From Tridacna crocea (Eukaryota; Mollusca; Bivalvia; Cardiida; Cardiidae): a DNA stretch of 64,000 bases. The notes beneath the pieces were generated by a model that made no database searches, was not told the origin of the DNA, and saw only the letters and a list, made by a program, of their open reading frames with translations. The translations under genes were made by a program, and so were the position numbers. The stretch spans positions 5,728,001 through 5,792,000 of the forward strand of contig OX031058.1 of the NCBI GenBank assembly GCA_943736015.1, read 5' to 3'. Below, in pieces: positions 1 to 64,000 of this stretch. The number at the start of each line of letters is the position of its first letter. Position 1 is the first letter of the stretch.

Positions 1-304
1 AACGCGAACTGTCCATGTCGGTAGGATAAATTAGTCGAAGTCTGCATAGTTCGGTAGATTAGCTGTTAATATTACTAATTCTGTAGAAATTAGAAATGAC
101 TCGGAGTTAGTCACATAAACGTTTGAACTACTACTCGTATATTAGTACGTGTATGTCGTTCTCTACGAAAAAGGGGGTTTTATCGCATTCTCCGATACAT
201 TTTCTTAAAGGCCCAGTAAAGGCCATAATATCAAAGGATGTGTCATTTAATTCTAAATCGTAACGTTTAAAGGTGGATATTTAGATTATTCACATCCCAC
301 CAAA

Positions 305-347
305 TATATATATATATATATATAAAGAATATATATATATATATAAT
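305..347. repeat. AT dinucleotide microsatellite
   Basis: Runs of AT repeats interrupted by a short AAGA segment, inside the left part of the family T element. Confidence 0.85.
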
Positions 348-580
348 ATATAACTGATTTATATGATAAAGAAAAATGCAAATCATCGATAATTAAGAAT
401 CATAAAATTACACAAAAGTTTTTTTGATGGTGTTCCCTTAAAAGGCTACTTAGCCTCTTTAGGTATTTTTAGATTTCGCGCCAGTTTTTTTTCACAGCAG
501 AATGAGAATGTCAAGTGACTGGCACGTGACTAATGCCGCTTAAATTCCATAACTCAACAAATATGCAATTATTTTCAATA

Positions 581-697
581 ATGTCTTCTTCGGATGATAT
601 GTTTGAAGCTTCGTCTGTGTATTTCCGATATGTAAAAGAGCGAGTTGCTCATGTAAAAATAGAAAGTGTTTCCCGTCGGTGTCGACCTCGGCCGTAG
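581..697 (+). CDS. 38-aa ORF inside family T, conserved in copy 3
   Basis: ATG to TAG, 38 codons, starting MSSSDDMFEASSVYF and ending in an arginine/cysteine-rich tail (SRRCRP). The same 38-codon frame is open in the family T copy at 36255-36371. It is broken by a one-base indel in the copy at 28.6 kb. The function is not recognised. It may be the first exon of a transposase or of a captured host gene kept in a non-autonomous derivative. It could also be chance survival in a young repeat. Confidence 0.3.
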   Translation: MSSSDDMFEASSVYFRYVKERVAHVKIESVSRRCRPRP

Positions 698-847
698 TAA
701 ATCTCTGATTTCTCTACTTGTTGGATGGTTTTCGACTACTGAGGTTTATTAATGAACATTAAAAGGCTTTGGGAGTATAAGAATGATTTTTTTTTTTTTG
801 TATTTTTGTAAAATTTTCGTCCCAAGATCTGAAGAGCCACCTTTAAA

Positions 848-1018
848 AGGATGAAAAATATTGTGGAGATGACAGTCTGTTATCGTGTGGTCTGGTCATA
901 ATTATATTAGTCGCTGGTAGAAAAAAAAAAGAATTTTAAAATCAGGCACAAAATAAACAAAAGACACAGCCACCTGGCAGGTTTTAAACTAGTTTAGAAA
1001 TAAATTTCTCTTTCAGCG
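848..1018. other. Unannotated stretch
   Basis: AT-rich sequence with no recognised gene or repeat between the family T element and the first MITE-A fragment. Confidence 0.5.
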
Positions 1019-1168
1019 ACTAACACTTTTAAAAAATGCACAAGGACAGATTGTCATTTTCAATTCTTTTGGTAAAACGTTGTGGGAAAAGGAGAAAATG
1101 CTGGTTACCAGCATTTTCTCCTTTTCCCACAATGTTTTCTAATACGTTCTTTACCAGGTTTGTTTAGA
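1019..1168 (+). mobile_element. MITE-A, damaged copy with intact hairpin core
   Basis: The core (about 1075-1141) is a long perfect hairpin: AACRTTGTGGGAAAAGG, then AGAAAATGCTGGTTACCAGC and the complementary arm. This core defines the commonest repeat of the window. Full copies are about 228 bp and begin TTAACYCWTTACCAMAC and end GTKTGGTAAWGRGTTAA. TTAA ends and a CYCTTT-type inverted repeat are typical of piggyBac-type non-autonomous elements (family knowledge; no transposase is present). The left third of this copy is missing or diverged. Confidence 0.75.
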
Positions 1169-1359
1169 AAATGATTAAAATGGCATAAAATACCAATTCA
1201 TGGCATGTGAATTCGGTTCTATAAACACAGTGCAACGAAAGTGTGGTAAAATCTGCGTTATCCTATAATAAAGTGGCGTCATTCTGTATAAAGTAATTAG
1301 GTTACTCAATGGAATACAGTCTGCATCCGCGTTTTTACTCAAAGCATTACACCGTTTTT

Positions 1360-1999
1360 GTGGTATTTGTCGAAGACAATACCACTATGAGCTCAATATT
1401 GAATTTTGATGGCCATGTATTGTTTCTTGTGCAAAACCGAAGAAAATAAACCCAATTAAAGTCAACTTTTCTTAGGCAAATGCTTTTTTTTCGGTAGCAC
1501 TAAAGATATGTAATTGGAAATGACATGATTAAAATACACTGAGTGGGGCCATCGATCATGGAAATACTTTTTTTTTAAATAGCTTCACTTACACATAGCC
1601 TTCCATTGGCGCAATGATAAATACCTTGTCTACCGATTGCTTGGTCCCGAGCTTTTTCGTTCCAAAATCAGTTCGTTTCATGGCGTGTTCATCCCATGAT
1701 TGTGCGCTACTCCATTTGATTGGGCATACATATTTATAGATCAAAATAATTGATTGTAGTGTTGAGAATTAAATGTTAATGTCCAAAGGAATTTCAAAAT
1801 CATAGTTTTTAGGTACAAACTTGATTTCATTCGATTATTCACATGGTTCTCTTCCTATCCATCACGCTTCGTACCGTTAAGGGACCAAAAAGGTAATCAT
1901 TTGTTTAGTTGGTTGACTTTCAAGCCAACATTTGTATAATATTTCTCTTTTTCTTTTAAAATATTAATTCCACACAACGGTTTCCTTGACAAATACCAC
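1360..1999 (+). mobile_element. Family H repeat, copy 1 (GTGGTATTTGTC termini)
   Basis: A 640-bp unit whose ends are inverted copies of GTGGTATTTGTC, with a second inverted copy (GACAATACCAC) forming a hairpin right at the left end. It matches 14359-15169 and 58209-58929 over its length. Similarity runs about 20 bp past the right terminal repeat (CAGCGTTCTCAACGCTTTG), so the true end may be there. It is not coding. The superfamily is undetermined. Confidence 0.65.
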
Positions 2000-2843
2000 T
2001 TCAGCGTTCTCAACGCTTTGATTTTTAAGAGTTGGTCATGTTAGATTCGAAATAGTCTTCCTTCGATCGCGGTTTGTCGTTCAATAAATTGGTGTAGAAA
2101 GTAGGACAAACTGTAAACCATGTTGTGAGTTATGACGCGCTATGAATAAATCACTCGGGCTATCGGAATATCTATTGTGCCTCATTTATAACTCATAACT
2201 GTGGTTTATTTAACGATAAACCACGGTGGAAAGAAAACAACAACAACAACGACCACAAAAACCAAATCATTAGCTTGGTAAAGTAATAATGATACAAATA
2301 GCATTCTTAAAGCATGAAAAAAACCTCGTATTTTGAATTTTTGTCTGACTCACAACATGAAAATTAACCAACACAACATTATTGTCTAGACAAAAAAAAC
2401 CTGAGAAATGAAAAGCATTTTATCGTAATCATGTAATCTATTTTTTGTTTACAAAGGTCAAACGTTTTGTACCTAAACCTTTGACATTTATTCATTACAA
2501 AAGGGGAAAAAAACATTACAAACAAAACGAATATAACATATAATTTAGTCATTATTGCCTGAGTCAAAGATTTTTGCGTTAGAGATTATCTTTATGAAGC
2601 ATGGATACGTGTATTTAACACAAGTTGGCCTCTTTACAACAGAAGCCAGGAGAGGTCAGCATCAATGTGTTTTTAAATAGTTTATTGGCTTTTAATTTCA
2701 CTACATTTGGAACCTGTGAACAAATAAGTAAAAAAAAAAGCTGCCGGGTAGTTCTTAACCTCATGCTTTACATGACGGTCATTCGACCTTCTTGCCGCAT
2801 TTCAAGTCACACAATCTTGCCCAGCGATATTCTTTCTCGTTTT
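2000..2843. other. Unannotated AT-rich stretch
   Basis: Nothing recognised apart from a short CAA/ACA-rich run near 2230-2262. Short open frames here have no coding signature. Confidence 0.5.
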
Positions 2844-3071
2844 TTAACTCATTACCAAACGACAAAAAATTAGGTTTGTCCAAATCAAAAGCATTTGCAG
2901 ACGAAAAAATAAAGTGACTGAAAATTTGAAATTTGTTTCGTGAAGGGTAGAAAACATTGTGGGAAAAGGTGAAAATGCTGGTTACCAGCATTTTCTCCTT
3001 TTCCCACAATATTTTCTAAAGGCTTCTTTCTCAGGGTCGTCAAAAGTAGGGATTGTATGGTAATAGGTTAA
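2844..3071 (+). mobile_element. MITE-A, complete copy (228 bp)
   Basis: TTAA at both ends. The left arm is TTAACTCATTACCAAACG and the right end TATGGTAATAGGTTAA. It contains the GCATTTGCAGACG segment and an almost perfect central hairpin with one A-to-T change in the left arm. Confidence 0.85.
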
Positions 3072-3784
3072 TAGAAGTTCTTCTTATCTTTTGTTTTGCT
3101 TAGATTTATTTGCTAAATGAAATATTGCACTTTTTACAGGTCATTTGGAGCCATGACATATTTTCTGAAATTCGTCATATAAGAATAAAACACTTCTATC
3201 TCCTGTTTTTTTTTTTTGCTTTATTTACAAAACCATGACGGTATAGACTGTTTTTACGAACAATTTCGTAAGAAAACTGTATTTAGACAGCAAATTCCGT
3301 GGCAGTCTGCCTTTTAAACTCTCTACGGTTGGAGTGGTCTGATGATCTCTCCAATGAACCAAGGTTCTATACATTAGTTGTAGCGAAAGGAAGGTTGTTT
3401 ACGAGCAATTTCTCCTTCTGTAACAATGTTTTTAAAAGCGAAAGGGTACTTTGACTTAGATTAAGACTAATAAGATTTCACTTTTTTCTCTAAATTCTTA
3501 CCCCTATGTTGCTGCGCGCGATTCACTGACCTTTTTTGCGGGCAATGTATATCAAGAAAAAACCAACATTGTCCGCTAAGGAGATACTATTTTCCTTGCC
3601 ATAATTTAGAAATCGCAATATTTGGGTTTCTTATTTATCAGAATGATATCTAAAACAGGTATTTTTCCCTCTGTGAAAGGAGATTGTATGTTGCATATTT
3701 TGAGCATATTTATGCAGTAATATTTAAACAGATACTATTTTCGAAGCCTGAGTTCAGTCTACTACCCGCTATAGAATACCTAGG
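3072..3784. other. Mostly unannotated; half hairpin of MITE-A' near 3395-3432
   Basis: Holds one right-half fragment of the A' core (ACGAGCAATTTCTCC followed by ACAATGTTTTT). Otherwise AT-rich sequence without a recognised feature. Confidence 0.45.
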
Positions 3785-3873
3785 CTGAAAAATCCAGCGC
3801 TTCGACTGAGGATCGAACCCGGGCTCTTCAGGTTTCAAATCCTCGGACCCTGAGCACTGAGCAACACGGGGTT
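3785..3873 (-). repeat. tRNA-derived SINE head, degraded
   Basis: On the minus strand it reads a B-box-like GGGTTCGATCC preceded at tRNA spacing by an A-box-like TTGCTCAGTGCTCAGG. Acceptor pairing is poor and the anticodon arm is not canonical, so I do not call a tRNA gene. Confidence 0.45.
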
Positions 3874-4235
3874 TCAAAACTAGCACAGGTTCATTACAAA
3901 TGAAAAAAAAAGCAAAAAGTATTGTGATAGTTCAGATGGTTTTATTTTTTCCATGGCGACTTTCTTGTCTTGTAAACACGCATAAAAATCACACATATAC
4001 AAAACAACAATCACAAGTATGGAGTCATTTATCTTGGGGAGGGGGGGATAAGGGGGGAAAAAAAGAAAAATGACTAAGAGTCGAAACACGTCCATAAATT
4101 AAAGGGGGTGAGAGAAAAAATAAATGGCCAGCAATTTATTTTGTGAAAGGAAAATTACACGTTTTAGGTGAATGTTTTACATGTTTTCATATAGAATTGT
4201 CGCTCAATTGCCTACCTGTCTCTTCAAACGGAAAC

Positions 4236-4612
4236 TTTTAACACTTTACTTAATGACAGACTTTTAGACTGGTCCAAATTTGAAGCATTTGCAGACGACA
4301 AATTAAACCTGGTCCAAATAAGAAAAAAAGTTCCTTGATATGGTAGAAAACGTTGTGGGACAAGGAGGAAATGGGACAAGGAGGAAACGCAGGCAACCTC
4401 TTTTTCCTACAATGTTTTTAAAAGTATCCTTCTCAGAGTTGGGATTGTTTCGCAAATGGTTTGGCAGACGACAATATTTTAGACTAGTTCAAATTCAAAA
4501 TATTTGCAGACCACAAATAAAGTGATCCTTAATGATAATTATTACGATTCATAAGAAAGGGTAGAAAAATTGTTGGAACAGGGAGAATATGCTGGCTTTG
4601 TTAAGCCTGATC
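4236..4612 (+). mobile_element. Two diverged MITE-A copies in tandem
   Basis: The first copy (about 4236-4470) keeps the AGACTGGTCCAAATTTGAAGC and GCAGACGACAAA segments but has a rearranged core with a duplicated GGACAAGGAGGAAA. The second (about 4470-4612) stops at the hairpin centre (ATGCTGGC), where unrelated sequence takes over. Confidence 0.55.
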
Positions 4613-5397
4613 TTCATCTACATTGTCCACAAAAGGTCAGTGAGTCGAACTGTTAATACAGGTTATTTTTTGGTAGTTTTAAAATGAAACAGTTTTTATT
4701 GTGCGTTAACTTAACTTAACTACCAGATGAAATTCTACCATATTAAAGACAGTATTCGATCAAAATTTTAGAACCAACGAGAAGTAATCTTTTATGAAAC
4801 GAATGACAGATTCTGTGTCAAAAAAATATATTTGTGCTAAATGCTTAAAATTTTTGCTTGTGTTGTTTGCTTCCACCTTGTCTTAAAACAACACCAGAGA
4901 CCAAAGATTTTAAATTCTAGTTAACTCTTAACACGAAATAACGATAGTCTGATCTTAGGCTCTGGCTCACTACAAAACTGGTCTTAATCTACATGTGTAC
5001 TGTCCGAGAAAGCAACTCAAATAATCTGGACACACTCAGCGCAACAAGAACGTTTCATGATGATTAATTCTGTATGAGATCAAAAGATTTTTTTAATAAA
5101 CTGCCCAAACTGCATGCCTATTCGATATCCGTGCATCTCAGCCCATCCGGCGACTTGCAAGCGATGGCACAAAATTGACATCCCTCCCCCTCCAGGCCCT
5201 TTCTGCAATGAAGAATGCACGACAGCGAGCCTCGATCGCGCCACAAACGGTCGTTAGATGTCAGGTGTCAAAGTTGACAGCTTCTGTACGCTTAACCAAA
5301 CGCAAATGTTCTATATTTTTCCATCGTAAGACCATTAAATTTTTGTAAATTACAGATAAAATTGGCTCTGATCGTGGAATTAGTCTTGTAGAGGACA
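4613..5397. other. Unannotated stretch with MITE-B half fragments
   Basis: Half arms of the B hairpin occur near 4605-4640 (CTGATCTTCATCTACATTGTCC) and 4978-5012. Otherwise nothing recognised; 5100-5290 is slightly richer in C and G. Confidence 0.4.
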
Positions 5398-5470
5398 GAA
5401 AACATTGTGAGAAAAGGAGAAAATGCTGGTAACCAGCATTTTCTCCTTTTCTTACAATGTTTTCGATATC
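5398..5470 (+). mobile_element. MITE-A hairpin core
   Basis: Near-perfect hairpin with the GGTAACC centre. The outer parts of the element are not recognisable. Confidence 0.7.
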
Positions 5471-5634
5471 AATTATTCGTCAAGGTCGTAAAAATTAGAT
5501 ATTGTTAGATTTAAGTGTCAACCCTTTCCATTGCTATTTACAAGTACTTGCCTATGTAATAAACATTGACAGTTACTAAAAAAAACCCTCAAGTATTTCA
5601 TTTTCAAGGCGACCTTACCTAGATATCTCCCCAA

Positions 5635-5745
5635 ATTCCGGACAATGTCGATTAAGATCAGACTGCACCTTTTGTGCAGTCTGATCTTGGATCTTTACTG
5701 TCCATAAAAGCACATTTTGTTGCTCTCGGCGTACGAAAGGGTTAA
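5635..5745 (+). mobile_element. MITE-B core and right end
   Basis: Hairpin GATCAGACTGCAC...GTGCAGTCTGATC flanked by inverted GGACARTGTNGAT, ending in AGGGTTAA at 5745. Complete B copies are about 212 bp, begin TTAACCCTTATCCTGC-like and end in TTAA, again piggyBac-type termini. Confidence 0.65.
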
Positions 5746-5837
5746 AATCTCGACGTTTGGACGATCCACTTAAATGGTCAGTGTCACAATATTTTTTTTT
5801 TTTGTTCGGCTGTTCCACTGACCTGACATACAGATAT

Positions 5838-6075
5838 TAGTCATTCTCTATGAAAAGGAGGTTAAGTGTATCTGTAAAAAGTTTCCACCCATGTCAGCCT
5901 GCGATTCTTTTTTTTTTGGGGGGGGGGACTGTCAAGTGACCATTCAACCTCATGACTCAGCGGAATGTTCGACAAAATGGCCTTTAAGAAATCATAAACA
6001 TGTGAACGCTTACTGCGTAAAATGCATCAGGGATTTTTATTGAACCCCCTTTTTGCCAGAGCATGGTTGATATTT
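5838..6075 (+). mobile_element. Family E element, copy 1 (diverged)
   Basis: Shares with other E copies the AAAAGGAGGTTAAGTG start, the ATGTCAGCCTGCG half hairpin, TTCGACAAAATG, and the right end TGAACCCCCTTTTTGCCAGAG. A poly-T/poly-G run replaces part of the hairpin. Confidence 0.5.
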
Positions 6076-6442
6076 TTGTACTTTTTTATCCATGTTGGAC
6101 GCATGTTTTCTTTTTAGCCGAACAGACTTTTGAAAACATTGTGATGTATACTGGAGTTTCTTAATAAGGTTAAAGACTTTCTATAGCTGTAAAGCTGTTT
6201 CAAATAAAATCTTCAGAGGAAATGCAACCGATGAAAAGAAGTGTCCCTGTGCAAGACTTATCAGCGAGGTGTACATGAAACCCAGAGAACGCGTGTAGGA
6301 GTTAGTTGTTGCCGTGAATTGATCGAAATAATACTGAAAGCGATGTGAAATATCAGTTAGTCTGTCGGACGGCAGTCGGTGGGTTGATGGGATGGTCGGC
6401 GAACGGGCATTACAAACAACAGAGACAGAGATGTAGACAGAG
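6076..6442. other. Unannotated stretch
   Basis: Nothing recognised. Confidence 0.4.
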
Positions 6443-6483
6443 ATGCAGACAGACAGATTTTTAGTCAGCCAGTCACCTTGGCA

Positions 6484-6600
6484 ATCAATAAATCGATCGA
6501 CCGACCGACCGACTGATCGATCGATCGATCGATCGAAAAATCAATCAATTAAGCAACCAACCAACCAATCAATCCAGCAACCAATCAATCAGTATCATGT
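6484..6600. repeat. Tetranucleotide microsatellites
   Basis: Successive CGAC, ATCG and AATC/AACC repeats. Confidence 0.9.
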
Positions 6601-6915
6601 ATGGAGCAATATCAGTTCATGTTATGAAAATGGTACAGCTTTTATTATGTGTATATGTACGTTTCTGTAAAAAAAGCGGACAGGAATTTAAGAACACGGG
6701 CCACGTTCCCCCACAGTAGACTTTCAATTTCTCAATTTTGTTTACTCGAGAAATCAGTCAGGAAAGACGTTTAACATCATTATAATTCAACCGAAAAAGA
6801 CGATGATTTCGACCACTTTGGTCCGTACAGAGAATGCTTTGAACTTTTGGAAATGCAGTCATTTTTCACTGGTGACATTGCCCCGTTCACAAACTATGTT
6901 CAATGACTCAAAATG

Positions 6916-7125
6916 TTAACCCTTAACATGCCGAGAAAAGATGTTGACGATTACATTTTTTTTTTTCTAAATGATCGGGCATCGGGCAGGGCTTACATGA
7001 CCTGAAATACCAATAAAGCAGCGGAGGGTGCTGTACAAGATCAGACTGCACGTTTGTGCAGGCTGATCTTGTTGAACACTCTCCGTAAAGGCAACCATGG
7101 TGGCGAACGGCAGGGTAAGTGTTAA
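6916..7125 (+). mobile_element. MITE-B', complete copy (210 bp)
   Basis: TTAACCCTTAACATGCCG on the left and CGGCAGGGTAAGTGTTAA on the right are inverted repeats. The core is a variant hairpin, GCGGAGGGTG...AGATCAGACTGCACG...CTCTCCGT. The same variant is at 46395-46546. Confidence 0.75.
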
Positions 7126-7150
7126 TGGGAAATTAATAATGAATTGGTCT

Positions 7151-7287
7151 TTAACCCCCGCCAATCAAACGACAGAGTTTTAGACTTGTCCAAAGTCTGC
7201 AGATGAGAAACAAGATATGAATCAAATGGTATTTCTCTTTGGAAGGATAGAAAACATTGTAAGGAAAGGAGAAAATGCTGGTAACCA
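7151..7287 (+). mobile_element. MITE-A, left half only
   Basis: Starts with TTAACCCCCGCCAATC and proceeds normally to the hairpin, then stops just past its centre (GCTGGTAACCAG). A GA-rich microsatellite begins there and the right half is absent. Confidence 0.75.
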
Positions 7288-7535
7288 GAGAGAATGGGGT
7301 GAAGTGACAGAGAAAGTCAGAGAAGGAGATGGAGACAGAAAGGGAGGTTGAGAGGGAGGGAGGAAGGGAGAGAGATAGAGAGACACAGAGAGAGACAGAG
7401 ACACTAAGACAGAAGACAGAGAGAAAGACAGACGTACAGAGAGAGTGAGGGGGAGGGAGAGTGAGAGGTAGAGAGACAGACATAAACAGTGAGAGAAACA
7501 GGGAGAGTCAGAAAGACAGAAAAGACAGACAGACG
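7288..7535. repeat. GA/CAGA-rich microsatellite
   Basis: Purine-rich array of GAGA, CAGA and GGGA units. It keeps several frames open by composition, and those frames are not genes. Confidence 0.9.
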
Positions 7536-7766
7536 CACATACAGGGATGTGGTAGCTTTATTTAAATGTACAATAGAAATGTTACAATGTTAATGTGCTA
7601 CAGTACAACGGTTCATATTTTGACTGACAGAGCCCGAGGCGAGTCAACACCATTGTTCGTCAGGTCGGGATGAGTCATGCCTGTAAAATGTCGTTACAAA
7701 CTTTACCCCACCCTTTACACTGTTTGGGCCCTGTTAGGGTCATAGGAAAAAAGAAATTGGCTTATG

Positions 7767-7834
7767 CGGACGGTATACATCGAAGATCAGACTGCACAGA
7801 ACGTGCAGTCTGATCTTGGATGTATACCGTCCGG
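7767..7834 (+). mobile_element. MITE-B hairpin core
   Basis: GGACGGTATACATC and its complement flank GATCAGACTGCACAGAAC/GTGCAGTCTGATC. The outer inverted arm differs from the usual GGACAGTGTAGATC but is still fully paired, so both arms changed together. Confidence 0.7.
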
Positions 7835-7929
7835 TTCTTGAGTGAAGTCAGCCAGGTAAAAATCTTTCCCAGTTTCACTGGCTTCTACTTACAGCCTTCG
7901 GAAGAGGTGGGGGTTGATATATTTAGCCC

Positions 7930-8160
7930 TTAACCCTTTACCACGCGACAAGATTTTAGACCTGTCCGAATTGAAAGCATTTGCTGATGACAGTTTTAAA
8001 TGTGGCTCATATGAAATGATTTTTCTTTGAAAGGGAAGAAAACATTTGTGGGAAAAGGAGAAAATGCTGGTAACCAGCATTTTCTCCTTTTTCCACAATG
8101 TTTTCCAAAGCCTTCTCTTTCAGGGATGTTGAAAGTCGTCATTGTGTGGTAATGGGTTGA
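7930..8160 (+). mobile_element. MITE-A, complete copy
   Basis: Left end TTAACCCTTTACCACGCGAC. The right end has decayed to GGTAATGGGTTGA. The hairpin is intact except for one inserted T. Confidence 0.85.
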
Positions 8161-8221
8161 AGAGTTAACTTATTTCAAGAAGACAAAAGTGTCGACTAGA
8201 CTAAATTCAAAGCATTTGTTA

Positions 8222-9275
8222 AACACAAAACCGATGTTCAAAATACTCTGCGAAAAGGAGGCTTAATGCATCTACGAAAAGTATCGATTCAGATCAGCCT
8301 GCGCATTCCTCGCAGGTTGACCTGAACAGAAACTTTTCGCTTTTCGTCAACTTTTGTGTGTTTCCATGCAATGGCCAGAATTTCTCATGATTTAGTCGGT
8401 TGCGCATTCCGCAGCCTACGTAGGCAGACCTTAACAGAAACTTGGTTGCTGGATCCATAAGTAGGTGATGAATTGCTCGCTGGATCCATAAGTAGGTGAT
8501 GAGTTGCTCGCTGGATCCATAAGGAGGTGATGAATTGCTCGCTGGATCCATAAGGAGGTGATGAATTGTTTACTGGTTCCATAAGTATGTGATGAATTGC
8601 TCGCTGGATCCATAAGTAGGTGATGAATTGTTTACTGGTTCCATAAGTAGGTGATGAATTGTTTACTGGATCCATACGTAGTTGATGAATTGCTCGCTGG
8701 ATCCATAAGGTGATGAATTGCTCGCTAGATCCATAAGTAGGTGATGAATTGTTTACTGAATCCATCAGTAGGTGATGAATTACTCCCTGGATCCATAAGT
8801 AGTTGATGAATGGCATGCTGGATCCATAAGTAAGTGACAAACTGCTTGCAGGATCCATAAGTAAGGGACAAACTGCTTGCAGGATCCATAAGTAGGTGAC
8901 AAACTGCTTGCAAGATCCATAAGTAAGTGACAAACTGCTTGCGGGATCCATAAGTAGGTGACAAACTGCTTGCAGGATCCATAATCAGGTGGGGAACTGC
9001 GTGCGGGATCCATAAGTAAGTGACGAATTGCTTGCGGGATCTATAAGTAGGTGACAAACTGCTCGCTGGATCTATAAGTAGGTGACGAATTGCTTGGGGG
9101 GTCCATAAGTAGGTGACAAATTGCTTGCAGGATCCATAAGGAGGTGAATTGCTTGCAGGGTCAATAAGGAGGTGATGAATTGCTTGCTAGGTCCATAAGT
9201 AGGTGATGAATTGCTTTTTATAATTTAAGCCCCCTTTTGCCAAAGGATGGCTCATAATTATCATTTGTCTTCGGC
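8222..9275 (+). mobile_element. Family E element expanded by an internal minisatellite
   Basis: The left part (8245-8450) has GGAGGCTTAATGCATC, GAAAAGTATCGATTCAG and the GATCAGCCTGCGCATTCC hairpin of family E. The right end (9225-9265) has TTTAAGCCCCCTTTTGCC and GATGGCTCAT. Between them lies a 31-bp tandem array whose unit resembles the family's own internal segment GGATCCATAATTATATGATG. Confidence 0.6.
8440..9215. repeat. 31-bp minisatellite, about 25 units
   Basis: Unit GGATCCATAAGTAGGTGATG followed by AATTGCTCGCT. Unit starts at 8451, 8482 and 8513 give an exact 31-bp period. The left units read TGATGAATTGCTCG and the right units TGACAAACTGCTTGC, so there are two sub-blocks. Because 31 is not a multiple of three and the minus strand lacks stops, all three minus frames show the same peptide repeat. 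This is an artefact, not a gene. Confidence 0.95.
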
Positions 9276-9459
9276 AGAATAAAAAATGAGAAAATGCCTG
9301 ATACCTGCATCGTTTTCCCTAAGCTTTCTTCTTCAGGATCACTATAAATGGTTGATGTGGTTGATTTATTAACTCTCAGTTTTTCGAATATTTGAATTTC
9401 TGATTTTAAGGCCTAATTCGTAGTACTATTTTTAAACTCTTTAGAACACAACCCTGTGT

Positions 9460-9687
9460 TTAACTCATTACCAAACGACAAAATTTTAGGTTTGTACAAA
9501 TCGAAATCATTTGCAGACGACAAAATAAAAGTAATTGAAAATTTGAAATTTGTTTTGTGATGGGTAAAAACATTGTGGGGAGAGGAGAAAATGCTGGCCA
9601 CCAACATTTTCTCCTTTTCCCACAATGTTTTCTCAAGGCTTCTTTCTCAGGGTTATCAAAAGTAGGGATTGTGTGGTAATGGGTTAA
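9460..9687 (+). mobile_element. MITE-A, complete copy (228 bp)
   Basis: TTAACTCATTACCAAACGAC to GTGGTAATGGGTTAA. The hairpin has a few mismatches (GGCCACCAAC at the centre). Confidence 0.85.
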
Positions 9688-9721
9688 TAAAACATTTAGT
9701 AACGAGAGTTCTGACAACATG

Positions 9722-9850
9722 GTAGTGAGTGAGTGAGTGAGTGACTGAGTGAGTGACTGAGTGAATGAATGAGTGAGTGAGTGAGTGAGGGAGTGACGGT
9801 GCGAGTGACGGTGGGAGTGAGCGATCAAGCGAGTCAGTCAGTCGGTCAGT
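9722..9850. repeat. GAGT tetranucleotide microsatellite
   Basis: Repeats of GAGT with GACT, GAAT and CGGT variants, directly after a MITE-A copy. Confidence 0.9.
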
Positions 9851-10628
9851 CAGAGTTTTACGCAGCTTTCAACATCAATTCCGTCATAGATCACAGCGAC
9901 AGCTCATCTTGTGCTATAATATCTTGGTTAGAATTAGACTCTGGCTTTTAAGGCAGAAGGCCCGTAATAGAAAACAGCTATATTGACTATAATATAATCC
10001 AACAAAATTTGCTATGATTAAAAATGAGATTGTACTACTTTAATCGAGCCACTTTTTCCTTTCTTTACCTTCTTAGAATTATCATTTATAAATCCAAAAC
10101 CATTATATTCTCATTACAAAGGGAGATAATCATTACCTCCCTTTTGTGAAAATTAACACATGAATCATCAAATAACTTCAAGATAGACATCAAAGGAACT
10201 TCTGATCGCTTAAAAACGTGCAAAAGTATTACATCAATAAAAATCCGTATGTTTGAACAATCAAATTTTTTTATTCCATCCTGCACTAGGAGTGTTAGGG
10301 GCTACTACCTTAAGTTTCTTGTCCATAAAAACTCCCACGAGAAACCCAATGATTCAATGAGAACGGATGCTGAGGTCTCAAGGTTCCGGACGCTGCACTT
10401 TATCACTAAGCCACGTTAGACCCCGTATGAATTTGACTGGACAGAATGATGTTCACTCATGACTCTAATCTAAAACTAAGTGAACCTAAACTTTGACAGA
10501 GTTCACATTAAACTGTGTATGATATTTTATCCAAAGGTTTAAAGGTTAATACTCGAGTCAGTATGCAGTAGCAAGGCCCTTATCGCCGTTACGCATAACA
10601 ATAATTGAATGATTAAAAGACATATAGC
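9851..10628. other. Unannotated stretch with a SINE-like relic
   Basis: Near 10375-10437, on the minus strand, there is a weak tRNA-like pattern (TAACGTGGCTTAGTGATAAAG, then GGAACCTTG). Nothing else recognised. Confidence 0.35.
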
Positions 10629-10883
10629 TTGCTACACGCGAAAAGAGGCATTTGGAAATTTGCGTAAAGTGTCGTCTCGGATCAGCCTGCGCAGTCCGCG
10701 CAGGCTAATCCGAGACGGCACTTTACGACTACATTACATTTCATGCTAGAGAAGACTTGCACAAAACATAAAATTGCTTAAAAACGGAAAGCGTCGTTTC
10801 GGATTAGGCTGCGCGGACTGCGCAGGCTGATCCGAGACGACACTATACGCAAATGTTTGAGTGCAACTTTTCGCCTGTTGCAG
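10629..10883 (+). mobile_element. MITE-C, complete double-hairpin copy
   Basis: Two adjacent hairpins built on GGATCAGCCTGCGCAGTCC and its complement, joined by a spacer containing TTGTGCTANAGNANACTTGC. The outer ends (CACGCGAAAAGAGGCATTTG; CAACTTTTCGCCTGTTG) are inverted. About 255 bp. The same layout occurs at 27204, 34516 and 48646. Confidence 0.8.
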
Positions 10884-10905
10884 ATTATATATAGTGATCC
10901 ACTTT

Positions 10906-11134
10906 TTGAACTCTTTATCAATAGACAAAATAATGCACTTGAACAAATTAAAAGCATTCGCAGACGGTGTATAGAATGAAGATAAAAATTAATGTATTTT
11001 CTTGTGTTAGACTAAAACATTGTGAGAAAAGGAGAAAATGCTGACCACAAGCATTTTCTTCTTTTCCCACAATGTTTTCAAAAGGTTTCTTGGCCGGGAT
11101 CGTTTGAACATGGGACCGTTTGGTATAGGATTAA
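10906..11134 (+). mobile_element. MITE-A, complete diverged copy
   Basis: Ends TTGAACTCTTTATC and GGTATAGGATTAA. The core is GAGAAAATGCTGACCACAAGC. Confidence 0.75.
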
Positions 11135-11406
11135 CCCATTATCACACAATTTCTACTAGTACTATATAACAATCGGATGTGGAACATGCCTGCAGCCTTA
11201 CAGCCCCTGCAGCGTCACGCATAACTGCCCAAAAACAATGCAATCATTCACGTGTGACTGTCCAAGAACAATGTGGTATTATTCCGAAGAACAAGGACCG
11301 GAAATGCCAATGTAGGATGAAGTCATACCGCGGTGTCTGCGAGGCTGCGATGCCTGCGATGCCCAAAAACTAAAGCGAGTATCTAAATCAAAGCGCTAAA
11401 ATTTCC
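11135..11406. other. Unannotated, GC-richer stretch
   Basis: Somewhat cysteine-rich when translated in the plus frame starting near 11177, with small direct repeats of CCTGCGATGCC and CAAGAACAATG. No family recognised. Confidence 0.3.
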
Positions 11407-11619
11407 TTAACTCTTTACCACACAATTCCAGCTTTTAACGACCCTGAGAAAGAAGCCTTTTGAAAACACTGTGGGAAATGGAGAAAATGCTGGTAACCAG
11501 CATTTTCTCCTTTTCCCACAGTGTTTTTTATCCTTTCCAAACCAAATTTTAATTTTTCAATCACCTTTGCTTTGTCATCTGCAAATGCTTTCAATTTGAA
11601 TCGTTTGGTAAAGAGTTAA
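11407..11619 (-). mobile_element. MITE-A, complete copy (213 bp), reverse orientation
   Basis: Opposite orientation to the 2844 copy: it starts TTAACTCTTTACCACACAAT, has ACGACCCTGAGAAAGAAGCC before the hairpin, and ends CATCTGCAAATGCTTTC...GGTAAAGAGTTAA. Confidence 0.85.
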
Positions 11620-11701
11620 ATCAACTAAAATCAAAGGGCTGAAGTTACTTCAAAGCGTCAAAGCGCTTAAATTTCAGTATGATAAAAGTTTATTTTTTCA
11701 G

Positions 11702-12260
11702 CGCCAAATACGAACTGAACTTGGTGAAACAGAAGTTGGCAAAGCATTTAAAAGTGCACGAGAGGAACACGGGTTTGTGGTAAAAAAGTCGAATGCCTAT
11801 ACCTGTATTATGACCGAAACATTGAAGTTCGTCGATATCAGGTAAGTTAGAGCATGATTTTACTTTTATCTATCTATGTATTATTAATGTGTTTTGCATC
11901 ATTATCTATGTATTTTGCATCATTATCTTATGTCCTTTATTTTTGGAATCTCGTATCTAATTCTCACGTTTCAGTCACTTCTTGGCACCAGGCACGTCCT
12001 ATGCACGCTTCCTCAGAGCCTACAATGTCGAGGAAGCCAAAGGCTTCTTCCCCTATGAATGGACCGATGACGTCATGAAGCTAGACCACACCGAGTTACC
12101 TCCCCACGAAGCCTTTTACAGCGCGCTCAAAAACAATAATATCTGTGACGAAGATTATGCTTACTGTCAGAAAGTGTGGGAAGATCGTAACATGTCTATC
12201 TTTTGCGACTTCCTGATATGATATTATAATTTGGACGTAGGTCCCTTCGTCACGGCCCAT
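11702..12260 (+). pseudogene. Broken protein-primed family-B DNA polymerase fragment (Polinton/Maverick-like)
   Basis: Two exon-like segments. The first runs 11702-11841, after a TTTTTTCAG acceptor and before GGTAAGT. The second runs from 11975, after CACGTTTCAG. They are separated by a 133-bp intron whose phase keeps one reading frame. The second segment contains FLAPGTSYARF and LPPHEAFYSALK, and then DYAYCQKVW. These are features I associate with the exonuclease-side region of DNA polymerase type B (organellar/viral, protein-primed) found in Polinton/Maverick-type elements and their relatives. The frame meets a TGA at 12219-12221, and family-like residues (NLDV, PFVTA) continue for a short distance beyond it before a minisatellite begins. 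No polymerase catalytic motifs are in the window. It is probably a dead fragment. A host gene derived from such an element is the alternative. Confidence 0.6.
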
Positions 12261-12309
12261 GGAACGTCTGCAAACTTTCTGCCTTCGATACAGTTTAGGT
12301 TTATGGTTA

Positions 12310-12800
12310 TGTCGTTCCAGTCCGTAGTAAAGGGTGCTGTCGCTGCAGTTCGCGTTTATGGTGCCTTCGATGCAGTTCGCGTATATGGTGCTCTCGCTGA
12401 AGTCCGCGTTAAAGATGCTGTCGATGCAGTCCGCGTTTATGGTGCCTTTGTTGCAGCAAAATTATGGTGCTGGTGCTGCTGTTCGCGTTTATGGTGCTTT
12501 CTCTTAAGTTCAGGTTCAAGGTGCTGTCGATGCAGTCCGCGTTTATGGTGCCTTTGTTGCAGCATAATTATGGTGCTGCTGCTGCTGTTCGCGTTTATGG
12601 TGCTTTCTCTTCAGTTCAGGTTCATGGTACTGCCGCTGCAATCTGTCCTTACGGTGCCGTCGTTCGTGTTTATGGTGCTTTCATTGCAGTTTGCGTTTAT
12701 GGTGCTTTCTCTTCAGTTCGCATTTATGGTGCTGTCATTGCAGTTCATGTTTATGGTGCTGTTGTTACAGTCCGCATTTATGGTGCCGTCGCTGCAGTCC
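12310..12800. repeat. Irregular minisatellite, units about 27-33 bp
   Basis: Imperfect repeats of CGCGTTTATGGTGCTNTC followed by NNTGCAGTC. Two frames stay open across it, giving valine/phenylalanine-rich peptides that reflect the repeat and not a gene. It starts directly after the polymerase fragment and resumes at 13060 beyond a palindromic insertion. Confidence 0.8.
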
Positions 12801-12802
12801 GC

Positions 12803-13062
12803 ATTTCGAGTGGTGAATGTGAAACTATTCCATCTGCAATTTGGAAAATTTTACAGGTGAGGGAAAAACTTTTCATTTCTCTGGAAAGCAATGGTAGATC
12901 ACCATTCTTACGGATATCTAATGTTAAACTCATTTATTCAGTTCTACATAACATATCCAAGAAATGGGATCTAACAATGTTTTCCAGAGAAATGAGAAGT
13001 TTTTTTGTCACCTGTAAAATTTTCCAAAATGCAGATGGAATAGTTTCGCTTTCACCCGTCGA
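12803..13062. mobile_element. Palindromic TIR element inserted in the minisatellite
   Basis: The arms, about 80 bp each, run from GTGGTGAATGTGAAACTATT to its inverted match AATAGTTTCGCTTTCACCC. Inside them are CCATCTGCAATTTGGAAAAT and TTTCATTTCTCTGGAAA with their complements. It is flanked by minisatellite sequence and by CGA on both sides (possible short target duplication). Confidence 0.65.
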
Positions 13063-13195
13063 TTTATGGTGCTGTCGCTAAGTTCCGCGTTTGTGGTGCC
13101 TGCATGCAGTTCACGTTAATGGTGCCTTCTCTACAGTTAGTGTTGATGGTACTTTTGTTGCAGTTCGCGCTGATGGTTCTTTCTCTAAAGTGATG
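13060..13195. repeat. Minisatellite, continuation
   Basis: Further TTTATGGTGCTGTCGCTAAG-type units after the palindromic insertion, decaying rightwards. Confidence 0.7.
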
Positions 13196-13427
13196 ACTAT
13201 GTCATGAAGATAAACCCAATACTCTTTTGCAGGGCACACTGAATTTGAATTACACAAATGACATCATAGGGCGTGCGTTGCAAAATAAAATGAAACAAAC
13301 ACAATCATTAACAACTGTCATTTATCCTTTAATTACTGAGTTAACTAGATGAAAAATTTCCAATCGACAGTTAAAGATGAAATTCTTCAATTTATAGGTT
13401 CCTTTTGCCGAAAAAAAATGGCTACAT

Positions 13428-13492
13428 ATCGGACATTGTCGATTCAAGATCAGACCGTGCGGTCTGTGTTGTCTGGTCTTGATCTAAACTGT
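13428..13492 (+). mobile_element. MITE-B hairpin core, diverged
   Basis: CGGACATTGTCGATTCAAG and GATCAGACCGTGCGGTCTG with a partly mismatched right arm ending CTTGATCTAAACTG. Confidence 0.55.
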
Positions 13493-13654
13493 GGTCTTTC
13501 AAACAACTGGGCCAGGATAGGAAGTTTAAGGGATAAAAAATGCAGGTTATATTACATTAGCATAGCACCTTACAAATATGTGACCCTAAGTTTCATTTCA
13601 AATTCTAATCGAGTTGTGGAGAATTTTCTGTTTGGCAGAATTTCGTAGTTTTGG

Positions 13655-13877
13655 TCAAGCCATTATCAAGCCAGCCCTGCTTTTTACGACCCTGAGATAG
13701 AAGCCTTTTGAAAACATTGTGGAAAAAGGACAAAATGCTGGATACCAGCATTTTCTCCTTTTCCCACAATGCTTTCTACCATGCTTTCTACCCTGCTGGA
13801 AACAAATTTCAACTATTGAGTTACGTTTAATCGGTCGTCTGCAAGTACTTTCAATTTGTCGTTTGGGAATGGGTTAA
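13655..13877 (-). mobile_element. MITE-A, complete copy, reverse orientation
   Basis: Left end decayed (TCAAGCCATTATC) and right end GGGAATGGGTTAA. A short duplication of CATGCTTTCTACC follows the hairpin. Confidence 0.8.
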
Positions 13878-14358
13878 GTAAAGAAATGTAAACTCGTGTT
13901 TTTCTTTGCTCATACTTCTTAATACCGTTGGTCGCATTTTAACACTTTGGAAAACATGTTGGAAAAGGGAAAAATTGCTCGATCGCACACCAGTTTGCGT
14001 TGACAGGATTAAACCTTCCATCCAGAAACCAAAGACTGCATTGAAATCAAAGCCCTGACAGTACTGAAACTAGACTTTTTTCCATCTATGAAGGTGTGAC
14101 GTACATGGGTCAGTAACCTAGTATTCAATAAAATTTTGTAAAGATTACATTGTTGAAGGAGAATCAAACATGGTGATAATTATGAAATTACCTTTTTTTT
14201 TCAGTAGAGTATGGCTTTCACTGTGCAAAAATAAAGACTCTTGTCGAAACGCAGACTGTAATGGCAGACTGTGATTGCTTACCTGAGTAGAAACCTTTTT
14301 TGCTGTCCGTAATTTTTTTCGGATCAAAGGTCCATTCTACCTCATGAAGCAGGGTTTT

Positions 14359-15169
14359 GTGGTATTTTAGGTATCTGTCGAAGACAATACCACTATGAGT
14401 TCAATTTTGAATTTTGAAGACCATGTATAGCATTTTGGGCAAAGCCGAAGGAAAATAAATCCAATTAAACTCAAGTTTTCTCAGACAAATCATTTTTTTG
14501 GGTGGATCTTCGATATATGTAATAGGAAATGGCGGGATAAGATAAACTGGGTGAGGCCATCGATCGTGGAAATATTATTTTTTTATTGAAAATAGCTTTA
14601 CCCGCTCATAGCCTTCTATAGGCGCAATGATATAGGGATAAGATAAACTGGGTGAGGCCATCGATCGTGGAAATATTATTATTTTTTATTGAAAATAGCT
14701 TTACCCGCTCATAGCCTTCTATAGGCGCGTGATACAAAATGTATACACGTATGCCTGTTCATCCCATGCTTGTTCATCCCATGATTGCACGCTACACCAT
14801 GTGATTGTGCATGAATACAAATAGATCGAAGTAATTGATTGTCAAGTTGGGAATTATACTTTTAATCAAAAAGATATATCAAAATCATAGTTTTCGGGTA
14901 CAAACTTAATTTTATTCGATATATTTACATGGTTACTCTCTCTATCCATCATGCATTCTACTGTCAAGGGACGTTACTCCTGATTTCTCCTAATGACCAA
15001 AGGGAGACAGCTAATTCACAAATAATTCTAACTATGTCATGAGTACTCTCCATTCACCTAAAATGGTATTCATTTGCTTGGTAGGTTGACTTTCAGGTAA
15101 ATATTTGAATAATATTTCTCTTTTTCAAATTATTAATTCCATACTATGGCTTTCCCTGACAACTACCAC
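14359..15169 (+). mobile_element. Family H repeat, copy 2, with internal duplication
   Basis: Termini GTGGTATTTTAGG and GACAACTACCAC. A block of about 100 bp starting GGGATAAGATAAACTGGGTG is tandemly duplicated (14534-14634 and 14635-14730), making this copy about 170 bp longer than copy 1. Confidence 0.65.
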
Positions 15170-15365
15170 TTAAGAGTTTTCAACGAATTGATTTATCAAC
15201 AAATTTACCCACTTTATGCAACGATTTCTTTAGTTAACTACACTACGAATATCCACATAACCTCCTTTTCCCAGTGTGTCGCTCATGTAAGAGGGGATTT
15301 TTTTCTAAAATAAAATATCGTGACAAAGACTGATAAACAGTCCGATTTTACATTTCTCTGGAAGA

Positions 15366-15577
15366 TTAACCCTTATCCCGCAAAATTACTAAAATGAAAT
15401 TTTCATTTCGATAAGAAAACACAAAATACTGCCATTTCAAAGTATTGTTTTGGGGAATAATATCTCCTTATCGGACAGTGTAGATCCAAGATCAGAGTGC
15501 ACGTTATGTGCACTCTGATCTTGATCTGCACTGTCCGCAATAAGTCAATGAGTCGCGATTATCAGCCTAAAGGTTAA
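15366..15577 (-). mobile_element. MITE-B, complete copy (212 bp)
   Basis: TTAACCCTTATCCCGC left end, AAAGGTTAA right end, and a hairpin in which GATCAGAGTGCAC has a compensating change in the other arm (GTGCACTCTGATC). Confidence 0.85.
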
Positions 15578-15884
15578 ATGTTGTGAAACAGTTCAAGTTT
15601 TGAGTTCAAACAAAGAGTAGTGGGTCGCTTTACAATCGGTTACTCTGATTGATTTTATAAGATCAGAATTAATATGACGTTATCGCAAGTATTTTTACAT
15701 GATCTTACGTAATCCATCTATGTTTTTGAATCGGGTTACATTCACGTGACCGCCTTTTGCTAAATTGTGAGACGAAATCTGAAATCAACTAAAGCTTTAT
15801 GCCGCTAAAATAGAACTTTGAAGCTGATTTTCTGCTATTATTTTTCAAAGGTATTTCTGGGAAAAAAAGTATCTATTCAGCGTA

Positions 15885-15957
15885 CAATGTAGATCTAAGA
15901 TCAGACTGCACGTTCTGTGCAGTCTGTGCAGTCTAATCCTGATTTACACTGCACTCA
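15885..15957 (-). mobile_element. MITE-B core with duplicated loop segment
   Basis: GATCAGACTGCACGTTC followed by GTGCAGTCT repeated twice, so the right arm carries a 10-bp duplication. Confidence 0.65.
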
Positions 15958-15984
15958 AAGGGTCGTGCTAGGTACCTATCTTGT

Positions 15985-16165
15985 TACCCGGCTGGGTTGC
16001 TCAGTGGTTAGCGTATCTGACTCGTGACCCGAAGGTCGCGGATTCGATAGCCGGTTGTGGTGAACCTTCTTTCCGGCGGTTTTTCAAAAAACCACATGGC
16101 TACGTAACTGATAGCCATGATATGACCTTAGCTATTAAATTGGCGTTAAACTCCAAAACAAACCA
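15985..16165 (+). repeat. tRNA-derived SINE
   Basis: Starts CCGGCTGGGTTGCTCAGTGG (A box) and has a B-box-like GGATTCGATAGCC. It ends with TTGGCGTTAAACTCC and an AAAACAAACC tail. The GCGTTAAAC...AAAACAAAC tail is a style seen in invertebrate SINE/LINE 3' ends (general knowledge). Confidence 0.65.
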
Positions 16166-16364
16166 AACTAATATAAAAGTAGCTTGAAGGTTAGGAGGCT
16201 AGGTATTCCAGTAAGGAAATACCGCTGAAAAAAATGTTTTATTTTCTTGACACTTGTTTTTTCTTCTTTACCGGCGGCTTAAACGCTACCGTCTTACTTA
16301 ATTCAATGACGATTATTTTTTGACAATTTGTTAGAATACAAAAATCTGAATATCTCTCTCTAAC

Positions 16365-16590
16365 TTAACCACACCGTTCCGAGTTATGACGACACTTAGA
16401 GAAACGGTCTTTTGTAAACTTTGTGGGAAAAGGAGAAAATGCTGGTGACCAGCATTTTCTCCTTTTCTCACAATGTTTTCAACCAAATTAAAGTCAAATT
16501 CCATCATTCGAGCCACATTCAATTCGTCTTTCAACAAACGCTTTCAATTCGGTACAGTCCAAAATCTTGCCCGGTTTGGTAAAGAGTTTA
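16365..16590 (-). mobile_element. MITE-A, complete copy, reverse orientation
   Basis: TTAACCACACCGTTCC left end and TTTGGTAAAGAGTTTA right end. The hairpin centre GCTGGTGACCAGC is intact. Confidence 0.8.
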
Positions 16591-16599
16591 GGATAGGCC

Positions 16600-16905
16600 C
16601 GGAATTCTTGAAACATCGGCTTTCTTCGCCAAAACCGCACGGATTCGGCTAAGAACCGGTAATCCGTACCCGCTCCGGGGGAACCGGCGTATACCGGCCG
16701 ATCGATTACGGATTAACCGAGTCTTAGCCGAATCCGCACGGTCTTTTTCGACGATGAAAGGCGATGTTAAACCGATTCCATTAGGGTGCCATATCCCATT
16801 CGGCATACCTTGGGTGATGGGAGCCATCAAGTCCCTCGGCTGTAACTGGTGGATCGATATGTAACAGATCGGTACATTCATCGCCAGGAAATACGCCGGT
16901 TTACC
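16600..16905. other. CpG- and GC-rich island with a fold-back
   Basis: Much richer in C, G and CpG than its surroundings. Contains an imperfect inverted repeat: CCGCACGGATTCGGCTAAG at 16636 and CTTAGCCGAATCCGCACGG near 16722, about 105 bp overall, enclosing CCGCTCCGGGGGAACCGGCG. A 97-codon minus ORF crosses it without a recognised family. It could be an unmethylated regulatory island or an insertion of foreign composition. Confidence 0.4.
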
Positions 16906-17426
16906 GTTTTGAAATTTTTAAGGCTCCTCTTACAAAAGAAATCTTGAGTTTCAATTTTCTATCGAAATCTTTTTTACTATATTTCAGTTGACAATCCGTT
17001 CGTACATTCATTTTTAACGTGGTTGATCATATTCCGATTGAAATTTTCACCGAAAAATAGACAGAGGTGAATAACTTCGTCGATGCTGTTTATGTTGCTG
17101 CTAAACGACTATCAGTGGCACGCTATATACATGTATAGAATCACGTGATTCTCAGTTCAAATGGAAACGACCATAATACGAACGAGGTTAGATGTAGGTA
17201 CGGAATCGGCCGAGTTGTGACGAGTGTGCCCTATCCGTAACTATAGACGAGTACAGTTCTATTCTGCCCTGCTCTGAAAGGGATGACAAAGTTCAATATA
17301 AACTGGGGCAGACCTCATTACTATATCATCTTTAACGGTCTTATCAACCACGTTTATGTCATCTAGCCTCAGGTAAAACTGAACCAGGTTTTGGTAAAAG
17401 GGAGTTAAATGCTCCTCTGTGATGTA
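16906..17426. other. Unannotated stretch
   Basis: Nothing recognised on either strand. Confidence 0.4.
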
Positions 17427-17655
17427 TTAACTCTTTACCACACAATCCCGACTTTTAACGATCCTGAGAAAGAAGCCTTTTGAAAACATTGTGGGAAAAG
17501 GAGAAAATGCTGGTAACCAGCATTTTCTCCTTTTCCCACAATGTTTTCTACCCTTCCTAAATCCAGTTTCAATTATTGATTCACACTTAATTTGTCATCT
17601 GCAAATGCGTTTAATTTGGACAAATCTAAAATTTTGTAGTTTGGTAAAGGGTTAA
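17427..17655 (-). mobile_element. MITE-A, complete copy (229 bp), reverse orientation
   Basis: TTAACTCTTTACCACACAAT to TTTGGTAAAGGGTTAA, with a perfect central hairpin. One of the cleanest copies. Confidence 0.9.
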
Positions 17656-17687
17656 TATATAGGATATTTGTTTTTTTTTTTCGGTGA

Positions 17688-18080
17688 AAGAACGAAATTT
17701 ATTTCATCGAGTGAACACCTTCGGTAGTATTTTTACTCGTGGCACAGCCACGAGTGAAAATATTACCGATGGTGTTCACAAGATGAAACTATTTCGAACT
17801 TTCACCGAAAGAGGAAAAAAAACATATATTCTATTTATTTCATGCTTTCAACCCTTTCTGGGAGGATCTTTATCAAAGTCCAGTACAGTTCTTTTCCTTT
17901 ATTCCCCGTGGCGTACCCCTCCCGCATAGTAACGCATTACAATATTACGTCAAGCGAGAGAAATGTAAGGTAAATGACTTCATATTTCCATCTGGTTGTG
18001 AGGTACGTGCAATTTACCTAAGCAACAAGAACATGAAAATCGGTATTTTCACTGGTCTTACCCGTGTAATGTCGCAAAAT
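17688..18080 (+). mobile_element. Family G element, copy 1
   Basis: Begins with a palindrome of about 130 bp (TCGGTGAAAGAACGAAAT...TTTCACCGA, containing GTGAACACCTTCGG and the paired CCGATGGTGTTCAC). It continues with TTCCCCGTGGCGTACCCC, GACTTCATATTTCCATC and AAATCGGTATTTTCACTGG. Other copies are at 24250-24610 and, reversed, at 26369-26685. Confidence 0.65.
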
Positions 18081-18275
18081 TTGGGCTTAATAGTTTTTCA
18101 AACTTTATTGATCAAGACAGCCTGCACAGTCGGCGCAGGCTGTCTTGGATCGAAACTCTTTGCTACGGGTCAATTACCTTCATGTCAAAGGACCTGTTTA
18201 CCTCATGATTTGCTTTTTTATAATTTATCAGGAAATTGCATTAAACCTTCCTTTGCCAGAACACGGCCAATATGG
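18081..18275 (+). mobile_element. Family E element, partial
   Basis: AAGACAGCCTGCACAGTCGG with its complement, ATGTCAAAGGACC, CTCATGATTTGC, and the right end TTAAACCTTCCTTTGCCAGA. Confidence 0.5.
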
Positions 18276-18299
18276 CTGCTAATCGTGACTCAGCGACCT

Positions 18300-18454
18300 T
18301 TTGCGGACAGTGTAGATCAAGATCAGACTGCACAGAACGTGCAGTCTGATCTTGGATCTACACTGTCCGATAAGGAGATATCATTCCCCTAAACATAACC
18401 TTGAAATAGCAATATTGTTTTTTTACTATCAAATTGAAATTTTCATTTCAGTTA
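18300..18454 (+). mobile_element. MITE-B, core and right part
   Basis: Perfect hairpin GGACAGTGTAGATCAAGATC to GATCTACACTGTCC at 18303-18369, followed by the usual TAAGGAGATATCATTCCCCT and AATTGAAATTTTCATTTCAG. It abuts the TTAA of the next MITE-A. Confidence 0.8.
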
Positions 18455-18683
18455 TTAACTCTTTACCACACGAGAAAAATTTAGACTGGTCCAAACTGAA
18501 AGCATTTGCAGACGACAAAATAAAAGTGACTGAAAAATTGAAATTTGTTCTGGGAAGGGTAGAAAACACTGTGGGAAAAGGAGAAAATGCTGGTTACCAG
18601 CATTTTCTCCTTTCCCCACAATGTTTTCTAAAGGCTTCTTTCTCAGGAGCGTCAAAAGTAGGTACTGTGTGGTAATGGGTTAA
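18455..18683 (+). mobile_element. MITE-A, complete copy (229 bp)
   Basis: TTAACTCTTTACCACACGAG to GTGTGGTAATGGGTTAA. It seems to have inserted at the right end of the preceding MITE-B, whose GCAGGATTAAGG-like end reappears after it. Confidence 0.9.
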
Positions 18684-18796
18684 GCAGGATTAAGGTTTTA
18701 ATCTTACTGATTAGATTAAACAAGCGAGCAGTATAAATCTAGAATGAGACGGCGAGTTCTGTACAGACTGGCTTTGATATATCTCGTTCACTACGG

Positions 18797-19002
18797 TGTA
18801 AAACAGAGAAATGACGCTCTCCTACAAAATGACGCATGGGTCATTTCACTACGTAGAGGAATGACCCGGGTCATTATTCTACGTAGAGAAATAACCCTCT
18901 GGGCTCATTTCTCTACGTAGAATACTGATTCGGGTCATTCCTCTACGTAGAGAAATGACCCGTGGGTCATTTTCTAGTGGAGGGCCATTTCTCTAGATTA
19001 CA
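18797..19002 (+). mobile_element. Family D palindrome (206 bp), with ACGG target duplication
   Basis: Ends TGTAAAACAGAGAAATGACG and CATTTCTCTAGATTACA. ACGG is directly repeated at 18793-18796 and 19003-19006. The interior alternates CTACGTAGA and ATGACCCGGGTCAT palindromes. Confidence 0.8.
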
Positions 19003-19049
19003 ACGGCCCCTTATTTTGCATCCGACGCTGAAAGACTTAATGAAGCATA

Positions 19050-19263
19050 TTGATCTTTATCCTGTCAAATAGATAGCATGAAACAGTCAAATCGATAGTA
19101 AAAATTCAAATGCTGGCATTTCAAAGGTATTTTTGAGAGAACGACATCTCCTTATTGGACAGTGTAGATCAAAGATCAGACCACAAGTTCTGTGCAGTCT
19201 GATCTTTGATCTAGACCGTCCAAAAAAAGGTCAGTGTGTCGCACTCAGCAGCCTATGGGTTAA
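19050..19263 (-). mobile_element. MITE-B copy sharing a TTAA with the next MITE-A
   Basis: CTTATTGGACAGTGTAGATC hairpin with GTCAGTGTGTCGCACTCAGC and GGGTTAA at the right end. The TTAA at 19260-19263 is also the left end of the following MITE-A. Confidence 0.75.
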
Positions 19264-19488
19264 CTCTTTGCCAATCGACAAAATTTAAGACTGGTCCAAA
19301 TTGAAAGCATTTGCAGACGACAAAATAAACGTAACTTAAGTATTGAAATTTGTTTCCAGCAGGGTACAAAACATTGTGGGAAAAGGAGAAAATGCTGATT
19401 ACCAGCATTTTCTCCTTTTCCCACAATGTTTTCAAAAGGCTTCGTTCTCAAGGTCGTAAAAACAAGGGATTGTTTGGTAAAGAGTTAA
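19260..19488 (+). mobile_element. MITE-A, complete copy (229 bp)
   Basis: TTAACTCTTTGCCAATCGAC to TTTGGTAAAGAGTTAA with a perfect hairpin (GGAGAAAATGCTGATTACC variant centre). Confidence 0.9.
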
Positions 19489-19523
19489 TGCAATACAACG
19501 GTACATAAAATTTTTAATTGAAC

Positions 19524-19752
19524 TCTTAACCAGATAAGATAAGGTAAAATTTTAGACTGGTCCAAATTTAAAGTACATGTATTTGCAGACGACAAAGTCG
19601 GTGTGTTCCATGTGTTGGAATCCGGCTTTGAAAGGATAGAAAATATTGTGGGAAATGGAAAAAGCTAGCTACCAGCATTTTCACCTGTTTCTACAGTGTT
19701 TTCAATAGCTTTTTATTCCTAGGGTCATCGAAACTCGGGTTGTGAAGGGGCT
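19524..19752 (+). mobile_element. MITE-A, old diverged copy
   Basis: Recognisable AAATTTTAGACTGGTCC, GCAGACGACAAA and ACCAGCATTTTCACC, but both ends are decayed. Confidence 0.6.
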
Positions 19753-19822
19753 ACGGATTTTGTATAGGCAAAGGGTCACTTGTCAGTCAAAGGTAAGATC
19801 TCGACTGGTTTAAGTGACAGCT

Positions 19823-19828
19823 GTCTCT

Positions 19829-19879
<51 letters not shown>

Positions 19880-19896
19880 GAGCCCACCCAGGGACG
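19823..19896 (+). tRNA. tRNA-Asn (anticodon GTT)
   Basis: A 74-nt cloverleaf. Acceptor GTCTCTG pairs with CAGGGAC, the D arm is GCGCAATCGGTTAGCGC, the anticodon arm TTCGGCTGTTAACCGAA has anticodon GTT, and the T arm is GGTGGTTCGAGCCCACC. The discriminator is G and no CCA is encoded, as expected for eukaryotes. TTTT occurs about 10 nt downstream as a Pol III terminator. Identical to the copy at 33797. Confidence 0.95.
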
Positions 19897-19899
19897 GAT

Positions 19900-20332
19900 A
19901 AATGTTTTACACTACTTTTATTGTATAAATTTACTTTTAAAGGTTGACGATTTCGCAAACAGGACTTACTCCGAATTTTGAAAAAGGTCACGATTAGATG
20001 CAGTTTAAATTTGAGAGCGAAAAAAGTCTGAAAAAAGTCACTTTAATTTAAAGGACATCGTTTTTGGATAGTATGGAAAACACTGTTTGTGAAAATCGTC
20101 TCTTTCATTCAATTTCTCAATTCCAGAACATTATATTTGTCTCGCACCGTTTTATGAAGGTATCATCTATAAGCCCCAGAAACGTTTTTTTTTTTTTTAA
20201 AGTCAAATAGGTCTAAAAAATTTAACTAGTCAAACTACGAGAAAAAATATAGCTTAAAGTAATGCCAACAGTACTTTTTTCCATAAAAAAAGTGCGATTT
20301 CAAAATTCTTTCGCTGGATAAACTCCACCATA
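19900..20332. other. Unannotated AT-rich stretch
   Basis: Nothing recognised beyond the tRNA terminator and a poly-T run near 20186. Confidence 0.4.
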
Positions 20333-20400
20333 TCGGACAGTGTAGATCAAAGATCAGACTGCACGGAACGTGCAGTCTGATCTTGATCTACACTGTCCGC
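20333..20400 (+). mobile_element. MITE-B hairpin core
   Basis: TCGGACAGTGTAGATC to GATCTACACTGTCCG, perfect apart from one extra A. Right arm context GCCTTGAGTTCCCC. The outer ends are decayed. Confidence 0.75.
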
Positions 20401-20578
20401 ACAAGTGCCTTGAGTTCCCCTTACAAACCAAGGGTTAGTGAAAAAGAATAAAAGAGACGTGCTTTTTACTGACAAATAATCAGAGTAAAATGACTACAGA
20501 AAATGTATGAGTCATGATTTATGTCTGTTATTAATCCTTGCCCTTTTTAGTAGAAATTGCATTTTTTTTCATTGCATG

Positions 20579-20637
20579 GATCCCAGCCTGAGATCAGACT
20601 GCCTAAAACGTGTACTCCGATCATGGATTCCCAGTGT
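20579..20637 (+). mobile_element. MITE-B core, heavily diverged
   Basis: GATCCCAGCCTGAGATCAGACTG and the partly paired TCCGATCATGGATTCCCAG. Confidence 0.4.
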
Positions 20638-20919
20638 TTTCTGCAAGCGTATACAATTATAACACGAGTGAATTATTATATAATAAGAAGAATCAAAATT
20701 GGACACTACTTCTTGTTTTATTTTTTGTTATGTTTTATTGACTGTAAATATCCTGTTTATTTTTTCTAGTTTTTTTTTAGCGCACAATGAATCGTGAAAC
20801 CACTTTTTTCAATGCAAATGACCATAATATTTAGGTTTCAAGATTGAATTGGGCCAGAATTTCTTAGCAAAATATACTATACAGATAAGCAGATACACGA
20901 TTAGGCGGTGTCTTCTCAG

Positions 20920-21195
20920 TTCGCCCAATTCCATTTCGCCCATTCCGCCAAACTTTTCTTCCCATTTTGCCCTTTGCCGTCTTGTCCCCTACCCATTTTG
21001 CCCTTTTTTCATTTTGCCCCATTGCCACCTCGCCCAATGATCTTTTCGCCCAATTACCGTTTCGCCCTTTTGCCAACTCATCCTTTGCCAGTTCGCCCAA
21101 CGCCATCTCGCCCCTTTATCATTTCGCCCCTTCATCACTTCGCCCAATGCCATTTTGCCCAGTTATCAGCTCGCCCGATCACCATTTTGGCCCTT
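20920..21195 (+). repeat. 15-bp minisatellite, forward arm (TTCGCCC units)
   Basis: About 18 units of TTCGCCCNNTTNCCA with an approximate 15-bp period (variants TTTTGCCC). The reverse-complement array is at 21365-21630, so the pair forms a large inverted repeat around a spacer of about 170 bp. The 15-bp period keeps frames open on both strands, and these are not genes. Confidence 0.9.
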
Positions 21196-21364
21196 ACGTG
21201 TTGTAGCCTACACCATGTTCCTTTACCAAAGGAAATACTGTGTAACCAATAAGTCCTCCTCACCTGTGATTTTTCTGCGGGCCATAATAGCCCTCAAAAT
21301 AAGGTCCATAAATTGAGGAATTAACTTATAAGAGAACTTTTTACTAGATTTGGGCCAGATATCA

Positions 21365-21630
21365 GAAAAATGGCGTTTGGGCGAAATGGGAAGGGGCCTT
21401 GTGGGAAAAGGGCGAAATGTTCTTTGGGTGAAATGGGAAAGTTGGGCGAGATGGCTTCTGGGCGAAATGAAAAGTGGGCGAAAATGAATTTGGGCAAAAA
21501 AGGGCAGGACAGATATTTGGCGAAATGGGAAAAGGGCGAAGTTGGAAAGGGCGAAAAATGAATGGGCGAAGCGGGAAAAATTCTGGCGAAATGGGAATGG
21601 GCGAAATGGGATTGGGCGAACTGGGAATAA
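21365..21630 (-). repeat. 15-bp minisatellite, inverted arm (GGGCGAAATGGGAA units)
   Basis: Reverse complement of the 20920 array with a comparable number of units. The spacer (21196-21364) is not repetitive. Confidence 0.9.
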
Positions 21631-21727
21631 ACCCGATTAAAAAGCATGTTATATATAGTCTGATCTTGGTTCTGCCCTGTACACAAATGGATTTACGAAA
21701 GTCATCTACGATACGGTAAATTTCAGT

Positions 21728-22037
21728 TTAACTGTTTACCACACAATCTAGAGTTTCAATAACCCTGAGGGAGAAACCTTTACAAAACATTGTGGAAAAA
21801 GGAGAAAATGCTGGTAAACAGCATTTTTTCCCTTTCCCACCATGTTTACTACCTTATTACGGACACGTTTCATCGTTTGAGCCACCTCTAAATTGTGGTC
21901 TGCAAATCGTCGTTTTTCTTCAAAAACCTCGTAACTACAGCTTGAAACAAGCTGCAGTTACGAGGTTTTTAAAGTAAACCGACGAAAGTTTACTATCTTG
22001 GACCAATCTACGTTTTCGTCATTTGGTAAATATTTAA
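21728..22037 (-). mobile_element. MITE-A interrupted by a second palindrome
   Basis: TTAACTGTTTACCACACAAT to CATTTGGTAAATATTTAA. At about 21909-21994 an insertion with the inverted repeat AAAAACCTCGTAACT...AGTTACGAGGTTTTT splits the GTCTGCAAAT segment from the right end. Confidence 0.75.
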
Positions 22038-22133
22038 ACCGCTACACACTTTATTCACGTCAAAAATCAGGATTTGACTGGGCAAAGTTATTGTGCAAAG
22101 TGCTGATGGTGCAACTTTGAGAATTTGTGGCTT

Positions 22134-22363
22134 TTAACTCTTTACCAAACAACAAAATTTTAGACTGGTCCAAATTGAAAGCATTTGTAGACGACAAAAT
22201 GAATGTGACTGAAGAATTGAAATCTGTTTTAGGAAGGGAAGAAAACATTGTGGGAAAAGGAGAAAATGCTGGTAACCAGCATTTTCTCCTTTTCCCACAA
22301 TGTTTTCAAAAGGCTTCTTTCACAGGGGTGTTAAAATTCGGGAATTGTGTGGTAAAGGGTTAA
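22134..22363 (+). mobile_element. MITE-A, complete copy (230 bp)
   Basis: TTAACTCTTTACCAAACAAC to TGTGTGGTAAAGGGTTAA, with a perfect GGTAACC hairpin. Confidence 0.9.
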
Positions 22364-22740
22364 ACACTGGTGCGGTTTTATAACTGATATTTCATTGAAA
22401 AGGGATTTAAACGTCTACAAAAGGACAAAATAATGCCCCCCCCCCTCCCTAAATATGGCTGCTAAATTACGCAATATGTAGGTAGTCCATAATTATGTAA
22501 AGATTTATTAATAATATAATTATGCATGTACGTATGATAAATATAGTATGACTATCACATAATTTCTTTATGGTGAGTAGATTGTTTACGTACAAATTTC
22601 ATCCCAGCATTGGACTCATTTAGCTGCACCTTTTTTTTCAATTTCGGATTTTTTTATTACTTTATAGGACGATGCAGATCCAGATTTGATTGAACAGACT
22701 ACGGAAGCGCTTATCATTTCAAACACAACTACAATGATAC
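22364..22740. other. Unannotated AT-rich stretch
   Basis: A C-homopolymer at 22434-22446. No other feature recognised. Confidence 0.4.
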
Positions 22741-22744
22741 TGAT

Positions 22745-23225
22745 ATTTGAAAGAAGAAAAAGAAGAAGAAGGAGGATGAGGAGGAGGAGAAGAAGAAGAG
22801 GAGGAAGAAGAAGAAGATGATGATGCTTATCATTTCAAACACAACTACTATGACACCGATTTAGAAGAAGAAGAAGAAGAAGAAGATGATGATGATGATG
22901 ATGATGATGATGTTAGTGATGCTGCTGCTGCTGCTGATGATGATGATGACGATGATGACGGCGATGATGATGATGATGTTGATATGTATGTAGTAGTGAT
23001 AGTCTTGATAATGATGATGATGATGATGATAATGACGATGATGACGACGACGACGACGACGATGATGATGATGACGATGATGACGACGACGACGACGATG
23101 CTGATGATGATGACGATGATGACGACGACGATGATGATAATGATGATGATGATGATGATGACGACGACGACGATGATAATGATGATGATATTGACGATGA
23201 TGATGACGACGACGACGACGACGAC

Positions 23226-23262
<37 letters not shown>

Positions 23263-23268
23263 CTGATA
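22745..23268. repeat. Trinucleotide microsatellite (GAA then GAT/GAC)
   Basis: About 520 bp of AAG/GAA followed by interrupted GATGAT and GACGAC runs. It keeps all six frames largely open. The resulting poly-Ser/His/Met/Ile peptides are not genes. A 20-bp block (TTATCATTTCAAACACAACT) occurs on both sides of the GAA run. Confidence 0.95.
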
Positions 23269-23495
23269 TATAAAGGCATCAGTGGTTATCATGATTGAAA
23301 CATGCACACTGCACTTGAAGGTCTCTCAAAATCATACAGCCATGACAAACCAAAACAAATGACTCCATGGGAAAAAGCTAAACATTGCGATGTAAAGTAG
23401 CCTTCGAGGGCGTATAGCTGTCAATATCTTTTATTGTTGCCGCAAACAACGTACAGGAAGGACAATAAAAATGGCCAGTCAACTCACTCTTCACC

Positions 23496-23720
23496 CGTGG
23501 GCAACATTTAGACTAAAAGTCTTGTCCAATATTGAACAAAAATTGCAGGCAAAAGATTAAATGTGGTTCAAATTATGAGATATGTCTTTGCACAGGGTAG
23601 AAAACATTGTGGAAAAAAAAGGGGAAAATGCTGGTTATCAGCATTTTCTCCTTTTTTCCCCGCAATGTTTTTAAAACATTTTTTTTCTTCAGGGTTATTT
23701 CGTTAAGGGTGGGTAAATCA
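23496..23720 (+). mobile_element. MITE-A, old copy with poly-A changes in the hairpin
   Basis: GGAAAAAAAAGGGGAAAATG and the matching CATTTTCTCCTTTTTTCCCC. Both outer ends decayed. Confidence 0.6.
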
Positions 23721-24164
23721 TTGGTGATTAGTAATAAAAAGAATGAGGAAAAATTACATGTACGTTTCCCACGGAAATGAAGCGGCCACATCAAAAAGGT
23801 TTTACTTGCTATGTTCGACACTTTAAAGGGGACTGTTTCAGATTTTTATGATCAAACAATGATTCGAAAGCGTTTTGTTCGTGAATTTGAACGGTAAAAG
23901 CTGACAAACCATCACTAAATAAGAAAGAAGTATGAGAAAACATTTCTTCCTGTGATGGTATTTCCTTAATTGGATACGTAGCCTTTTGATATATTTGCCG
24001 TCAGAAAATAATACAAAAACCAGTGTAAACTGAATAATTATGTATCTACACTGTCTAAAAAAATGACTGGTCACTTTTTGGAAAGTGTTACATCAAGTTT
24101 TGAAACAAGAATTCAATTTTAAAAAAGTGTAAAGAATAAGGTAGAAAACCCTATTTTTAATTGA
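23721..24164. other. Unannotated stretch
   Basis: Nothing recognised. Confidence 0.4.
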
Positions 24165-24249
24165 CTTAAGAAGTCACAGAATCCCTACTTTTGACGACCC
24201 TGACAGAGAAGCCTGTAGAAAACATTGTGGGAAAAGGAGAAAATGCTGG
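24165..24249 (-). mobile_element. MITE-A half, truncated at hairpin centre
   Basis: ACAGAATCCCTACTTTTGAC, GACCCTGACAGAGAAGCC and the left hairpin arm up to GCTGGTAAC. Family G sequence begins at the next base and the other half is not found. Confidence 0.75.
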
Positions 24250-24610
24250 TAACTCATCGAGTGAACACCATCGGTAAAATATTACCGATGGTGTTCAGGA
24301 GATGAAATAAATTTCGATCTTTCACCGAAAAAAGACAAATATTCTATTTATTTCATCTTTTCAGTTATTCCCCGTGGCGTAGCCCCTCCGCATAACGACG
24401 CGTTACAATATCACGTCAAGCTCAAGAAATGTAAGGTAATTGACGTCATATTTCCATCTGGTTTTGAGTCACGCGCAATTTACCTAGGTAAAAAGAATAT
24501 AAAAATCGGTATTTTCACCGCTCGTACCCGTGGAATATCGAAAAATATTTTCACCGCTATTTCTCGATATCCTACCGGAAATCATGGAATAAATCTCTAT
24601 CTTCACACCT
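24250..24610 (+). mobile_element. Family G element, copy 2
   Basis: TCATCGAGTGAACACCATCG hairpin (shorter than in copy 1), TTCCCCGTGGCGTAGCCCC, TTGACGTCATATTTCCATC, TTTACCTAGGTAAA, and a right end with TATTTCTCGATATCC. Confidence 0.65.
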
Positions 24611-24734
24611 TTAGGTTTTGCTTCCCAGTGTTAATTTTGATGACATGAAATCTTTATTTTCGTAGGTATAAACAAGTTCCACGTTTTTTATATGTTTTTG
24701 AGGTTTTAGGTTTAAGGTTTTTCTGTAGGTTTAG

Positions 24735-24805
24735 TTGTTGTTGTTGTTGTTGTTACAGCTGCTGTTTTTGTTGTTTTTGGTGTTTCAAACAAACAAACAA
24801 ACACG
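24735..24805. repeat. GTT microsatellite and short CAAA run
   Basis: TTGTTG repeats followed by AAACAAACAAACAAAC. Confidence 0.85.
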
Positions 24806-24858
24806 TGAAAAAAGAGACAAAAAATAGAGATGCGTAGGTTCAATACCTAAAGAAACTA

Positions 24859-25062
24859 ACCCTTGCCTGCTAAGTGCGACTGAATGAACTTTTGCGGACA
24901 GTGTAGATCAAGATCAGACTGCACAGAACGTGCAGTCTGATCTTGGATCTACACTGTCCGATAAAGAGATATTATTCCCCTGTATATGCCGTTTGAAAAT
25001 AGCAATATTTGGGATTTTTACTATAGAATTGAAAATTTTGTTTTAGTTACTTCGCAGGATAA
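24859..25062 (+). mobile_element. MITE-B, nearly complete copy
   Basis: CTAACCCTTGCCTGCTAAG left end and TTCGCAGGATAAAGG right end, with a perfect hairpin at 24897-24962. Confidence 0.8.
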
Positions 25063-25249
25063 AGGTGAATGGTACATTTTTCACAAGTCTCTGCTCCAAG
25101 TTCTGCAGTACTGAAGAAAGGCAAGTCACACAGGGGTTGCAAAGGCAAAATAAAATGTTTTCGAAATTATAAGGGAAGTCAGTGCGGCAGAATACATTTG
25201 TCTTTTATCGTATCTATTTCTTTTTATACTCTTTGGTGTGAACTAAAAT

Positions 25250-25470
25250 AACAACATGCAGTTTAGAGGAATTATCGTATGGCAATGCTGGTTCAAACTG
25301 GTTAAAACCGAATGCATGCGTATGCGCAATGAAAACATTGTGGTAACCAGCATTTGCTCTTTTTTTCAAAATGTTTTCTACCTTATCAAAGACAGCTTCA
25401 ACATTTTTAGCCACTTTGAATTTAGCGTTTTCACATGCTTTTGGCTTGAACAAGTCTAAAAGTGTGTCGT
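25250..25470 (-). mobile_element. MITE-A, degraded
   Basis: One arm is largely deleted: GAAAACATTGTGGTAACCAGC joins directly to TTTGCTCTTTTTTTC. TTTTAGCCACTTTGAATTTAG and CTTGAACAAGTCTAAAA mark the right part. Confidence 0.5.
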
Positions 25471-25627
25471 GTTGTACGATCAAGGATAAAGACAAACGAA
25501 TGAGATGGACAGAAAAAGTGTTGTGGTGCTCGTGCAATGAAATCAGTCGTGAATGAAGCATCATTGTTGAAATGAAGAGTGCCTTAGCCTTTATTAGCCC
25601 CCCCCCCCCCCCTGCCCCCCATGGCGG

Positions 25628-25864
25628 TGTTAAGCTGGGAAATGACCCTCCCCTACAAAATGACCCATGGGTCATTTCTCTACGTAGGGGAGTGACTCGG
25701 GTCATTATCCTACGTAGAGAGAAAACCTTCTCGGGTCATTTCTCCACGTAGAATAATAACACTGGGTTATTTCTCTACGTAGAATAATGACCCGGGTCAT
25801 TCCTCTACGTAGAGAAATGACCCATGAGTCATTTTGTAGGGGAGGGTCATTTCTCTGCTTTACA
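25628..25864 (+). mobile_element. Family D palindrome, copy 2 (237 bp)
   Basis: TGTTAAGCTGGGAAATGACC to GGTCATTTCTCTGCTTTACA. Flanked by GCGG and CCGG, three of four bases identical. Confidence 0.75.
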
Positions 25865-25867
25865 CCG

Positions 25868-25963
25868 GAAACAAATTTCAGTATCTGAGTGATGTTTTAC
25901 TTGTCGTCTTTAAGTGCTTTCAGTTTGGACTAGTCTTAAATTTTGTTATTGGTAAAGAATTAC
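25868..25963 (-). mobile_element. MITE-A right-half fragment
   Basis: GGAAACAAATTTCAGTATC, TACTTGTCGTCTTTAAGTGC and TTGGTAAAGAATTAC directly follow the family D element. The left half is missing. Confidence 0.6.
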
Positions 25964-26082
25964 AGAGATTCTGTCCTTGCATTGATAAAGTGCATGTAAA
26001 TGAAATGGGCATAATATTATAAGTTGAACATGATAGACCAAAATGTTATGCGTTCAGACTTGTTTTGTCCTTAACAACTCTC

Positions 26083-26316
26083 TTAAACGCTTTATCACAC
26101 AATCCCGGATCTTTAAACGCCATTTGAAAGAAAGATTTTGAAAATATCGTTGGAAAAGGAGAAAATGCTGGGAACCAGCATTTTCTTCTTTTCCCACGAT
26201 ATTTTCTATTCAATCAAAGGCAAAATCCATTATATGAGCATTTTGACCTTTTTTATTTGTCATCTGTAAAATACTTCGAATTTGAGCAAGTCTGAAATTT
26301 TGTTTTCAGGTTTAGA
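26083..26316 (-). mobile_element. MITE-A, complete diverged copy
   Basis: TTAAACGCTTTATCACACAAT at the left, a hairpin with paired changes (AATATCGTTGG / CCACGATATTTTC), and a GTTTTCAGGTTTAGAG right end. Confidence 0.75.
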
Positions 26317-26368
26317 GTAAAACCGTAACTCGAACTGAGCTATGTCAAAGGAGATTAATGAAATTTAT

Positions 26369-26685
26369 TTTATGCTTTCCGGTAGGATATCGAGAAATAG
26401 CAGTGAAGATATTTTTCGATATTCCACGGGTACGAGCAGTGAAAATACCGATTTCTATAGTCTAGTTACCTAGGTAAATTGTGCATGATGCACAACCAGA
26501 TGGAAATATGACGTCATTTACCTTTCATTTCTCGCGCTTGACGTAATACTGTAATGCATTGCTATGCGGAGTGGGTACGCCACGGGAAATAACTGAATAG
26601 AATTGTACTGGATTTTGATAAACCTCCTCCCAGAAAGGGTTGAAAGCATGAAATAAATAGAATATTTTTTTTTCTATTATCTATT
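26369..26685 (-). mobile_element. Family G element, copy 3 (reverse)
   Basis: Reverse complement of the body of copies 1 and 2: GGATATCGAGAAATAGC, TTACCTAGGTAAATTG, ATGACGTCATTTACC, CGCCACGGGAAATAAC. It lacks the long terminal hairpin. Confidence 0.65.
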
Positions 26686-26722
26686 TAATTGTAGGAATAC
26701 TTTGTTACCGATAAAACAAAAT

Positions 26723-26905
26723 CATGCGCGGATCCAGATATTTTTCTCAGGGGGGGGGGGGGGGTCCCACCGAAAACGCACTCGTCTAATTATATGATAC
26801 TTTGATTTCCGGATTTCAGTGGATGTTATCCGTTTACGTTTTTGCCAAAATTCCGGGGGGGGGGGGGGTCCGGACCCCCGGTCCCCCCCTCTGGATTCGC
26901 CCATG
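26723..26905. mobile_element. Short TIR element with two poly-G tracts (183 bp)
   Basis: Ends CATGCGCGGATCCAGA and TCTGGATTCGCCCATG are inverted repeats, flanked by direct AAAAT repeats. It carries G runs at about 26751-26763 and 26856-26869 and the palindrome GGGGTCCGGACCCCC. Confidence 0.65.
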
Positions 26906-27000
26906 AAAATGTACACTTTGACAATGAAAACTACAAAAACTAGAATTTCTTTTACATTTTGAATACTCTGAGACGAAGTATTCTTGAGATAAAAGGATAA

Positions 27001-27073
27001 CGCCCAACGTGGGGCTCGAACCCACGACCCCGAGATTAAGAGTCTCGTGCTCTACCGACTGAGCTAGCCGGGC
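27001..27073 (-). tRNA. tRNA-Lys (anticodon CTT)
   Basis: On the minus strand: acceptor GCCCGGC with GTTGGGC, D arm GCTCAGTCGGTAGAGC, anticodon arm GAGACTCTTAATCTC with CTT, T arm CGTGGGTTCGAGCCCCACG, discriminator G. TTTT lies about 10 nt downstream. Same sequence as the copy at 32436. Confidence 0.95.
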
Positions 27074-27203
27074 TTGTCATTGACACACACATGATTGACA
27101 TGTGAATAATATCAATAAGAATGCAGGAAATGTTTATCAAGAAAATCTTCAACGATAATGAGATACAAGTCCTGAATCGCAAGGATGTTGTTATCATATG
27201 GTT

Positions 27204-27459
27204 TGCAACACGCAAAAGGGGGCATTCAGACATTTGCGTAAAGCGTCGTCTCGGATCAGCCTTCGCAGTCCGCGCAGGCTAATCCGAGACGGCGCTTTAC
27301 GACTATATTAGATTTTGTGCTACAGAACACTTGCGCAAAACGGAAAATTACATGAAAAACGGAAAGTGTCGTTTCGGATTAGCCTGCGCGGACTGTGCAG
27401 GCTGATGCGAGACGATATTTTACGCAAATGCCCGAATACCAAAGCCATATTGTGTTGCT
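27204..27459 (+). mobile_element. MITE-C, complete copy (256 bp)
   Basis: TTGCAACACGCAAAAGGGGG at the left. The right end TTGTGTTGC is partly decayed. Both hairpins are present. Confidence 0.85.
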
Positions 27460-27757
27460 GTCTTAACTACTGAAATATTTGTAAAATTTTCAGCTGCCAA
27501 TAATTAGAGGAGGGGAATGACCGAATCTAAGTTGTGAGAACTTGTGACCAGACTCCTTTGCCAACGTACATGTGCCATTCCATGAACTAGAAATTGTGTT
27601 TATGTACATGTATTGCTTTTGTTAACATGTACATATGTAGGTCAATAATATGTATTTAAACCAAACTGTAGATGTCACACTCGTTATCACCTTTCTATGC
27701 AATGACTGAATCTATACGCGAGTTTTTAAATATCCTTGCAGGGAAGATCTTGGCCGC

Positions 27758-27963
27758 TGTAATGTAGAGAAATGACCTCCCCTAAAAATGACACAAGGGT
27801 AGAGGAATGACCCGGGTCATTATTCTTAGTAGAGAAATGACCCCAGGGGGTTATTTCTCTACGTAGAATAATGACCGGGTCATTCCTATACGTAATGAAA
27901 TGACCCATGGGTCATTTCTCTACGTAGTGAAATGACTCGTGGGACATTTGGTAGGGGAGAAAT
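27758..27963 (+). mobile_element. Family D palindrome, copy 3, right end shortened
   Basis: Starts TGTAATGTAGAGAAATGACC. The usual CTCTGCATTACA end is missing, yet CCGC is repeated at 27754-27757 and 27964-27967. Confidence 0.7.
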
Positions 27964-28143
27964 CCGCCGATGATTTGTATGGAACATGGTAAAATGATAT
28001 ATATAAGTGATTCTACCCTTGCATTGCGATGTGCATTACATGAAACGAGAATTTTCGCTGAACATTGAAGAACTAGTATTGGGCAATCAGATTTGTTTTG
28101 GCCCGAACAACTTTCCTAGTATCCGTAGGTTGTCTGCGTATCT

Positions 28144-28920
28144 CTAAAGGTGGCCCTTCAGATTTTGGGACGAAAATTGTACAAAAATGCAAAAAAAAAA
28201 TCATCCTTAACCCTTTACCCCATAAGGCATTTCTATGGTATCTCTAATTGACCCTAAATAACAGCAAGGATGAAGCTGTTTCTTATGTGTATATGACACC
28301 TTTTGATAGTGTAGAAAACATTGTGGCAAAAGGTGAAATTGCTCGTCACGAGCAATTTTACCTTTTGCCACAATGTTTTCCAAAGGCTCCTACAAGCAAT
28401 GCGTAGAAATGAGTATCTACGGAGTAAAGAGTTAAACTCCCAAAGCCTTTTAATTTTCATTCATAAAACCCCAGTAGTCAAACACCGTCCAACAACACGA
28501 GAAATTAGAGATTTACTACAGCCAAGGTCGACAACGAGGGGAGATACGTTCTATTTTTAGATGATCAATTCGCTCATTTACATACAGGAATACACTGACG
28601 AAGTTTCAAACATAGCGTCCGAAGAAGACATTATGGAAAATAATTATTACATGTTTGTTATGTAATGGAATTTAAGCGTTATGAGTCACGTGCCAGTCAC
28701 TAGGCATTCACGAAAGGCTTTATTGATTTTTTGCGCGAAATCTAAAAATACCTTAAGAGCTACGTAGCCTTTTAAGGGAATACCATCAAAAAACTTTTTT
28801 TTTTTGTAATTTTATGAATCTTAATTATTGATGACTTGTATTATTTTTTCATATGAATTTCAGTGATATATATTTTTTTAATTTGGTGAGATGTAAAAAT
28901 TCTAAATACCCACCTTTAAA
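28144..28920 (-). mobile_element. Family T element, copy 2, carrying a nested MITE-A'
   Basis: CTAAAGGTGGCCCTTCAG to ACCCACCTTTAAA. Excluding the 229-bp insertion it is about 548 bp, matching copy 3 (546 bp). The 38-codon ORF has a one-base deletion here and ends early. Confidence 0.7.
28207..28435 (+). mobile_element. MITE-A', complete copy nested in family T
   Basis: TTAACCCTTTACCCCATAAG to GGAGTAAAGAGTTAA. The ends and outer arms are A-like, but the hairpin core is GAAATTGCTCGTCACGAGC in place of the AAAATGCTGG type. Confidence 0.85.
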
Positions 28921-29168
28921 GTGCTAAGTCTTAGAGCACAATCGATAACGTACAGTTTTTTGGCTCTATTGATGTTGGAAAGCAGTCAGTGGGCATTTGT
29001 GCAAAGTTTTTGTAAAATAATTCATATCAAATCTTTGATAGGTGTACTGGTCTACAGTTGTGATTTTAATTTTAATAATGTTGAAAACGTGTTTCAGATT
29101 ATTAAAAAAATCGCTCGTAACTGAAATCAGCCGTTTTAGAATTTGAACTAGTTTTTCTGGGTGTCGAT

Positions 29169-29392
29169 ATAAACCCTTCACACGACTTTTGACGGTCCTG
29201 GAAAAAAGGGCTTTTGAAAACATTGTGGGAAAAGAAGAAAATGCCGGTAACCAGCATTTTCTATGTTTTCCACAAAGTTTTCTACTCTATCAGAGAAAAT
29301 TTCACAATCATGTTGAGCCACACTGAAATTGTTGGCTGCAAATGGTTTCAATTTGGACGATGCAAAAATTTTCTTGTCTGGTAAAGGGTTAA
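29169..29392 (-). mobile_element. MITE-A, complete copy
   Basis: TAAACCCTTCACACGAC left end and GTCTGGTAAAGGGTTAA right end. The hairpin has several unpaired changes (GAAGAAAATGCCGG). Confidence 0.75.
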
Positions 29393-29524
29393 GAAAGGGT
29401 TGCAGTACATGTATTTCCATCGAAGAACCTTTGCCTGGTTTATGTTGTGGTGTTTGACCTGTTGGTTCCAAAGGTAAACCCAGTTAATTGAGCAACATTG
29501 CTTTTGTTCATGCAATTGCTTTAA

Positions 29525-29729
29525 TTAATACTTTAACAGACAATCCGGTGTTTTTGAAAACAATGTGAGCAAAGGAGAAAATGCTGGTTACTAGCATTTT
29601 CTCCCTTTCCCACATTGCTTTCTACACTGTCAAAGACAAATCACATCAATTTAGCCGGATCAAATTTGTCGTATGCAAATGCTTTCAATTGGGACGAGTC
29701 CAAAATTATGTCGTTTGGTAAGGACTTGA
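29525..29729 (-). mobile_element. MITE-A, complete diverged copy
   Basis: TTAATACTTTAACAGACAAT to GTTTGGTAAGGACTTGA. Confidence 0.7.
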
Positions 29730-29982
29730 ATTAGGACAAGTCAGTTATTTGTCTTCTGCTAGAGTAAAGGGTTAATAATCTGCCAATGTGTTTTAGTCTC
29801 TTAAAACCCACTTGTCTAGAGAACTCTACAATCCCATATTTCATAAAGAGAGGACTGAGTCAAAACAATATGGCGACCTCTTAACTTCCGGTTTTCCAAG
29901 TGTTTCCGGTGTCAAGAGGAAACTCGTGGCGCCAGAATGTGAATCACTGCGAAATCTACAAGTTTGAAAAATTATCGCAACC

Positions 29983-30200
29983 TTGACACTTTACCAGACA
30001 ATATAATTTTATACTTGTACGAATTGAAAGCGTTTGCAGACGACAATTCAAGTGTGATGGCATGTGGGATCTTTCATTAAAAAGCTAGAAAACATTGTAG
30101 AAAATAAATGCCTGTAAACAGCATTTTTCTTCTTTCGTCACGATGTATTCAAAGCCTTTCTAGGGTCGTTAAAATACGGGATTGTTTGGTAGACGGTTAA
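29983..30200 (+). mobile_element. MITE-A, diverged, shares its right TTAA with the next copy
   Basis: TTGACACTTTACCAGACAAT to GTTTGGTAGACGGTTAA. The TTAA at 30197-30200 is also the left end of the following copy. Confidence 0.75.
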
Positions 30201-30621
30201 TTCATTACCAAACGACAATATTTTAGGCTTGTCTAAATCGATTGCATTTGCAGACGACCAAATAAAAGTGACTGAAATTTTGAAATTTGTGTTGTGAATG
30301 AATGAATGAATATTGCTTTATGGCGCATCGACAGCTTTGGTCATTTAGCGCGAATATCTGTGTTAAAACATAAGAAAAGGGAAATTTTTAAACTGAAAAA
30401 AAAAAGGTTTGAATACATTTATAATAGCAAAAGAGTTGAATTAAGAAGAGTTATGTGCGATCTTAATATGTATAAAAGGACATTTGTTTCGTGAAGGGTA
30501 GAAAACATTATGGGAAAAGGAGGAAATGCTGGTTACCAGCATTTTCTCCTTTTCCCACAATGTTTTCTAAGGTTTCTTTCTCAGGATCGTCAAAAATAGG
30601 GATTGTGTGGTAATGTGTTAA
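30197..30621 (+). mobile_element. MITE-A split by a retroposon insertion
   Basis: TTAATTCATTACCAAACGAC to GTGTGGTAATGTGTTAA. The element is normal except for about 183 bp inserted between AAATTTGTGTTGTGAA and its near repeat CATTTGTTTCGTGAA. Confidence 0.85.
30298..30480 (-). mobile_element. Retroposon 3' fragment with TTCA tail
   Basis: On the minus strand it ends GATGCGCCATAAAGCAATA followed by a TTCA repeat tail. It is flanked by an imperfect direct repeat of about 15 bp, as expected for a 5'-truncated LINE or a SINE. Confidence 0.6.
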
Positions 30622-30730
30622 ACGTGTTGTCTTGAACCTGGAGCAATTTTTATTTCCTTTCAGATTTCTTGTAAGGGGATTTTCTTTTGTACTGCATTGG
30701 GTTTCTAACCTAAACATAGTCGAGGTCCTT

Positions 30731-30959
30731 TTTCACCCTTCACCAAACAACCCCTGCTTTTTGCGATCCTGAAATAGAAGCCATTTGAAAACACTGTGAG
30801 AAAAGGAGAAAATGCTGGTAACCAACATTTTCTCCTTTTCCCAAACTGTTTCTACCGTGCTGAAAACAATTTTCAATCTTTGACTAATGTCTATTTTGTC
30901 GCTTTCAAGCACTTTGAATTTGAACCAGTCTAAAATTTTGTCGATGGGAAAAGAGTTAA
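30731..30959 (-). mobile_element. MITE-A, complete copy
   Basis: TTCACCCTTCACCAAACAAC to ATGGGAAAAGAGTTAA. Confidence 0.8.
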
Positions 30960-31050
30960 GGCTATGGTTACTCAGCCAATTATCAATTTGTTACTCCGAC
31001 AAATGCAATTTGATATCAAACATTAAGTTTTGCTTTTTTCGGCAGGCCGG

Positions 31051-31357
31051 TTTAATGTAGAGAAATGACCCTCCCCTACAAAATGACTCATGGGTCATTT
31101 CACTGAGTAGAGAAATGACCCATGGGTCATTTCACCACGTAGAGGAATGACCCGGGTCATTATTCTACATAGAAAAATGACCCCTACCCATGGGTCATTT
31201 CAGTTAGTAGAGGAATGACCCGGGTCATTATTCTACGTAGAGTAATAACTCTCTGGGATCACTTCTCTACTTAGAATTATGACCCGGGTCATTTATCTAC
31301 ATAGTGAATTGACCCATGGGTCATTTTAATAAGAGAGGGTCATTTTTCTGCATTACA
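31051..31357 (+). mobile_element. Family D palindrome, copy 4, enlarged (307 bp)
   Basis: TTTAATGTAGAGAAATGACC to TTTTTCTGCATTACA. It contains additional TGACCCATGGGTCATTTCA modules compared with the copies of about 237 bp. Flanks do not show a matching 4-bp duplication. Confidence 0.75.
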
Positions 31358-31659
31358 ACGCCCCATCGGCTGACTGGCTGATTGAGTAACTTGTTGACTG
31401 TAATTTTTCGGCGTAGCTAAATACGCTGCCTTTGACCCATTTTTTCCTACTGATAACGAATGAATACAGGGTCATCTGTGATTGGTTAAAATGTGCACGC
31501 GTTTATACCTCGAACCCCTCCTGCCATATTTTCTCGCACATATATGAAACCAATATATACCAGCCTTCCTAACGCTAATCGAAGCCCAGTGGCCTTGTTT
31601 GTTACTACAGAAATTTCAATGTGATAGAAAATGATCCTTTTCTGATTCTGTTTGAATAT
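31358..31659. other. Unannotated stretch
   Basis: Nothing recognised. Confidence 0.4.
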
Positions 31660-31866
31660 CTAACCCATACACTGCTGACTGAAACTTTTAGGTCGAATGT
31701 GAAATCCCAAAAGTTACTATTTCAAAGATAATTTTTTGGGGAAAAAGTATCTCCTTATCGAACAGTGTAGATCCAAGATCAGACTGCAGGTTCTGTGCAG
31801 TCTGATCTTAATCTATGCTGTCCGCAACAAGTCAGTGAGTAGCGCTTAGCAGCCGAAAAGTCGATA
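31660..31866 (-). mobile_element. MITE-B, nearly complete copy
   Basis: ATCTAACCCATACACTGCTG left end, hairpin at 31758-31823, and the AGTCAGTGAGTAGCGCTTAG right arm. Confidence 0.75.
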
Positions 31867-32435
31867 ACGTTATTTTCACATAAGCGTCACTCAATAACCC
31901 AATTCTACTTATCAAGAAAATAAAAAACGGCGAGGAAAAAGAAACAATTGCTCCAGATTTTATTTTTAATTATTTTACTTCATATTTAGCCACATAAGAG
32001 TTTTACAATTTATTAGACAGTGCCTCTTTCACTTAATATATCTTTTTAAAGATATTTCGTGTTTGTTTTTATTTTTACATTAAGATTAACTTCACTCGTA
32101 CACCTAGGGAGATAGGATTAAATAGCAGTTTACTGACGTATTATAACCATTCAAAGTCAAAGTACAGCAGGTGATAATATTTACCTGTGAGGATAGTTTA
32201 CATTAAGTTCAAACGGCACAAAACGTGCAGTCTGATCTTTGGCTACACTGTCCCCTATTTCGAGATACTCCTGTCAAAAACAACCCTGACAAATGTATTG
32301 GCTTGGGGTTTGTTATCGACAAAGAAATCTATCTTTTGTAGAATGGCGCGAAAATTGTAAACAGTAGCAGATGGTAGAACGATAGTTTACTAAGCGTATT
32401 AATTGGTTTGTAACTAAGCCCATATCGCGATATCT
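31867..32435. other. Mostly unannotated; MITE-B half at 32215-32262
   Basis: A right half of a B hairpin (AACGTGCAGTCTGATCTTTG, ACACTGTCCC) lies at 32228-32255. Otherwise AT-rich. Confidence 0.4.
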
Positions 32436-32508
32436 GCCCGGCTAGCTCAGTCGGTAGAGCACGAGACTCTTAATCTCGGGGTCGTGGGTTCGAGCCCCAC
32501 GTTGGGCG
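32436..32508 (+). tRNA. tRNA-Lys (anticodon CTT), second copy
   Basis: Same 73-nt sequence as the minus-strand gene at 27001. Followed by CATTCTTTTTG, a T5 terminator. Flanks are unlike those of the other copy beyond the gene. Confidence 0.95.
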
Positions 32509-32650
32509 CATTCTTTTTGATTGTCATTAACTTTTCCTATTGGAAAAAGAAGAGGAAAACATAGAAAATGTCTGATAAATGTTTCATATAATTATATTAT
32601 ACGTACTCTTTGTACTTTGGTTCTTTTTCCCAGTCTAACAATTATTAATT

Positions 32651-33098
32651 ATACCTTTTACTGCTAAGCGCCACTCACTTACCTTTTGTCGGTGTCATGC
32701 AGAGAAATGAACCTCCCCTACAAAATGACCTATGGGTTATTTCCCTATGTACAGGAATGACCCAGCTCATTATTCTACATAGAGAAATAACCCTCTCGGA
32801 TCAAATCTCTACGTAGAAGAATGACTCTGGGGTCATTTCGGTAGAATTATGACTCGGGTCATACCTCTACGTAGAGAAATGACCGATGGGTCATTTTGTA
32901 CGCGATACTCTGTCAATACTCTGCATTACATCGGCCGTGTAGATCAAGATCAGACTGCACAGAACATGCAGTCTGATCTTGGATCCACACTGTCCGACAC
33001 AAAGTACCTTTCCTCCAAAATACTTTTGAAATAGAAACATTTGGGATTTTAGTGTCGGCTTGAAAATTTTTATTTTACTTACACAGCAGGATAAGTGT
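32651..33098 (+). mobile_element. MITE-B interrupted by a family D element
   Basis: Left part ACCTTTTACTGCTAAGCGCC...CTTTTGTCGG, then family D, then CCGTGTAGATCAAGATCAG with the rest of the hairpin and the right end ACACAGCAGGATAAGTG. Confidence 0.8.
32693..32930 (+). mobile_element. Family D palindrome, copy 5 (238 bp), with TCGG duplication
   Basis: TGTCATGCAGAGAAATGAAC to CTCTGCATTACA. TCGG is repeated exactly at 32689-32692 and 32931-32934 inside a MITE-B whose empty site can be read from other copies. Confidence 0.85.
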
Positions 33099-33194
33099 AC
33101 ATGCTAATAAATGCACCCAATCCTTTTAGAATCATTAAAACTTTTGCGTCTAAGGAAAGAGTATGTATATGTGACCCATCACTCTAAAAGGAAC

Positions 33195-33276
33195 TTCTGG
33201 GAATTGCAAAAAGTGTCAATCCGTGTTAGACTGCGCGAATTGCGCAGGCTGACCGGGTTTGACACTTGTCGCTTTA
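33195..33276 (+). mobile_element. Family E/C-like hairpin, isolated
   Basis: AAAAAGTGTCAATCCGTG, GACTGCGCGAATTGCGCAGGC and GACACTTGTCGC form a hairpin of the E/C type without other family sequence. Confidence 0.45.
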
Positions 33277-33528
33277 ATGATATTTTCTGTATGAAAAATG
33301 GTCATTGTACCTTGTTATACAATCATTTTTGAATTATCAAATTAAATTGACCTGCACTATCGTTGATCTGTTTTCATCTAATTGATGTACAGAATTCCCA
33401 GATGGCCCCTTTTTGCGTGATCGGTCACATATTATTACTGTTTTCATTTATGCTACATATTAAAAATAACATTCTTACTTAGTACGACCATGTAGGCAAA
33501 GGCTGCCGATAGGCAACTGAGCTTGTTT

Positions 33529-33764
33529 TTAACTCTTTACAAAAAGATTTTAAAAAAATTAATGTCCGGTCAAAAAGTACATGTATTTGCAGATGACGAG
33601 ATAACTGTGTTACAAAATAAATTCAATTGTGGATTTTTTTAATATAAAAGAGTAAAAAAAAATGTGGTAAACGTTACCTGCACTTTCTCCTTTTACCACA
33701 AAGTTTTAAACTTTTTTTTTTTTCCCGAAGGGTCATTGAAATACGAAATGTTTTGACACAGTGT
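33529..33764 (+). mobile_element. MITE-A, old copy
   Basis: TTAACTCTTTAC left end, TATTTGCAGATGACG, and a shortened hairpin (GTGGTAAACGTTACCTGC...CCACAAAGTTTT). Confidence 0.55.
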
Positions 33765-33796
33765 AAAACCACGCTATATTTCTCTGATGGCCAGCT

Positions 33797-33802
33797 GTCT
33801 CT

Positions 33803-33853
<51 letters not shown>

Positions 33854-33870
33854 GAGCCCACCCAGGGACG
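33797..33870 (+). tRNA. tRNA-Asn (anticodon GTT), second copy
   Basis: 74 nt, identical to the gene at 19823, with the shared upstream bases CAGCT. Downstream CATTTCTTTTTGC supplies a T5 terminator. Confidence 0.95.
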
Positions 33871-34102
33871 AAACATTTCTTTTTGCTAAACATTTTATTT
33901 TATGTAATTATTTATCTTTCTAAAACTGGAGAGAGCATCCTACATTTTCGGATTTTTTCACGGTATTTTGGTAGAATTGGGGCTGATTTCCCCACTTCGA
34001 GTAGTAGCTTTAAATAATTATTGTTTAAAGTTTTACCCCAAAATCCTGTATTTTGTAGATATATATTATCATTACAGTTGCCCAAAAAACACCGTGACAA
34101 TT

Positions 34103-34184
34103 TTAACTTCATTACCAAACGACAATATTCTAGGTATGTCCAAATCGAAAGCAATTGCAGACGACAAAAATAAGCTGATCGATT
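34103..34184 (+). mobile_element. MITE-A left half
   Basis: TTAACTTCATTACCAAACGAC to GCAGACGACAAAAATAAGC, cut where a reverse SINE begins. ACTTTGTCGTCTGCAAATG after the SINE (34460-34480) may be another A fragment. Confidence 0.6.
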
Positions 34185-34185
34185 G

Positions 34186-34418
34186 ATTGTATGGTGTTTA
34201 ACGCCTTTTTCAACATTATTTCTGTTATATCTCGGCGGCCAGTGCACCTATCCATGCGTTCCTGGAGTTTTTTTTTTTTTTTTTTTTTAAACCAGTACTC
34301 CGCACAATTTTCTCTCCAAGCCACTGACTGCTTTCCCAAATAATCATCGTCGAAACAATGGTCAGTGGTGGGAGAAGAATGAAGCCTGTCGAACCTGAGA
34401 TCTCCTGTTCTCAAGTCC
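34186..34418 (-). repeat. tRNA-derived SINE, reverse, 5' truncated
   Basis: Matches the body of the SINE at 45168 in reverse: tail GATTGATTGTATGGTGTTTA, GGCCAGTGCACCTATCCATG, poly-T of 20, and TCGTCGAAACAATGGTCAG. It stops inside the tRNA-like head. Confidence 0.7.
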
Positions 34419-34515
34419 TATGCGTTTTCAAGGACAAAACCCCTTATTTGAACGACATTTACTTTGTCGTCTGCAAATGCACCGAACATGCACGAATGTT
34501 GACTGCTATATGACT

Positions 34516-34742
34516 TGCAACACGCGGAAAGGGGCATTCGGACATTTGCGTAAAGTGTCGTCTGGGATCAGCCTGCGCAGTCCGCGCAGGCTGATCCGAG
34601 ACGGCACTTTACGACTACAATAGAGTTTGTACTACAGTAGATTTGCGCAAAACAGAAAAAATTCATAAGAACGAAAGTGTCGTTTCGGATTAGCCTGCGC
34701 GGACTGCGTAGGCTTATCAAAGACGACACTTTACGACTAACG
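34516..34742 (+). mobile_element. MITE-C, copy 3
   Basis: TTGCAACACGCGGAAAGGGG left end and both hairpins. The outermost right end is lost. Confidence 0.8.
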
Positions 34743-34751
34743 TTACATTAT

Positions 34752-35064
34752 TAGTTGTACGGTCAGGTGGCAGGGGACTTGGAAATTTGTTCACGGCTGT
34801 GGTTAATCATGTCGCCCCGAGCCGAAGGCCGAAATTCCCTTCTGTGTTCCCCAATTCAATGAAAACTGACGTCACTGGAAACTGACGTCACTAAAACGTG
34901 CAGTTTGGTGCATAAATGTGCAGTCTGGTGTAGTGATGTTTACGGGGCACTCAAAAGGGAAACTGGTTTTACGTGGTTTTTGCCAGGGAACATGATACAC
35001 TGTATTATGTTCTCGGCATGTTAACCAATCAGATCACTAGAAATTTCTTTGCAGTATAATAAAA
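34752..35064 (+). mobile_element. Family J element, copy 1
   Basis: TTGTACGGTCAGGTGGCAGG, GGACTTGGAAATTTGTTCAC, AAGGGAAACTGG, two TGACGTCA-like sites, and the right end CATGTTAACCAATCAGATCAC. Compared with copy 2 (54879-55518) its middle lies in the other orientation. Confidence 0.6.
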
Positions 35065-35065
35065 G

Positions 35066-35211
35066 TTTTTGTGCTACTGTAGACTTGCGCAAAACAGAAA
35101 ATTATATGCAAATGAAAGTTTTGTTTCGGATTAGCCTGCACGGATTGCGCATGCTAATCCGAAACGAAATTTTACGCAAATGACTGAACACCCCTTTTTG
35201 CGTGTTACAGG
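35066..35211 (+). mobile_element. MITE-C, right half
   Basis: GTGCTACTGTAGACTTGCGC spacer, a single hairpin GGATTAGCCTGCACGGATTG, and the right end CACCCCTTTTTGCGTGTTAC. Confidence 0.75.
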
Positions 35212-35501
35212 CCATTGTTAGCATCTGGTAAGGAGGAGAAAATTGGCCTTAATTATTAAAGCATGCTTTATTTCAAGGTTAAAAGAAAGTATAAGTAATT
35301 TCTTAATGATTATCTTTCCCAATTATTTCATTTCTACCAGACCAAAATTCCTGTTTCAAGACTCAGCCTACAAATTTGCAGCGTTATGCAAACTATTCAT
35401 GCCAGCAGTCTGCTTGCATAGTTTTCCACGCGAGGATTAGAGCAGCCGAAAAAAAAAACAGAACTTTCCCACGCTTCCAATCTTTCCCTCCAGCAAATTA
35501 C

Positions 35502-35731
35502 TTCACCCTTTCCCAAACAAGCCCTTGTTTTTACGTGTCTGCAGTACAAGTCTTTTGAAAACATTGTGGGAAAAAGAGAAATTGCTCGTAACGAGCAATT
35601 TCTCCTTTTCCCCCACAGTGTTTTCTACCTAATTGGAGAACTTTCTGCCATTTTTATCAAATTTGAAATTGTCGTCTGCAAACTCTTTGAGTTTGGAAGA
35701 ATCTGAAATTTTTCGTTTGGGAAAGGGTTAA
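35502..35731 (-). mobile_element. MITE-A', complete copy (230 bp)
   Basis: TTCACCCTTTCCCAAACAAG to TTTGGGAAAGGGTTAA. The core is GAAATTGCTCGTAACGAGC. Confidence 0.85.
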
Positions 35732-35817
35732 TGACGTCATAACGCATCACCTCTGTTGCTAAAATGATAGTAATTAACCTGATCAGCGGCATCGGCATGA
35801 AAGAAGGTGTTGTGCGG

Positions 35818-35872
35818 ACAGCATAGATCAAGATCAGATTGCACAGAGCAACAGACTGCTCAGACAACATTT
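35818..35872 (+). mobile_element. MITE-B half hairpin
   Basis: GGACAGCATAGATCAAGATC and ATTGCACAGAGCAACAGACTG. The right arm is lost. Confidence 0.5.
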
Positions 35873-35880
35873 TTTACTTA

Positions 35881-36100
35881 TTAACCCTTTCCGAAACAAT
35901 CCCTGCTGGGAAAGAAGCCTTTTGAAATCATTGTAGGAAAAGGTGAAAATTCCGGTAACCGGTATTTTTTCCTTTTCGTACATGTTTTTTCCTACTCTTT
36001 AATGGACAAAAAATCGTCATTTACATTACATTGGATTGCTTGTCTGCAAACGCTTCCGATTTGGCCCGGTCCAAAATTTTGTCGTTTGGGAAAGGGTTAA
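35881..36100 (-). mobile_element. MITE-A, complete copy with its own core variant
   Basis: TTAACCCTTTCCGAAACAAT to TTTGGGAAAGGGTTAA. Core AAAATTCCGGTAACCGGTATT. Confidence 0.8.
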
Positions 36101-36108
36101 GACTACCC

Positions 36109-36654
36109 TTTAAAGGTGGCCCTTCAGATTTTGGGACGAAAATTTTACAAGAATACAAAAAAAAATCATCCTTATACTCCAAAAGCCTTGTAATTTCATA
36201 CATAAAACCCCAGTAGTCGAAAACCATCCGACAATAAGAGAAATTAGAGATTCACTACAGCCCAGGTCGACACCGACGGGAAACACGATCTATTTTTGCA
36301 TGATCAACTCGCTCATTCACACACCGGAAATATACAGACGAAGCTTCAAACATAGCGTCCGAAGAAGACATTATGGAAAATAATTACATGTTTGTTATGT
36401 TATGGAATTTCAGCGTCATTAGTCACGTGCAAGTCACTTAACATTCCCACAATGCTTTTTTATATTTTTGGCTGGAAATCTAAAAGATAGCTTAAGAGGC
36501 TACGTAGCCTTTTAAGGGAAAACCATCATTTCTTTTCTCAATTTCATGGTTCTTATTTATTGATGATTTGTATTTCTTTTTTTCATATAAATTTCAGAGA
36601 TATATATATTTCTTAATTTGGTGGGATGTGAAAATTCTAGATACCCACCTTTAA
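36109..36654 (-). mobile_element. Family T element, copy 3 (546 bp)
   Basis: TTTAAAGGTGGCCCTTCAG to ATACCCACCTTTAAA. Best-preserved copy, holding an open 38-codon frame. Confidence 0.7.
36255..36371 (-). CDS. 38-aa ORF inside family T copy 3
   Basis: MSSSDAMFEASSVYFRC start, SRRCRPGL end. Same length as the frame at 581-697, with roughly ten amino-acid differences and several silent ones. Function unknown. Confidence 0.3.
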   Translation of the reverse strand: MSSSDAMFEASSVYFRCVNERVDHAKIDRVSRRCRPGL

Positions 36655-36714
36655 AATCAACATCTTTGTGAGTATCAGTGCATTTATATCTTCGGTCCGC
36701 GGACGAGGTCGGGT

Positions 36715-36878
36715 TTATGGAAATTTTAGCCATTCTCTGTTAAAAGGCGGTTTAATGCACCTGCAAAAAGTGACCTGGGCCGAAACTTTTTGCAACTGGT
36801 CATTTTTCTGCATGTCAAAGGGTCAGTCTACTTCATGATCCCTCCACTTGTTCGACAAAATGTATTCTATGGATCCAT
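36715..36878 (+). mobile_element. Family E element, left part (continues at 43753)
   Basis: TTCTCTGTTAAAAGGCGG, ATGCACCTGCAAAAAGTGAC, CATGTCAAAGGGTCAG, TCATGATCC, ending ATGGATCCAT. The rest (ATAATTATATGATGACCTGC and onward) lies beyond the composite retroelement at 43757, so this is the insertion site. Confidence 0.7.
36875..36878. repeat. Target-site duplication CCAT (left)
   Basis: CCAT directly before the composite element. Repeated at 43753-43756. Confidence 0.85.
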
Positions 36879-37084
36879 TCTTACGAACAAAGTCCGTAAC
36901 AAAGAAACAAATGAATAAATGCATGGCAGAAATAAGGATCGGAGCGGGATTCGAACTCCGAACTCCCGGACGCAAAGCCAATACCCTAACCACTGAGCCA
37001 AAGAGATATCTCTCTGACGCAGTAGCCAGGTATTGTATTTAAATCGGGAGTATACCATGCAGGAAGGAGTGGTCTGTCGTAACA
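36879..37084 (-). repeat. Composite element, 3' TRIM-type LTR (206 bp)
   Basis: Minus strand TGTTACGACAGACC...TTCGTAAGA. A-box-like TGGCTCAGTGG at 37000-36990 and B-box-like AGTTCGAATCC at 36957-36947 give a tRNA-type Pol III promoter layout. It appears identical to the 5' copy and is about 95% like the TRIM LTRs at 44018 and 44342. Confidence 0.9.
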
Positions 37085-37185
37085 CACCCCCTCTTAAAGT
37101 CATCATTTTATTGATGACTCAAAGCCTTATTAGGCAGGAAGTCCGATTTTGGACAACAAATGGGATTAATGGCTCAATGGCCAAT
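37085..37185 (-). repeat. TRIM interior within the composite, with polypurine tract
   Basis: Matches the TRIM interior base for base apart from a few differences. The polypurine tract (TTAAGAGGGGGTG on the minus strand) abuts the LTR. It joins gag at TGGCCAAT (37178-37185). Confidence 0.88.
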
Positions 37186-37771
37186 CTAAGTTTTCTGCAA
37201 CTTTTTCAAAGTGTAGGAAGTATTTATCAACTTCTTTTTCTTGAAATGGAGGAACAAGCCTAATATGTTTTGTAACATCAAAATTGTATTCAATCTTTTG
37301 CTTCGGCTGATTTGCTCTTTCTTGCATTTCTATTTCCCTCATTCTTAATTGAAATTCTCTCTCCTTCTCTCTCTCTTCCCTTTCCCTTTCTCTTTCCTTC
37401 TCTCTCTCTTCCCTTTCTCTTTCTTCTCTCTCCCTTTCTCTTTCCCTTTCTCTTTCCTTCTCTCTCTCTTCCCATTCTCTTTCTTTCTCTCTTTCCTGAA
37501 TTTCTAATTGTCTGATCTGAAGTTTTAATTCAAGTTCTTTCGAACTTGAAACTGACTGAACGTCAACTATCAGGGAAAGAGCATTTTCATTAAAAATTTC
37601 CTCATCAACAAAATATTGTACCAAAATGTTCTTAATTTCATGTTTACGCATTGAAGATTTTATTTCAGACAATTTATAGTGCTTAGCAAGATTAAGCAAA
37701 TCAGTCTTTTTACCCAAATTCAATAACTCCACAGATGGTTCAGCCGTAAATTTATCTAAGTCAAAAGACAT
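37166..37771 (-). pseudogene. Second, truncated gag fused to TRIM interior
   Basis: The first 198 codons equal the full gag at 43423 except K79E and N196D. After NLDWP it runs into TRIM sequence and stops within a few codons. It has the N-terminal domain and the charged E/R coiled-coil only, with no capsid SCAN-like part or zinc knuckle. It is preceded by a complete 552-bp LTR and leader, so it could be transcribed. Confidence 0.85.
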
Positions 37772-37876
37772 GTTTGTTTGTTGCTGGATTCAAGTACAAA
37801 ATTATTATATCTATGTCCTATTTTCCAATCGATGGTTAATCCCAAAAGGAAAACGAATGCGTTAGTCTATTTTCCA

Positions 37877-37894
37877 ATCCCGGACGAGCCCCCA
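37877..37894 (-). other. Primer-binding site (tRNA-Pro), internal
   Basis: Minus strand TGGGGGCTCGTCCGGGAT, complementary to the last 18 nt of tRNA-Pro (established from the identical site in gammaretroviruses). Five bases separate it from the TAACA end of the adjacent LTR. Confidence 0.88.
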
Positions 37895-37899
37895 ATTTC

Positions 37900-38451
37900 T
37901 GTTACGAGTCAATCGTAACTAGAAAGAAGAAGCCAGCAACAAACGATAACAATTAACAGAATTTATTAACAAAAATATCAAATAAACAGTTACAATAGTA
38001 CAAAACAATACCTTAGACGTTAAATTCAGAAGACAAACTATTCCAGTCTTAATTCCAATCTGATCCTGATCCAAACTGAATGTTATCTAAGCACACAAAG
38101 TAATCCTCACTTTAGTCTAGTCTGATCCAAATCCAAACTGAATATAATCCAAGCACTAATTATGACACAAACACAAAATAATCCCCACTGTAGTCTGGCA
38201 ATCATGTATTAACTAGTGAACACTGAGATGTAAAAAGCTTTTCCTTTTATAATAACAGGGAAACTTCCAGAAAATTCATGTTAAAATCAGTTGCATAACT
38301 TCTAGTAAACAGATTGTAAAAAGGCCTGGAAACTTCCAGCACAATATTCTACAAGAGAGAATCCAGTTCTAAAAATAGCAACAGGGGAAAACCATTCAAA
38401 AATAGATACACACATGAACAAAGCTAATAATAACTGGGCATGTACATAACA
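37900..38451 (-). repeat. GMR1-like element's own LTR (about 552 bp)
   Basis: Minus strand TGTTATGTACATGCCC to CTCGTAACA. Preceded by a polypurine tract and followed by a primer-binding site, so it sits exactly where the native 3' LTR of the gag-pol unit should be. It contains a direct duplication of about 75-85 bp (TCTGATCCNNATCCAAACTG, TTTAGTCT) in the U3 part. Only one copy is present. The downstream edge is uncertain by about five bases. Confidence 0.8.
38241..38251 (-). promoter_or_regulatory. TATA box of the internal LTR
   Basis: Minus-strand TATAAAAGGAA, about 200 bp into the LTR and downstream of the duplicated segment, a sensible place for the U3/R promoter. Confidence 0.55.
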
Positions 38452-38463
38452 CTTCCCCCCTTG
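38452..38463 (-). other. Polypurine tract of the GMR1-like element
   Basis: Minus-strand CAAGGGGGGAAG directly before the TGTTATG LTR start. Primes plus-strand synthesis. Confidence 0.8.
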
Positions 38464-38676
38464 AAAAGAAAAAGAAAGGTTTATGAAATAAATCTTTCTT
38501 TTTTGCAATATTATTTATATACACGTATATGACACTTTAACAGAAGTATTACATAGGAAATGACAAACTCAAATATTAATTATTTCAGACTAATGAAAAT
38601 AATCAAGGTAATGAAATTACAATTTAAAAGAAAAAACAGTTTAAACTTGATTTAGGGAAAATTGACTATTGAAATT
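38464..38676 (-). other. 3' untranslated part of the GMR1-like element
   Basis: AT-rich 213 bp between the pol stop and the polypurine tract. No envelope gene. Confidence 0.7.
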
Positions 38677-41334
38677 TCAAACTCTTGAAAGAGCATCTGG
38701 TATAATGTTATCTTTCCCTTTTATGTGTCTTATGTCAAGATTAAACTCTTGAAGAAATAAACTCCACCTCAGTAATCTTTGATTCTTATTCTTAAGTTTG
38801 TGTAGAAAACTTAAAGGGTTATGATCACTGAATACAACAATTGGTGAAGTTGAAGAGGTTAAATAAACTTCAAACTGCTGGATTGCCAGAATTAAGGCAA
38901 GACACTCTTTTTCTATGGTAGAGTAATTTTTCTGATGTTTGTTAAATTTCTTAGAAAAGTAACAAACTGGGTGATCAATACCATTATTATCTTCTTGTAA
39001 AAGAACAGCGCCAATACCAACATCACTTGCATCAACAGCTAATTTGAAACATTTGTCAAAATCAGGTGCCAAGAGAACTGGTGCACTCTTTAGTATGGCT
39101 TTTAGACGATCAAATGCATCTTGACATTTGTCATTCCATTTGAACTTTGTGCTTTTCTTAAGTAAATTTGTTAAAGGTTCAGCAATACCTGAGAAATTTT
39201 TACAGAATTTCCTATAGTAGCCAGCCATACCAAGAAATCGCATCAGCTGTCTTTTACATTTAGGCACAGGAAACTCAGAGATAGCATTGACTTTAGCTTC
39301 TAAAGGTTTAACTTGACCCTGTCCCACAAGATGTCCTAGAAATGTTACAGTAGCATGACAAAATTCAGTTTTTGCAAGATTCACAGTCAGTTTCGCTTTA
39401 CTGAGTCTGTCGAGGAACTTCCTGATTCTTTGAAGGTGGTCACTCCAACTGTCTGAGTAGATGATGACGTCGTCAATATATGCATCACAACTATCTAATC
39501 CACATATAACGTTGTTTATAAGTCGCTGAAACGTTGCAGGAGAATTTTTCATCCCAAACGGCATAACTTTGTACTGGTACAGACCGTTTGGAGTAGCAAA
39601 GGCTGATACTTCTTTTGCTCTATCTGTCAGTGGAACTTGCCAGAATCCTTTTAGCAGGTCAAATTTGGTGACATATTTAGAATTTCCAACTTTGTCTATA
39701 CAGTCATCAATTCTTGGTATTGGAAAAGAGTCTGTTTTTGTCACAGAGTTCACCTTACGATAATCAGTACACATTCTATAAGTTCCATTTGATTTGGGTA
39801 CTAATATACATGGTGAACTGTAATTACTCTGGCTAGGTTCAATAAAGTCATTTTCCAGTAAGTATTTTACTTCATCCTGGAGGTATTTCTGTTTCAAAGG
39901 ATTCATTCTACATGGATGTTGCTTTATTGGTTTAGAATCTTCCACAATGACATCATGATAGATTTTATCTGTTCTTGTGGGGATATCAGGAAATAAATGT
40001 TCATATTCATGTATCAACTGTTTCAGCTCTTCCTGCTGCGATGGTTCCAAGTGAGATAGTTTGTTGTTAAGATTTCTCAAAATATCCGAATTCTCAAGTT
40101 TAGATGGACCAGGATCAGATTTATCAATAAAGTCCGAATTTACTTCAAGATCAGATACACTTGATTCTTGTGGGACAGTGCTTACAACTGTAATTGGTTT
40201 TGAAATAGAGCTATCTCTGTCAAAGTATTCCTTTAACATATTTACATGACACATTTGTTTGTTTTTACGCCTTCCTGGAGTATTAATTATATAGTTCAAA
40301 TCACTTGTTTTCTTGTCAATAGTGTAGGGTCCAAAATATCTTGCCTGTAGAGGTCTGCCAGGTATTGGCAAAAGAGCAAGGACTTTGTCACCTGGTTTAA
40401 AATTTCTATCTATAACATGGTTGTCATATCTTGCTTTCATTTTGCCCTGAGACGTTTTAAGATTAGACCTAGCAACCTCACATGCCCTAGACAGTCTATT
40501 TCTGAAGTCAGAAACATACTGTAGTAAATTCAAAGGTGTTTCATCATTTGAGAGAAATTTCTCCTTCAAAAGTTTTAAAGGTCCACGAACAGAATGGCCA
40601 AAAACTAATTCAAAAGGACTGAAACCAAGAGATTCCTGTACAGATTCTCTGGCTGCAAATAGTAACAAATGGATGCCCTCATCCCAATCTTTTTCAGTGT
40701 CAAAGTAATATGATCTTATCATATTTTTTAATGTCTGATGAAATCTTTCTAAAGCACCTTGACTTTCAGGGTGATAGGCGGATGACCTGTATTGCTTGAT
40801 TCCTAATTCATGCATAACCTGTTGGAATATACCAGACATAAAATTTGCCCCTTGATCAGACTGAACTGATTTTGGAAGACCAACAAATGTGAAAAATTTT
40901 ATAAGAGCTTTGACTATTGACTTTGTTTTTATGTTCCTTAAAGGAATAGCTTCAGGAAAACGTGTAGAAGTACACATAATTGTTAAGAGATACTCATTTC
41001 CTGACTTGGTTCGAGGTAAAGGACCAACACAATCTATAAGTATCCTACTGAAAGGTTCATCAAAAGCAGGAATAGGTTGTAATTGAGCTTTGGGAATGGT
41101 TTGGTTCGGTTTACCTACCATTTGACATGTATGGCAAGTTTTACAATATTTAGAGACATCTGATTTGAGACCAGGCCAATAAAAATGATTAATAATTTTG
41201 TGATAGGTCTTGTTTATACCTAGATGACCTGACATAGGACTTTCATGGGCTATACTTAGTATTTCATGACGATATGACTTTGGAACCACAATTTGGTTGG
41301 TAAACAGCCCATTCATCATCAGCTGGGACATCAA
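38677..41334 (-). CDS. pol: GMR1-like Gypsy pol: integrase, reverse transcriptase, RNase H
   Basis: 885 residues as an open frame. The order is inverted relative to ordinary Ty3/Gypsy elements. A zinc-binding integrase N-terminus comes first (H30, H37, then a CxxCxxC cluster at 64-70). The catalytic core follows, with D101, D160 and E196 (35 residues between the last two), then the GPY/F module (RYFGPYTI at about 332). Reverse transcriptase spans about 440-660, with FDLLKGF at 558 and YIDD at 619-622. RNase H follows, with D768, the E808-E810 region, D837 and DALSR at the C-terminus. It copies element RNA to DNA and integrates it. The upstream 70 bp overlap gag-protease in the +1 frame, and the true N-terminal part of the integrase is still in the gag frame (see finding). 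The listed methionine start is therefore only the first in-frame Met. Confidence 0.92.
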   Translation of the reverse strand: MMSQLMMNGLFTNQIVVPKSYRHEILSIAHESPMSGHLGINKTYHKIINHFYWPGLKSDVSKYCKTCHTCQMVGKPNQTIPKAQLQPIPAFDEPFSRILIDCVGPLPRTKSGNEYLLTIMCTSTRFPEAIPLRNIKTKSIVKALIKFFTFVGLPKSVQSDQGANFMSGIFQQVMHELGIKQYRSSAYHPESQGALERFHQTLKNMIRSYYFDTEKDWDEGIHLLLFAARESVQESLGFSPFELVFGHSVRGPLKLLKEKFLSNDETPLNLLQYVSDFRNRLSRACEVARSNLKTSQGKMKARYDNHVIDRNFKPGDKVLALLPIPGRPLQARYFGPYTIDKKTSDLNYIINTPGRRKNKQMCHVNMLKEYFDRDSSISKPITVVSTVPQESSVSDLEVNSDFIDKSDPGPSKLENSDILRNLNNKLSHLEPSQQEELKQLIHEYEHLFPDIPTRTDKIYHDVIVEDSKPIKQHPCRMNPLKQKYLQDEVKYLLENDFIEPSQSNYSSPCILVPKSNGTYRMCTDYRKVNSVTKTDSFPIPRIDDCIDKVGNSKYVTKFDLLKGFWQVPLTDRAKEVSAFATPNGLYQYKVMPFGMKNSPATFQRLINNVICGLDSCDAYIDDVIIYSDSWSDHLQRIRKFLDRLSKAKLTVNLAKTEFCHATVTFLGHLVGQGQVKPLEAKVNAISEFPVPKCKRQLMRFLGMAGYYRKFCKNFSGIAEPLTNLLKKSTKFKWNDKCQDAFDRLKAILKSAPVLLAPDFDKCFKLAVDASDVGIGAVLLQEDNNGIDHPVCYFSKKFNKHQKNYSTIEKECLALILAIQQFEVYLTSSTSPIVVFSDHNPLSFLHKLKNKNQRLLRWSLFLQEFNLDIRHIKGKDNIIPDALSRV

Positions 41335-43423
41335 ATGGTCGCCATTTTCTCATAAGAATCCCATTCTTTATATAGTAACACATTGGGACCTGTGAAATTT
41401 CATCTTCAGGTAAAGCCCTAAAAATTAATTTTGAAATCTCAGGATCAGTTTGCTGTTCCTGGATAAGCTGTGACTTTGACAGCGTGTCGTGACCTTGGTC
41501 AATAGACCGTGGTGATGAATGACAAGACATTGACGTGTCTGTCTGAGTATCAGACAAACTGGGATCAAGAGACTTTTTAATCTCATTATTAAAATATTGA
41601 CCGATAAAAGTATCTGTCAAGTCAATGTCAGAGTTTGAGTTTTTCAAAATGGCCTTTTTAGCCATAGCTCGGGTAACTGCACAAGAAGGATACAAGTCAG
41701 GAATTTCCTGCTCGATAGGGTCATCTGTTTGACCTATATTTGGTGTGTCAGTTACAAGTGGATTAACCACAACCTTATCTCCAGCTAAGTCATTGCCTAG
41801 CAGTAAATGGACACCTTTAAATGGTAAGGAAGGTTTAATACCAATAACCACAAGCCCAGTAACCAAATCTGATGACAAATTAACGTAATGGAGAGGGATA
41901 TTAACAGTTCCACACTCTACACCCTGAATAAGGACACTAGTACCGGAAGAAGTCTTCTCAGAAAAAGGCAGTATATCTGCTAAAATAAGAGATTGAGAAG
42001 CTCCTGTGTCTCTTAAAATTTTAATAGGGGTAGGTGGGCAATTATCACCTGAAAGTGATACAAAACCATTCAACATAAATGGTTCAAAAATCTCCATAGT
42101 AGAATCAGACTTGGGTTTTGTGACTATGTCAATTGTATTGGATTTAATAGAAGACTGTGGCCTTGGTCTAAGAGTGGTGAGCCCTGTTGGTTTGGTTTCA
42201 TCACTTTCTAACTTCCTTTTTAATTTCAAACATTCAGAAACAAGGTGACCAGGTTTCTTACAATAGTTACAAGTGGGTCGAGATAAGGGATATTGACTTT
42301 TGGTTTCACTAGTAGAATTGGGTTTGGGTGTATTGGATTGACTGGGGATGCCAGATGAATTACCAGACATAGATTTATTTTGGGGATGTGAGGAAGTAGG
42401 TTTGGGTTTAGCAATAAAAGAAACTTTATGTGTAAGGTAGTAATTATCAGCCAGACGAGCTGCTTCTTCTAAAGTTTCAACTTGTTTTTCGTCTAAGAAT
42501 GTCTTAACATCAAATTGAATACAACGTTTAAATTCTTCAACTAACATAAGTTGTCTTAGTTTATCATAACTTTGGTCTATTTTCTTAGAACAGCACCATC
42601 TATCAAATAACTGTTCTTTGTTTCTAGCAAATTCAACATGAGTCTGGTTAGAATCTTTTTTACAATTTCTAAATTTTTGTCTATATGCTTCTGGGACCAG
42701 CTCATAACCTTTGAGAATAAGTTCTTTAACAGTCTCATAATGATGACATTGTTCAACACCTAGTTGTGTATAAATTTCACGAGCTTTGCCTATCAAAACA
42801 CTTTGCAGAAGCAAAGTCCAGTGCTCTTTTGGCCAATTTAAGTTTTCTGCAACTTTTTCAAAGTGTAGGAAGTATTTATCAACTTCTTTTTCTTGAAATG
42901 GAGGAACAAGCCTAATATGTTTTGTAACATCAAAATTGTATTCAATCTTTTGCTTCGGCTGATTTGCTCTTTCTTGCATTTCTATTTCCCTCATTCTTAA
43001 TTGAAATTCTCTCTCCTTCTCTCTCTCTTCCCTTTCCCTTTCTCTTTCCTTCTCTCTCTCTTCCCTTTCTCTTTCTTCTCTCTCCCTTTCTCTTTCCCTT
43101 TCTCTTTCCTTCTCTCTCTCTTCCCATTCTCTTTCTTTCTCTCTTTCCTGAATTTCTAATTGTCTGATCTGAAGTTTTAATTCAAGTTTTTTCGAACTTG
43201 AAACTGACTGAACGTCAACTATCAGGGAAAGAGCATTTTCATTAAAAATTTCCTCATCAACAAAATATTGTACCAAAATGTTCTTAATTTCATGTTTACG
43301 CATTGAAGATTTTATTTCAGACAATTTATAGTGCTTAGCAAGATTAAGCAAATCAGTCTTTTTACCCAAATTCAATAACTCCACAGATGGTTCAGCCGTA
43401 AATTTATCTAAGTCAAAAGACAT
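41264..43423 (-). CDS. gag: GMR1-like Gypsy gag-protease (and start of integrase)
   Basis: 719 residues. 1-75 form an N-terminal helical region. 92-140 form a very charged E/R/K stretch, probably a single long helix or coiled-coil, encoded by a polypurine microsatellite-like run. 175-335 are capsid with a SCAN-like segment (GYELVPEAYRQKFR at about 239). The SCAN domain of vertebrate transcription factors is thought to derive from GMR1-type gag (established knowledge). A CCHC zinc knuckle lies at C385, C388, H393 and C398. An aspartic protease has DTGA at 472-475 and LLLGNDLAG at about 540. Residues about 650-708 resemble the region before the integrase zinc finger, then the frame diverges and stops. 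ATG at 43423 follows a 105-nt leader after the primer-binding site. Confidence 0.92.
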   Translation of the reverse strand: MSFDLDKFTAEPSVELLNLGKKTDLLNLAKHYKLSEIKSSMRKHEIKNILVQYFVDEEIFNENALSLIVDVQSVSSSKKLELKLQIRQLEIQEREKEREWEEREKEREREREREREEREREEREKEREREREEREKEREFQLRMREIEMQERANQPKQKIEYNFDVTKHIRLVPPFQEKEVDKYFLHFEKVAENLNWPKEHWTLLLQSVLIGKAREIYTQLGVEQCHHYETVKELILKGYELVPEAYRQKFRNCKKDSNQTHVEFARNKEQLFDRWCCSKKIDQSYDKLRQLMLVEEFKRCIQFDVKTFLDEKQVETLEEAARLADNYYLTHKVSFIAKPKPTSSHPQNKSMSGNSSGIPSQSNTPKPNSTSETKSQYPLSRPTCNYCKKPGHLVSECLKLKRKLESDETKPTGLTTLRPRPQSSIKSNTIDIVTKPKSDSTMEIFEPFMLNGFVSLSGDNCPPTPIKILRDTGASQSLILADILPFSEKTSSGTSVLIQGVECGTVNIPLHYVNLSSDLVTGLVVIGIKPSLPFKGVHLLLGNDLAGDKVVVNPLVTDTPNIGQTDDPIEQEIPDLYPSCAVTRAMAKKAILKNSNSDIDLTDTFIGQYFNNEIKKSLDPSLSDTQTDTSMSCHSSPRSIDQGHDTLSKSQLIQEQQTDPEISKLIFRALPEDEISQVPMCYYIKNGILMRKWRPFDVPADDEWAVYQPNCGSKVISS

Positions 43424-43528
43424 GTTTGTTTGTTGCTGGATTCAAGTACAAAATTATTATATCTATGTCCTATTTTCCAATCGATGGTTAATCCCAAAAG
43501 GAAAACGAATGCGTTAGTCTATTTTCCA

Positions 43529-43546
43529 ATCCCGGACGAGCCCCCA
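43529..43546 (-). other. Primer-binding site (tRNA-Pro), 5' end of composite
   Basis: Same 18-nt tRNA-Pro site, here directly abutting the TRIM-type LTR (CGTAAGA end). The leader after it is that of the GMR1-like element, so the switch between the two families lies in this site or in the three identical bases after it. Confidence 0.9.
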
Positions 43547-43752
43547 TCTTACGAACAAAGTCCGTAACAAAGAAACAAATGAATAAATGCATGGCAGAAA
43601 TAAGGATCGGAGCGGGATTCGAACTCCGAACTCCCGGACGCAAAGCCAATACCCTAACCACTGAGCCAAAGAGATATCTCTCTGACGCAGTAGCCAGGTA
43701 TTGTATTTAAATCGGGAGTATACCATGCAGGAAGGAGTGGTCTGTCGTAACA
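43547..43752 (-). repeat. Composite element, 5' TRIM-type LTR (206 bp)
   Basis: Same sequence as 36879-37084 by eye. It carries the tRNA-like box A and box B on the minus strand. Confidence 0.9.
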
Positions 43753-43756
43753 CCAT
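43753..43756. repeat. Target-site duplication CCAT (right)
   Basis: Second copy of the 4-bp duplication flanking the composite. Confidence 0.85.
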
Positions 43757-43835
43757 AATTATATGATGACCTGCCTGGTATAATGCCTCATGGAGATGGA
43801 TTAAGCCCCCTTTCTCCAGAAGGCTGGTCATATTA
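43757..43835 (+). mobile_element. Family E element, right part (continues from 36878)
   Basis: ATAATTATATGATGACCTGC, ATGCCTCATGGAGATGG, TTAAGCCCCCTTTCTCC, GGCTGGTCAT. Joined to 36878 it gives a regular E element with the composite excised. Confidence 0.7.
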
Positions 43836-44017
43836 TATATATATCAGTCTTGTTCTGGCAAAAAGGGGCCTAACGCACCTCAATGATGCATCACATCAAT
43901 CAAACCATCACATAATTAAGTAGATCCACATTAGCCACTTTTTTCAACAACGGATTTAATCTTGAGGTAGTCTGGTCCATGGACATTCAGAAAATTGACC
44001 AATAGCGAAAAGTATCG

Positions 44018-44225
44018 TGTTACGGGAGACCACTCCTTCCTGCATGGCATATACTCCCGATTTACATACAATACCTGGCTACTGCGTCAGAGAGATATCT
44101 CTTTGGCTCAGTGGTTAGGGTATTGGCTTTGCGTCCGGGAGTTCGGAGTTCGAATCCCGCTCCGATCCTTATTTCTGCCATGCATTTATTCATTTGTTTC
44201 TTTGTTACGGACTTCGTTCGTAAGA
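44018..44225 (+). repeat. TRIM 5' LTR
   Basis: TGTTACGGGAGACC to TTCGTTCGTAAGA. Confidence 0.92.
44104..44157 (+). promoter_or_regulatory. tRNA-like Pol III promoter (A and B boxes) in TRIM 5' LTR
   Basis: TGGCTCAGTGG (44104-44114) fits box A. AGTTCGAATCC (44147-44157) matches the box B consensus GGTTCGANTCC at all but the first base. The 43-nt spacing is that of a tRNA. The acceptor stem is not complementary, so this is a SINE-like head and not a tRNA gene. A second set is at 44428-44481 in the 3' LTR. Confidence 0.7.
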
Positions 44226-44243
44226 TGGGGGCTCGTCCGGGAT
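44226..44243 (+). other. TRIM primer-binding site (tRNA-Pro)
   Basis: TGGGGGCTCGTCCGGGAT directly after the 5' LTR. The following TTGG is also shared with the GMR1-like leader. Confidence 0.92.
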
Positions 44244-44329
44244 TGGCCATTGAGCCATTAATCCCATTTGTTGTCCAAAATTGGACTTCCTGCCTAATAA
44301 GGCTTTGAGTCATCAATAAATGATGACTT

Positions 44330-44341
44330 TAAGAGGGGGTG
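44330..44341 (+). other. TRIM polypurine tract
   Basis: TAAGAGGGGGTG immediately before the 3' LTR. Confidence 0.85.
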
Positions 44342-44549
44342 TGTTACGGGAGACCACTCCTTCCTGCATGGCATATACTCCCGATTTACATACAATACCT
44401 GGCTACTGCGTCAGAGAGATATCTCTTTGGCTCAGTGGTTAGGGTATTGGCTTTGCGTCCGGGAGTTCGGAGTTCGAATCCCGCTCCGATCCTTATTTCT
44501 GCCATGCATTTATTCATTTGTTTCTTTGTTACGGACTTCGTTCGTAAGA
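44342..44549 (+). repeat. TRIM 3' LTR
   Basis: Same 208 bp as the 5' LTR, followed by the ATCG duplication. Confidence 0.92.
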
Positions 44550-44612
44550 ATCGACTCAGGTCAGCCTGCGCGGACTGCGCAGGCTGACCTGGGTCAATTT
44601 TTTTCTCGGATG

Positions 44613-44905
44613 TAATAACCCTGTATCACACAATGACGACTCTAAACGACCCTGAGGAAAAAGCTTTTTGAAAACATTGTGGGAAAGGAAAAATGCTGGT
44701 AACATTTAACGACCCGGAGGAAGAAGTTTTTTGAAAACATTGTGGGAAAAGGAGAAAATGCTGGTAACCAGCATTTTCTCCTTTTCCCACAAAGTTTTCT
44801 ACGCAATCAATGCAAAATTGCACCATCTGAGCCAATCTGAGATTGTCGTCTGCAAATGCTTTCAATTTGGATAGGTCTAAAATTTCGTCGTGTGGTAAAC
44901 AGTTT
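44613..44905 (-). mobile_element. MITE-A with a 67-bp tandem duplication ending at the hairpin centre
   Basis: AACGACCCTGAGGAAAAAGC...GCTGGTAAC occurs at 44637-44703 and again, slightly changed, at 44707-44773, where the hairpin is completed. Right end GTGTGGTAAACAG. Confidence 0.75.
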
Positions 44906-45167
44906 TGCCCCCTTTTCACAGAGCATGGCTCAAATATGTTTGGCACTGACATCTAGTTAATCTCGAAATTTACCTTTCTCGAGTTTCTGCGCGTTGTGTG
45001 TGGCACTGATTACCTCGACTAGAGTGAGACAGCTCACCCAGTGATATAGAGGACTTGTAATTCAGACCGGGTGTCGTGAGCTCGATTTCGATCACGGGCA
45101 TCTTGTCCAGCCTCTTTCTGAAGATTAACAGAAGTCTTTGTTACAGGGTTCCTTTTTCTCTCCAGCC

Positions 45168-45487
45168 GGGCCCGTTAGCTCAGTCGGTAGCGTGCAGGAC
45201 TTGAGAACAGGGGATCGTGAGTTCGATCCACGGCTCGGCCAATTTCTTTCCGAGAATTGATGCTAGTCATTGCGAGGGGATTTATTCCTCTTCCACCGCT
45301 GACCATCGTCTCGACGATGATTATGTGGGAAAGCAGCCAGTAACTTGGAAAGAAGATTGTACGGTGTACTGGTATAAGAGACTCCAGGAAAGCATGGATA
45401 GGTGTACTGGCCGCCACGATATATCTAAAACGATGATGAAAACGGGTGTTAAACACCACACAATCAATCGATTCTTCTCTCCATGCT
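45168..45487 (+). repeat. tRNA-derived SINE, full length (about 320 bp)
   Basis: Head GGCCCGTTAGCTCAGTCGG (A box) and GAGTTCGATCC (B box), body with ACCATCGTCTCGACGATG and GGAAAGCATGGATAGGTG, and 3' end GTGTTAAACACCACACAATC with an AATC-type tail. Reference copy for the fragments at 34186, 47160, 49240 and 57905. Confidence 0.8.
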
Positions 45488-45606
45488 CAGCACTGTTTTG
45501 AAGATAAGTGTTTGGAAAAGCTCACTGGCTTCGAAAGACCAACATTTTCAAACTTTCGTACAATGTTTTCAACTATTTAAAAACAGGGAATATTCTGAAG
45601 TAACAG

Positions 45607-45839
45607 TCAACCCTTAACCAAACAATCCCTGGTTTTTACGACCCTGAGATAGAAGTCTTTTGAAAACATTGTGGAAAAAGGAGAAAATGCTGGTAACCAG
45701 CATTTTCTCCTTTTCCCCCCACAATGTTTTCTACCCTTCACAAAACAATTTTCAAATTTTTAGTCACTTTTATTTTGTCGTCTGCAAATGCTTTCAATTT
45801 GGACAAGCCAAAAAATTTCGTCATTTGGTAATGAGTTAA
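45607..45839 (-). mobile_element. MITE-A, complete copy
   Basis: TCAACCCTTAACCAAACAAT to ATTTGGTAATGAGTTAA. Two extra C in the right arm of the hairpin. Confidence 0.85.
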
Positions 45840-45847
45840 GTAGGCCT

Positions 45848-45911
45848 ATAGCCCTCTGTAAATGCTTTCAATTTGGAGAAGTCTTCAGTTTTGTCGTTTG
45901 GAAAAGGGTAC
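45848..45911 (-). mobile_element. MITE-A right-end fragment
   Basis: TCTGTAAATGCTTTCAATTTG, TTTTGTCGTTTGGAAAAGGG. Confidence 0.6.
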
Positions 45912-46078
45912 ATTACAGCTGTTGAGGAACTGTTAAACTTTTACAACACGGCGAAGATAGTGACGATGCAGGCAACACGACTGGGCTTTAAACATCGAAC
46001 CTCGACATTAACTTCGAAATCAGCTGGGTAAACAAAAAGCAAAATTCATCGTGAAGCAACAATTATAATTATCTCTGA

Positions 46079-46308
46079 TTTAACACTTTACCAAACGACA
46101 AAATGTTAGACTGGTCCAAATTGCAAGCATTTGCAGACGACAAAATAAACGTAAGTCAAAAACTGAGCATTGTTTTCAGCAGGGTAGAAAACATTGTGGG
46201 AAAAGGAGAAAATGCTGGTATCCAGCATTTTCTCCTTTTCCCACAATGTTTCCCAAAGGCTTCTCTCTCAGGGTCGTAAAAACCAGAGACTGTTTTGTAA
46301 AGGGGTAA
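46079..46308 (+). mobile_element. MITE-A, complete copy (230 bp)
   Basis: TTAACACTTTACCAAACGAC to TGTTTTGTAAAGGGGTAA, with a perfect hairpin (GGTATCC centre). Confidence 0.85.
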
Positions 46309-46394
46309 CTCTTATCTAGCCAAAATAAAAATAACTGACGGTTACACAAAAATATTATTTTAAACATATTTTAAAAAATATTGTGCTAAATGTA

Positions 46395-46546
46395 GGGCCA
46401 TTAGATTGAGTTTATATAACCCAAACTACTTAAAAAGCCGCGGAGGGTGTAGAGCAAGATCAGTCTGCACGTATGTGCAGGCTGATCTTGCTGTACTCTC
46501 TCCGCAAAAGTTATTCAAGGTCGCGAACGGCAGGATTAAGGTTAAA
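46395..46546 (+). mobile_element. MITE-B', second copy
   Basis: GCGGAGGGTGTAGAGC and CTCTCTCCGC arms around GATCAGTCTGCACG. Right end CGGCAGGATTAAGGTTAA. Left end decayed. Confidence 0.7.
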
Positions 46547-46895
46547 CTGCCGCAGAACAGAACACTCCTTCCCCCCCCCCCCTTATTTTCCTCTGCAATG
46601 ACGTCATAAGTCACCTCCGTCGGAGATTACATTTTTCCTTACATCCAGGTAAGTTACGTTCGTAGATTGTATAAATATAACAGACAAATAAATTAAAGAG
46701 GTTGATGATTCATGATTTTCTTAGCTTATTTTTTTGTTCTCCAGTAATTAACGAAACATGTTGAAATATTTCTAGAGTAACGAACGTATAGCAGCCAAAT
46801 ATTTCAGTTATGCAGAGGTACTTGCTTAGATCTACCTGGACAAATTGACTTATCTCTTATATTGCAGGCTTACTTATCAGTCTGACTAACGAGAA
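46547..46895. other. Unannotated stretch
   Basis: A C-homopolymer at 46571-46582. Nothing else recognised. Confidence 0.4.
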
Positions 46896-46904
46896 AAAGA
46901 TTTT

Positions 46905-46962
46905 GACAACAGAAGAAATTGCTCGTAATGAGCAATTTAACATGTTGCCACAGTCATTTTTT
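46905..46962 (+). mobile_element. MITE-A' core fragment
   Basis: AGAAGAAATTGCTCGTAATG and AGCAATTTAACATGTTGCCAC. Confidence 0.6.
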
Positions 46963-47011
46963 TCATTTTTTCACACATCAGACAGTTTTGCCTCAGTCTT
47001 AAAAGAACTCG

Positions 47012-47080
47012 CGGACAGTGTATCTCAAAGATCAGACTACACGTTCTGTGCGGTCTGATCTTGATCTACACTGTCCACAA
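47012..47080 (+). mobile_element. MITE-B hairpin core
   Basis: GCGGACAGTGTATCTCAAAG to CTTGATCTACACTGTCC. Confidence 0.75.
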
Positions 47081-47159
47081 ATATTGTTCATATAATCAGC
47101 CACAGGTGACAATATTGCAGCAGAGGTTTTTGGGGCGATTTACATTATGTCTCTGCAAT

Positions 47160-47372
47160 CAACCTGAATTAGCCAAGTCGGGTAGAGCAGTAGGTAAATT
47201 GACAGAGCTCGTGACAGCATGGACGCTGGTTCAAACCCCAGGACGGTTTATTTCTTATCGTGAATTGATTCTAGTCACTGCGTCAGGATGAATTATTCTT
47301 CCATTGCTGATCGTTTTTTGACGAAAATGGTCACGTGAAAAGCAGCCAATGGCTTGGTAAGAATATTATGCG
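47160..47372 (+). repeat. tRNA-derived SINE, 3' truncated
   Basis: TAGCCAAGTCGGGTAGAGC head, GGTTCAAACCCCAGGACGG B-box region, ATTGATTCTAGTCACTGCG and AAAGCAGCCAATGGCTTGG. Cut before the usual AGCATGGATAGG. Confidence 0.65.
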
Positions 47373-47384
47373 AAGTAGAATAAG

Positions 47385-47461
47385 AAAAAAATACTGGTTA
47401 CCACCATCTTCTCCTTTTCCTACAATGTTTTCAAAAGCTCTCTCTATCAGGGTCCGCTTAA
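47385..47461 (+). mobile_element. MITE-A right-half fragment
   Basis: ATACTGGTTACCACCATC, TTCCTACAATGTTTTC and GGGTCCGCTTAA, sharing the TTAA of the next copy. Confidence 0.6.
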
Positions 47462-47679
47462 TAACTCTTTACCAAACAATCACGACTCTATGATAGAAGG
47501 CTTTTGAAAACACTGTGGGAAAAGGAGAAAATGCTGGTAACCAGCATTTTCTCCTTTTCCCACAATGTTTTCTATCATTCCCAAAACAAATATAAATTTA
47601 TGAGTCACTTTAATTTTTTCGTCTGCTAATGCTTTCATTTTAGACCAGCCCATAATTTTGTTGCTTGGTAAAGAGTTAA
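47458..47679 (-). mobile_element. MITE-A, complete copy (222 bp)
   Basis: TTAATAACTCTTTACCAAAC to GCTTGGTAAAGAGTTAA, with a nearly perfect hairpin (one mismatch). Confidence 0.85.
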
Positions 47680-47936
47680 TAGTCGGAATTGTGTCGTTAT
47701 GGGTTATATAGGTGTATTATTTTTCCCAGACAACGCATGTTTCATACCTTCACCATTCTCTAACTGATAATCTCTCAGATATTCAAAGAATTTTGTTCAT
47801 TTTTTATGCTCTAGAAAGATCTTCCTCTTAATTCTTTCACTATCAAGTAAATAATTTACACTTTTTCATTGGCTACACTAAAATAGTTCCGTTGCAAGAT
47901 AAAGAGACACTTTGGTCTCAATTTAAAAAGAGCTCG

Positions 47937-48041
47937 TGGCCATTGTTGATCAGAGATCAGACTGTACGTTCTTTGCAGTCTGATCTTGATCTACACTGTC
48001 CACAAAAGCTTCTGGTGTCGTGTACACTGAGGAAAGAGTTA
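47937..48041 (-). mobile_element. MITE-B core and right end
   Basis: GGCCATTGTTGATCAGAG, GATCAGACTGTACG, CTTGATCTACACTGTCC. Ends GGAAAGAGTTAA. Confidence 0.65.
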
Positions 48042-48400
48042 ATAACGTCGTCATCTTTGTTGTTGTTGTTTTTTGTTTTTGTGCATGAAATATTTTTTTG
48101 AAGATTCGACCTGTCTGCCTTGACGCATCACCGACCCCATATGCTAGGGAAAAGTACGGCTTACACCCCTATAGGGGCTGTTTTGATAAATGGCCGGTGC
48201 ATAGGTTACATGCTAACTGATAATAGCTGAATGAAACGCACCATGTAGCGTTTTATTGAATAAACATTTATTTTAGTTTGAAATTCAAAGTAAAGGTTGT
48301 CGCGTAGAAAGGTAGTCTGGTTTTGTACCCAGAATGCCCAAATTACATTAGATATGTATTTGTAGAATGCCATCTAGCAGGAGGTGATGAATGGAACCAA
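48042..48400. other. Unannotated stretch
   Basis: A short TTG run at 48057-48075. Nothing else recognised. Confidence 0.4.
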
Positions 48401-48615
48401 ACGAACAGCTTTTAGACTCTATCCGAAAGATTAAGTGTGACTCAAAACAAATGGCGGGATATGTCCGTTTCAAAAGTAAAAAAAAAAAACGTTAAATAAA
48501 TATTGGAAACGGGAAATAAAATGCGTGTTACCAGAGTTTTCTCTTTAAATTACCTACAATGTTTTCATTTCTTCATAGCCGTAATGACATGGGCTCCTTG
48601 GCAAAGAGTAGCATT
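48401..48615 (+). mobile_element. MITE-A, very old copy
   Basis: AACAGCTTTTAGACTCTATCC, GTTACCAGAGTTTTCTC, CTACAATGTTTTCATT. Ends unrecognisable. Confidence 0.45.
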
Positions 48616-48645
48616 AACGTTTGAATGGATGATTATACGGCTTGC

Positions 48646-48899
48646 ACACCCGAAAGGGGGCATTGGGACATTTGCGTAAAGTGTCGTCTCGAATCAGCCT
48701 GCGCAGTCCGCGCAGGCTAATCCAAGACGGCACTTTACGACTACATTAGATTTTGTGCTACAGTAGTCTTGCACAAAACAGACAAATACATAAAATCGGA
48801 AAGTGTCGTCTTGGATTAGCCTGCACGGAATGCGGAGGCTGATCCAGGATGACATTTTACGCAAATATCCGAATGCTCCTTCTTTTACATGTTGCATAT
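48646..48899 (+). mobile_element. MITE-C, complete copy (254 bp)
   Basis: CACACCCGAAAGGGGGCATTG to TTTTACATGTTGC, both hairpins present. Confidence 0.85.
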
Positions 48900-49104
48900 G
48901 GTATTTTACGCCGCTGTCAACCTTATTTCCGTCATATTATGGCGACGACCCACATCTTCATGTATTTTCTCAGTTTCTCCAGGATAAGGCTAAGGCTTTG
49001 AAGTGCCTTGCCTGAGAACACACCCATGAAAAGCCATGTGTTTTTGATGAAGCCCGAACTCGGAGCCTACAGATTGTGAGTCCTACATTTTACCAATTAG
49101 CCAC

Positions 49105-49148
49105 GCAGGACCCCCCCCCCCCCCTTTCCCCCCCAAGAAAAAAAAAAC
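49105..49148. repeat. C- and A-homopolymer run
   Basis: Poly-C interrupted by TTT, then poly-A. Upstream (49040-49105, minus strand) there is a weak tRNA-like remnant with GTGGCTAATTGG. Confidence 0.6.
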
Positions 49149-49239
49149 TCATTCAAATTTTATTAAGAATAATAGTGAAGGGAATGCGATTCTTAAAGTC
49201 ACAAACATACTAGGCTGTATTTTTACAGAACCTGGGAGC

Positions 49240-49512
49240 ATGGAGTCTTGCCCGCGGATTCGATCCCAGGCCCGGCCAATTTCTTTGAAATCTTTCAGAG
49301 GATTGGTGATAGATTTATTCCTCTCTCACCTCTGACCATTGTTTCGATGATGGGCACGTGGGATAGTAACCAGCAGCTTTGAAAGAAAATTGTGCGAAGT
49401 ACTGGTAACAGAAACTCCTGGAAAGCATGGATAGGTGCACTGGCCGCCGCTATTTAATTGAAATAATGTTGAAAATGGCCTTAAACACCGATCAATCAAT
49501 CAATCAATCAGC
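49240..49512 (+). repeat. tRNA-derived SINE, 5' truncated
   Basis: GATTCGATCCCAGGCCCGG, GGAAAGCATGGATAGGTGC, and an AATC tail of four units. Confidence 0.75.
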
Positions 49513-49652
49513 ATATATTTATTTTCGGGGGAAAGGGAGGGCAAACCCATTATGTGACCTTTTTTTCCAATCGAAATTGAAACCATACAATATCGAAGGC
49601 GGCAAAAATCGAGCACTGACATTTTGATTTATCCGTTAATAACGGTCATGTC

Positions 49653-49871
49653 TTAAACCCTTATTTTACTAAATATGAAATAAAACTTTCAGTTCGATAG
49701 TATAAAACGTTAAGGTTTGCTATTCAAAAAAACATTTTTCGGGATGAAAAAATATCTTCCTATCGGACAGTGTGGATCCAAGATCAGACTGCACGTTCTG
49801 TGCAGTCTGATCTTGGATCTACACAGTCCGCAAAACGCCCTTGTGTAGCGATATGCAAGCATAGGGGTTAA
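49653..49871 (-). mobile_element. MITE-B, complete copy (219 bp)
   Basis: TTAAACCCTTATTTTACTA to CATAGGGGTTAA, with a nearly perfect hairpin. Confidence 0.85.
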
Positions 49872-50036
49872 AATTCGCTTTACCTGCATTTGAATAAATA
49901 CGATTTGTTTGCAGTTAAAAGGGCTTCAACCTCAAAAGTTGAGTCATACATCATAGATAATTTCCCTTATATAAAAAGAACTGAGGTACTTTCTCATTAA
50001 GTGTCTCCACTTAAAGCCAGCCAATACATTAGTCGT

Positions 50037-50263
50037 GCTGTGGAAAAAGGGGGCCAAATACATTTTCCGTGATGCATCATACCGAGCAAGTCGTCATATA
50101 ATTCTGTATTCATGGAAGTCATTCATTCGACTAAATCATGAGATAGAATGGCCCTTGGAAATGTAGAAAAAATGACAGATCTATAGTAAAAAGTGTCGAT
50201 CCTTTTCAGCCTTCGCTGACTGCACTGGCTGATCTGGGTCTATATCGTTTGCAGATGCATTAA
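50037..50263 (-). mobile_element. Family E element, sharing a TTAA with MITE-A
   Basis: GGAAAAAGGGGGCCAAATAC, GATGCATCATACCGAGCAAG, CATGAGATAG, AAAAGTGTCGATCC, and hairpin GCCTTCGCTGACTGC...GCTGATCTGGGTC. Ends GATGCATTAA. Confidence 0.65.
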
Positions 50264-50480
50264 CCCTTTTCCAAACGACAAAATCATAGACTGGTCCAAG
50301 CCTTTGCATACGACAAAATAAATGAAACTCAAAAATTGAAATTTGTTTCTAGCAGGGTAGAAAACCTTGTGGGAAAAGGAGAAAATGCTGGATGCCAGCA
50401 TTTTCTCCTTTCCCACAATGTTTTTAAAAGGCTTCTATGCCAGAGTGGTAAAGACCAGGGAATGTTTGGTAAAGGCTTAA
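50260..50480 (+). mobile_element. MITE-A, complete copy
   Basis: TTAACCCTTTTCCAAACGAC to TTTGGTAAAGGCTTAA. Confidence 0.85.
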
Positions 50481-51043
50481 ACACCCCCCCCCCCAACCTT
50501 CCCCCCCCCCCCACTCCCGATGATTACAGAGCATTTTGCTCAGATCTTGCATGCAAGAAAGCTTTGTCTCGCACACGTCTTTCTTATCGGTCTGTATACA
50601 CCAACCATTTAAATCTTCAGTTAGTCTTATGGTAAATGTTGTAAGTAACAGTCCTAGTTGGCTGATCCGTTTAGTCTAGCTACTCAAGTCAGTTATCGAG
50701 TTTGGAGCAATAAAGCGGACTTTTGCACATAGCCAAGAAAAATCAGTCAATAGACAGTGAAGGGCAAAGCTCAGACTGCACTTTCTTTGCAAATGAAGTA
50801 CATGTATTTGATACCAATCGCTTTCAGAAACAAGTTATGTCCATGGCGAAAGATTTATAGGAACATTTTTTAAGGGAGCTCTTCAGATTTTTATTTTTCA
50901 GTCTATTCAAACTGAAGATAGGATTTACAGTTGAATTCGATATTGCGATAGCTTACAAATGTTCAGTAAGACAATAAAACTGACAAAAGTAAGACAAAAA
51001 GAAATTACAGCCCTATTTCCTTAATTAGATATGTTGTTGCCTC
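50481..51043. other. Mostly unannotated; poly-C runs and a MITE-B half
   Basis: Poly-C tracts at 50484-50513. Half of a B hairpin at 50755-50795 (GACAGTGAAGGGCAAAGC, CAGACTGCACTTTC). Confidence 0.4.
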
Positions 51044-51271
51044 TTAACTCATACCAAATAACAATATTTTAAGTTTGTCTAAATCGAAAGCATTTGCAGA
51101 CGACAAAATAAAAGTGACTGAAAATTTGAAATTTGTTGTGTAAAGGGTAGAAATCATTATGGGAAAAGGAGAAAATGCTGGTTACCAGCATTTTCTCCTT
51201 TTCCCACAATGTTTTCTAAAGGCTTCTTTCTCAGGGGCGTCAAAAGTAGGGATTGTGTGGAAATGGGTTAA
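51044..51271 (+). mobile_element. MITE-A, complete copy (228 bp)
   Basis: TTAACTCATACCAAATAAC to GTGTGGAAATGGGTTAA. Confidence 0.85.
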
Positions 51272-51587
51272 ACCCCTTGCATTGTGAGATATAAGGCCAA
51301 ATTTTCCAACAGACTTGTGGGAATGTAACCGGATCAATAACACGCTGCGTTTAGGGGGGAAACCCTTTTCAAATCGGTATGATGACGTCATATTTGACGT
51401 AATAGGAATGGATAGTGTTACCGGTTCCAAAATTACCACCCCTTTATCCAAACCCCAAAAACTGTTCTTTTTTACAAAATGTAACAACACAGTTTACGCA
51501 AATGCATATAAAATATAAACGTAAGTAGTTATAGCAATGTTTTATAATAGACTTTGGTTAAAGGAAATTTAACAAAATAATGCCCCT

Positions 51588-51817
51588 TTAACCCCTTCTC
51601 ACATAGTTCCGACTTTCAAAGACCATGGCAGAGAAAGCTTTTGAAAACATTTTGGGAAAAGGAGAAAATGCTGGTTACCAGCATTTTCTCCTTTTCCCAC
51701 AATGTTTTCCACCCTATCAGAGACAGATCCCATCCATTGGGCCACATTTAAACTGTCGTCTGCAAATGCTATTAATTTAGATATGTCTTTATTCTTTGTC
51801 GTGTGTTAAAGAGTTAA
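51588..51817 (-). mobile_element. MITE-A, complete copy (230 bp)
   Basis: TTAACCCCTTCTCACATAG to GTGTGTTAAAGAGTTAA. Confidence 0.85.
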
Positions 51818-51995
51818 TTCGGAGAGTCCGCTTATTTTCCGGGTCGGCAAAAAATTAAACGCTAGAAGTTTGATAGATCCGTTTCGCTTTATATGCTCTT
51901 GAATATTAACTAGCGCCAACTGGTAGTTAAGAAACGCCTTTTATCACAAGGTTTGAGTCATATATCGCGCATATTGCACCACGTTAGGAATATAA

Positions 51996-52224
51996 TTAAC
52001 ACTTTAGCAGACCACAAATTTTGGATCAGGCCAAATTGAAAGGATTTTTCAGATGACAAATTAACAGTTGCTAAAAAGATGCTTTTTCTATATGATAGGG
52101 TTGAAAACATTGTGGGGAAAGGAGAAAATGCTGGTTACCAGCATTTTCTCCTTTTCCCACAATGTTTTCAAAAGGCTTCTATTCCTGACCCGTGAAAACC
52201 AGGGATTGTTTAGGAAAGGGTTAA
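51996..52224 (+). mobile_element. MITE-A, first of three copies in a row
   Basis: TTAACACTTTAGCAGACCAC to GTTTAGGAAAGGGTTAA. The right TTAA (52221-52224) is shared with the next copy. Confidence 0.85.
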
Positions 52225-52451
52225 CCCCTTACCAGACGACAAAATTTTAGCCTTGTCCAAACTGAAAGCATTGGCAGACGACAATTTCAGTGTGGCTCAA
52301 ATGGGTGTAATTTTTCTTTGATTGAGTAGAAAATATTGTGGGAAAAGGAGGAAATCCTGGTTACCGGCATTTTCTTCTTTTCCCACATTTTTTTTCAAAA
52401 GGCTTCTTTTCCACGAGCGTCAAAAGTCAGCATTGCATGGTAAAGGGTTAA
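52221..52451 (+). mobile_element. MITE-A, second of three copies in a row
   Basis: TTAACCCCTTACCAGACGAC to CATGGTAAAGGGTTAA. Shares TTAA at both ends. Confidence 0.85.
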
Positions 52452-52603
52452 CTCTTTTATCGACAGGCTCCTTTTCTTTGATTGCGTGGCAGATATTGTG
52501 GGAAAAGGAGGAAATGCTGGTTACCAGCATTTTCTCCTTTTCCCACAATCTTTTCAAAAGGCTTCTTTTCCACGAGTGTCCGAAGTCAGTGGTAAAGGGT
52601 TAA
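52448..52603 (+). mobile_element. MITE-A, third copy, internally deleted
   Basis: TTAACTCTTTTATCGACAGG to GTGGTAAAGGGTTAA, only 156 bp. The sequence TTAACTCTTTTATCGACAGG recurs right after it at 52600, so this unit arose by tandem duplication of the end of the cluster. Confidence 0.75.
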
Positions 52604-52711
52604 CTCTTTTATCGACAGGCTCATAACTCGACATTTGTTGAAGGCTGGAAAAAAAAAAACACTTAGATGATGCAAAGAAAAACTTTTATAATATAGACTT
52701 GAATACACAAG

Positions 52712-52780
52712 CGGACAGTATAGATCAAGATCAGACTGCACGTTCTGTGCAGTCTGATCTTGATCTATACTGACCGCAAA
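52712..52780 (+). mobile_element. MITE-B hairpin core
   Basis: GCGGACAGTATAGATCAAG, GATCAGACTGCACG and the paired CTTGATCTATACTGACCGC. Note the A-for-G change present in both arms (GTATAGATC / GATCTATAC). Confidence 0.75.
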
Positions 52781-52954
52781 GGCATCTCCCAAGGATACTC
52801 TAAGCGGTTTACAAGAGTTATATAGATCAAACAGAAGGAATAAATTCTGCTCGTAATGATTACAAATGGATATAAGTTCTGTCTCAAGATTATGAGTCAT
52901 GCAGTATCATTAATCTGTAATACACGCAAAGCACATATTTAGATTTCTTGAGTG

Positions 52955-53022
52955 CACTGTGTACACCCAAAGATTAGACTGCTTAGAACGTGCATTCTGA
53001 TCTTTGGATCTACACTAGCCCA
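52955..53022 (+). mobile_element. MITE-B core, diverged
   Basis: ACCCAAAGATTAGACTGC, GCATTCTGATCTTTGGATC, TACACTAGCCC. Confidence 0.55.
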
Positions 53023-53117
53023 TTTTTTTGTTTTACGTGAATAATGCAGAACAAAAAGGGCTTAAAGTTGCAAAACCCAGGTTTTGTTGTTGGGTTTTTT
53101 TTGGATAAAGTAATTAT

Positions 53118-53220
53118 TTTTCGCCCTTTACCGTACAATTCAGTGTTTTTATGACCCTGGGGGAAAAGCTTAAAGTAAAAAGAAAACATTGTGGGAGAAG
53201 ACGATAGTGCTAATGACCAG
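53118..53220 (-). mobile_element. MITE-A half, truncated at hairpin centre
   Basis: CGCCCTTTACCGTACAATTC, TTTTTATGACCCTGGGGG, left arm to GCTAATGACCAG, where family F begins. Confidence 0.65.
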
Positions 53221-53221
53221 G

Positions 53222-53412
53222 GTCATTCACCGACCATTGTTAAGGATATTCTTAGTCTTATTTTCCAGATTATTTTTTTTTTCAAATTTTAAAGAAACGC
53301 ACTCTCTGATTGGCTAAACCATTTTGGTTTAGCCAATCAGAAGTTGAGTTACTTCTAAATTTGGAATATATTGGCAAAGAATAGTCTCAAGAATGGCTGG
53401 TTAATACGGACC
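53222..53412. mobile_element. Family F element, copy 1
   Basis: TTCACCGACCATTGTTAAGG and CTCAAGAATGGCTGGTTAAT at the ends are imperfect inverted repeats. The central palindrome is CTGATTGGCTAAACC / GGTTTAGCCAATCAG. Shares end sequence with 62506-62648. Confidence 0.6.
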
Positions 53413-53452
53413 GAGGGTTACTTTAATTTTTCAACTATGAATAGTATAGCAT

Positions 53453-53673
53453 TTAACCAAACAATCTCTGGTTTTTAGCACCCTGAGATTGAAGCCTTTC
53501 GAAAACATTGCGGGAAAAGGAGAAAATGCTGGTAGCCAGCATTTTCTCCTTTTCCAACAATGTTTCTACTCTACTGGAAACAAATTTCAATTTTTGAGTT
53601 ACGTTTATTTTATCGTCTGTAAGTGCTTTCAATTTGGACAAGTCTAAAATTTTGTTGTTTGATAAAAGGTTAA
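53453..53673 (-). mobile_element. MITE-A, complete copy (221 bp)
   Basis: TTAACCAAACAATCTCTGG to GTTTGATAAAAGGTTAA. Confidence 0.85.
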
Positions 53674-53989
53674 GAGAATTTCAGTTCATGAGTACCACTT
53701 TCGATTTTGTTATCTACAAATGCTTTCAAACTGTGTGAAGACAGCCATGTTCATAGCTCCAGATATGAGGGAGTTATGGTATTCTATATTCATTATTTCC
53801 CTTCAAAACCCTGTGTTGTTGGTACTCATCAAAATTGTCTCGATATGACAATTCAAATTCAAATGAATTCCCATAACAAAAGGTTTTGTGGAGCAAAATA
53901 CTATTTCCAAATTTGAAATCAAAATCACTTCCTCTATCTGGCGTTCTAAACGTTGATCTAAGGGTTGATACAGTATTATGTGAGTGCGC

Positions 53990-54162
53990 GTTGCTTACCC
54001 TTTATACCAGACGACAACCTTTTAGGTTTTTCCAAATTGAAAGCATTTGCAGACGACAATTTCTATGTGGCAATTTTTCTTTGATAGTATTGATCTTTTC
54101 ACATACATTGATTTTGTCGTCTGCAAATGTTTTGAATTTGGACTCAAGGACTGTGTGGTTGT
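53990..54162 (+). mobile_element. MITE-A, two end fragments without a hairpin
   Basis: CCCTTTATACCAGACGACAAC, AAGCATTTGCAGACGAC, then TTTTGTCGTCTGCAAATG. The hairpin core is missing, so the outer arms face each other directly. Confidence 0.55.
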
Positions 54163-54321
54163 TACAAGTGTATGGAGCCAAGATCTACTTCTTTTCTGCA
54201 CAGTCTGATCTTGGTCAAAGACGCCAGCAAAAGTTAAAATACACCTCCACTACTTAAAGATCTCGCCATCTGCGCTTAAAGATGATGGCACTCAGTCCTG
54301 ATAATTAAAATTGTGAATTTG

Positions 54322-54514
54322 TTAAAACCCAAACCACGTACAAACAACAAAATAATTGTGGCTCAAATGCGAAAAGATTTCACTGAAATTGTAGAAAACT
54401 TTGTGAGAAAAGGAGAAAATGCTGGTTACCAGCATTTTCTCCTTTTCCCACAATGTTTTCAAAAGTCTCTTTCCTCAAGATTGTGCAATCTAGGGATTTA
54501 TACTGAAGGGTTAA
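54322..54514 (+). mobile_element. MITE-A, complete diverged copy
   Basis: TTAAAACCCAAACCACG to TATACTGAAGGGTTAA, hairpin intact. Confidence 0.75.
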
Positions 54515-54878
54515 ATAAAAAACAAGCTATTTAACACGTGGATCTTTAGGTAATTAAAACAAAATCAGGAAATCTTGTATTCCTATCAACCAGAATACTA
54601 ATTTCGAGGTTTGGAGTCCATCCTGACGGGGGTTGTTTCGTTGTCATGGCAACGTTTGCGTGCAAACGGTGATCTCCTCCCACGCCCGTGCATACGTTTA
54701 CAACAGGTAGAAACAAAGTGTTTATGTTGGCTAATCAATTTTTCTGTAACTCGCAAGGGTTAGATATAACAACTCAAGATGACTGTGAAGAACTACGTAA
54801 CTTGGTGGTATCTTCCGTTCCTTCTTCAATATAGGGATTTCTTTGACTGGTGTTTGACACCGCTTTTAACAGTATTAG
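54515..54878. other. Unannotated stretch with an X-box-like palindrome
   Basis: No repeat family recognised. It has a GC-richer part at 54620-54710. Confidence 0.4.
54640..54653. promoter_or_regulatory. X-box-like motif (RFX binding consensus)
   Basis: GTTGTCATGGCAAC is a near-perfect inverted repeat that fits the RFX X-box consensus. It lies in one of the few stretches without repeats, but no target gene is visible in the window, so this is only a sequence match. Confidence 0.25.
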
Positions 54879-55518
54879 TTGTAGGGTCAGGTGGCAGCGG
54901 ACTTGGAAACTTGTTCACAGCTGTGGTGAATCATGTCACCCCGAGCCGAAGGCGAGGTGGCGACATGATTTGACGCAGCCGTGAACAAGTTTCCAAGTCG
55001 CCCGCCTCCTGACCGTACAACGAATGTTCCCTGGCAAAAACCAAGTAAAACCAGTTTCCCTTTTGAGTGCCCCGTAAACATCAATACACGTGCAACACAA
55101 CATCCAAAATGGTGGCGTCGATCGATCACCAGACTGCACATTTATGCACCAAACTGCACGTTTTAGTGACGTCAGTTTCCAGTGACGTCAGTTTTCATTG
55201 AATTGGGGCACACAGAAGGGAATTTCTAGTTCGTCAGCATACGCGATTCGTGAAATTATAAAACAGGAAAATTTCGCTTAACGCGCTTTGAAAGGGTAAA
55301 ACTTAATAAATTCGTTGTACTGTCACGTGGCAATGGACTTGGAAACTTGTTCACGGCTGTGTCAAATCATGTTGTCACCTTGCCTTCGGCTTTGGCCGAC
55401 ATGATTAACAACAGCCGTGAACAAGTTTCCAAGTCCCCAGCCACCTGACCGTACAATTAATAATTCTCACGGCATGTTAACCAATCAGATCACGAGAAAT
55501 TTCTTTGCAGTATAATAA
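54879..55518 (+). mobile_element. Family J element, copy 2, with hairpins at both ends
   Basis: Left hairpin 54879-55022 (GGACTTGGAAACTTGTTCAC / GTGAACAAGTTTCCAAGTC) and right hairpin 55318-55464 with the same arms. The middle contains AAGTAAAACCAGTTTCCC and two TGACGTCA sites, in the opposite orientation to copy 1. Right end CATGTTAACCAATCAGATCAC as in copy 1. Confidence 0.65.
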
Positions 55519-55564
55519 AATTTGTTTATGGACCCATAACATTCATTTTGCTGGTCTAACAACC

Positions 55565-55725
55565 GACTGCTTCATGAGGTATGTATACTAGTCCTTCGAC
55601 ATGCAAAAAATTAACTTACAGGAAAAGGTTTCGACTCATGTCAGCCTGCGCGTATTGTGCAGGCTGACATGAGTCGATACTTTTTGCAGATGCAATAAGC
55701 CCTCTTTTCACATAGCATGCTTTAT
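55565..55725 (+). mobile_element. Family E element, hairpin part
   Basis: AGGAAAAGGTTTCGACTCATG, GTCAGCCTGCGCGTATTGTG, GCAGGCTGACATGAGTCG, ATACTTTTTGCAGATGC and AATAAGCCCTCTTTTCAC. Confidence 0.65.
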
Positions 55726-56099
55726 ATGTATCGACAGGTAGAAGAACAGCATGTGAAGGAAAAGTTCATGACCTGGAAAAAAATGAGGTGGAAGGGGGGT
55801 GAGTAAAAGAACAGCAACCTTGAATACTCTCTGGAATTCTAATTAACCGTGAAGCATTAGTCATGCTGAAAAGAAACTAGTTAGAAACATGACCATCTTC
55901 GACATTGGGGGAATGATACTAATTGCTTTTGTCGAACTGTAGACCAAGACCAGGAAGCATGGAACGTGCAGCATGCTATACTGCCTGAGTCATCTTGTGG
56001 AATTTTTTGGCTCATAAACAACTATAAGACCTGTTGCAATGGCTGACATAGTCAGTTTTGTCCGGTAAGCACCCTATAGGACTCGATATTTTAGCGCGT
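55726..56099. other. Unannotated stretch
   Basis: Nothing recognised. Confidence 0.4.
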
Positions 56100-56275
56100 C
56101 ATACACGGTGTTCACCATCCTTTTCGAGTAGTATACTGATTTCATATTCACCACCATTCTCCATTTTGAAAGTAACATAACTTTTGATTGGCTAAACCAA
56201 ATGGTTTAGCCAATCAAACGTTGTGTTACTTTCGTATGCCTAAAATTAGACTTATAATGAAATGAAGAATTCATA
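56100..56275. mobile_element. Family F-related palindrome
   Basis: Central palindrome AAGTAACATAACTTTTGATTG...CAATCAAACGTTGTGTTACTT, including GGCTAAACCA/TGGTTTAGCC as in family F. Left flank GTATTCACC-like. Confidence 0.5.
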
Positions 56276-56657
56276 GGTTGTTGTATACCGACGATAATTC
56301 GTTCTAGAAGGGTTTTCAATTTTTGATTGGCTGATGCAATCAAGAATAGTACATGAATTGCCATTCAGGTTAGCCTGAAAATTCTTTAGGATTAGATGTC
56401 ACTTAGCACTGTTGGAGAATATAAGGGTAACGTTACAGGCTTTTTCGGGCTTAAATTATTTTGTAGATCTATCAAAGACATTAACAAAGTAAATACACTT
56501 CATGAACACATGAACATTTGAAGAAAAAGCAAATGTCGCATTTATTTTAAACGGAAAATCTAATGAAGGAATTCCTTTAAATAGCTGTTGTTCTTTTTTT
56601 AAATGCAAAGTTTTAAAAGCTGTTGACAAAAGAAGCAGCAAAACTGGTGTTTGCCTA
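56276..56657. other. Unannotated stretch
   Basis: Nothing recognised. Confidence 0.4.
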
Positions 56658-57135
56658 TTTACTCTTTACCAAATTGTAGGCTCGTCACAGGATTGTTTGA
56701 AAGCATTTGCAAAGAAAAAGCATTATGACTGAAATTGTAAGATTTGTCATTTAACCAATTACCACAAATCCCTACGTTTGACCACCCTGAGAAAGGAGCA
56801 TTTAGAAAACATTGCGGGAAAAGGAGAAAATGATGGTTACCAGCACTTTCTCCTTTTTCCACAATGTTTTCTACTCTTCACAAAACAAATTACAATTTTC
56901 CATTCACTTTTATGATGTCGTCTGCAAATGCTTTCGATTTGGACGAGCTTAAAATACTGTCGTTTGGTAATGAGTTAAAAGCATGAAAAACATTGAGAAT
57001 TAAAAAAATGCTAGTGACCAGATTTTTTTTTGTTGTTGTTGTTTTTTTTTTTTTTCTTTCATTTTAGTGCAATGTTTTCAAAATTTCACTCACTCGGGGT
57101 CGTAAAAGCTTTTGATCATATGGTAAGGGATTAAG
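56658..57135 (+). mobile_element. Old MITE-A copy containing a younger MITE-A
   Basis: The left part, TTACTCTTTACCAAATTG to GTAAGATTTGTC, ends at 56750. The right part resumes at 56979 with AAAACATTGAGAATTAAAAAAATGC and runs to CATATGGTAAGGGATTAAG. The younger element sits between them. A GTT/poly-T run expanded inside the old right arm. Confidence 0.7.
56751..56978 (-). mobile_element. MITE-A nested in an older MITE-A (228 bp)
   Basis: TTAACCAATTACCACAAAT to TTTGGTAATGAGTTAA, TTAA on both sides. The orientation is opposite to its host. Confidence 0.85.
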
Positions 57136-57508
57136 GGATAGATACATGTATTACATTACACGGGTCAGTGCTTACCAAAATAGTACCACATGCATGCTAT
57201 ATTTACCTAGGTAATCAACAAAATACCTGTTGTATCTATAAATGTTTACCCCGCCGACTGAATGCTTATCAGTCTTCGCAAACAAATGGTACACAGCAAG
57301 GTGCTGTCCAAATGAAATCACAAATCCTATAAATATCAAAGAGAAGCAGGTCATTGGCCGTGATAAAAATCTGCGGTTTGCAGTTGATAAACAAAACAAA
57401 GTAACTTAATCAAGTAAAACCTATTTAAAATGTTGTGCATCCATTGTCAGGCATCTACCGCTCCGTCCGTTCATCTGTCTATCGTGCATGTACCATTGTA
57501 ATTGTCTC
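57136..57508. other. Unannotated stretch
   Basis: Nothing recognised. Confidence 0.4.
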
Positions 57509-57740
57509 TTAACCGTTTACCAAACAACAAAGTTTTAGACTTGTCCAAATTGAAAGCACTTGCAGACAACAGAACAAACGTAACTCAAAAATAGAAATTT
57601 GTTTCCGGCAGGGTAGAAGGCATTGTGGGAAAAGGAGAAAATGCTGGTTACCAGCATTTTCTCCTTTTCCAACAGTGTCTTCAAAAGGCTTCTAGCTCAT
57701 GGTCGTACAAACCAGGGATTGTTAGGTACAAAAGGGTTAA
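57509..57740 (+). mobile_element. MITE-A, complete copy (232 bp)
   Basis: TTAACCGTTTACCAAACAAC to GTTAGGTACAAAAGGGTTAA. Confidence 0.85.
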
Positions 57741-57904
57741 AATGTCTGTTCTTTTCTGCTCATTTTAGTAGGTAAATCCAATAGGACTGTACATCGGCAC
57801 CTTGTTGAGAAGACTGTGCATAAACTGCATTATCTATATTTTGAACGTTTTATAGATGTTAAAAGTCACATATACCTATACTGGTCCATTTAGTTAGCTG
57901 TCAA

Positions 57905-58200
57905 CTCCAGACGCCGAGCCCAGAGAGTGCAGTCGGTGAGAAAAGGAAGTCGCTAATAAGAAACTAAGTTCGGCCAATACCTCTCCACGCATTGATGATG
58001 GTCATTGGCAGGATTCATTTCTCTCCCACCGCTGATCACTGTCTCTACGGTGGTTGTTGGGAAAGCAGCCAGTGCCATGGAAAAATATGAACAACTGGTT
58101 AAAGAAAATCAAGGAAAGCATGGATAGGTGAACTGTCTATCTCGCTATAACTGACATAATTTTAAAACGATTTATAATAAAATACAATCATCTCATTTCC
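57905..58200 (+). repeat. tRNA-derived SINE, diverged
   Basis: CCACCGCTGATCACTGTCTC, GGGAAAGCAGCCAGTGCC, GGAAAGCATGGATAGGTGAAC, AATACAATCATCTC tail. The tRNA-like head is degraded. Confidence 0.65.
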
Positions 58201-58208
58201 TGGTTTTT

Positions 58209-58929
58209 GTGGTATTACAATGAGACAATACCACTATGATTTCAATATTGAATGTTGAAGACCATGTATCGTATCTTATGCAAAGCCGAAAGAAATAAAC
58301 CCAATTGAACTCAACTTTGTAAGGCAAATGATTTCTTCGGTACAACCATTACATGTAATAAGAAAAATGGTATATTAAAATACACTGAGTGAGGTCATCG
58401 ATCATGAAAATACTTTTTTTTTTATTGAAAATAGCTTCACTCGCAAATAGCCTTCCACTGGCGCAATGATACATAATTTGTCTACCGATTGCTTGGTCCT
58501 GGGCTTTTTCGTTCCAAAACCATTTCGTTCCATGGCTTGTTCATTCCATAATTGCGCTCTACTGCATTTGATTGGGCATGGATATTTATATATCGAAATA
58601 ATTGATTGTAGTGTTGGAAATTGAATGTTAACGGCCAAAGGTATTTCAAAATCATAGTTTTCATGTATAAACTTAATTATATGCGATAATTCACATGGCA
58701 TATCTCTCTATCCATCATGCATCGTACTATTAAGAGACGTTACTCCTCCTAATGATCAAATGGAGACAACTAATACACAAATAAACCTTTCTTTGTCATA
58801 AGTACTCTCCCTTCAACAAAAGGTAATCGTGTGTTTAGTTGGCTGACTTTCAAGCCAGTATTTGGATAATAATTCTCTTTTTCTTTCAAAATATTAATTA
58901 CACACAACGGCTTCCTTGTCAAATACCAC
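58209..58929 (+). mobile_element. Family H repeat, copy 3 (721 bp)
   Basis: GTGGTATTACAATGAGACAATACCAC at the left (a hairpin) and TTGTCAAATACCAC at the right, continuing TTCAGCGTTCTCAACGCTTTG as in copy 1. Confidence 0.65.
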
Positions 58930-59034
58930 TTCAGCGTTCTCAACGCTTTGATTGGAACTGAATTTTGGAAGAGCTACACTTCTATCATGCTTGACCATGA
59001 TTCTTTTAAAAATTTCAAAATTATTATTTTATTT

Positions 59035-59215
59035 TCCTATAGATGCAATTGATTGCACTTGCAGACGACAAATCTGAAGTAAATCGAGCGATGAAAACGC
59101 ATGTCTTTAAATGGTTAGAAAATATTGTTGCAAAAGGAGAAACCGCACGTATCGACAATGTATTTTAGAGTTCTTTTAAATCCCTAAGTCGTTACATCGG
59201 TAAAGGATCAAATTT
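59035..59215 (+). mobile_element. MITE-A, very old copy
   Basis: TTGCACTTGCAGACGACAAA, AGAAAATATTGTTGC, AAAAGGAGAAACCGC. Right arm poorly paired. Confidence 0.45.
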
Positions 59216-59424
59216 CGAAATTAGAGGACTATTCATGCAAAAAAATGACGGCACCAAAATGATTCCGTACAGGTGTGAAAAGGTCATACTTTTATTGACA
59301 GCACGTCTGTTTTGCTAACAATACCACAAACCGTGTGTATTTCATGTTTATAACTTGTAATAGACATACGTCGCATGTATAGAAAACCAGTCATTCTTTT
59401 CCCCTTTTCCGCACCAATCAACTA

Positions 59425-59735
59425 TAAATGAGCCGTGATCTGACAAAAGAGTGCTGAATGCATCTCAGTGATCTGTCACACCAAGCAAGACATCACATAA
59501 GTAGAGATCCATAAAATCTATCACACCAAGCAAGACATCACATAAATAGATATCCATAAAATCCATATGTATAACAACCAAGTGTATCATAAGGTAAACT
59601 GATCCTTTGACAGACAGAAAATTGACCAATTGACCAATAGCGAAAAGTTTTGACCCGGAATGCGCAGGCTGACATGGATCAATACTTTTCGCACTTGTGT
59701 TAAGCATCCTTTTCACAGAGAATGTCTTAAATGCT
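59425..59735 (-). mobile_element. Family E element with a two-unit internal duplication
   Basis: GAATGCATCTCAGTGATCTG, then two tandem copies of about 45 bp (CACACCAAGCAAGACATCAC with ATAAGTAGAGATCCATAAAA), TTGACCAATAGCGAAAAG, and a reduced hairpin. Right end TTAAGCATCCTTTTCACAGAG. Confidence 0.65.
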
Positions 59736-59913
59736 TGTTACAGGTAGCCTGGTTGCTTTCGAAGAAAACTTCAAGGGATTGTCATAGCCTTATAGTCGTT
59801 TACATCTTTGTTTTCTGCGGTCGCGTTTTCGTCGTCTATCAGCTGTGTTCTCGATCCTGTGCGACATGTAGGCCTAATAGCCAGAAGTGGCCTTTAGTTA
59901 ATATAGCGAATAT

Positions 59914-60364
59914 CACGGCGGGGAATCACGTGACACAACAACAACAACAATGACCGTTATTTGAAAAAATTCCCCAACTTCAGGTAAGAAAATCTTCAAT
60001 AATTCCATTAATACGTGACCGATTGGAATTTGGTTTGAAGCAGAGAAGGCGGAAGGACTCCGGGGATTTGCTTGATGTGTTAGATTTTTTAAAAAACACC
60101 TGATAAAAAAGTTATTGACGAGCAAACAAATTATCTAGGGTAAAAAATTTGTTTGCTCGTCAATAACTTTTTTATCAGGTGTTGTTTAAAAAATCTAACA
60201 CATCAAGCAAATCCCCCGAGTCCTTCCGCCTTCTCTGCTTCAAACCAAATTCCAATCGGTCATGTATTAACGGAATTATTGAAGATTTTCTTACCTGAAG
60301 TCGGGGAATTTTTTCAAATAACGGTCATTGTTGTTGTTGTTGTGTCACGTGATTCCCCGCCGTG
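59914..60364. mobile_element. 451-bp fold-back element with GAATAT target duplication
   Basis: Arms of about 215 bp are near-perfect complements, from CACGGCGGGGAATCACGTG inward to GTTATTGACGAGCAAACAAA, with a loop of under 20 bp (TTATCTAGGGTAAAAAAT). GAATAT is repeated at 59908-59913 and 60365-60370. Each arm carries CAACAA/GTTGTT units next to its end. Confidence 0.85.
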
Positions 60365-60370
60365 GAATAT

Positions 60371-61510
60371 ACTCGTATTGTTGTCATCGTCGTCGTTGTT
60401 GTTTTCTTCTTCCTTGTTGTTGTTGTGGTCGTCATCGTTTTTGTTGTTGTTGTCGTCGTCGTCGTTGTCGTCGTTGTTGTTGTCGTCCTCGTTGTTGTTG
60501 TAATCGTCATCGTGGTCGTCGTCGTTGTTGTTGTCGTCGTTATTGATGTTGTTTTCGTCGTTATTGTTGTTGTTGTTTTCGTCTTTGTCCTTGTCGTTGT
60601 TGTTTTCGTCGTTGTTGTTGTCGTTGTCGTTCTTGTTGTTGTTGTCGTTCTTGTTGTTGTCGTTCTTGTTGTTGTTGTCGTCATTGCTGTTATTGTTGTC
60701 GTCGTTGTTCTTGTTGTTATCGTCGTAAATGACGATGGTTGTTGTTGTCGTTGTTGTTTTCATCGTCGTTGTTGTTTTCGTCGTCGTTGTTGCTGTCGTC
60801 GTCGTCGTTGTTGTTGTCGTCGTTGTCGTTGTCGTTGTTGTCGACGTCATTGTTGATGTCATCGTCGTTGTTGTTGTCGTCGTTGCTGTTGACTTTGTTG
60901 TTGTTTTCGTCGTAAATGACGATGGTTGTTGTTGTCGTTGTTGTTTTCGTCGTCGTTGTTGTTATCGTCGTCGTCGTTGCTGCCGTCGTCGTCGTTGTTG
61001 TTGTCGTCGTTGTCGTTGTTGTCGACGTTATTGTTGATGTCATCGTCGTTGTTGTTGTCGTCGTTGTTGTTGACTTTGTTGTTGTTTTCGTCGTCGTTGT
61101 TGTTATCGTTGTCGTTGTTGCTGTCGTCGTCGTTGTTGTTGTTGTCATCGTCGTTGTTGATGTCATCGTCGTTGCTGTCGTCGTCGTTGCTGTCGTCGTT
61201 GTTGTTGTTGTCGTCGTCGTTGTCGTCGTTGTTTTTGTCGTCGACGTTGGTGTTGTCGTCGTCGTCGTTGTTGTCGTCGTCGACGTCGTCGTTGTTGTTG
61301 TTGTTGTCGTCGTCGTCGTTGTCGTTGTTGCTGTTGTTGTGTTCGTCGTCGTTGTTGTTGTCGTCGTCGTCTTCGATGTTGTCGTCGTCGTTGTTGTTGT
61401 GGTCGTCGACGTCGTCGTCGTTGTTGTTGTCGTTGTTGTTGTCGTCGTCGTTGCTGTCGTCGTCGACGTCGTCGTCGTCGTCGTTGTTGTTGTTGTTGTT
61501 GTAAATTAGT
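60371..61510. repeat. 1.1-kb GTT/GTC trinucleotide array
   Basis: Interrupted GTTGTTGTC repeats with higher-order blocks. For example, GTAAATGACGATGGTTG recurs at 60725 and 60913, a 188-bp superunit. Long open frames of poly-Val, poly-Ser/Leu or poly-Thr/Asn are a product of the 3-bp period. Confidence 0.95.
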
Positions 61511-61599
61511 CTTTGTCGTCGTCAGTGACGATGGTGATATTATTATCGTCGCCGTCATCGTTGTTGTTTTGATCAAAATGTTATTGGTTTTTTGTCACA

Positions 61600-61780
61600 T
61601 AACCTCCCTTGCTTCCAGCATAATAATACCCATTACCAATTTTCTTATCTTACACGTTTGATATCACAACGTTGTGACATCATGTTTGACATCATAAGAA
61701 TCAAAATTAAGCGATTTAAACAGCCAAAGGGAGGGAGCATAGCGCCCGACTGTGGCTGTTTAAATCGTTTAATTTTTGAG
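61600..61780. repeat. Short palindromic region
   Basis: AAATTAAGCGATTTAAACAGCC and GGCTGTTTAAATCGTTTAATTT are complementary around GGAGGGAGCATAGC. TTGATATCACAACGTTGTGAC lies upstream. Probably a small MITE. Confidence 0.5.
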
Positions 61781-61936
61781 CTTCAGAACGTGAAATCTGA
61801 TCATTGATCTACACTGTCCGACAAGGACATATTTTCCCATTTTCCCCCAAAAAAGTTACCTTTGAAATTGCAAACTTTGGATTTTTAATACCAGCATAAA
61901 GTTTTAATTTTACTTATTTAGTAAGATAAGAGTTAA
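61780..61936 (+). mobile_element. MITE-B right half
   Basis: AGAACGTGAAATCTGATC, GATCTACACTGTCCGAC, AAGGACATATTTTCCC and TTTAGTAAGATAAGAGTTAA. Confidence 0.65.
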
Positions 61937-62299
61937 ACCTATTCCCGAACACGGTATTTCAAATGATGAAATTTGTATTGGTTAGTTAGAAAACAAAGAT
62001 TGAGTACCAACACTTTCTTCTTCGCCAATTATGCTTTTTCCTTATTTGTTTATCCATATGGCGTTTTTCTACAAAGAGCTTCTTTCTCAGTGTTGTGAAA
62101 CACGGTGAAAACTTATGATGGGTTTAGAGGTTAGTTCTGACAGCTGACTTTTCCAGTATACACAATACTGCTTTGACAGACAGATGGGAATGAGTTTTGA
62201 ATTCCATGCATTAGGTCACAAGTTCAAATAGAGGTTAGCCATCGGGTTAGGAGGTCGCCGTACACGAGTCTACTGATTTAATTGCTTTAGCGCCATACA
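61937..62299. other. Unannotated, possible decayed MITE-A
   Basis: GTTAGAAAACAAAGATTGAG and AACACTTTCTTCTTCGCC near 61982-62022 hint at a degraded A copy. Nothing firm. Confidence 0.35.
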
Positions 62300-62373
62300 G
62301 ATGGAACAGATAAAGATAAAAATGCACAGAACGTGCAGTGTGATCTCAAAAATCTTTACTCTCCATCTGCATG
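62300..62373 (+). mobile_element. MITE-B-like hairpin, isolated
   Basis: AGATGGAACAGATAAAGATAA, ATGCACAGAACGTGCAGTG and TCTTTACTCTCCATCTG pair imperfectly. Confidence 0.5.
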
Positions 62374-62505
62374 GCTAAACTGTTAAAATGTAATCACTTT
62401 TAGTTTCAGAGATTTCAATTGTCGAAAAAGGTCGAATCTAGAATATTATTTGGCGCCAAAGATACCAAACTTTGGTAAACTACAAGCTATGTTCACCTGG
62501 GCCTG

Positions 62506-62648
62506 TATTCACCAACCATTCTTGAGAATATTCTTGGTCTTATTCTTCAAGGTTTTCTAAATTTGTAAGTAACACAACACAAATATAGAAAATTCTGGAG
62601 AATAAGACAAAGAACGTTCTTATGAATGGTTGTTGAATGGGGGCCCTG
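62506..62648. mobile_element. Family F element, copy 2 (about 143 bp)
   Basis: GGGCCTGTATTCACCAACC and GGTTGTTGAATGGGGGCCC are inverted termini, with ATTCTTGAGAATATTCTTGG inside. The GGGCC-type terminus resembles hAT or PIF/Harbinger MITEs. No clear duplication was found. Confidence 0.65.
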
Positions 62649-62905
62649 GTCATTTCGTACATATTTATTTTGTGACAAACTTTCCTAAACTTTGTGAGCA
62701 ATTTGTCATTTTTTTTCCGAAAAATTTGCTATTATTCTCTATCGAAAGTACGTCTCTGTGCTTGAAAGGTTTACTTAATAATATACATCTTTATGTACAT
62801 TTCAACAGAAATGGGAAGGCAACAAGCTGGGTAAGCTTTGGTTTCTAACTGTTTAATTGTCTATTAACCTTTGAATGGGCGGCCAAATTTGCTTTTAATA
62901 GATAT
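62649..62905. other. Unannotated stretch
   Basis: Nothing recognised. Confidence 0.4.
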
Positions 62906-63114
62906 TTAACTCTTTACCAGACAACTAAACTATATACCAGTCCAAATTGAAGGCATTTACAGACGACAAATTAACTATGAACAAGAGATCTGCCTTAGAA
63001 GGTGTAGAAAACATTATTGGAAAAGGAGAAAATGCTGGTTACCAGCATTTTCTCCTTTTTCAACGATGTTCCTTCAGGGTCGATTAAAATCGGGACTGTT
63101 TGGTAAAGGGTCAA
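62906..63114 (+). mobile_element. MITE-A, complete copy
   Basis: TTAACTCTTTACCAGACAAC to GTTTGGTAAAGGGTCAA. A few bases are missing after the hairpin. Confidence 0.8.
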
Positions 63115-63310
63115 CCTTTTACTTTACGACAAAAGTTTGGTACGTCCATGTTGAAGGGATATTTGCATTCGACATTGTAAATGTGCGTTGAACAGTGGAA
63201 ATTGTCTTCGAGAGGGTAGAAAACTTTCCAGGAAAAGAGGAAATGCTTGTTACGAACATTTCCTTCTTTTTTTTTTTCTAAATCCTTGTTCTTCAATGTC
63301 GTAAGGATAA
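63111..63310 (+). mobile_element. MITE-A, diverged, shares its left end with the previous copy
   Basis: TCAACCTTTTACTTTACGAC, GGAAAAGAGGAAATGCTTG, CGAACATTTCCTTC. Right end poorly kept. Confidence 0.55.
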
Positions 63311-63720
63311 GGTCGTTTTAATCTTAACATCTGCGAAATCTTTTAAGTGTTTAAACTTTAGGTAAGGCAAATTATAATGAAAAATAGATATTGTTTCTTC
63401 AGGTTCGATCACACCCGTTTGAAATCTTTGTCAGAGTTTTTTTTTTTTTTCAATTCTGTATAGCATGGTAAAAGTTAGCAAAGTTTATATAAATCGACAT
63501 GTATTTTAGCAGTTTCACCACGATTTGTGCTACTATTTATGTATCCCTGCTGGATTTTTTTTTTTTTAATAATAATTTTACAACCGATTTTACATGCTAC
63601 ATTTTTTTACATGAATAAAGCATGTCCAATGTTGGAGCAGTGAGAGCGACAGGTGGGTGTCTCGTATCACAGTGGATTTACAAAACAAATGAAGGATCGG
63701 GCCGATATTGGGGTTTTAAG
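63311..63720. other. Unannotated AT-rich stretch
   Basis: Poly-T runs; nothing recognised. Confidence 0.4.
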
Positions 63721-63724
63721 CTAG

Positions 63725-63908
63725 TCTGTTAGACCCATTGACAGAAAAATTGATAGAAAAGGATTTGTCTCGGAGAGTGTAGATTACATTGCTAGGGGTG
63801 GAGAAAATACTGGTAACTTGCGTTTTCTCCTTTTTTCATTGTACTTTTATGAGTCTTCTTCTTCATCAAGAACGTTACAACTTGGTATTGTTTGGAAAGA
63901 CGTTAAAG
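63725..63908 (+). mobile_element. MITE-A, old copy
   Basis: GTTAGACCCATTGACAG, GGGTGGAGAAAATACTGG, AACTTGCGTTTTCTCC, TTGTTTGGAAAGACGTTAA. Confidence 0.55.
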
Positions 63909-64000
63909 GGTACAATTTCTATATGTTAAGGTAGCGTTAAAGTCGTCATGCAATTAACACTAACTCATTGGTACAACTTTTTTTTTAACATGGCCATGTG

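Follow-up and report, generated by a model that had tools for sequence, protein, structure and literature searches.

Structure of the chimeric element

The window, a stretch of 64,000 nucleotides from the Tridacna crocea genome, contains a chimeric LTR retroelement on the minus strand at positions 36879-43752. These coordinates and the CCAT flanks had been given in an earlier note and are right to the base. The 5′ part of the element, read along the minus strand, comprises a TRIM LTR, a tRNA-Pro primer site and a GMR1-like 5′UTR, gag, integrase (IN), reverse transcriptase (RT) and RNase H (RH). The 3′ part consists of one complete 552-bp GMR1-like LTR, a second primer site, a second 5′UTR with the start of gag, an 8-bp microhomology junction, the TRIM 3′ end and a TRIM LTR. 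The features are listed in Table 1, and LTR alignment agrees with the earlier description of TRIM-type outer LTRs with an unrelated LTR inside.

Table 1. Features of the chimeric element and its surroundings (positions in the window)
Feature	Position	Strand	Basis
CCAT target site duplication, left copy	36875..36878	.	sequence; site uninterrupted in 5/5 aligned paralogues (4 CCAT, 1 ACAT)
3′ TRIM (Helenus-type) LTR of chimera	36879..37084	-	identical to 43547-43752
TRIM 3′ internal part and polypurine tract	37085..37186	-	97.8% over 92 bases vs plain TRIM
Junction J1: shared TGGCCAAT (37178-37185) and one TRIM base (37186)	37178..37186	-	comparison of gag, TRIM and chimera
GMR1-like primer site, 5′UTR and gag start, second copy	37187..37894	-	37178-37894 vs 42830-43546, 715/717
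tRNA-Pro primer binding site, second	37876..37894	-	19-nt complement of host tRNA-Pro with CCA
Complete GMR1-like LTR, single, 552 bp	37900..38451	-	at least 39 other matches, 97-99%; ends set by comparison with intact copies
GMR1-like pol frame, integrase, RT, RNase H, 885 aa open	38677..41334	-	ORF and Pfam
GMR1-like gag frame, 719 aa open; protease region presumed only	41264..43423	-	ORF; SCAN-like domain, zinc knuckle below cut-off
tRNA-Pro primer binding site, first, directly after 5′ TRIM LTR	43528..43546	-	sequence; tRNA complement
5′ TRIM LTR of chimera	43547..43752	-	identical to 36879-37084
CCAT target site duplication, right copy	43753..43756	.	sequence and paralogues
Plain TRIM next to chimera, ATCG target duplication	44018..44549	+	LTRs differ from chimera's at 7 alignment columns; ATCG both sides (L002)

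The outer TRIM LTRs show no differences over 207 aligned bases (206 of LTR and one flanking), and plain TRIM LTRs identical to them are found at C6:48274724 (207 nt, 100%). The neighbouring plain TRIM was rejected as the LTR donor on account of its seven differing columns. The 717-bp duplicated stretch has two differing sites. A normal GMR1-like copy at C2:58494580 (L065) matches both copies of gag, and the internal LTR shares only about 95% identity with the LTR of the copy best matching the gag end. The primer site is a perfect 19-nt complement of host tRNA-Pro(AGG) with CCA. The junction patterns gave no matches in reversed controls.

The claim that the element integrated as one piece is supported by the CCAT duplication, by the identity of the outer LTRs and by the paralogues of the target repeat, which run uninterrupted across the site in all five aligned cases (one CCAT in four, ACAT in one). 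A single insertion following template switching is well supported.

Identity of the two partners

The plain TRIM at 44018-44549 is 532 bp long and has two LTRs, a primer site and a polypurine tract with no genes, as expected for a TRIM. The window TRIM resembles Helenus (TRIMp3), a published group of TRIMs whose LTR carries a tRNA-like Pol III promoter (Kojima 2024, PMC10886601). As described there, Helenus is a short gene-less LTR element with box A/B-like LTR motifs, a primer site for a tRNA 3′ end and, in animals, a 4-bp target site duplication (TSD); use of tRNA-Pro is reported among bivalve Helenus. The short gene-less form, the type of primer site and the TSD length are the same here. 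In T. crocea, plain TRIM copies have an exact 4-bp duplication in seven of eight cases, with one base different in the eighth (L006).

In some respects the TRIM LTR resembles a Pol III promoter. It contains TGGCTCAGTGG (by eye) and GTTCGAATC, and Kojima's TRGCY/YGG is present by eye, while GGTTC has no exact counterpart. A search of the LTR with the strict box A pattern found no match, ARAGORN predicted no tRNA fold and Rfam returned no tRNA up to E 10. The TTTT motif is absent from the eight plain TRIM copies read, which are near-identical and so not independent, and none of 1000 shuffles of one plain copy was free of it. TTTT follows soon after the TRIM LTR in the eight gag-carrying chimeras checked; in the window chimera the distance from the 5′ end to a TTTT is about 248 nt, and the cargo as a whole has many such motifs.

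The internal part of the chimera was searched against Pfam as five separate pieces. Matches were obtained for integrase (H2C2, rve), reverse transcriptase, RNase H and a SCAN-like gag; a zinc knuckle scored below its family cut-off, and none of the pieces matched a protease family. The integrase precedes the RT, a position described as a feature of the GMR1 clade of Ty3/Gypsy (PMC8220671). The likeness to this clade is one of domain order, from which the name GMR1-like is taken. In a protein search, the RT piece had 1350 relatives.

Chimeric loci elsewhere in the genome

The chimera is one of at least 18 TRIM/GMR1 fusions in one genome, formed in both directions, rather than a singular event, which is new; the types include the mirror image, a GMR1-like element with a TRIM unit inside. 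The loci were compared with the window's own TRIM and GMR1-like modules only, so a different LTR partner would appear as unassigned. Exact 4-bp duplications flank 12 of the 18 loci (11 and the window chimera). Among the other six, two fail in this respect (C7:2.15M and C11:44.22M), the C18 locus fits only if a terminal base was lost and three are not judgeable. Pattern matches on C8 with a GMR1 LTR and primer site leading into TRIM (L072, L073) are diverged and have no clear flanking modules, and were dropped from the 18.

At 26 places, a TRIM LTR and primer site are followed by something other than the usual TRIM letters. GMR1-like sequence follows at 15 of them; the rest are five TRIM variants, two inverted TRIM LTRs, three unassigned places (L076, L078, L084) and one left out (C11:47.37M). 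The C5:58.78M locus consists of a GMR1-like 5′ LTR, primer site, TRIM internal region and TRIM 3′ LTR with ATGG on both sides, and would be the expected product of plus-strand transfer between elements. At C15:16.60M the two outer TRIM LTRs share one variant string (compared by eye), and nine columns separate the inner LTR from the outer LTR at the 3′ end; at C13 the outer strings differ at one column (also by eye) and each inner LTR differs from the same-locus outer one at 7-8. In the mirror chimera on C17, the outer GMR1 LTRs are one mismatch and one gap apart, and the 5′ LTR differs from the other near-full-length LTRs compared by at least 16 mismatches. The 5′ LTR of the C9 locus is mosaic and over-long.

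The exact window junction was found once; amplification of the chimera, sought by means of this junction, was not seen. Three other junctions differ by one base and belong to other gag/5′UTR lineages. TRIM-gag elements with nearly the same junction lie on C5, C7 and C9, and the C5 element has gag/5′UTR like that of the window near the junction. An independent origin of the three near-identical junctions is likely rather than proven: the same picture could come from an old junction with recombination upstream of it. Plant TR-GAG elements are short elements with LTRs and gag, and the chimeras at C5:1.24M, C7:37.20M, C9 and C14 are like them; in contrast to TR-GAG, gag here is a truncated piece matching the GMR1-like family.

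Probable origin of the chimera and the candidate helper role of the GMR1-like element

The best explanation, and in our judgement a highly probable one, is co-packaging of TRIM and GMR1-like RNA, template switching in reverse transcription and one integration. Helenus-type TRIM RNA and GMR1-like genomic RNA would have been packaged in the same GMR1-like particle. Minus-strand synthesis would have run from the TRIM 3′ LTR into the TRIM internal region. At TGGCCAAT it would have passed over to gag, either by a direct switch or, if a TRIM-gag RNA already existed, by homologous switching from that RNA. Copying would then have proceeded back through the 5′UTR, primer site and U5-R, jumped to a 3′ R of GMR1-like RNA and continued through U3, pol, gag and 5′UTR as far as the primer site. 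There, TRIM plus-strand strong-stop DNA would have annealed via the common 19-nt tRNA-Pro site, and integrase would have inserted the product with a 4-bp duplication. The sequences show the anatomy, the single insertion, the TRIM-type outer LTR pair, the common primer site, the short junction match and sister chimeras in both directions; co-packaging, the order of the jumps and a helper role for the GMR1-like element are inferred.

Template switching, as proposed earlier, is supported by the common 19-nt primer site, the single internal LTR, the 8-bp junction match and 17 further chimeras of several kinds. The switch from TRIM into gag may have preceded the rest of the process, with the gag end gained beforehand, since the genome has shorter TRIM-gag elements whose junction is almost identical. 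The short match is weak evidence, because the TRIM internal region has no more words of at least 8 nt in common with GMR1 than shuffled sequence does (8 observed against a shuffle mean of 11.9), and an unusually strong homology at the junction was rejected on this ground; the longest shared word is 9 (shuffle mean 9.9). A mosaic internal GMR1 LTR, with R-U5 of one lineage and U3 of another, was sought, and no clear mosaic was found; the window LTR has three private positions. The jump to a second GMR1-like genome in the path proposed earlier is thus a possible step.

Among the alternatives, DNA-level recombination survives best and is still improbable. A TRIM-gag element already at the CCAT site would have recombined in its 5′UTR/gag with a 1-LTR GMR1-like circular cDNA, adding the internal region and LTR. 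One crossover would yield the chimera topology with CCAT kept, and the elements on C5, C7 and C9 with nearly the same junction favour this route. However, these three known elements are of other gag/5′UTR lineages, with C5 like the window near the junction, and reverse transcription better fits the unlike LTRs and matching TSD at C5:58.78M and the like outer and unlike inner LTRs at C15:16.60M and C13. Recombination of the ordinary kind, between a TRIM and a GMR1-like element that had inserted separately, given as the usual explanation of complex LTR elements (Sabot and Schulman 2007, PMC1950507), is very unlikely here: it predicts unmatched flanks and unlike outer LTRs, whereas CCAT matches, target paralogues cross the site and the outer LTRs are identical. 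A false join of a TRIM to a GMR1-like copy during assembly is less probable again; both families are repeated with near-identical copies and the chimera is known from the assembly alone, but the TSD is exact, the target repeat closes up in paralogues, the 717-bp duplication has its own differences and 11 other chimeric loci have exact TSDs. Nesting, with a GMR1-like element inserted into a TRIM, would fit the position of GMR1-like sequence between two TRIM LTRs. It was rejected as the least credible of all, since the insert has no 5′ GMR1 LTR and begins exactly at the common primer site, and the inner boundaries have no target duplications.

In Triticeae, an internal LTR with a flanking TSD and like outer LTRs is taken to indicate that reverse transcription and integration each happened once (Sabot and Schulman 2007, PMC1950507). 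The window element has the internal LTR, the flanking TSD and like outer LTRs (0 differences); of the two complete cores also considered by those authors, only the GMR1-like one is present, and the TRIM core ends at the junction. The Triticeae complexes described there are of like elements, whereas the fusions here, found in both directions, link a TRIM to an autonomous element whose LTRs are unrelated to its own. For transposition bursts, Sanchez et al. 2017 (PMC5668417) describe similar recombination in reverse transcription between co-packaged RNAs, with the Onsen exchanges reported there taking place within one family, unlike here. LTR swapping in soybean (Du et al. 2010) is likewise reported to involve recombination between co-packaged RNAs.

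The chimeras point to a GMR1-like element as the helper of an animal Helenus. TRIM helpers are usually guessed from short sequence likeness. For animal Helenus, a Gypsy helper was inferred from primer-site similarity and TSD length (Kojima 2024, PMC10886601), and the main text of that paper does not mention GMR1, chimeric or template switch; here, by comparison, many loci have the parasite physically fused to its presumed helper, a GMR1-like element. Chimeras within one target duplication are physical evidence of two RNAs meeting in one particle, and hence can name helpers in other genomes.

In a formal sense the earlier statement holds, as the helper's genes do lie between the parasite's LTRs, but the arrangement is probably not functional given the Pol III-like LTR and TTTT-rich cargo. 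That the TRIM usefully carries these genes is doubtful in view of the early TTTT, some 248 nt in from the 5′ end, and of the exact junction having been found once. A wider reading, which we consider evenly poised, is that the genome records Pol III-transcribed TRIM RNA and Pol II-transcribed GMR1-like RNA in common particles. The 19-nt tRNA-Pro site would be the main exchange point in both directions, so that chimeras name the helper, and hybrids would mostly be dead ends because Pol III terminators come in with the captured helper sequence; this would go some way to explain why the parasites stay small. The absence of TTTT from the plain TRIM copies read and its early position in gag-carrying chimeras suggest why the parasite does not regain genes, in a form that can be tested. 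The chimeras also suggest that dissimilar LTRs are no bar to sharing when the primer site is common.

Structure and Integration of the Chimera

Reading the minus strand of the chimera bears out the earlier note, which described outer LTRs of a TRIM (a short, gene-less LTR element) around gag-pol with its own internal LTR, and CCAT around the whole; CCAT immediately flanks the element on the left and right. The outer LTRs align with 0 differences. The two copies of a duplicated 717 bp segment differ at two sites in the alignment, 37186 and 37537. At 37186, adjoining the gag-to-TRIM junction, the base in the 3′ copy is that of the TRIM; 43189, the upstream-copy counterpart of 37537, carries a base unseen in the other alignment rows covering the site. 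SCAN-like gag, integrase, reverse transcriptase (RT) and RNase H were detected in five separate protein pieces of the chimera, a zinc knuckle scored below the cut-off, and protease had no match among these pieces. Integrase precedes RT, the order described for GMR1 (PMC8220671).

Both flanks, fused with a single CCAT, were used as a genome query. There were at least 40 matches; of the 40 listed, two are the window's own halves, and in each of the 38 others (75–81% identity) the query range crosses the joint. Five of these 38 paralogues were fetched and aligned, and all are gap-free at the joint, which reads CCAT in four and ACAT in one. The target is therefore an ordinary dispersed repeat, entered by the whole 6,874 bp with a 4-bp duplication, and the proposed integration as one piece is well supported by the CCAT duplication and the uninterrupted site in the aligned paralogues. 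Exact 4-bp duplications flank seven of eight plain TRIMs, and 4-bp duplications were found at all three GMR1-like copies checked. Next to the insertion, 43754–43918 forms a long imperfect hairpin (plant microRNA families score below threshold), probably a palindromic repeat; 44733–44799 contains a near-perfect inverted repeat of 33 nt with a 1-nt gap.

Chimeric Loci in the Genome

The assembly (1.05 Gb, 31 contigs; the window is C3:5728001–5792000) was searched for four junction types: gag–TRIM (4 places), TRIM LTR–primer binding site (PBS)–GMR1 (13), GMR1-like LTR–PBS–TRIM (7) and TRIM LTR–PBS without the usual TRIM letters after it (26). Reversed controls gave 0 matches for each search. Reading the loci, some over part of their length, yielded at least 18 TRIM/GMR1 chimeras including that of the window, with two diverged C8 matches excluded; the count is a lower bound because the search covered these junction types only.

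Chimeric TRIM/GMR1-like loci (TL, TRIM LTR; GL, GMR1-like LTR; TI, TRIM internal region; contig positions in Mb)
Locus	Coordinates	Strand	Composition
Window chimera	36879–43752	minus	TL, PBS, GMR1-like 5′UTR, gag, pol, internal GL, PBS, repeated 5′UTR and gag start, junction, TI 3′ end, TL
C5:1.24M			TRIM with 5′UTR and gag start; junction nearly the same as the window's
C7:37.20M			TRIM with 5′UTR and gag start; junction nearly the same as the window's
C9:4.45M (L012/L018)			TRIM with 5′UTR and gag start; junction nearly the same as the window's
C14:36.12M			gag, different junction
C15:16.60M			gag through start of RT
C2:4.64M			gag to integrase; breakpoint common with C13:47.38M
C13:47.38M			gag to integrase; breakpoint common with C2:4.64M
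C1:45.60M			GMR1 U5 pieces within TRIM
C15:27.65M			GMR1 U5 pieces within TRIM
C17:7.41M			Mirror image: GL, PBS, TI, TL, PBS, GMR1 internal, GL
C5:58.78M			GL, PBS, TI, TL
C18:31.90M
C7:2.15M
C3:13.87M (L015/L064)
C2:32.62M (L023)
C11:44.22M
C5:32.08M (L079)	C5:32078180–32078900		TL and PBS, ~20 nt resembling antisense pol, part of GMR1 LTR, 5′UTR/gag

Target site duplications (TSDs) were judged at 15 of the 18 loci (all except C3:13.87M, C2:32.62M and C5:32.08M), and 12 of the 18, the window and 11 others, have exact 4-bp duplications. At C18:31.90M a matching TSD requires the loss of one base from the GMR1 end, and the flanking 4-bp sequences at C7:2.15M and C11:44.22M do not match. The locus C5:32.08M apparently underwent several switches within one element.

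The 26 TRIM LTR–PBS places, 25 of which were read, were compared with the window's own modules only: 15 continue into GMR1-like sequence, five are TRIM variants, two are inverted TRIM LTRs and three (L076, L078 and L084) match neither TRIM nor GMR1-like modules. These three may reflect truncation or the capture of other sequence, a different LTR partner also being conceivable. Inverted TRIM LTR pieces adjoin one another or the PBS at C3:13.87M, C2:32.62M, L075 and L077, as if the growing strand had folded back during synthesis; L075 adjoins GMR1-like pol sequence as well. Overlapping or adjoining TRIM matches spaced about one unit (C15:35763320–35764499 and C5:37665661–37666832) look like tandem TRIM arrays with common LTRs.

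Parent Elements and Proposed Template Switching

A plain TRIM LTR at C6:48274724 is identical to that of the chimera (207 nt at 100%). Over 847 bp, the normal GMR1-like copy at C2:58494580 is identical to the gag end (100% after rounding), but its LTR is only ~95% identical to the internal LTR. Both families were mobile recently, since the paired LTRs of GMR1-like copies at three loci differ by 0–2 bases and every listed full-length match to the TRIM is 98–100% identical to the query. The PBS region comprises the same 21 nt in both elements, 19 of which are complementary to the 3′ end, with CCA, of host tRNA-Pro(AGG).

Under reverse transcription, the two outer LTRs of an element are expected to be synthesised together and its inner LTRs to come from another RNA. 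At C15:16.60M one variant string is common to the two outer TRIM LTRs (compared by eye in the table of variants), and the inner TRIM LTR differs from the last one at nine columns. The outer strings of the C13 locus differ at one column, also by eye, and between each inner LTR and the outer LTR of its own locus there are 7–8 differences. The outer GMR1 LTRs of the C17 locus differ by one mismatch and one gap, the 5′ one having at least 16 mismatches to the other near-full-length LTRs compared. At C5:58.78M the outer LTRs are unlike, with ATGG on either side, which is consistent with plus-strand transfer between co-packaged elements. The over-long 5′ TRIM LTR of C9:4.45M, a mosaic of two LTR lineages, does not fit the scheme simply. 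Sabot and Schulman (2007, PMC1950507) require flanking TSDs, like outer LTRs and two complete core sequences; the chimera agrees with the first two and departs from the last, because its TRIM core is truncated.

In the favoured reading, TRIM and GMR1-like RNAs would be co-packaged in GMR1-like particles, and synthesis would switch template at short matches (TGGCCAAT at the window junction), read through the PBS into U5-R, jump to the 3′ R and close at the common PBS. The TGGCCAAT match and the shared PBS agree with this switching path, put forward in the earlier note. A two-step route, with homologous recombination of a TRIM-gag RNA, fits the window, taken by itself, equally well. Short matches at other junctions measure 5–9 nt by eye. 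Taken alone, all of these matches, that of the window included, are weak evidence, because words shared by TRIM and GMR1 are neither longer nor commoner than in shuffles.

Template-switch complexes and tandem TRIMs are already known. Recombination within families (Sanchez 2017, PMC5668417) and bivalve TRIMs without an identified partner (PMC6934838) have been described, and a template-switching origin has been suggested for Cassandra arrays (PMC7215508). Among the open-licence papers covered by the search, none was seen to describe comparable fusions of a TRIM with its helper; the main gain is the assignment of a GMR1-like element as probable helper of the TRIM.

Putative Pol III Promoter and Fate of the Captured Genes

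Motifs resembling box A (TGGCTCAGTGG) and box B (GTTCGAATC) lie in the TRIM LTR. In these, as in its 4-bp duplications and tRNA-Pro PBS, the TRIM resembles Helenus, a group of TRIMs described as having Pol III promoters that derive from tRNA (Kojima 2024, PMC10886601). Membership is likely but not proved, because neither ARAGORN nor Rfam detected a tRNA in the LTR and a strict box A pattern had no match there. TTTT is absent from 8/8 plain TRIM copies, which are near-identical and thus constitute one observation; 0/1000 shuffles of one copy lacked it (mean of 8.7 TTTT). Counting from 43753, the window chimera reaches its first TTTT at the 249th base; in the seven other gag-carrying chimeras checked the distance is 247–252 nt, measured from where the TRIM LTR beside the gag piece starts. 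If Pol III reads this LTR, the captured gag-pol could not be transcribed from it. The internal GMR1 LTR sits downstream of gag-pol, and the exact window junction was found once in the genome. Thus, genes of the probable helper do lie between the parasite's own LTRs, as had been claimed, but the early TTTT (should Pol III read the LTR), the downstream internal LTR and the single junction suggest a dead end rather than a new autonomous parasite.
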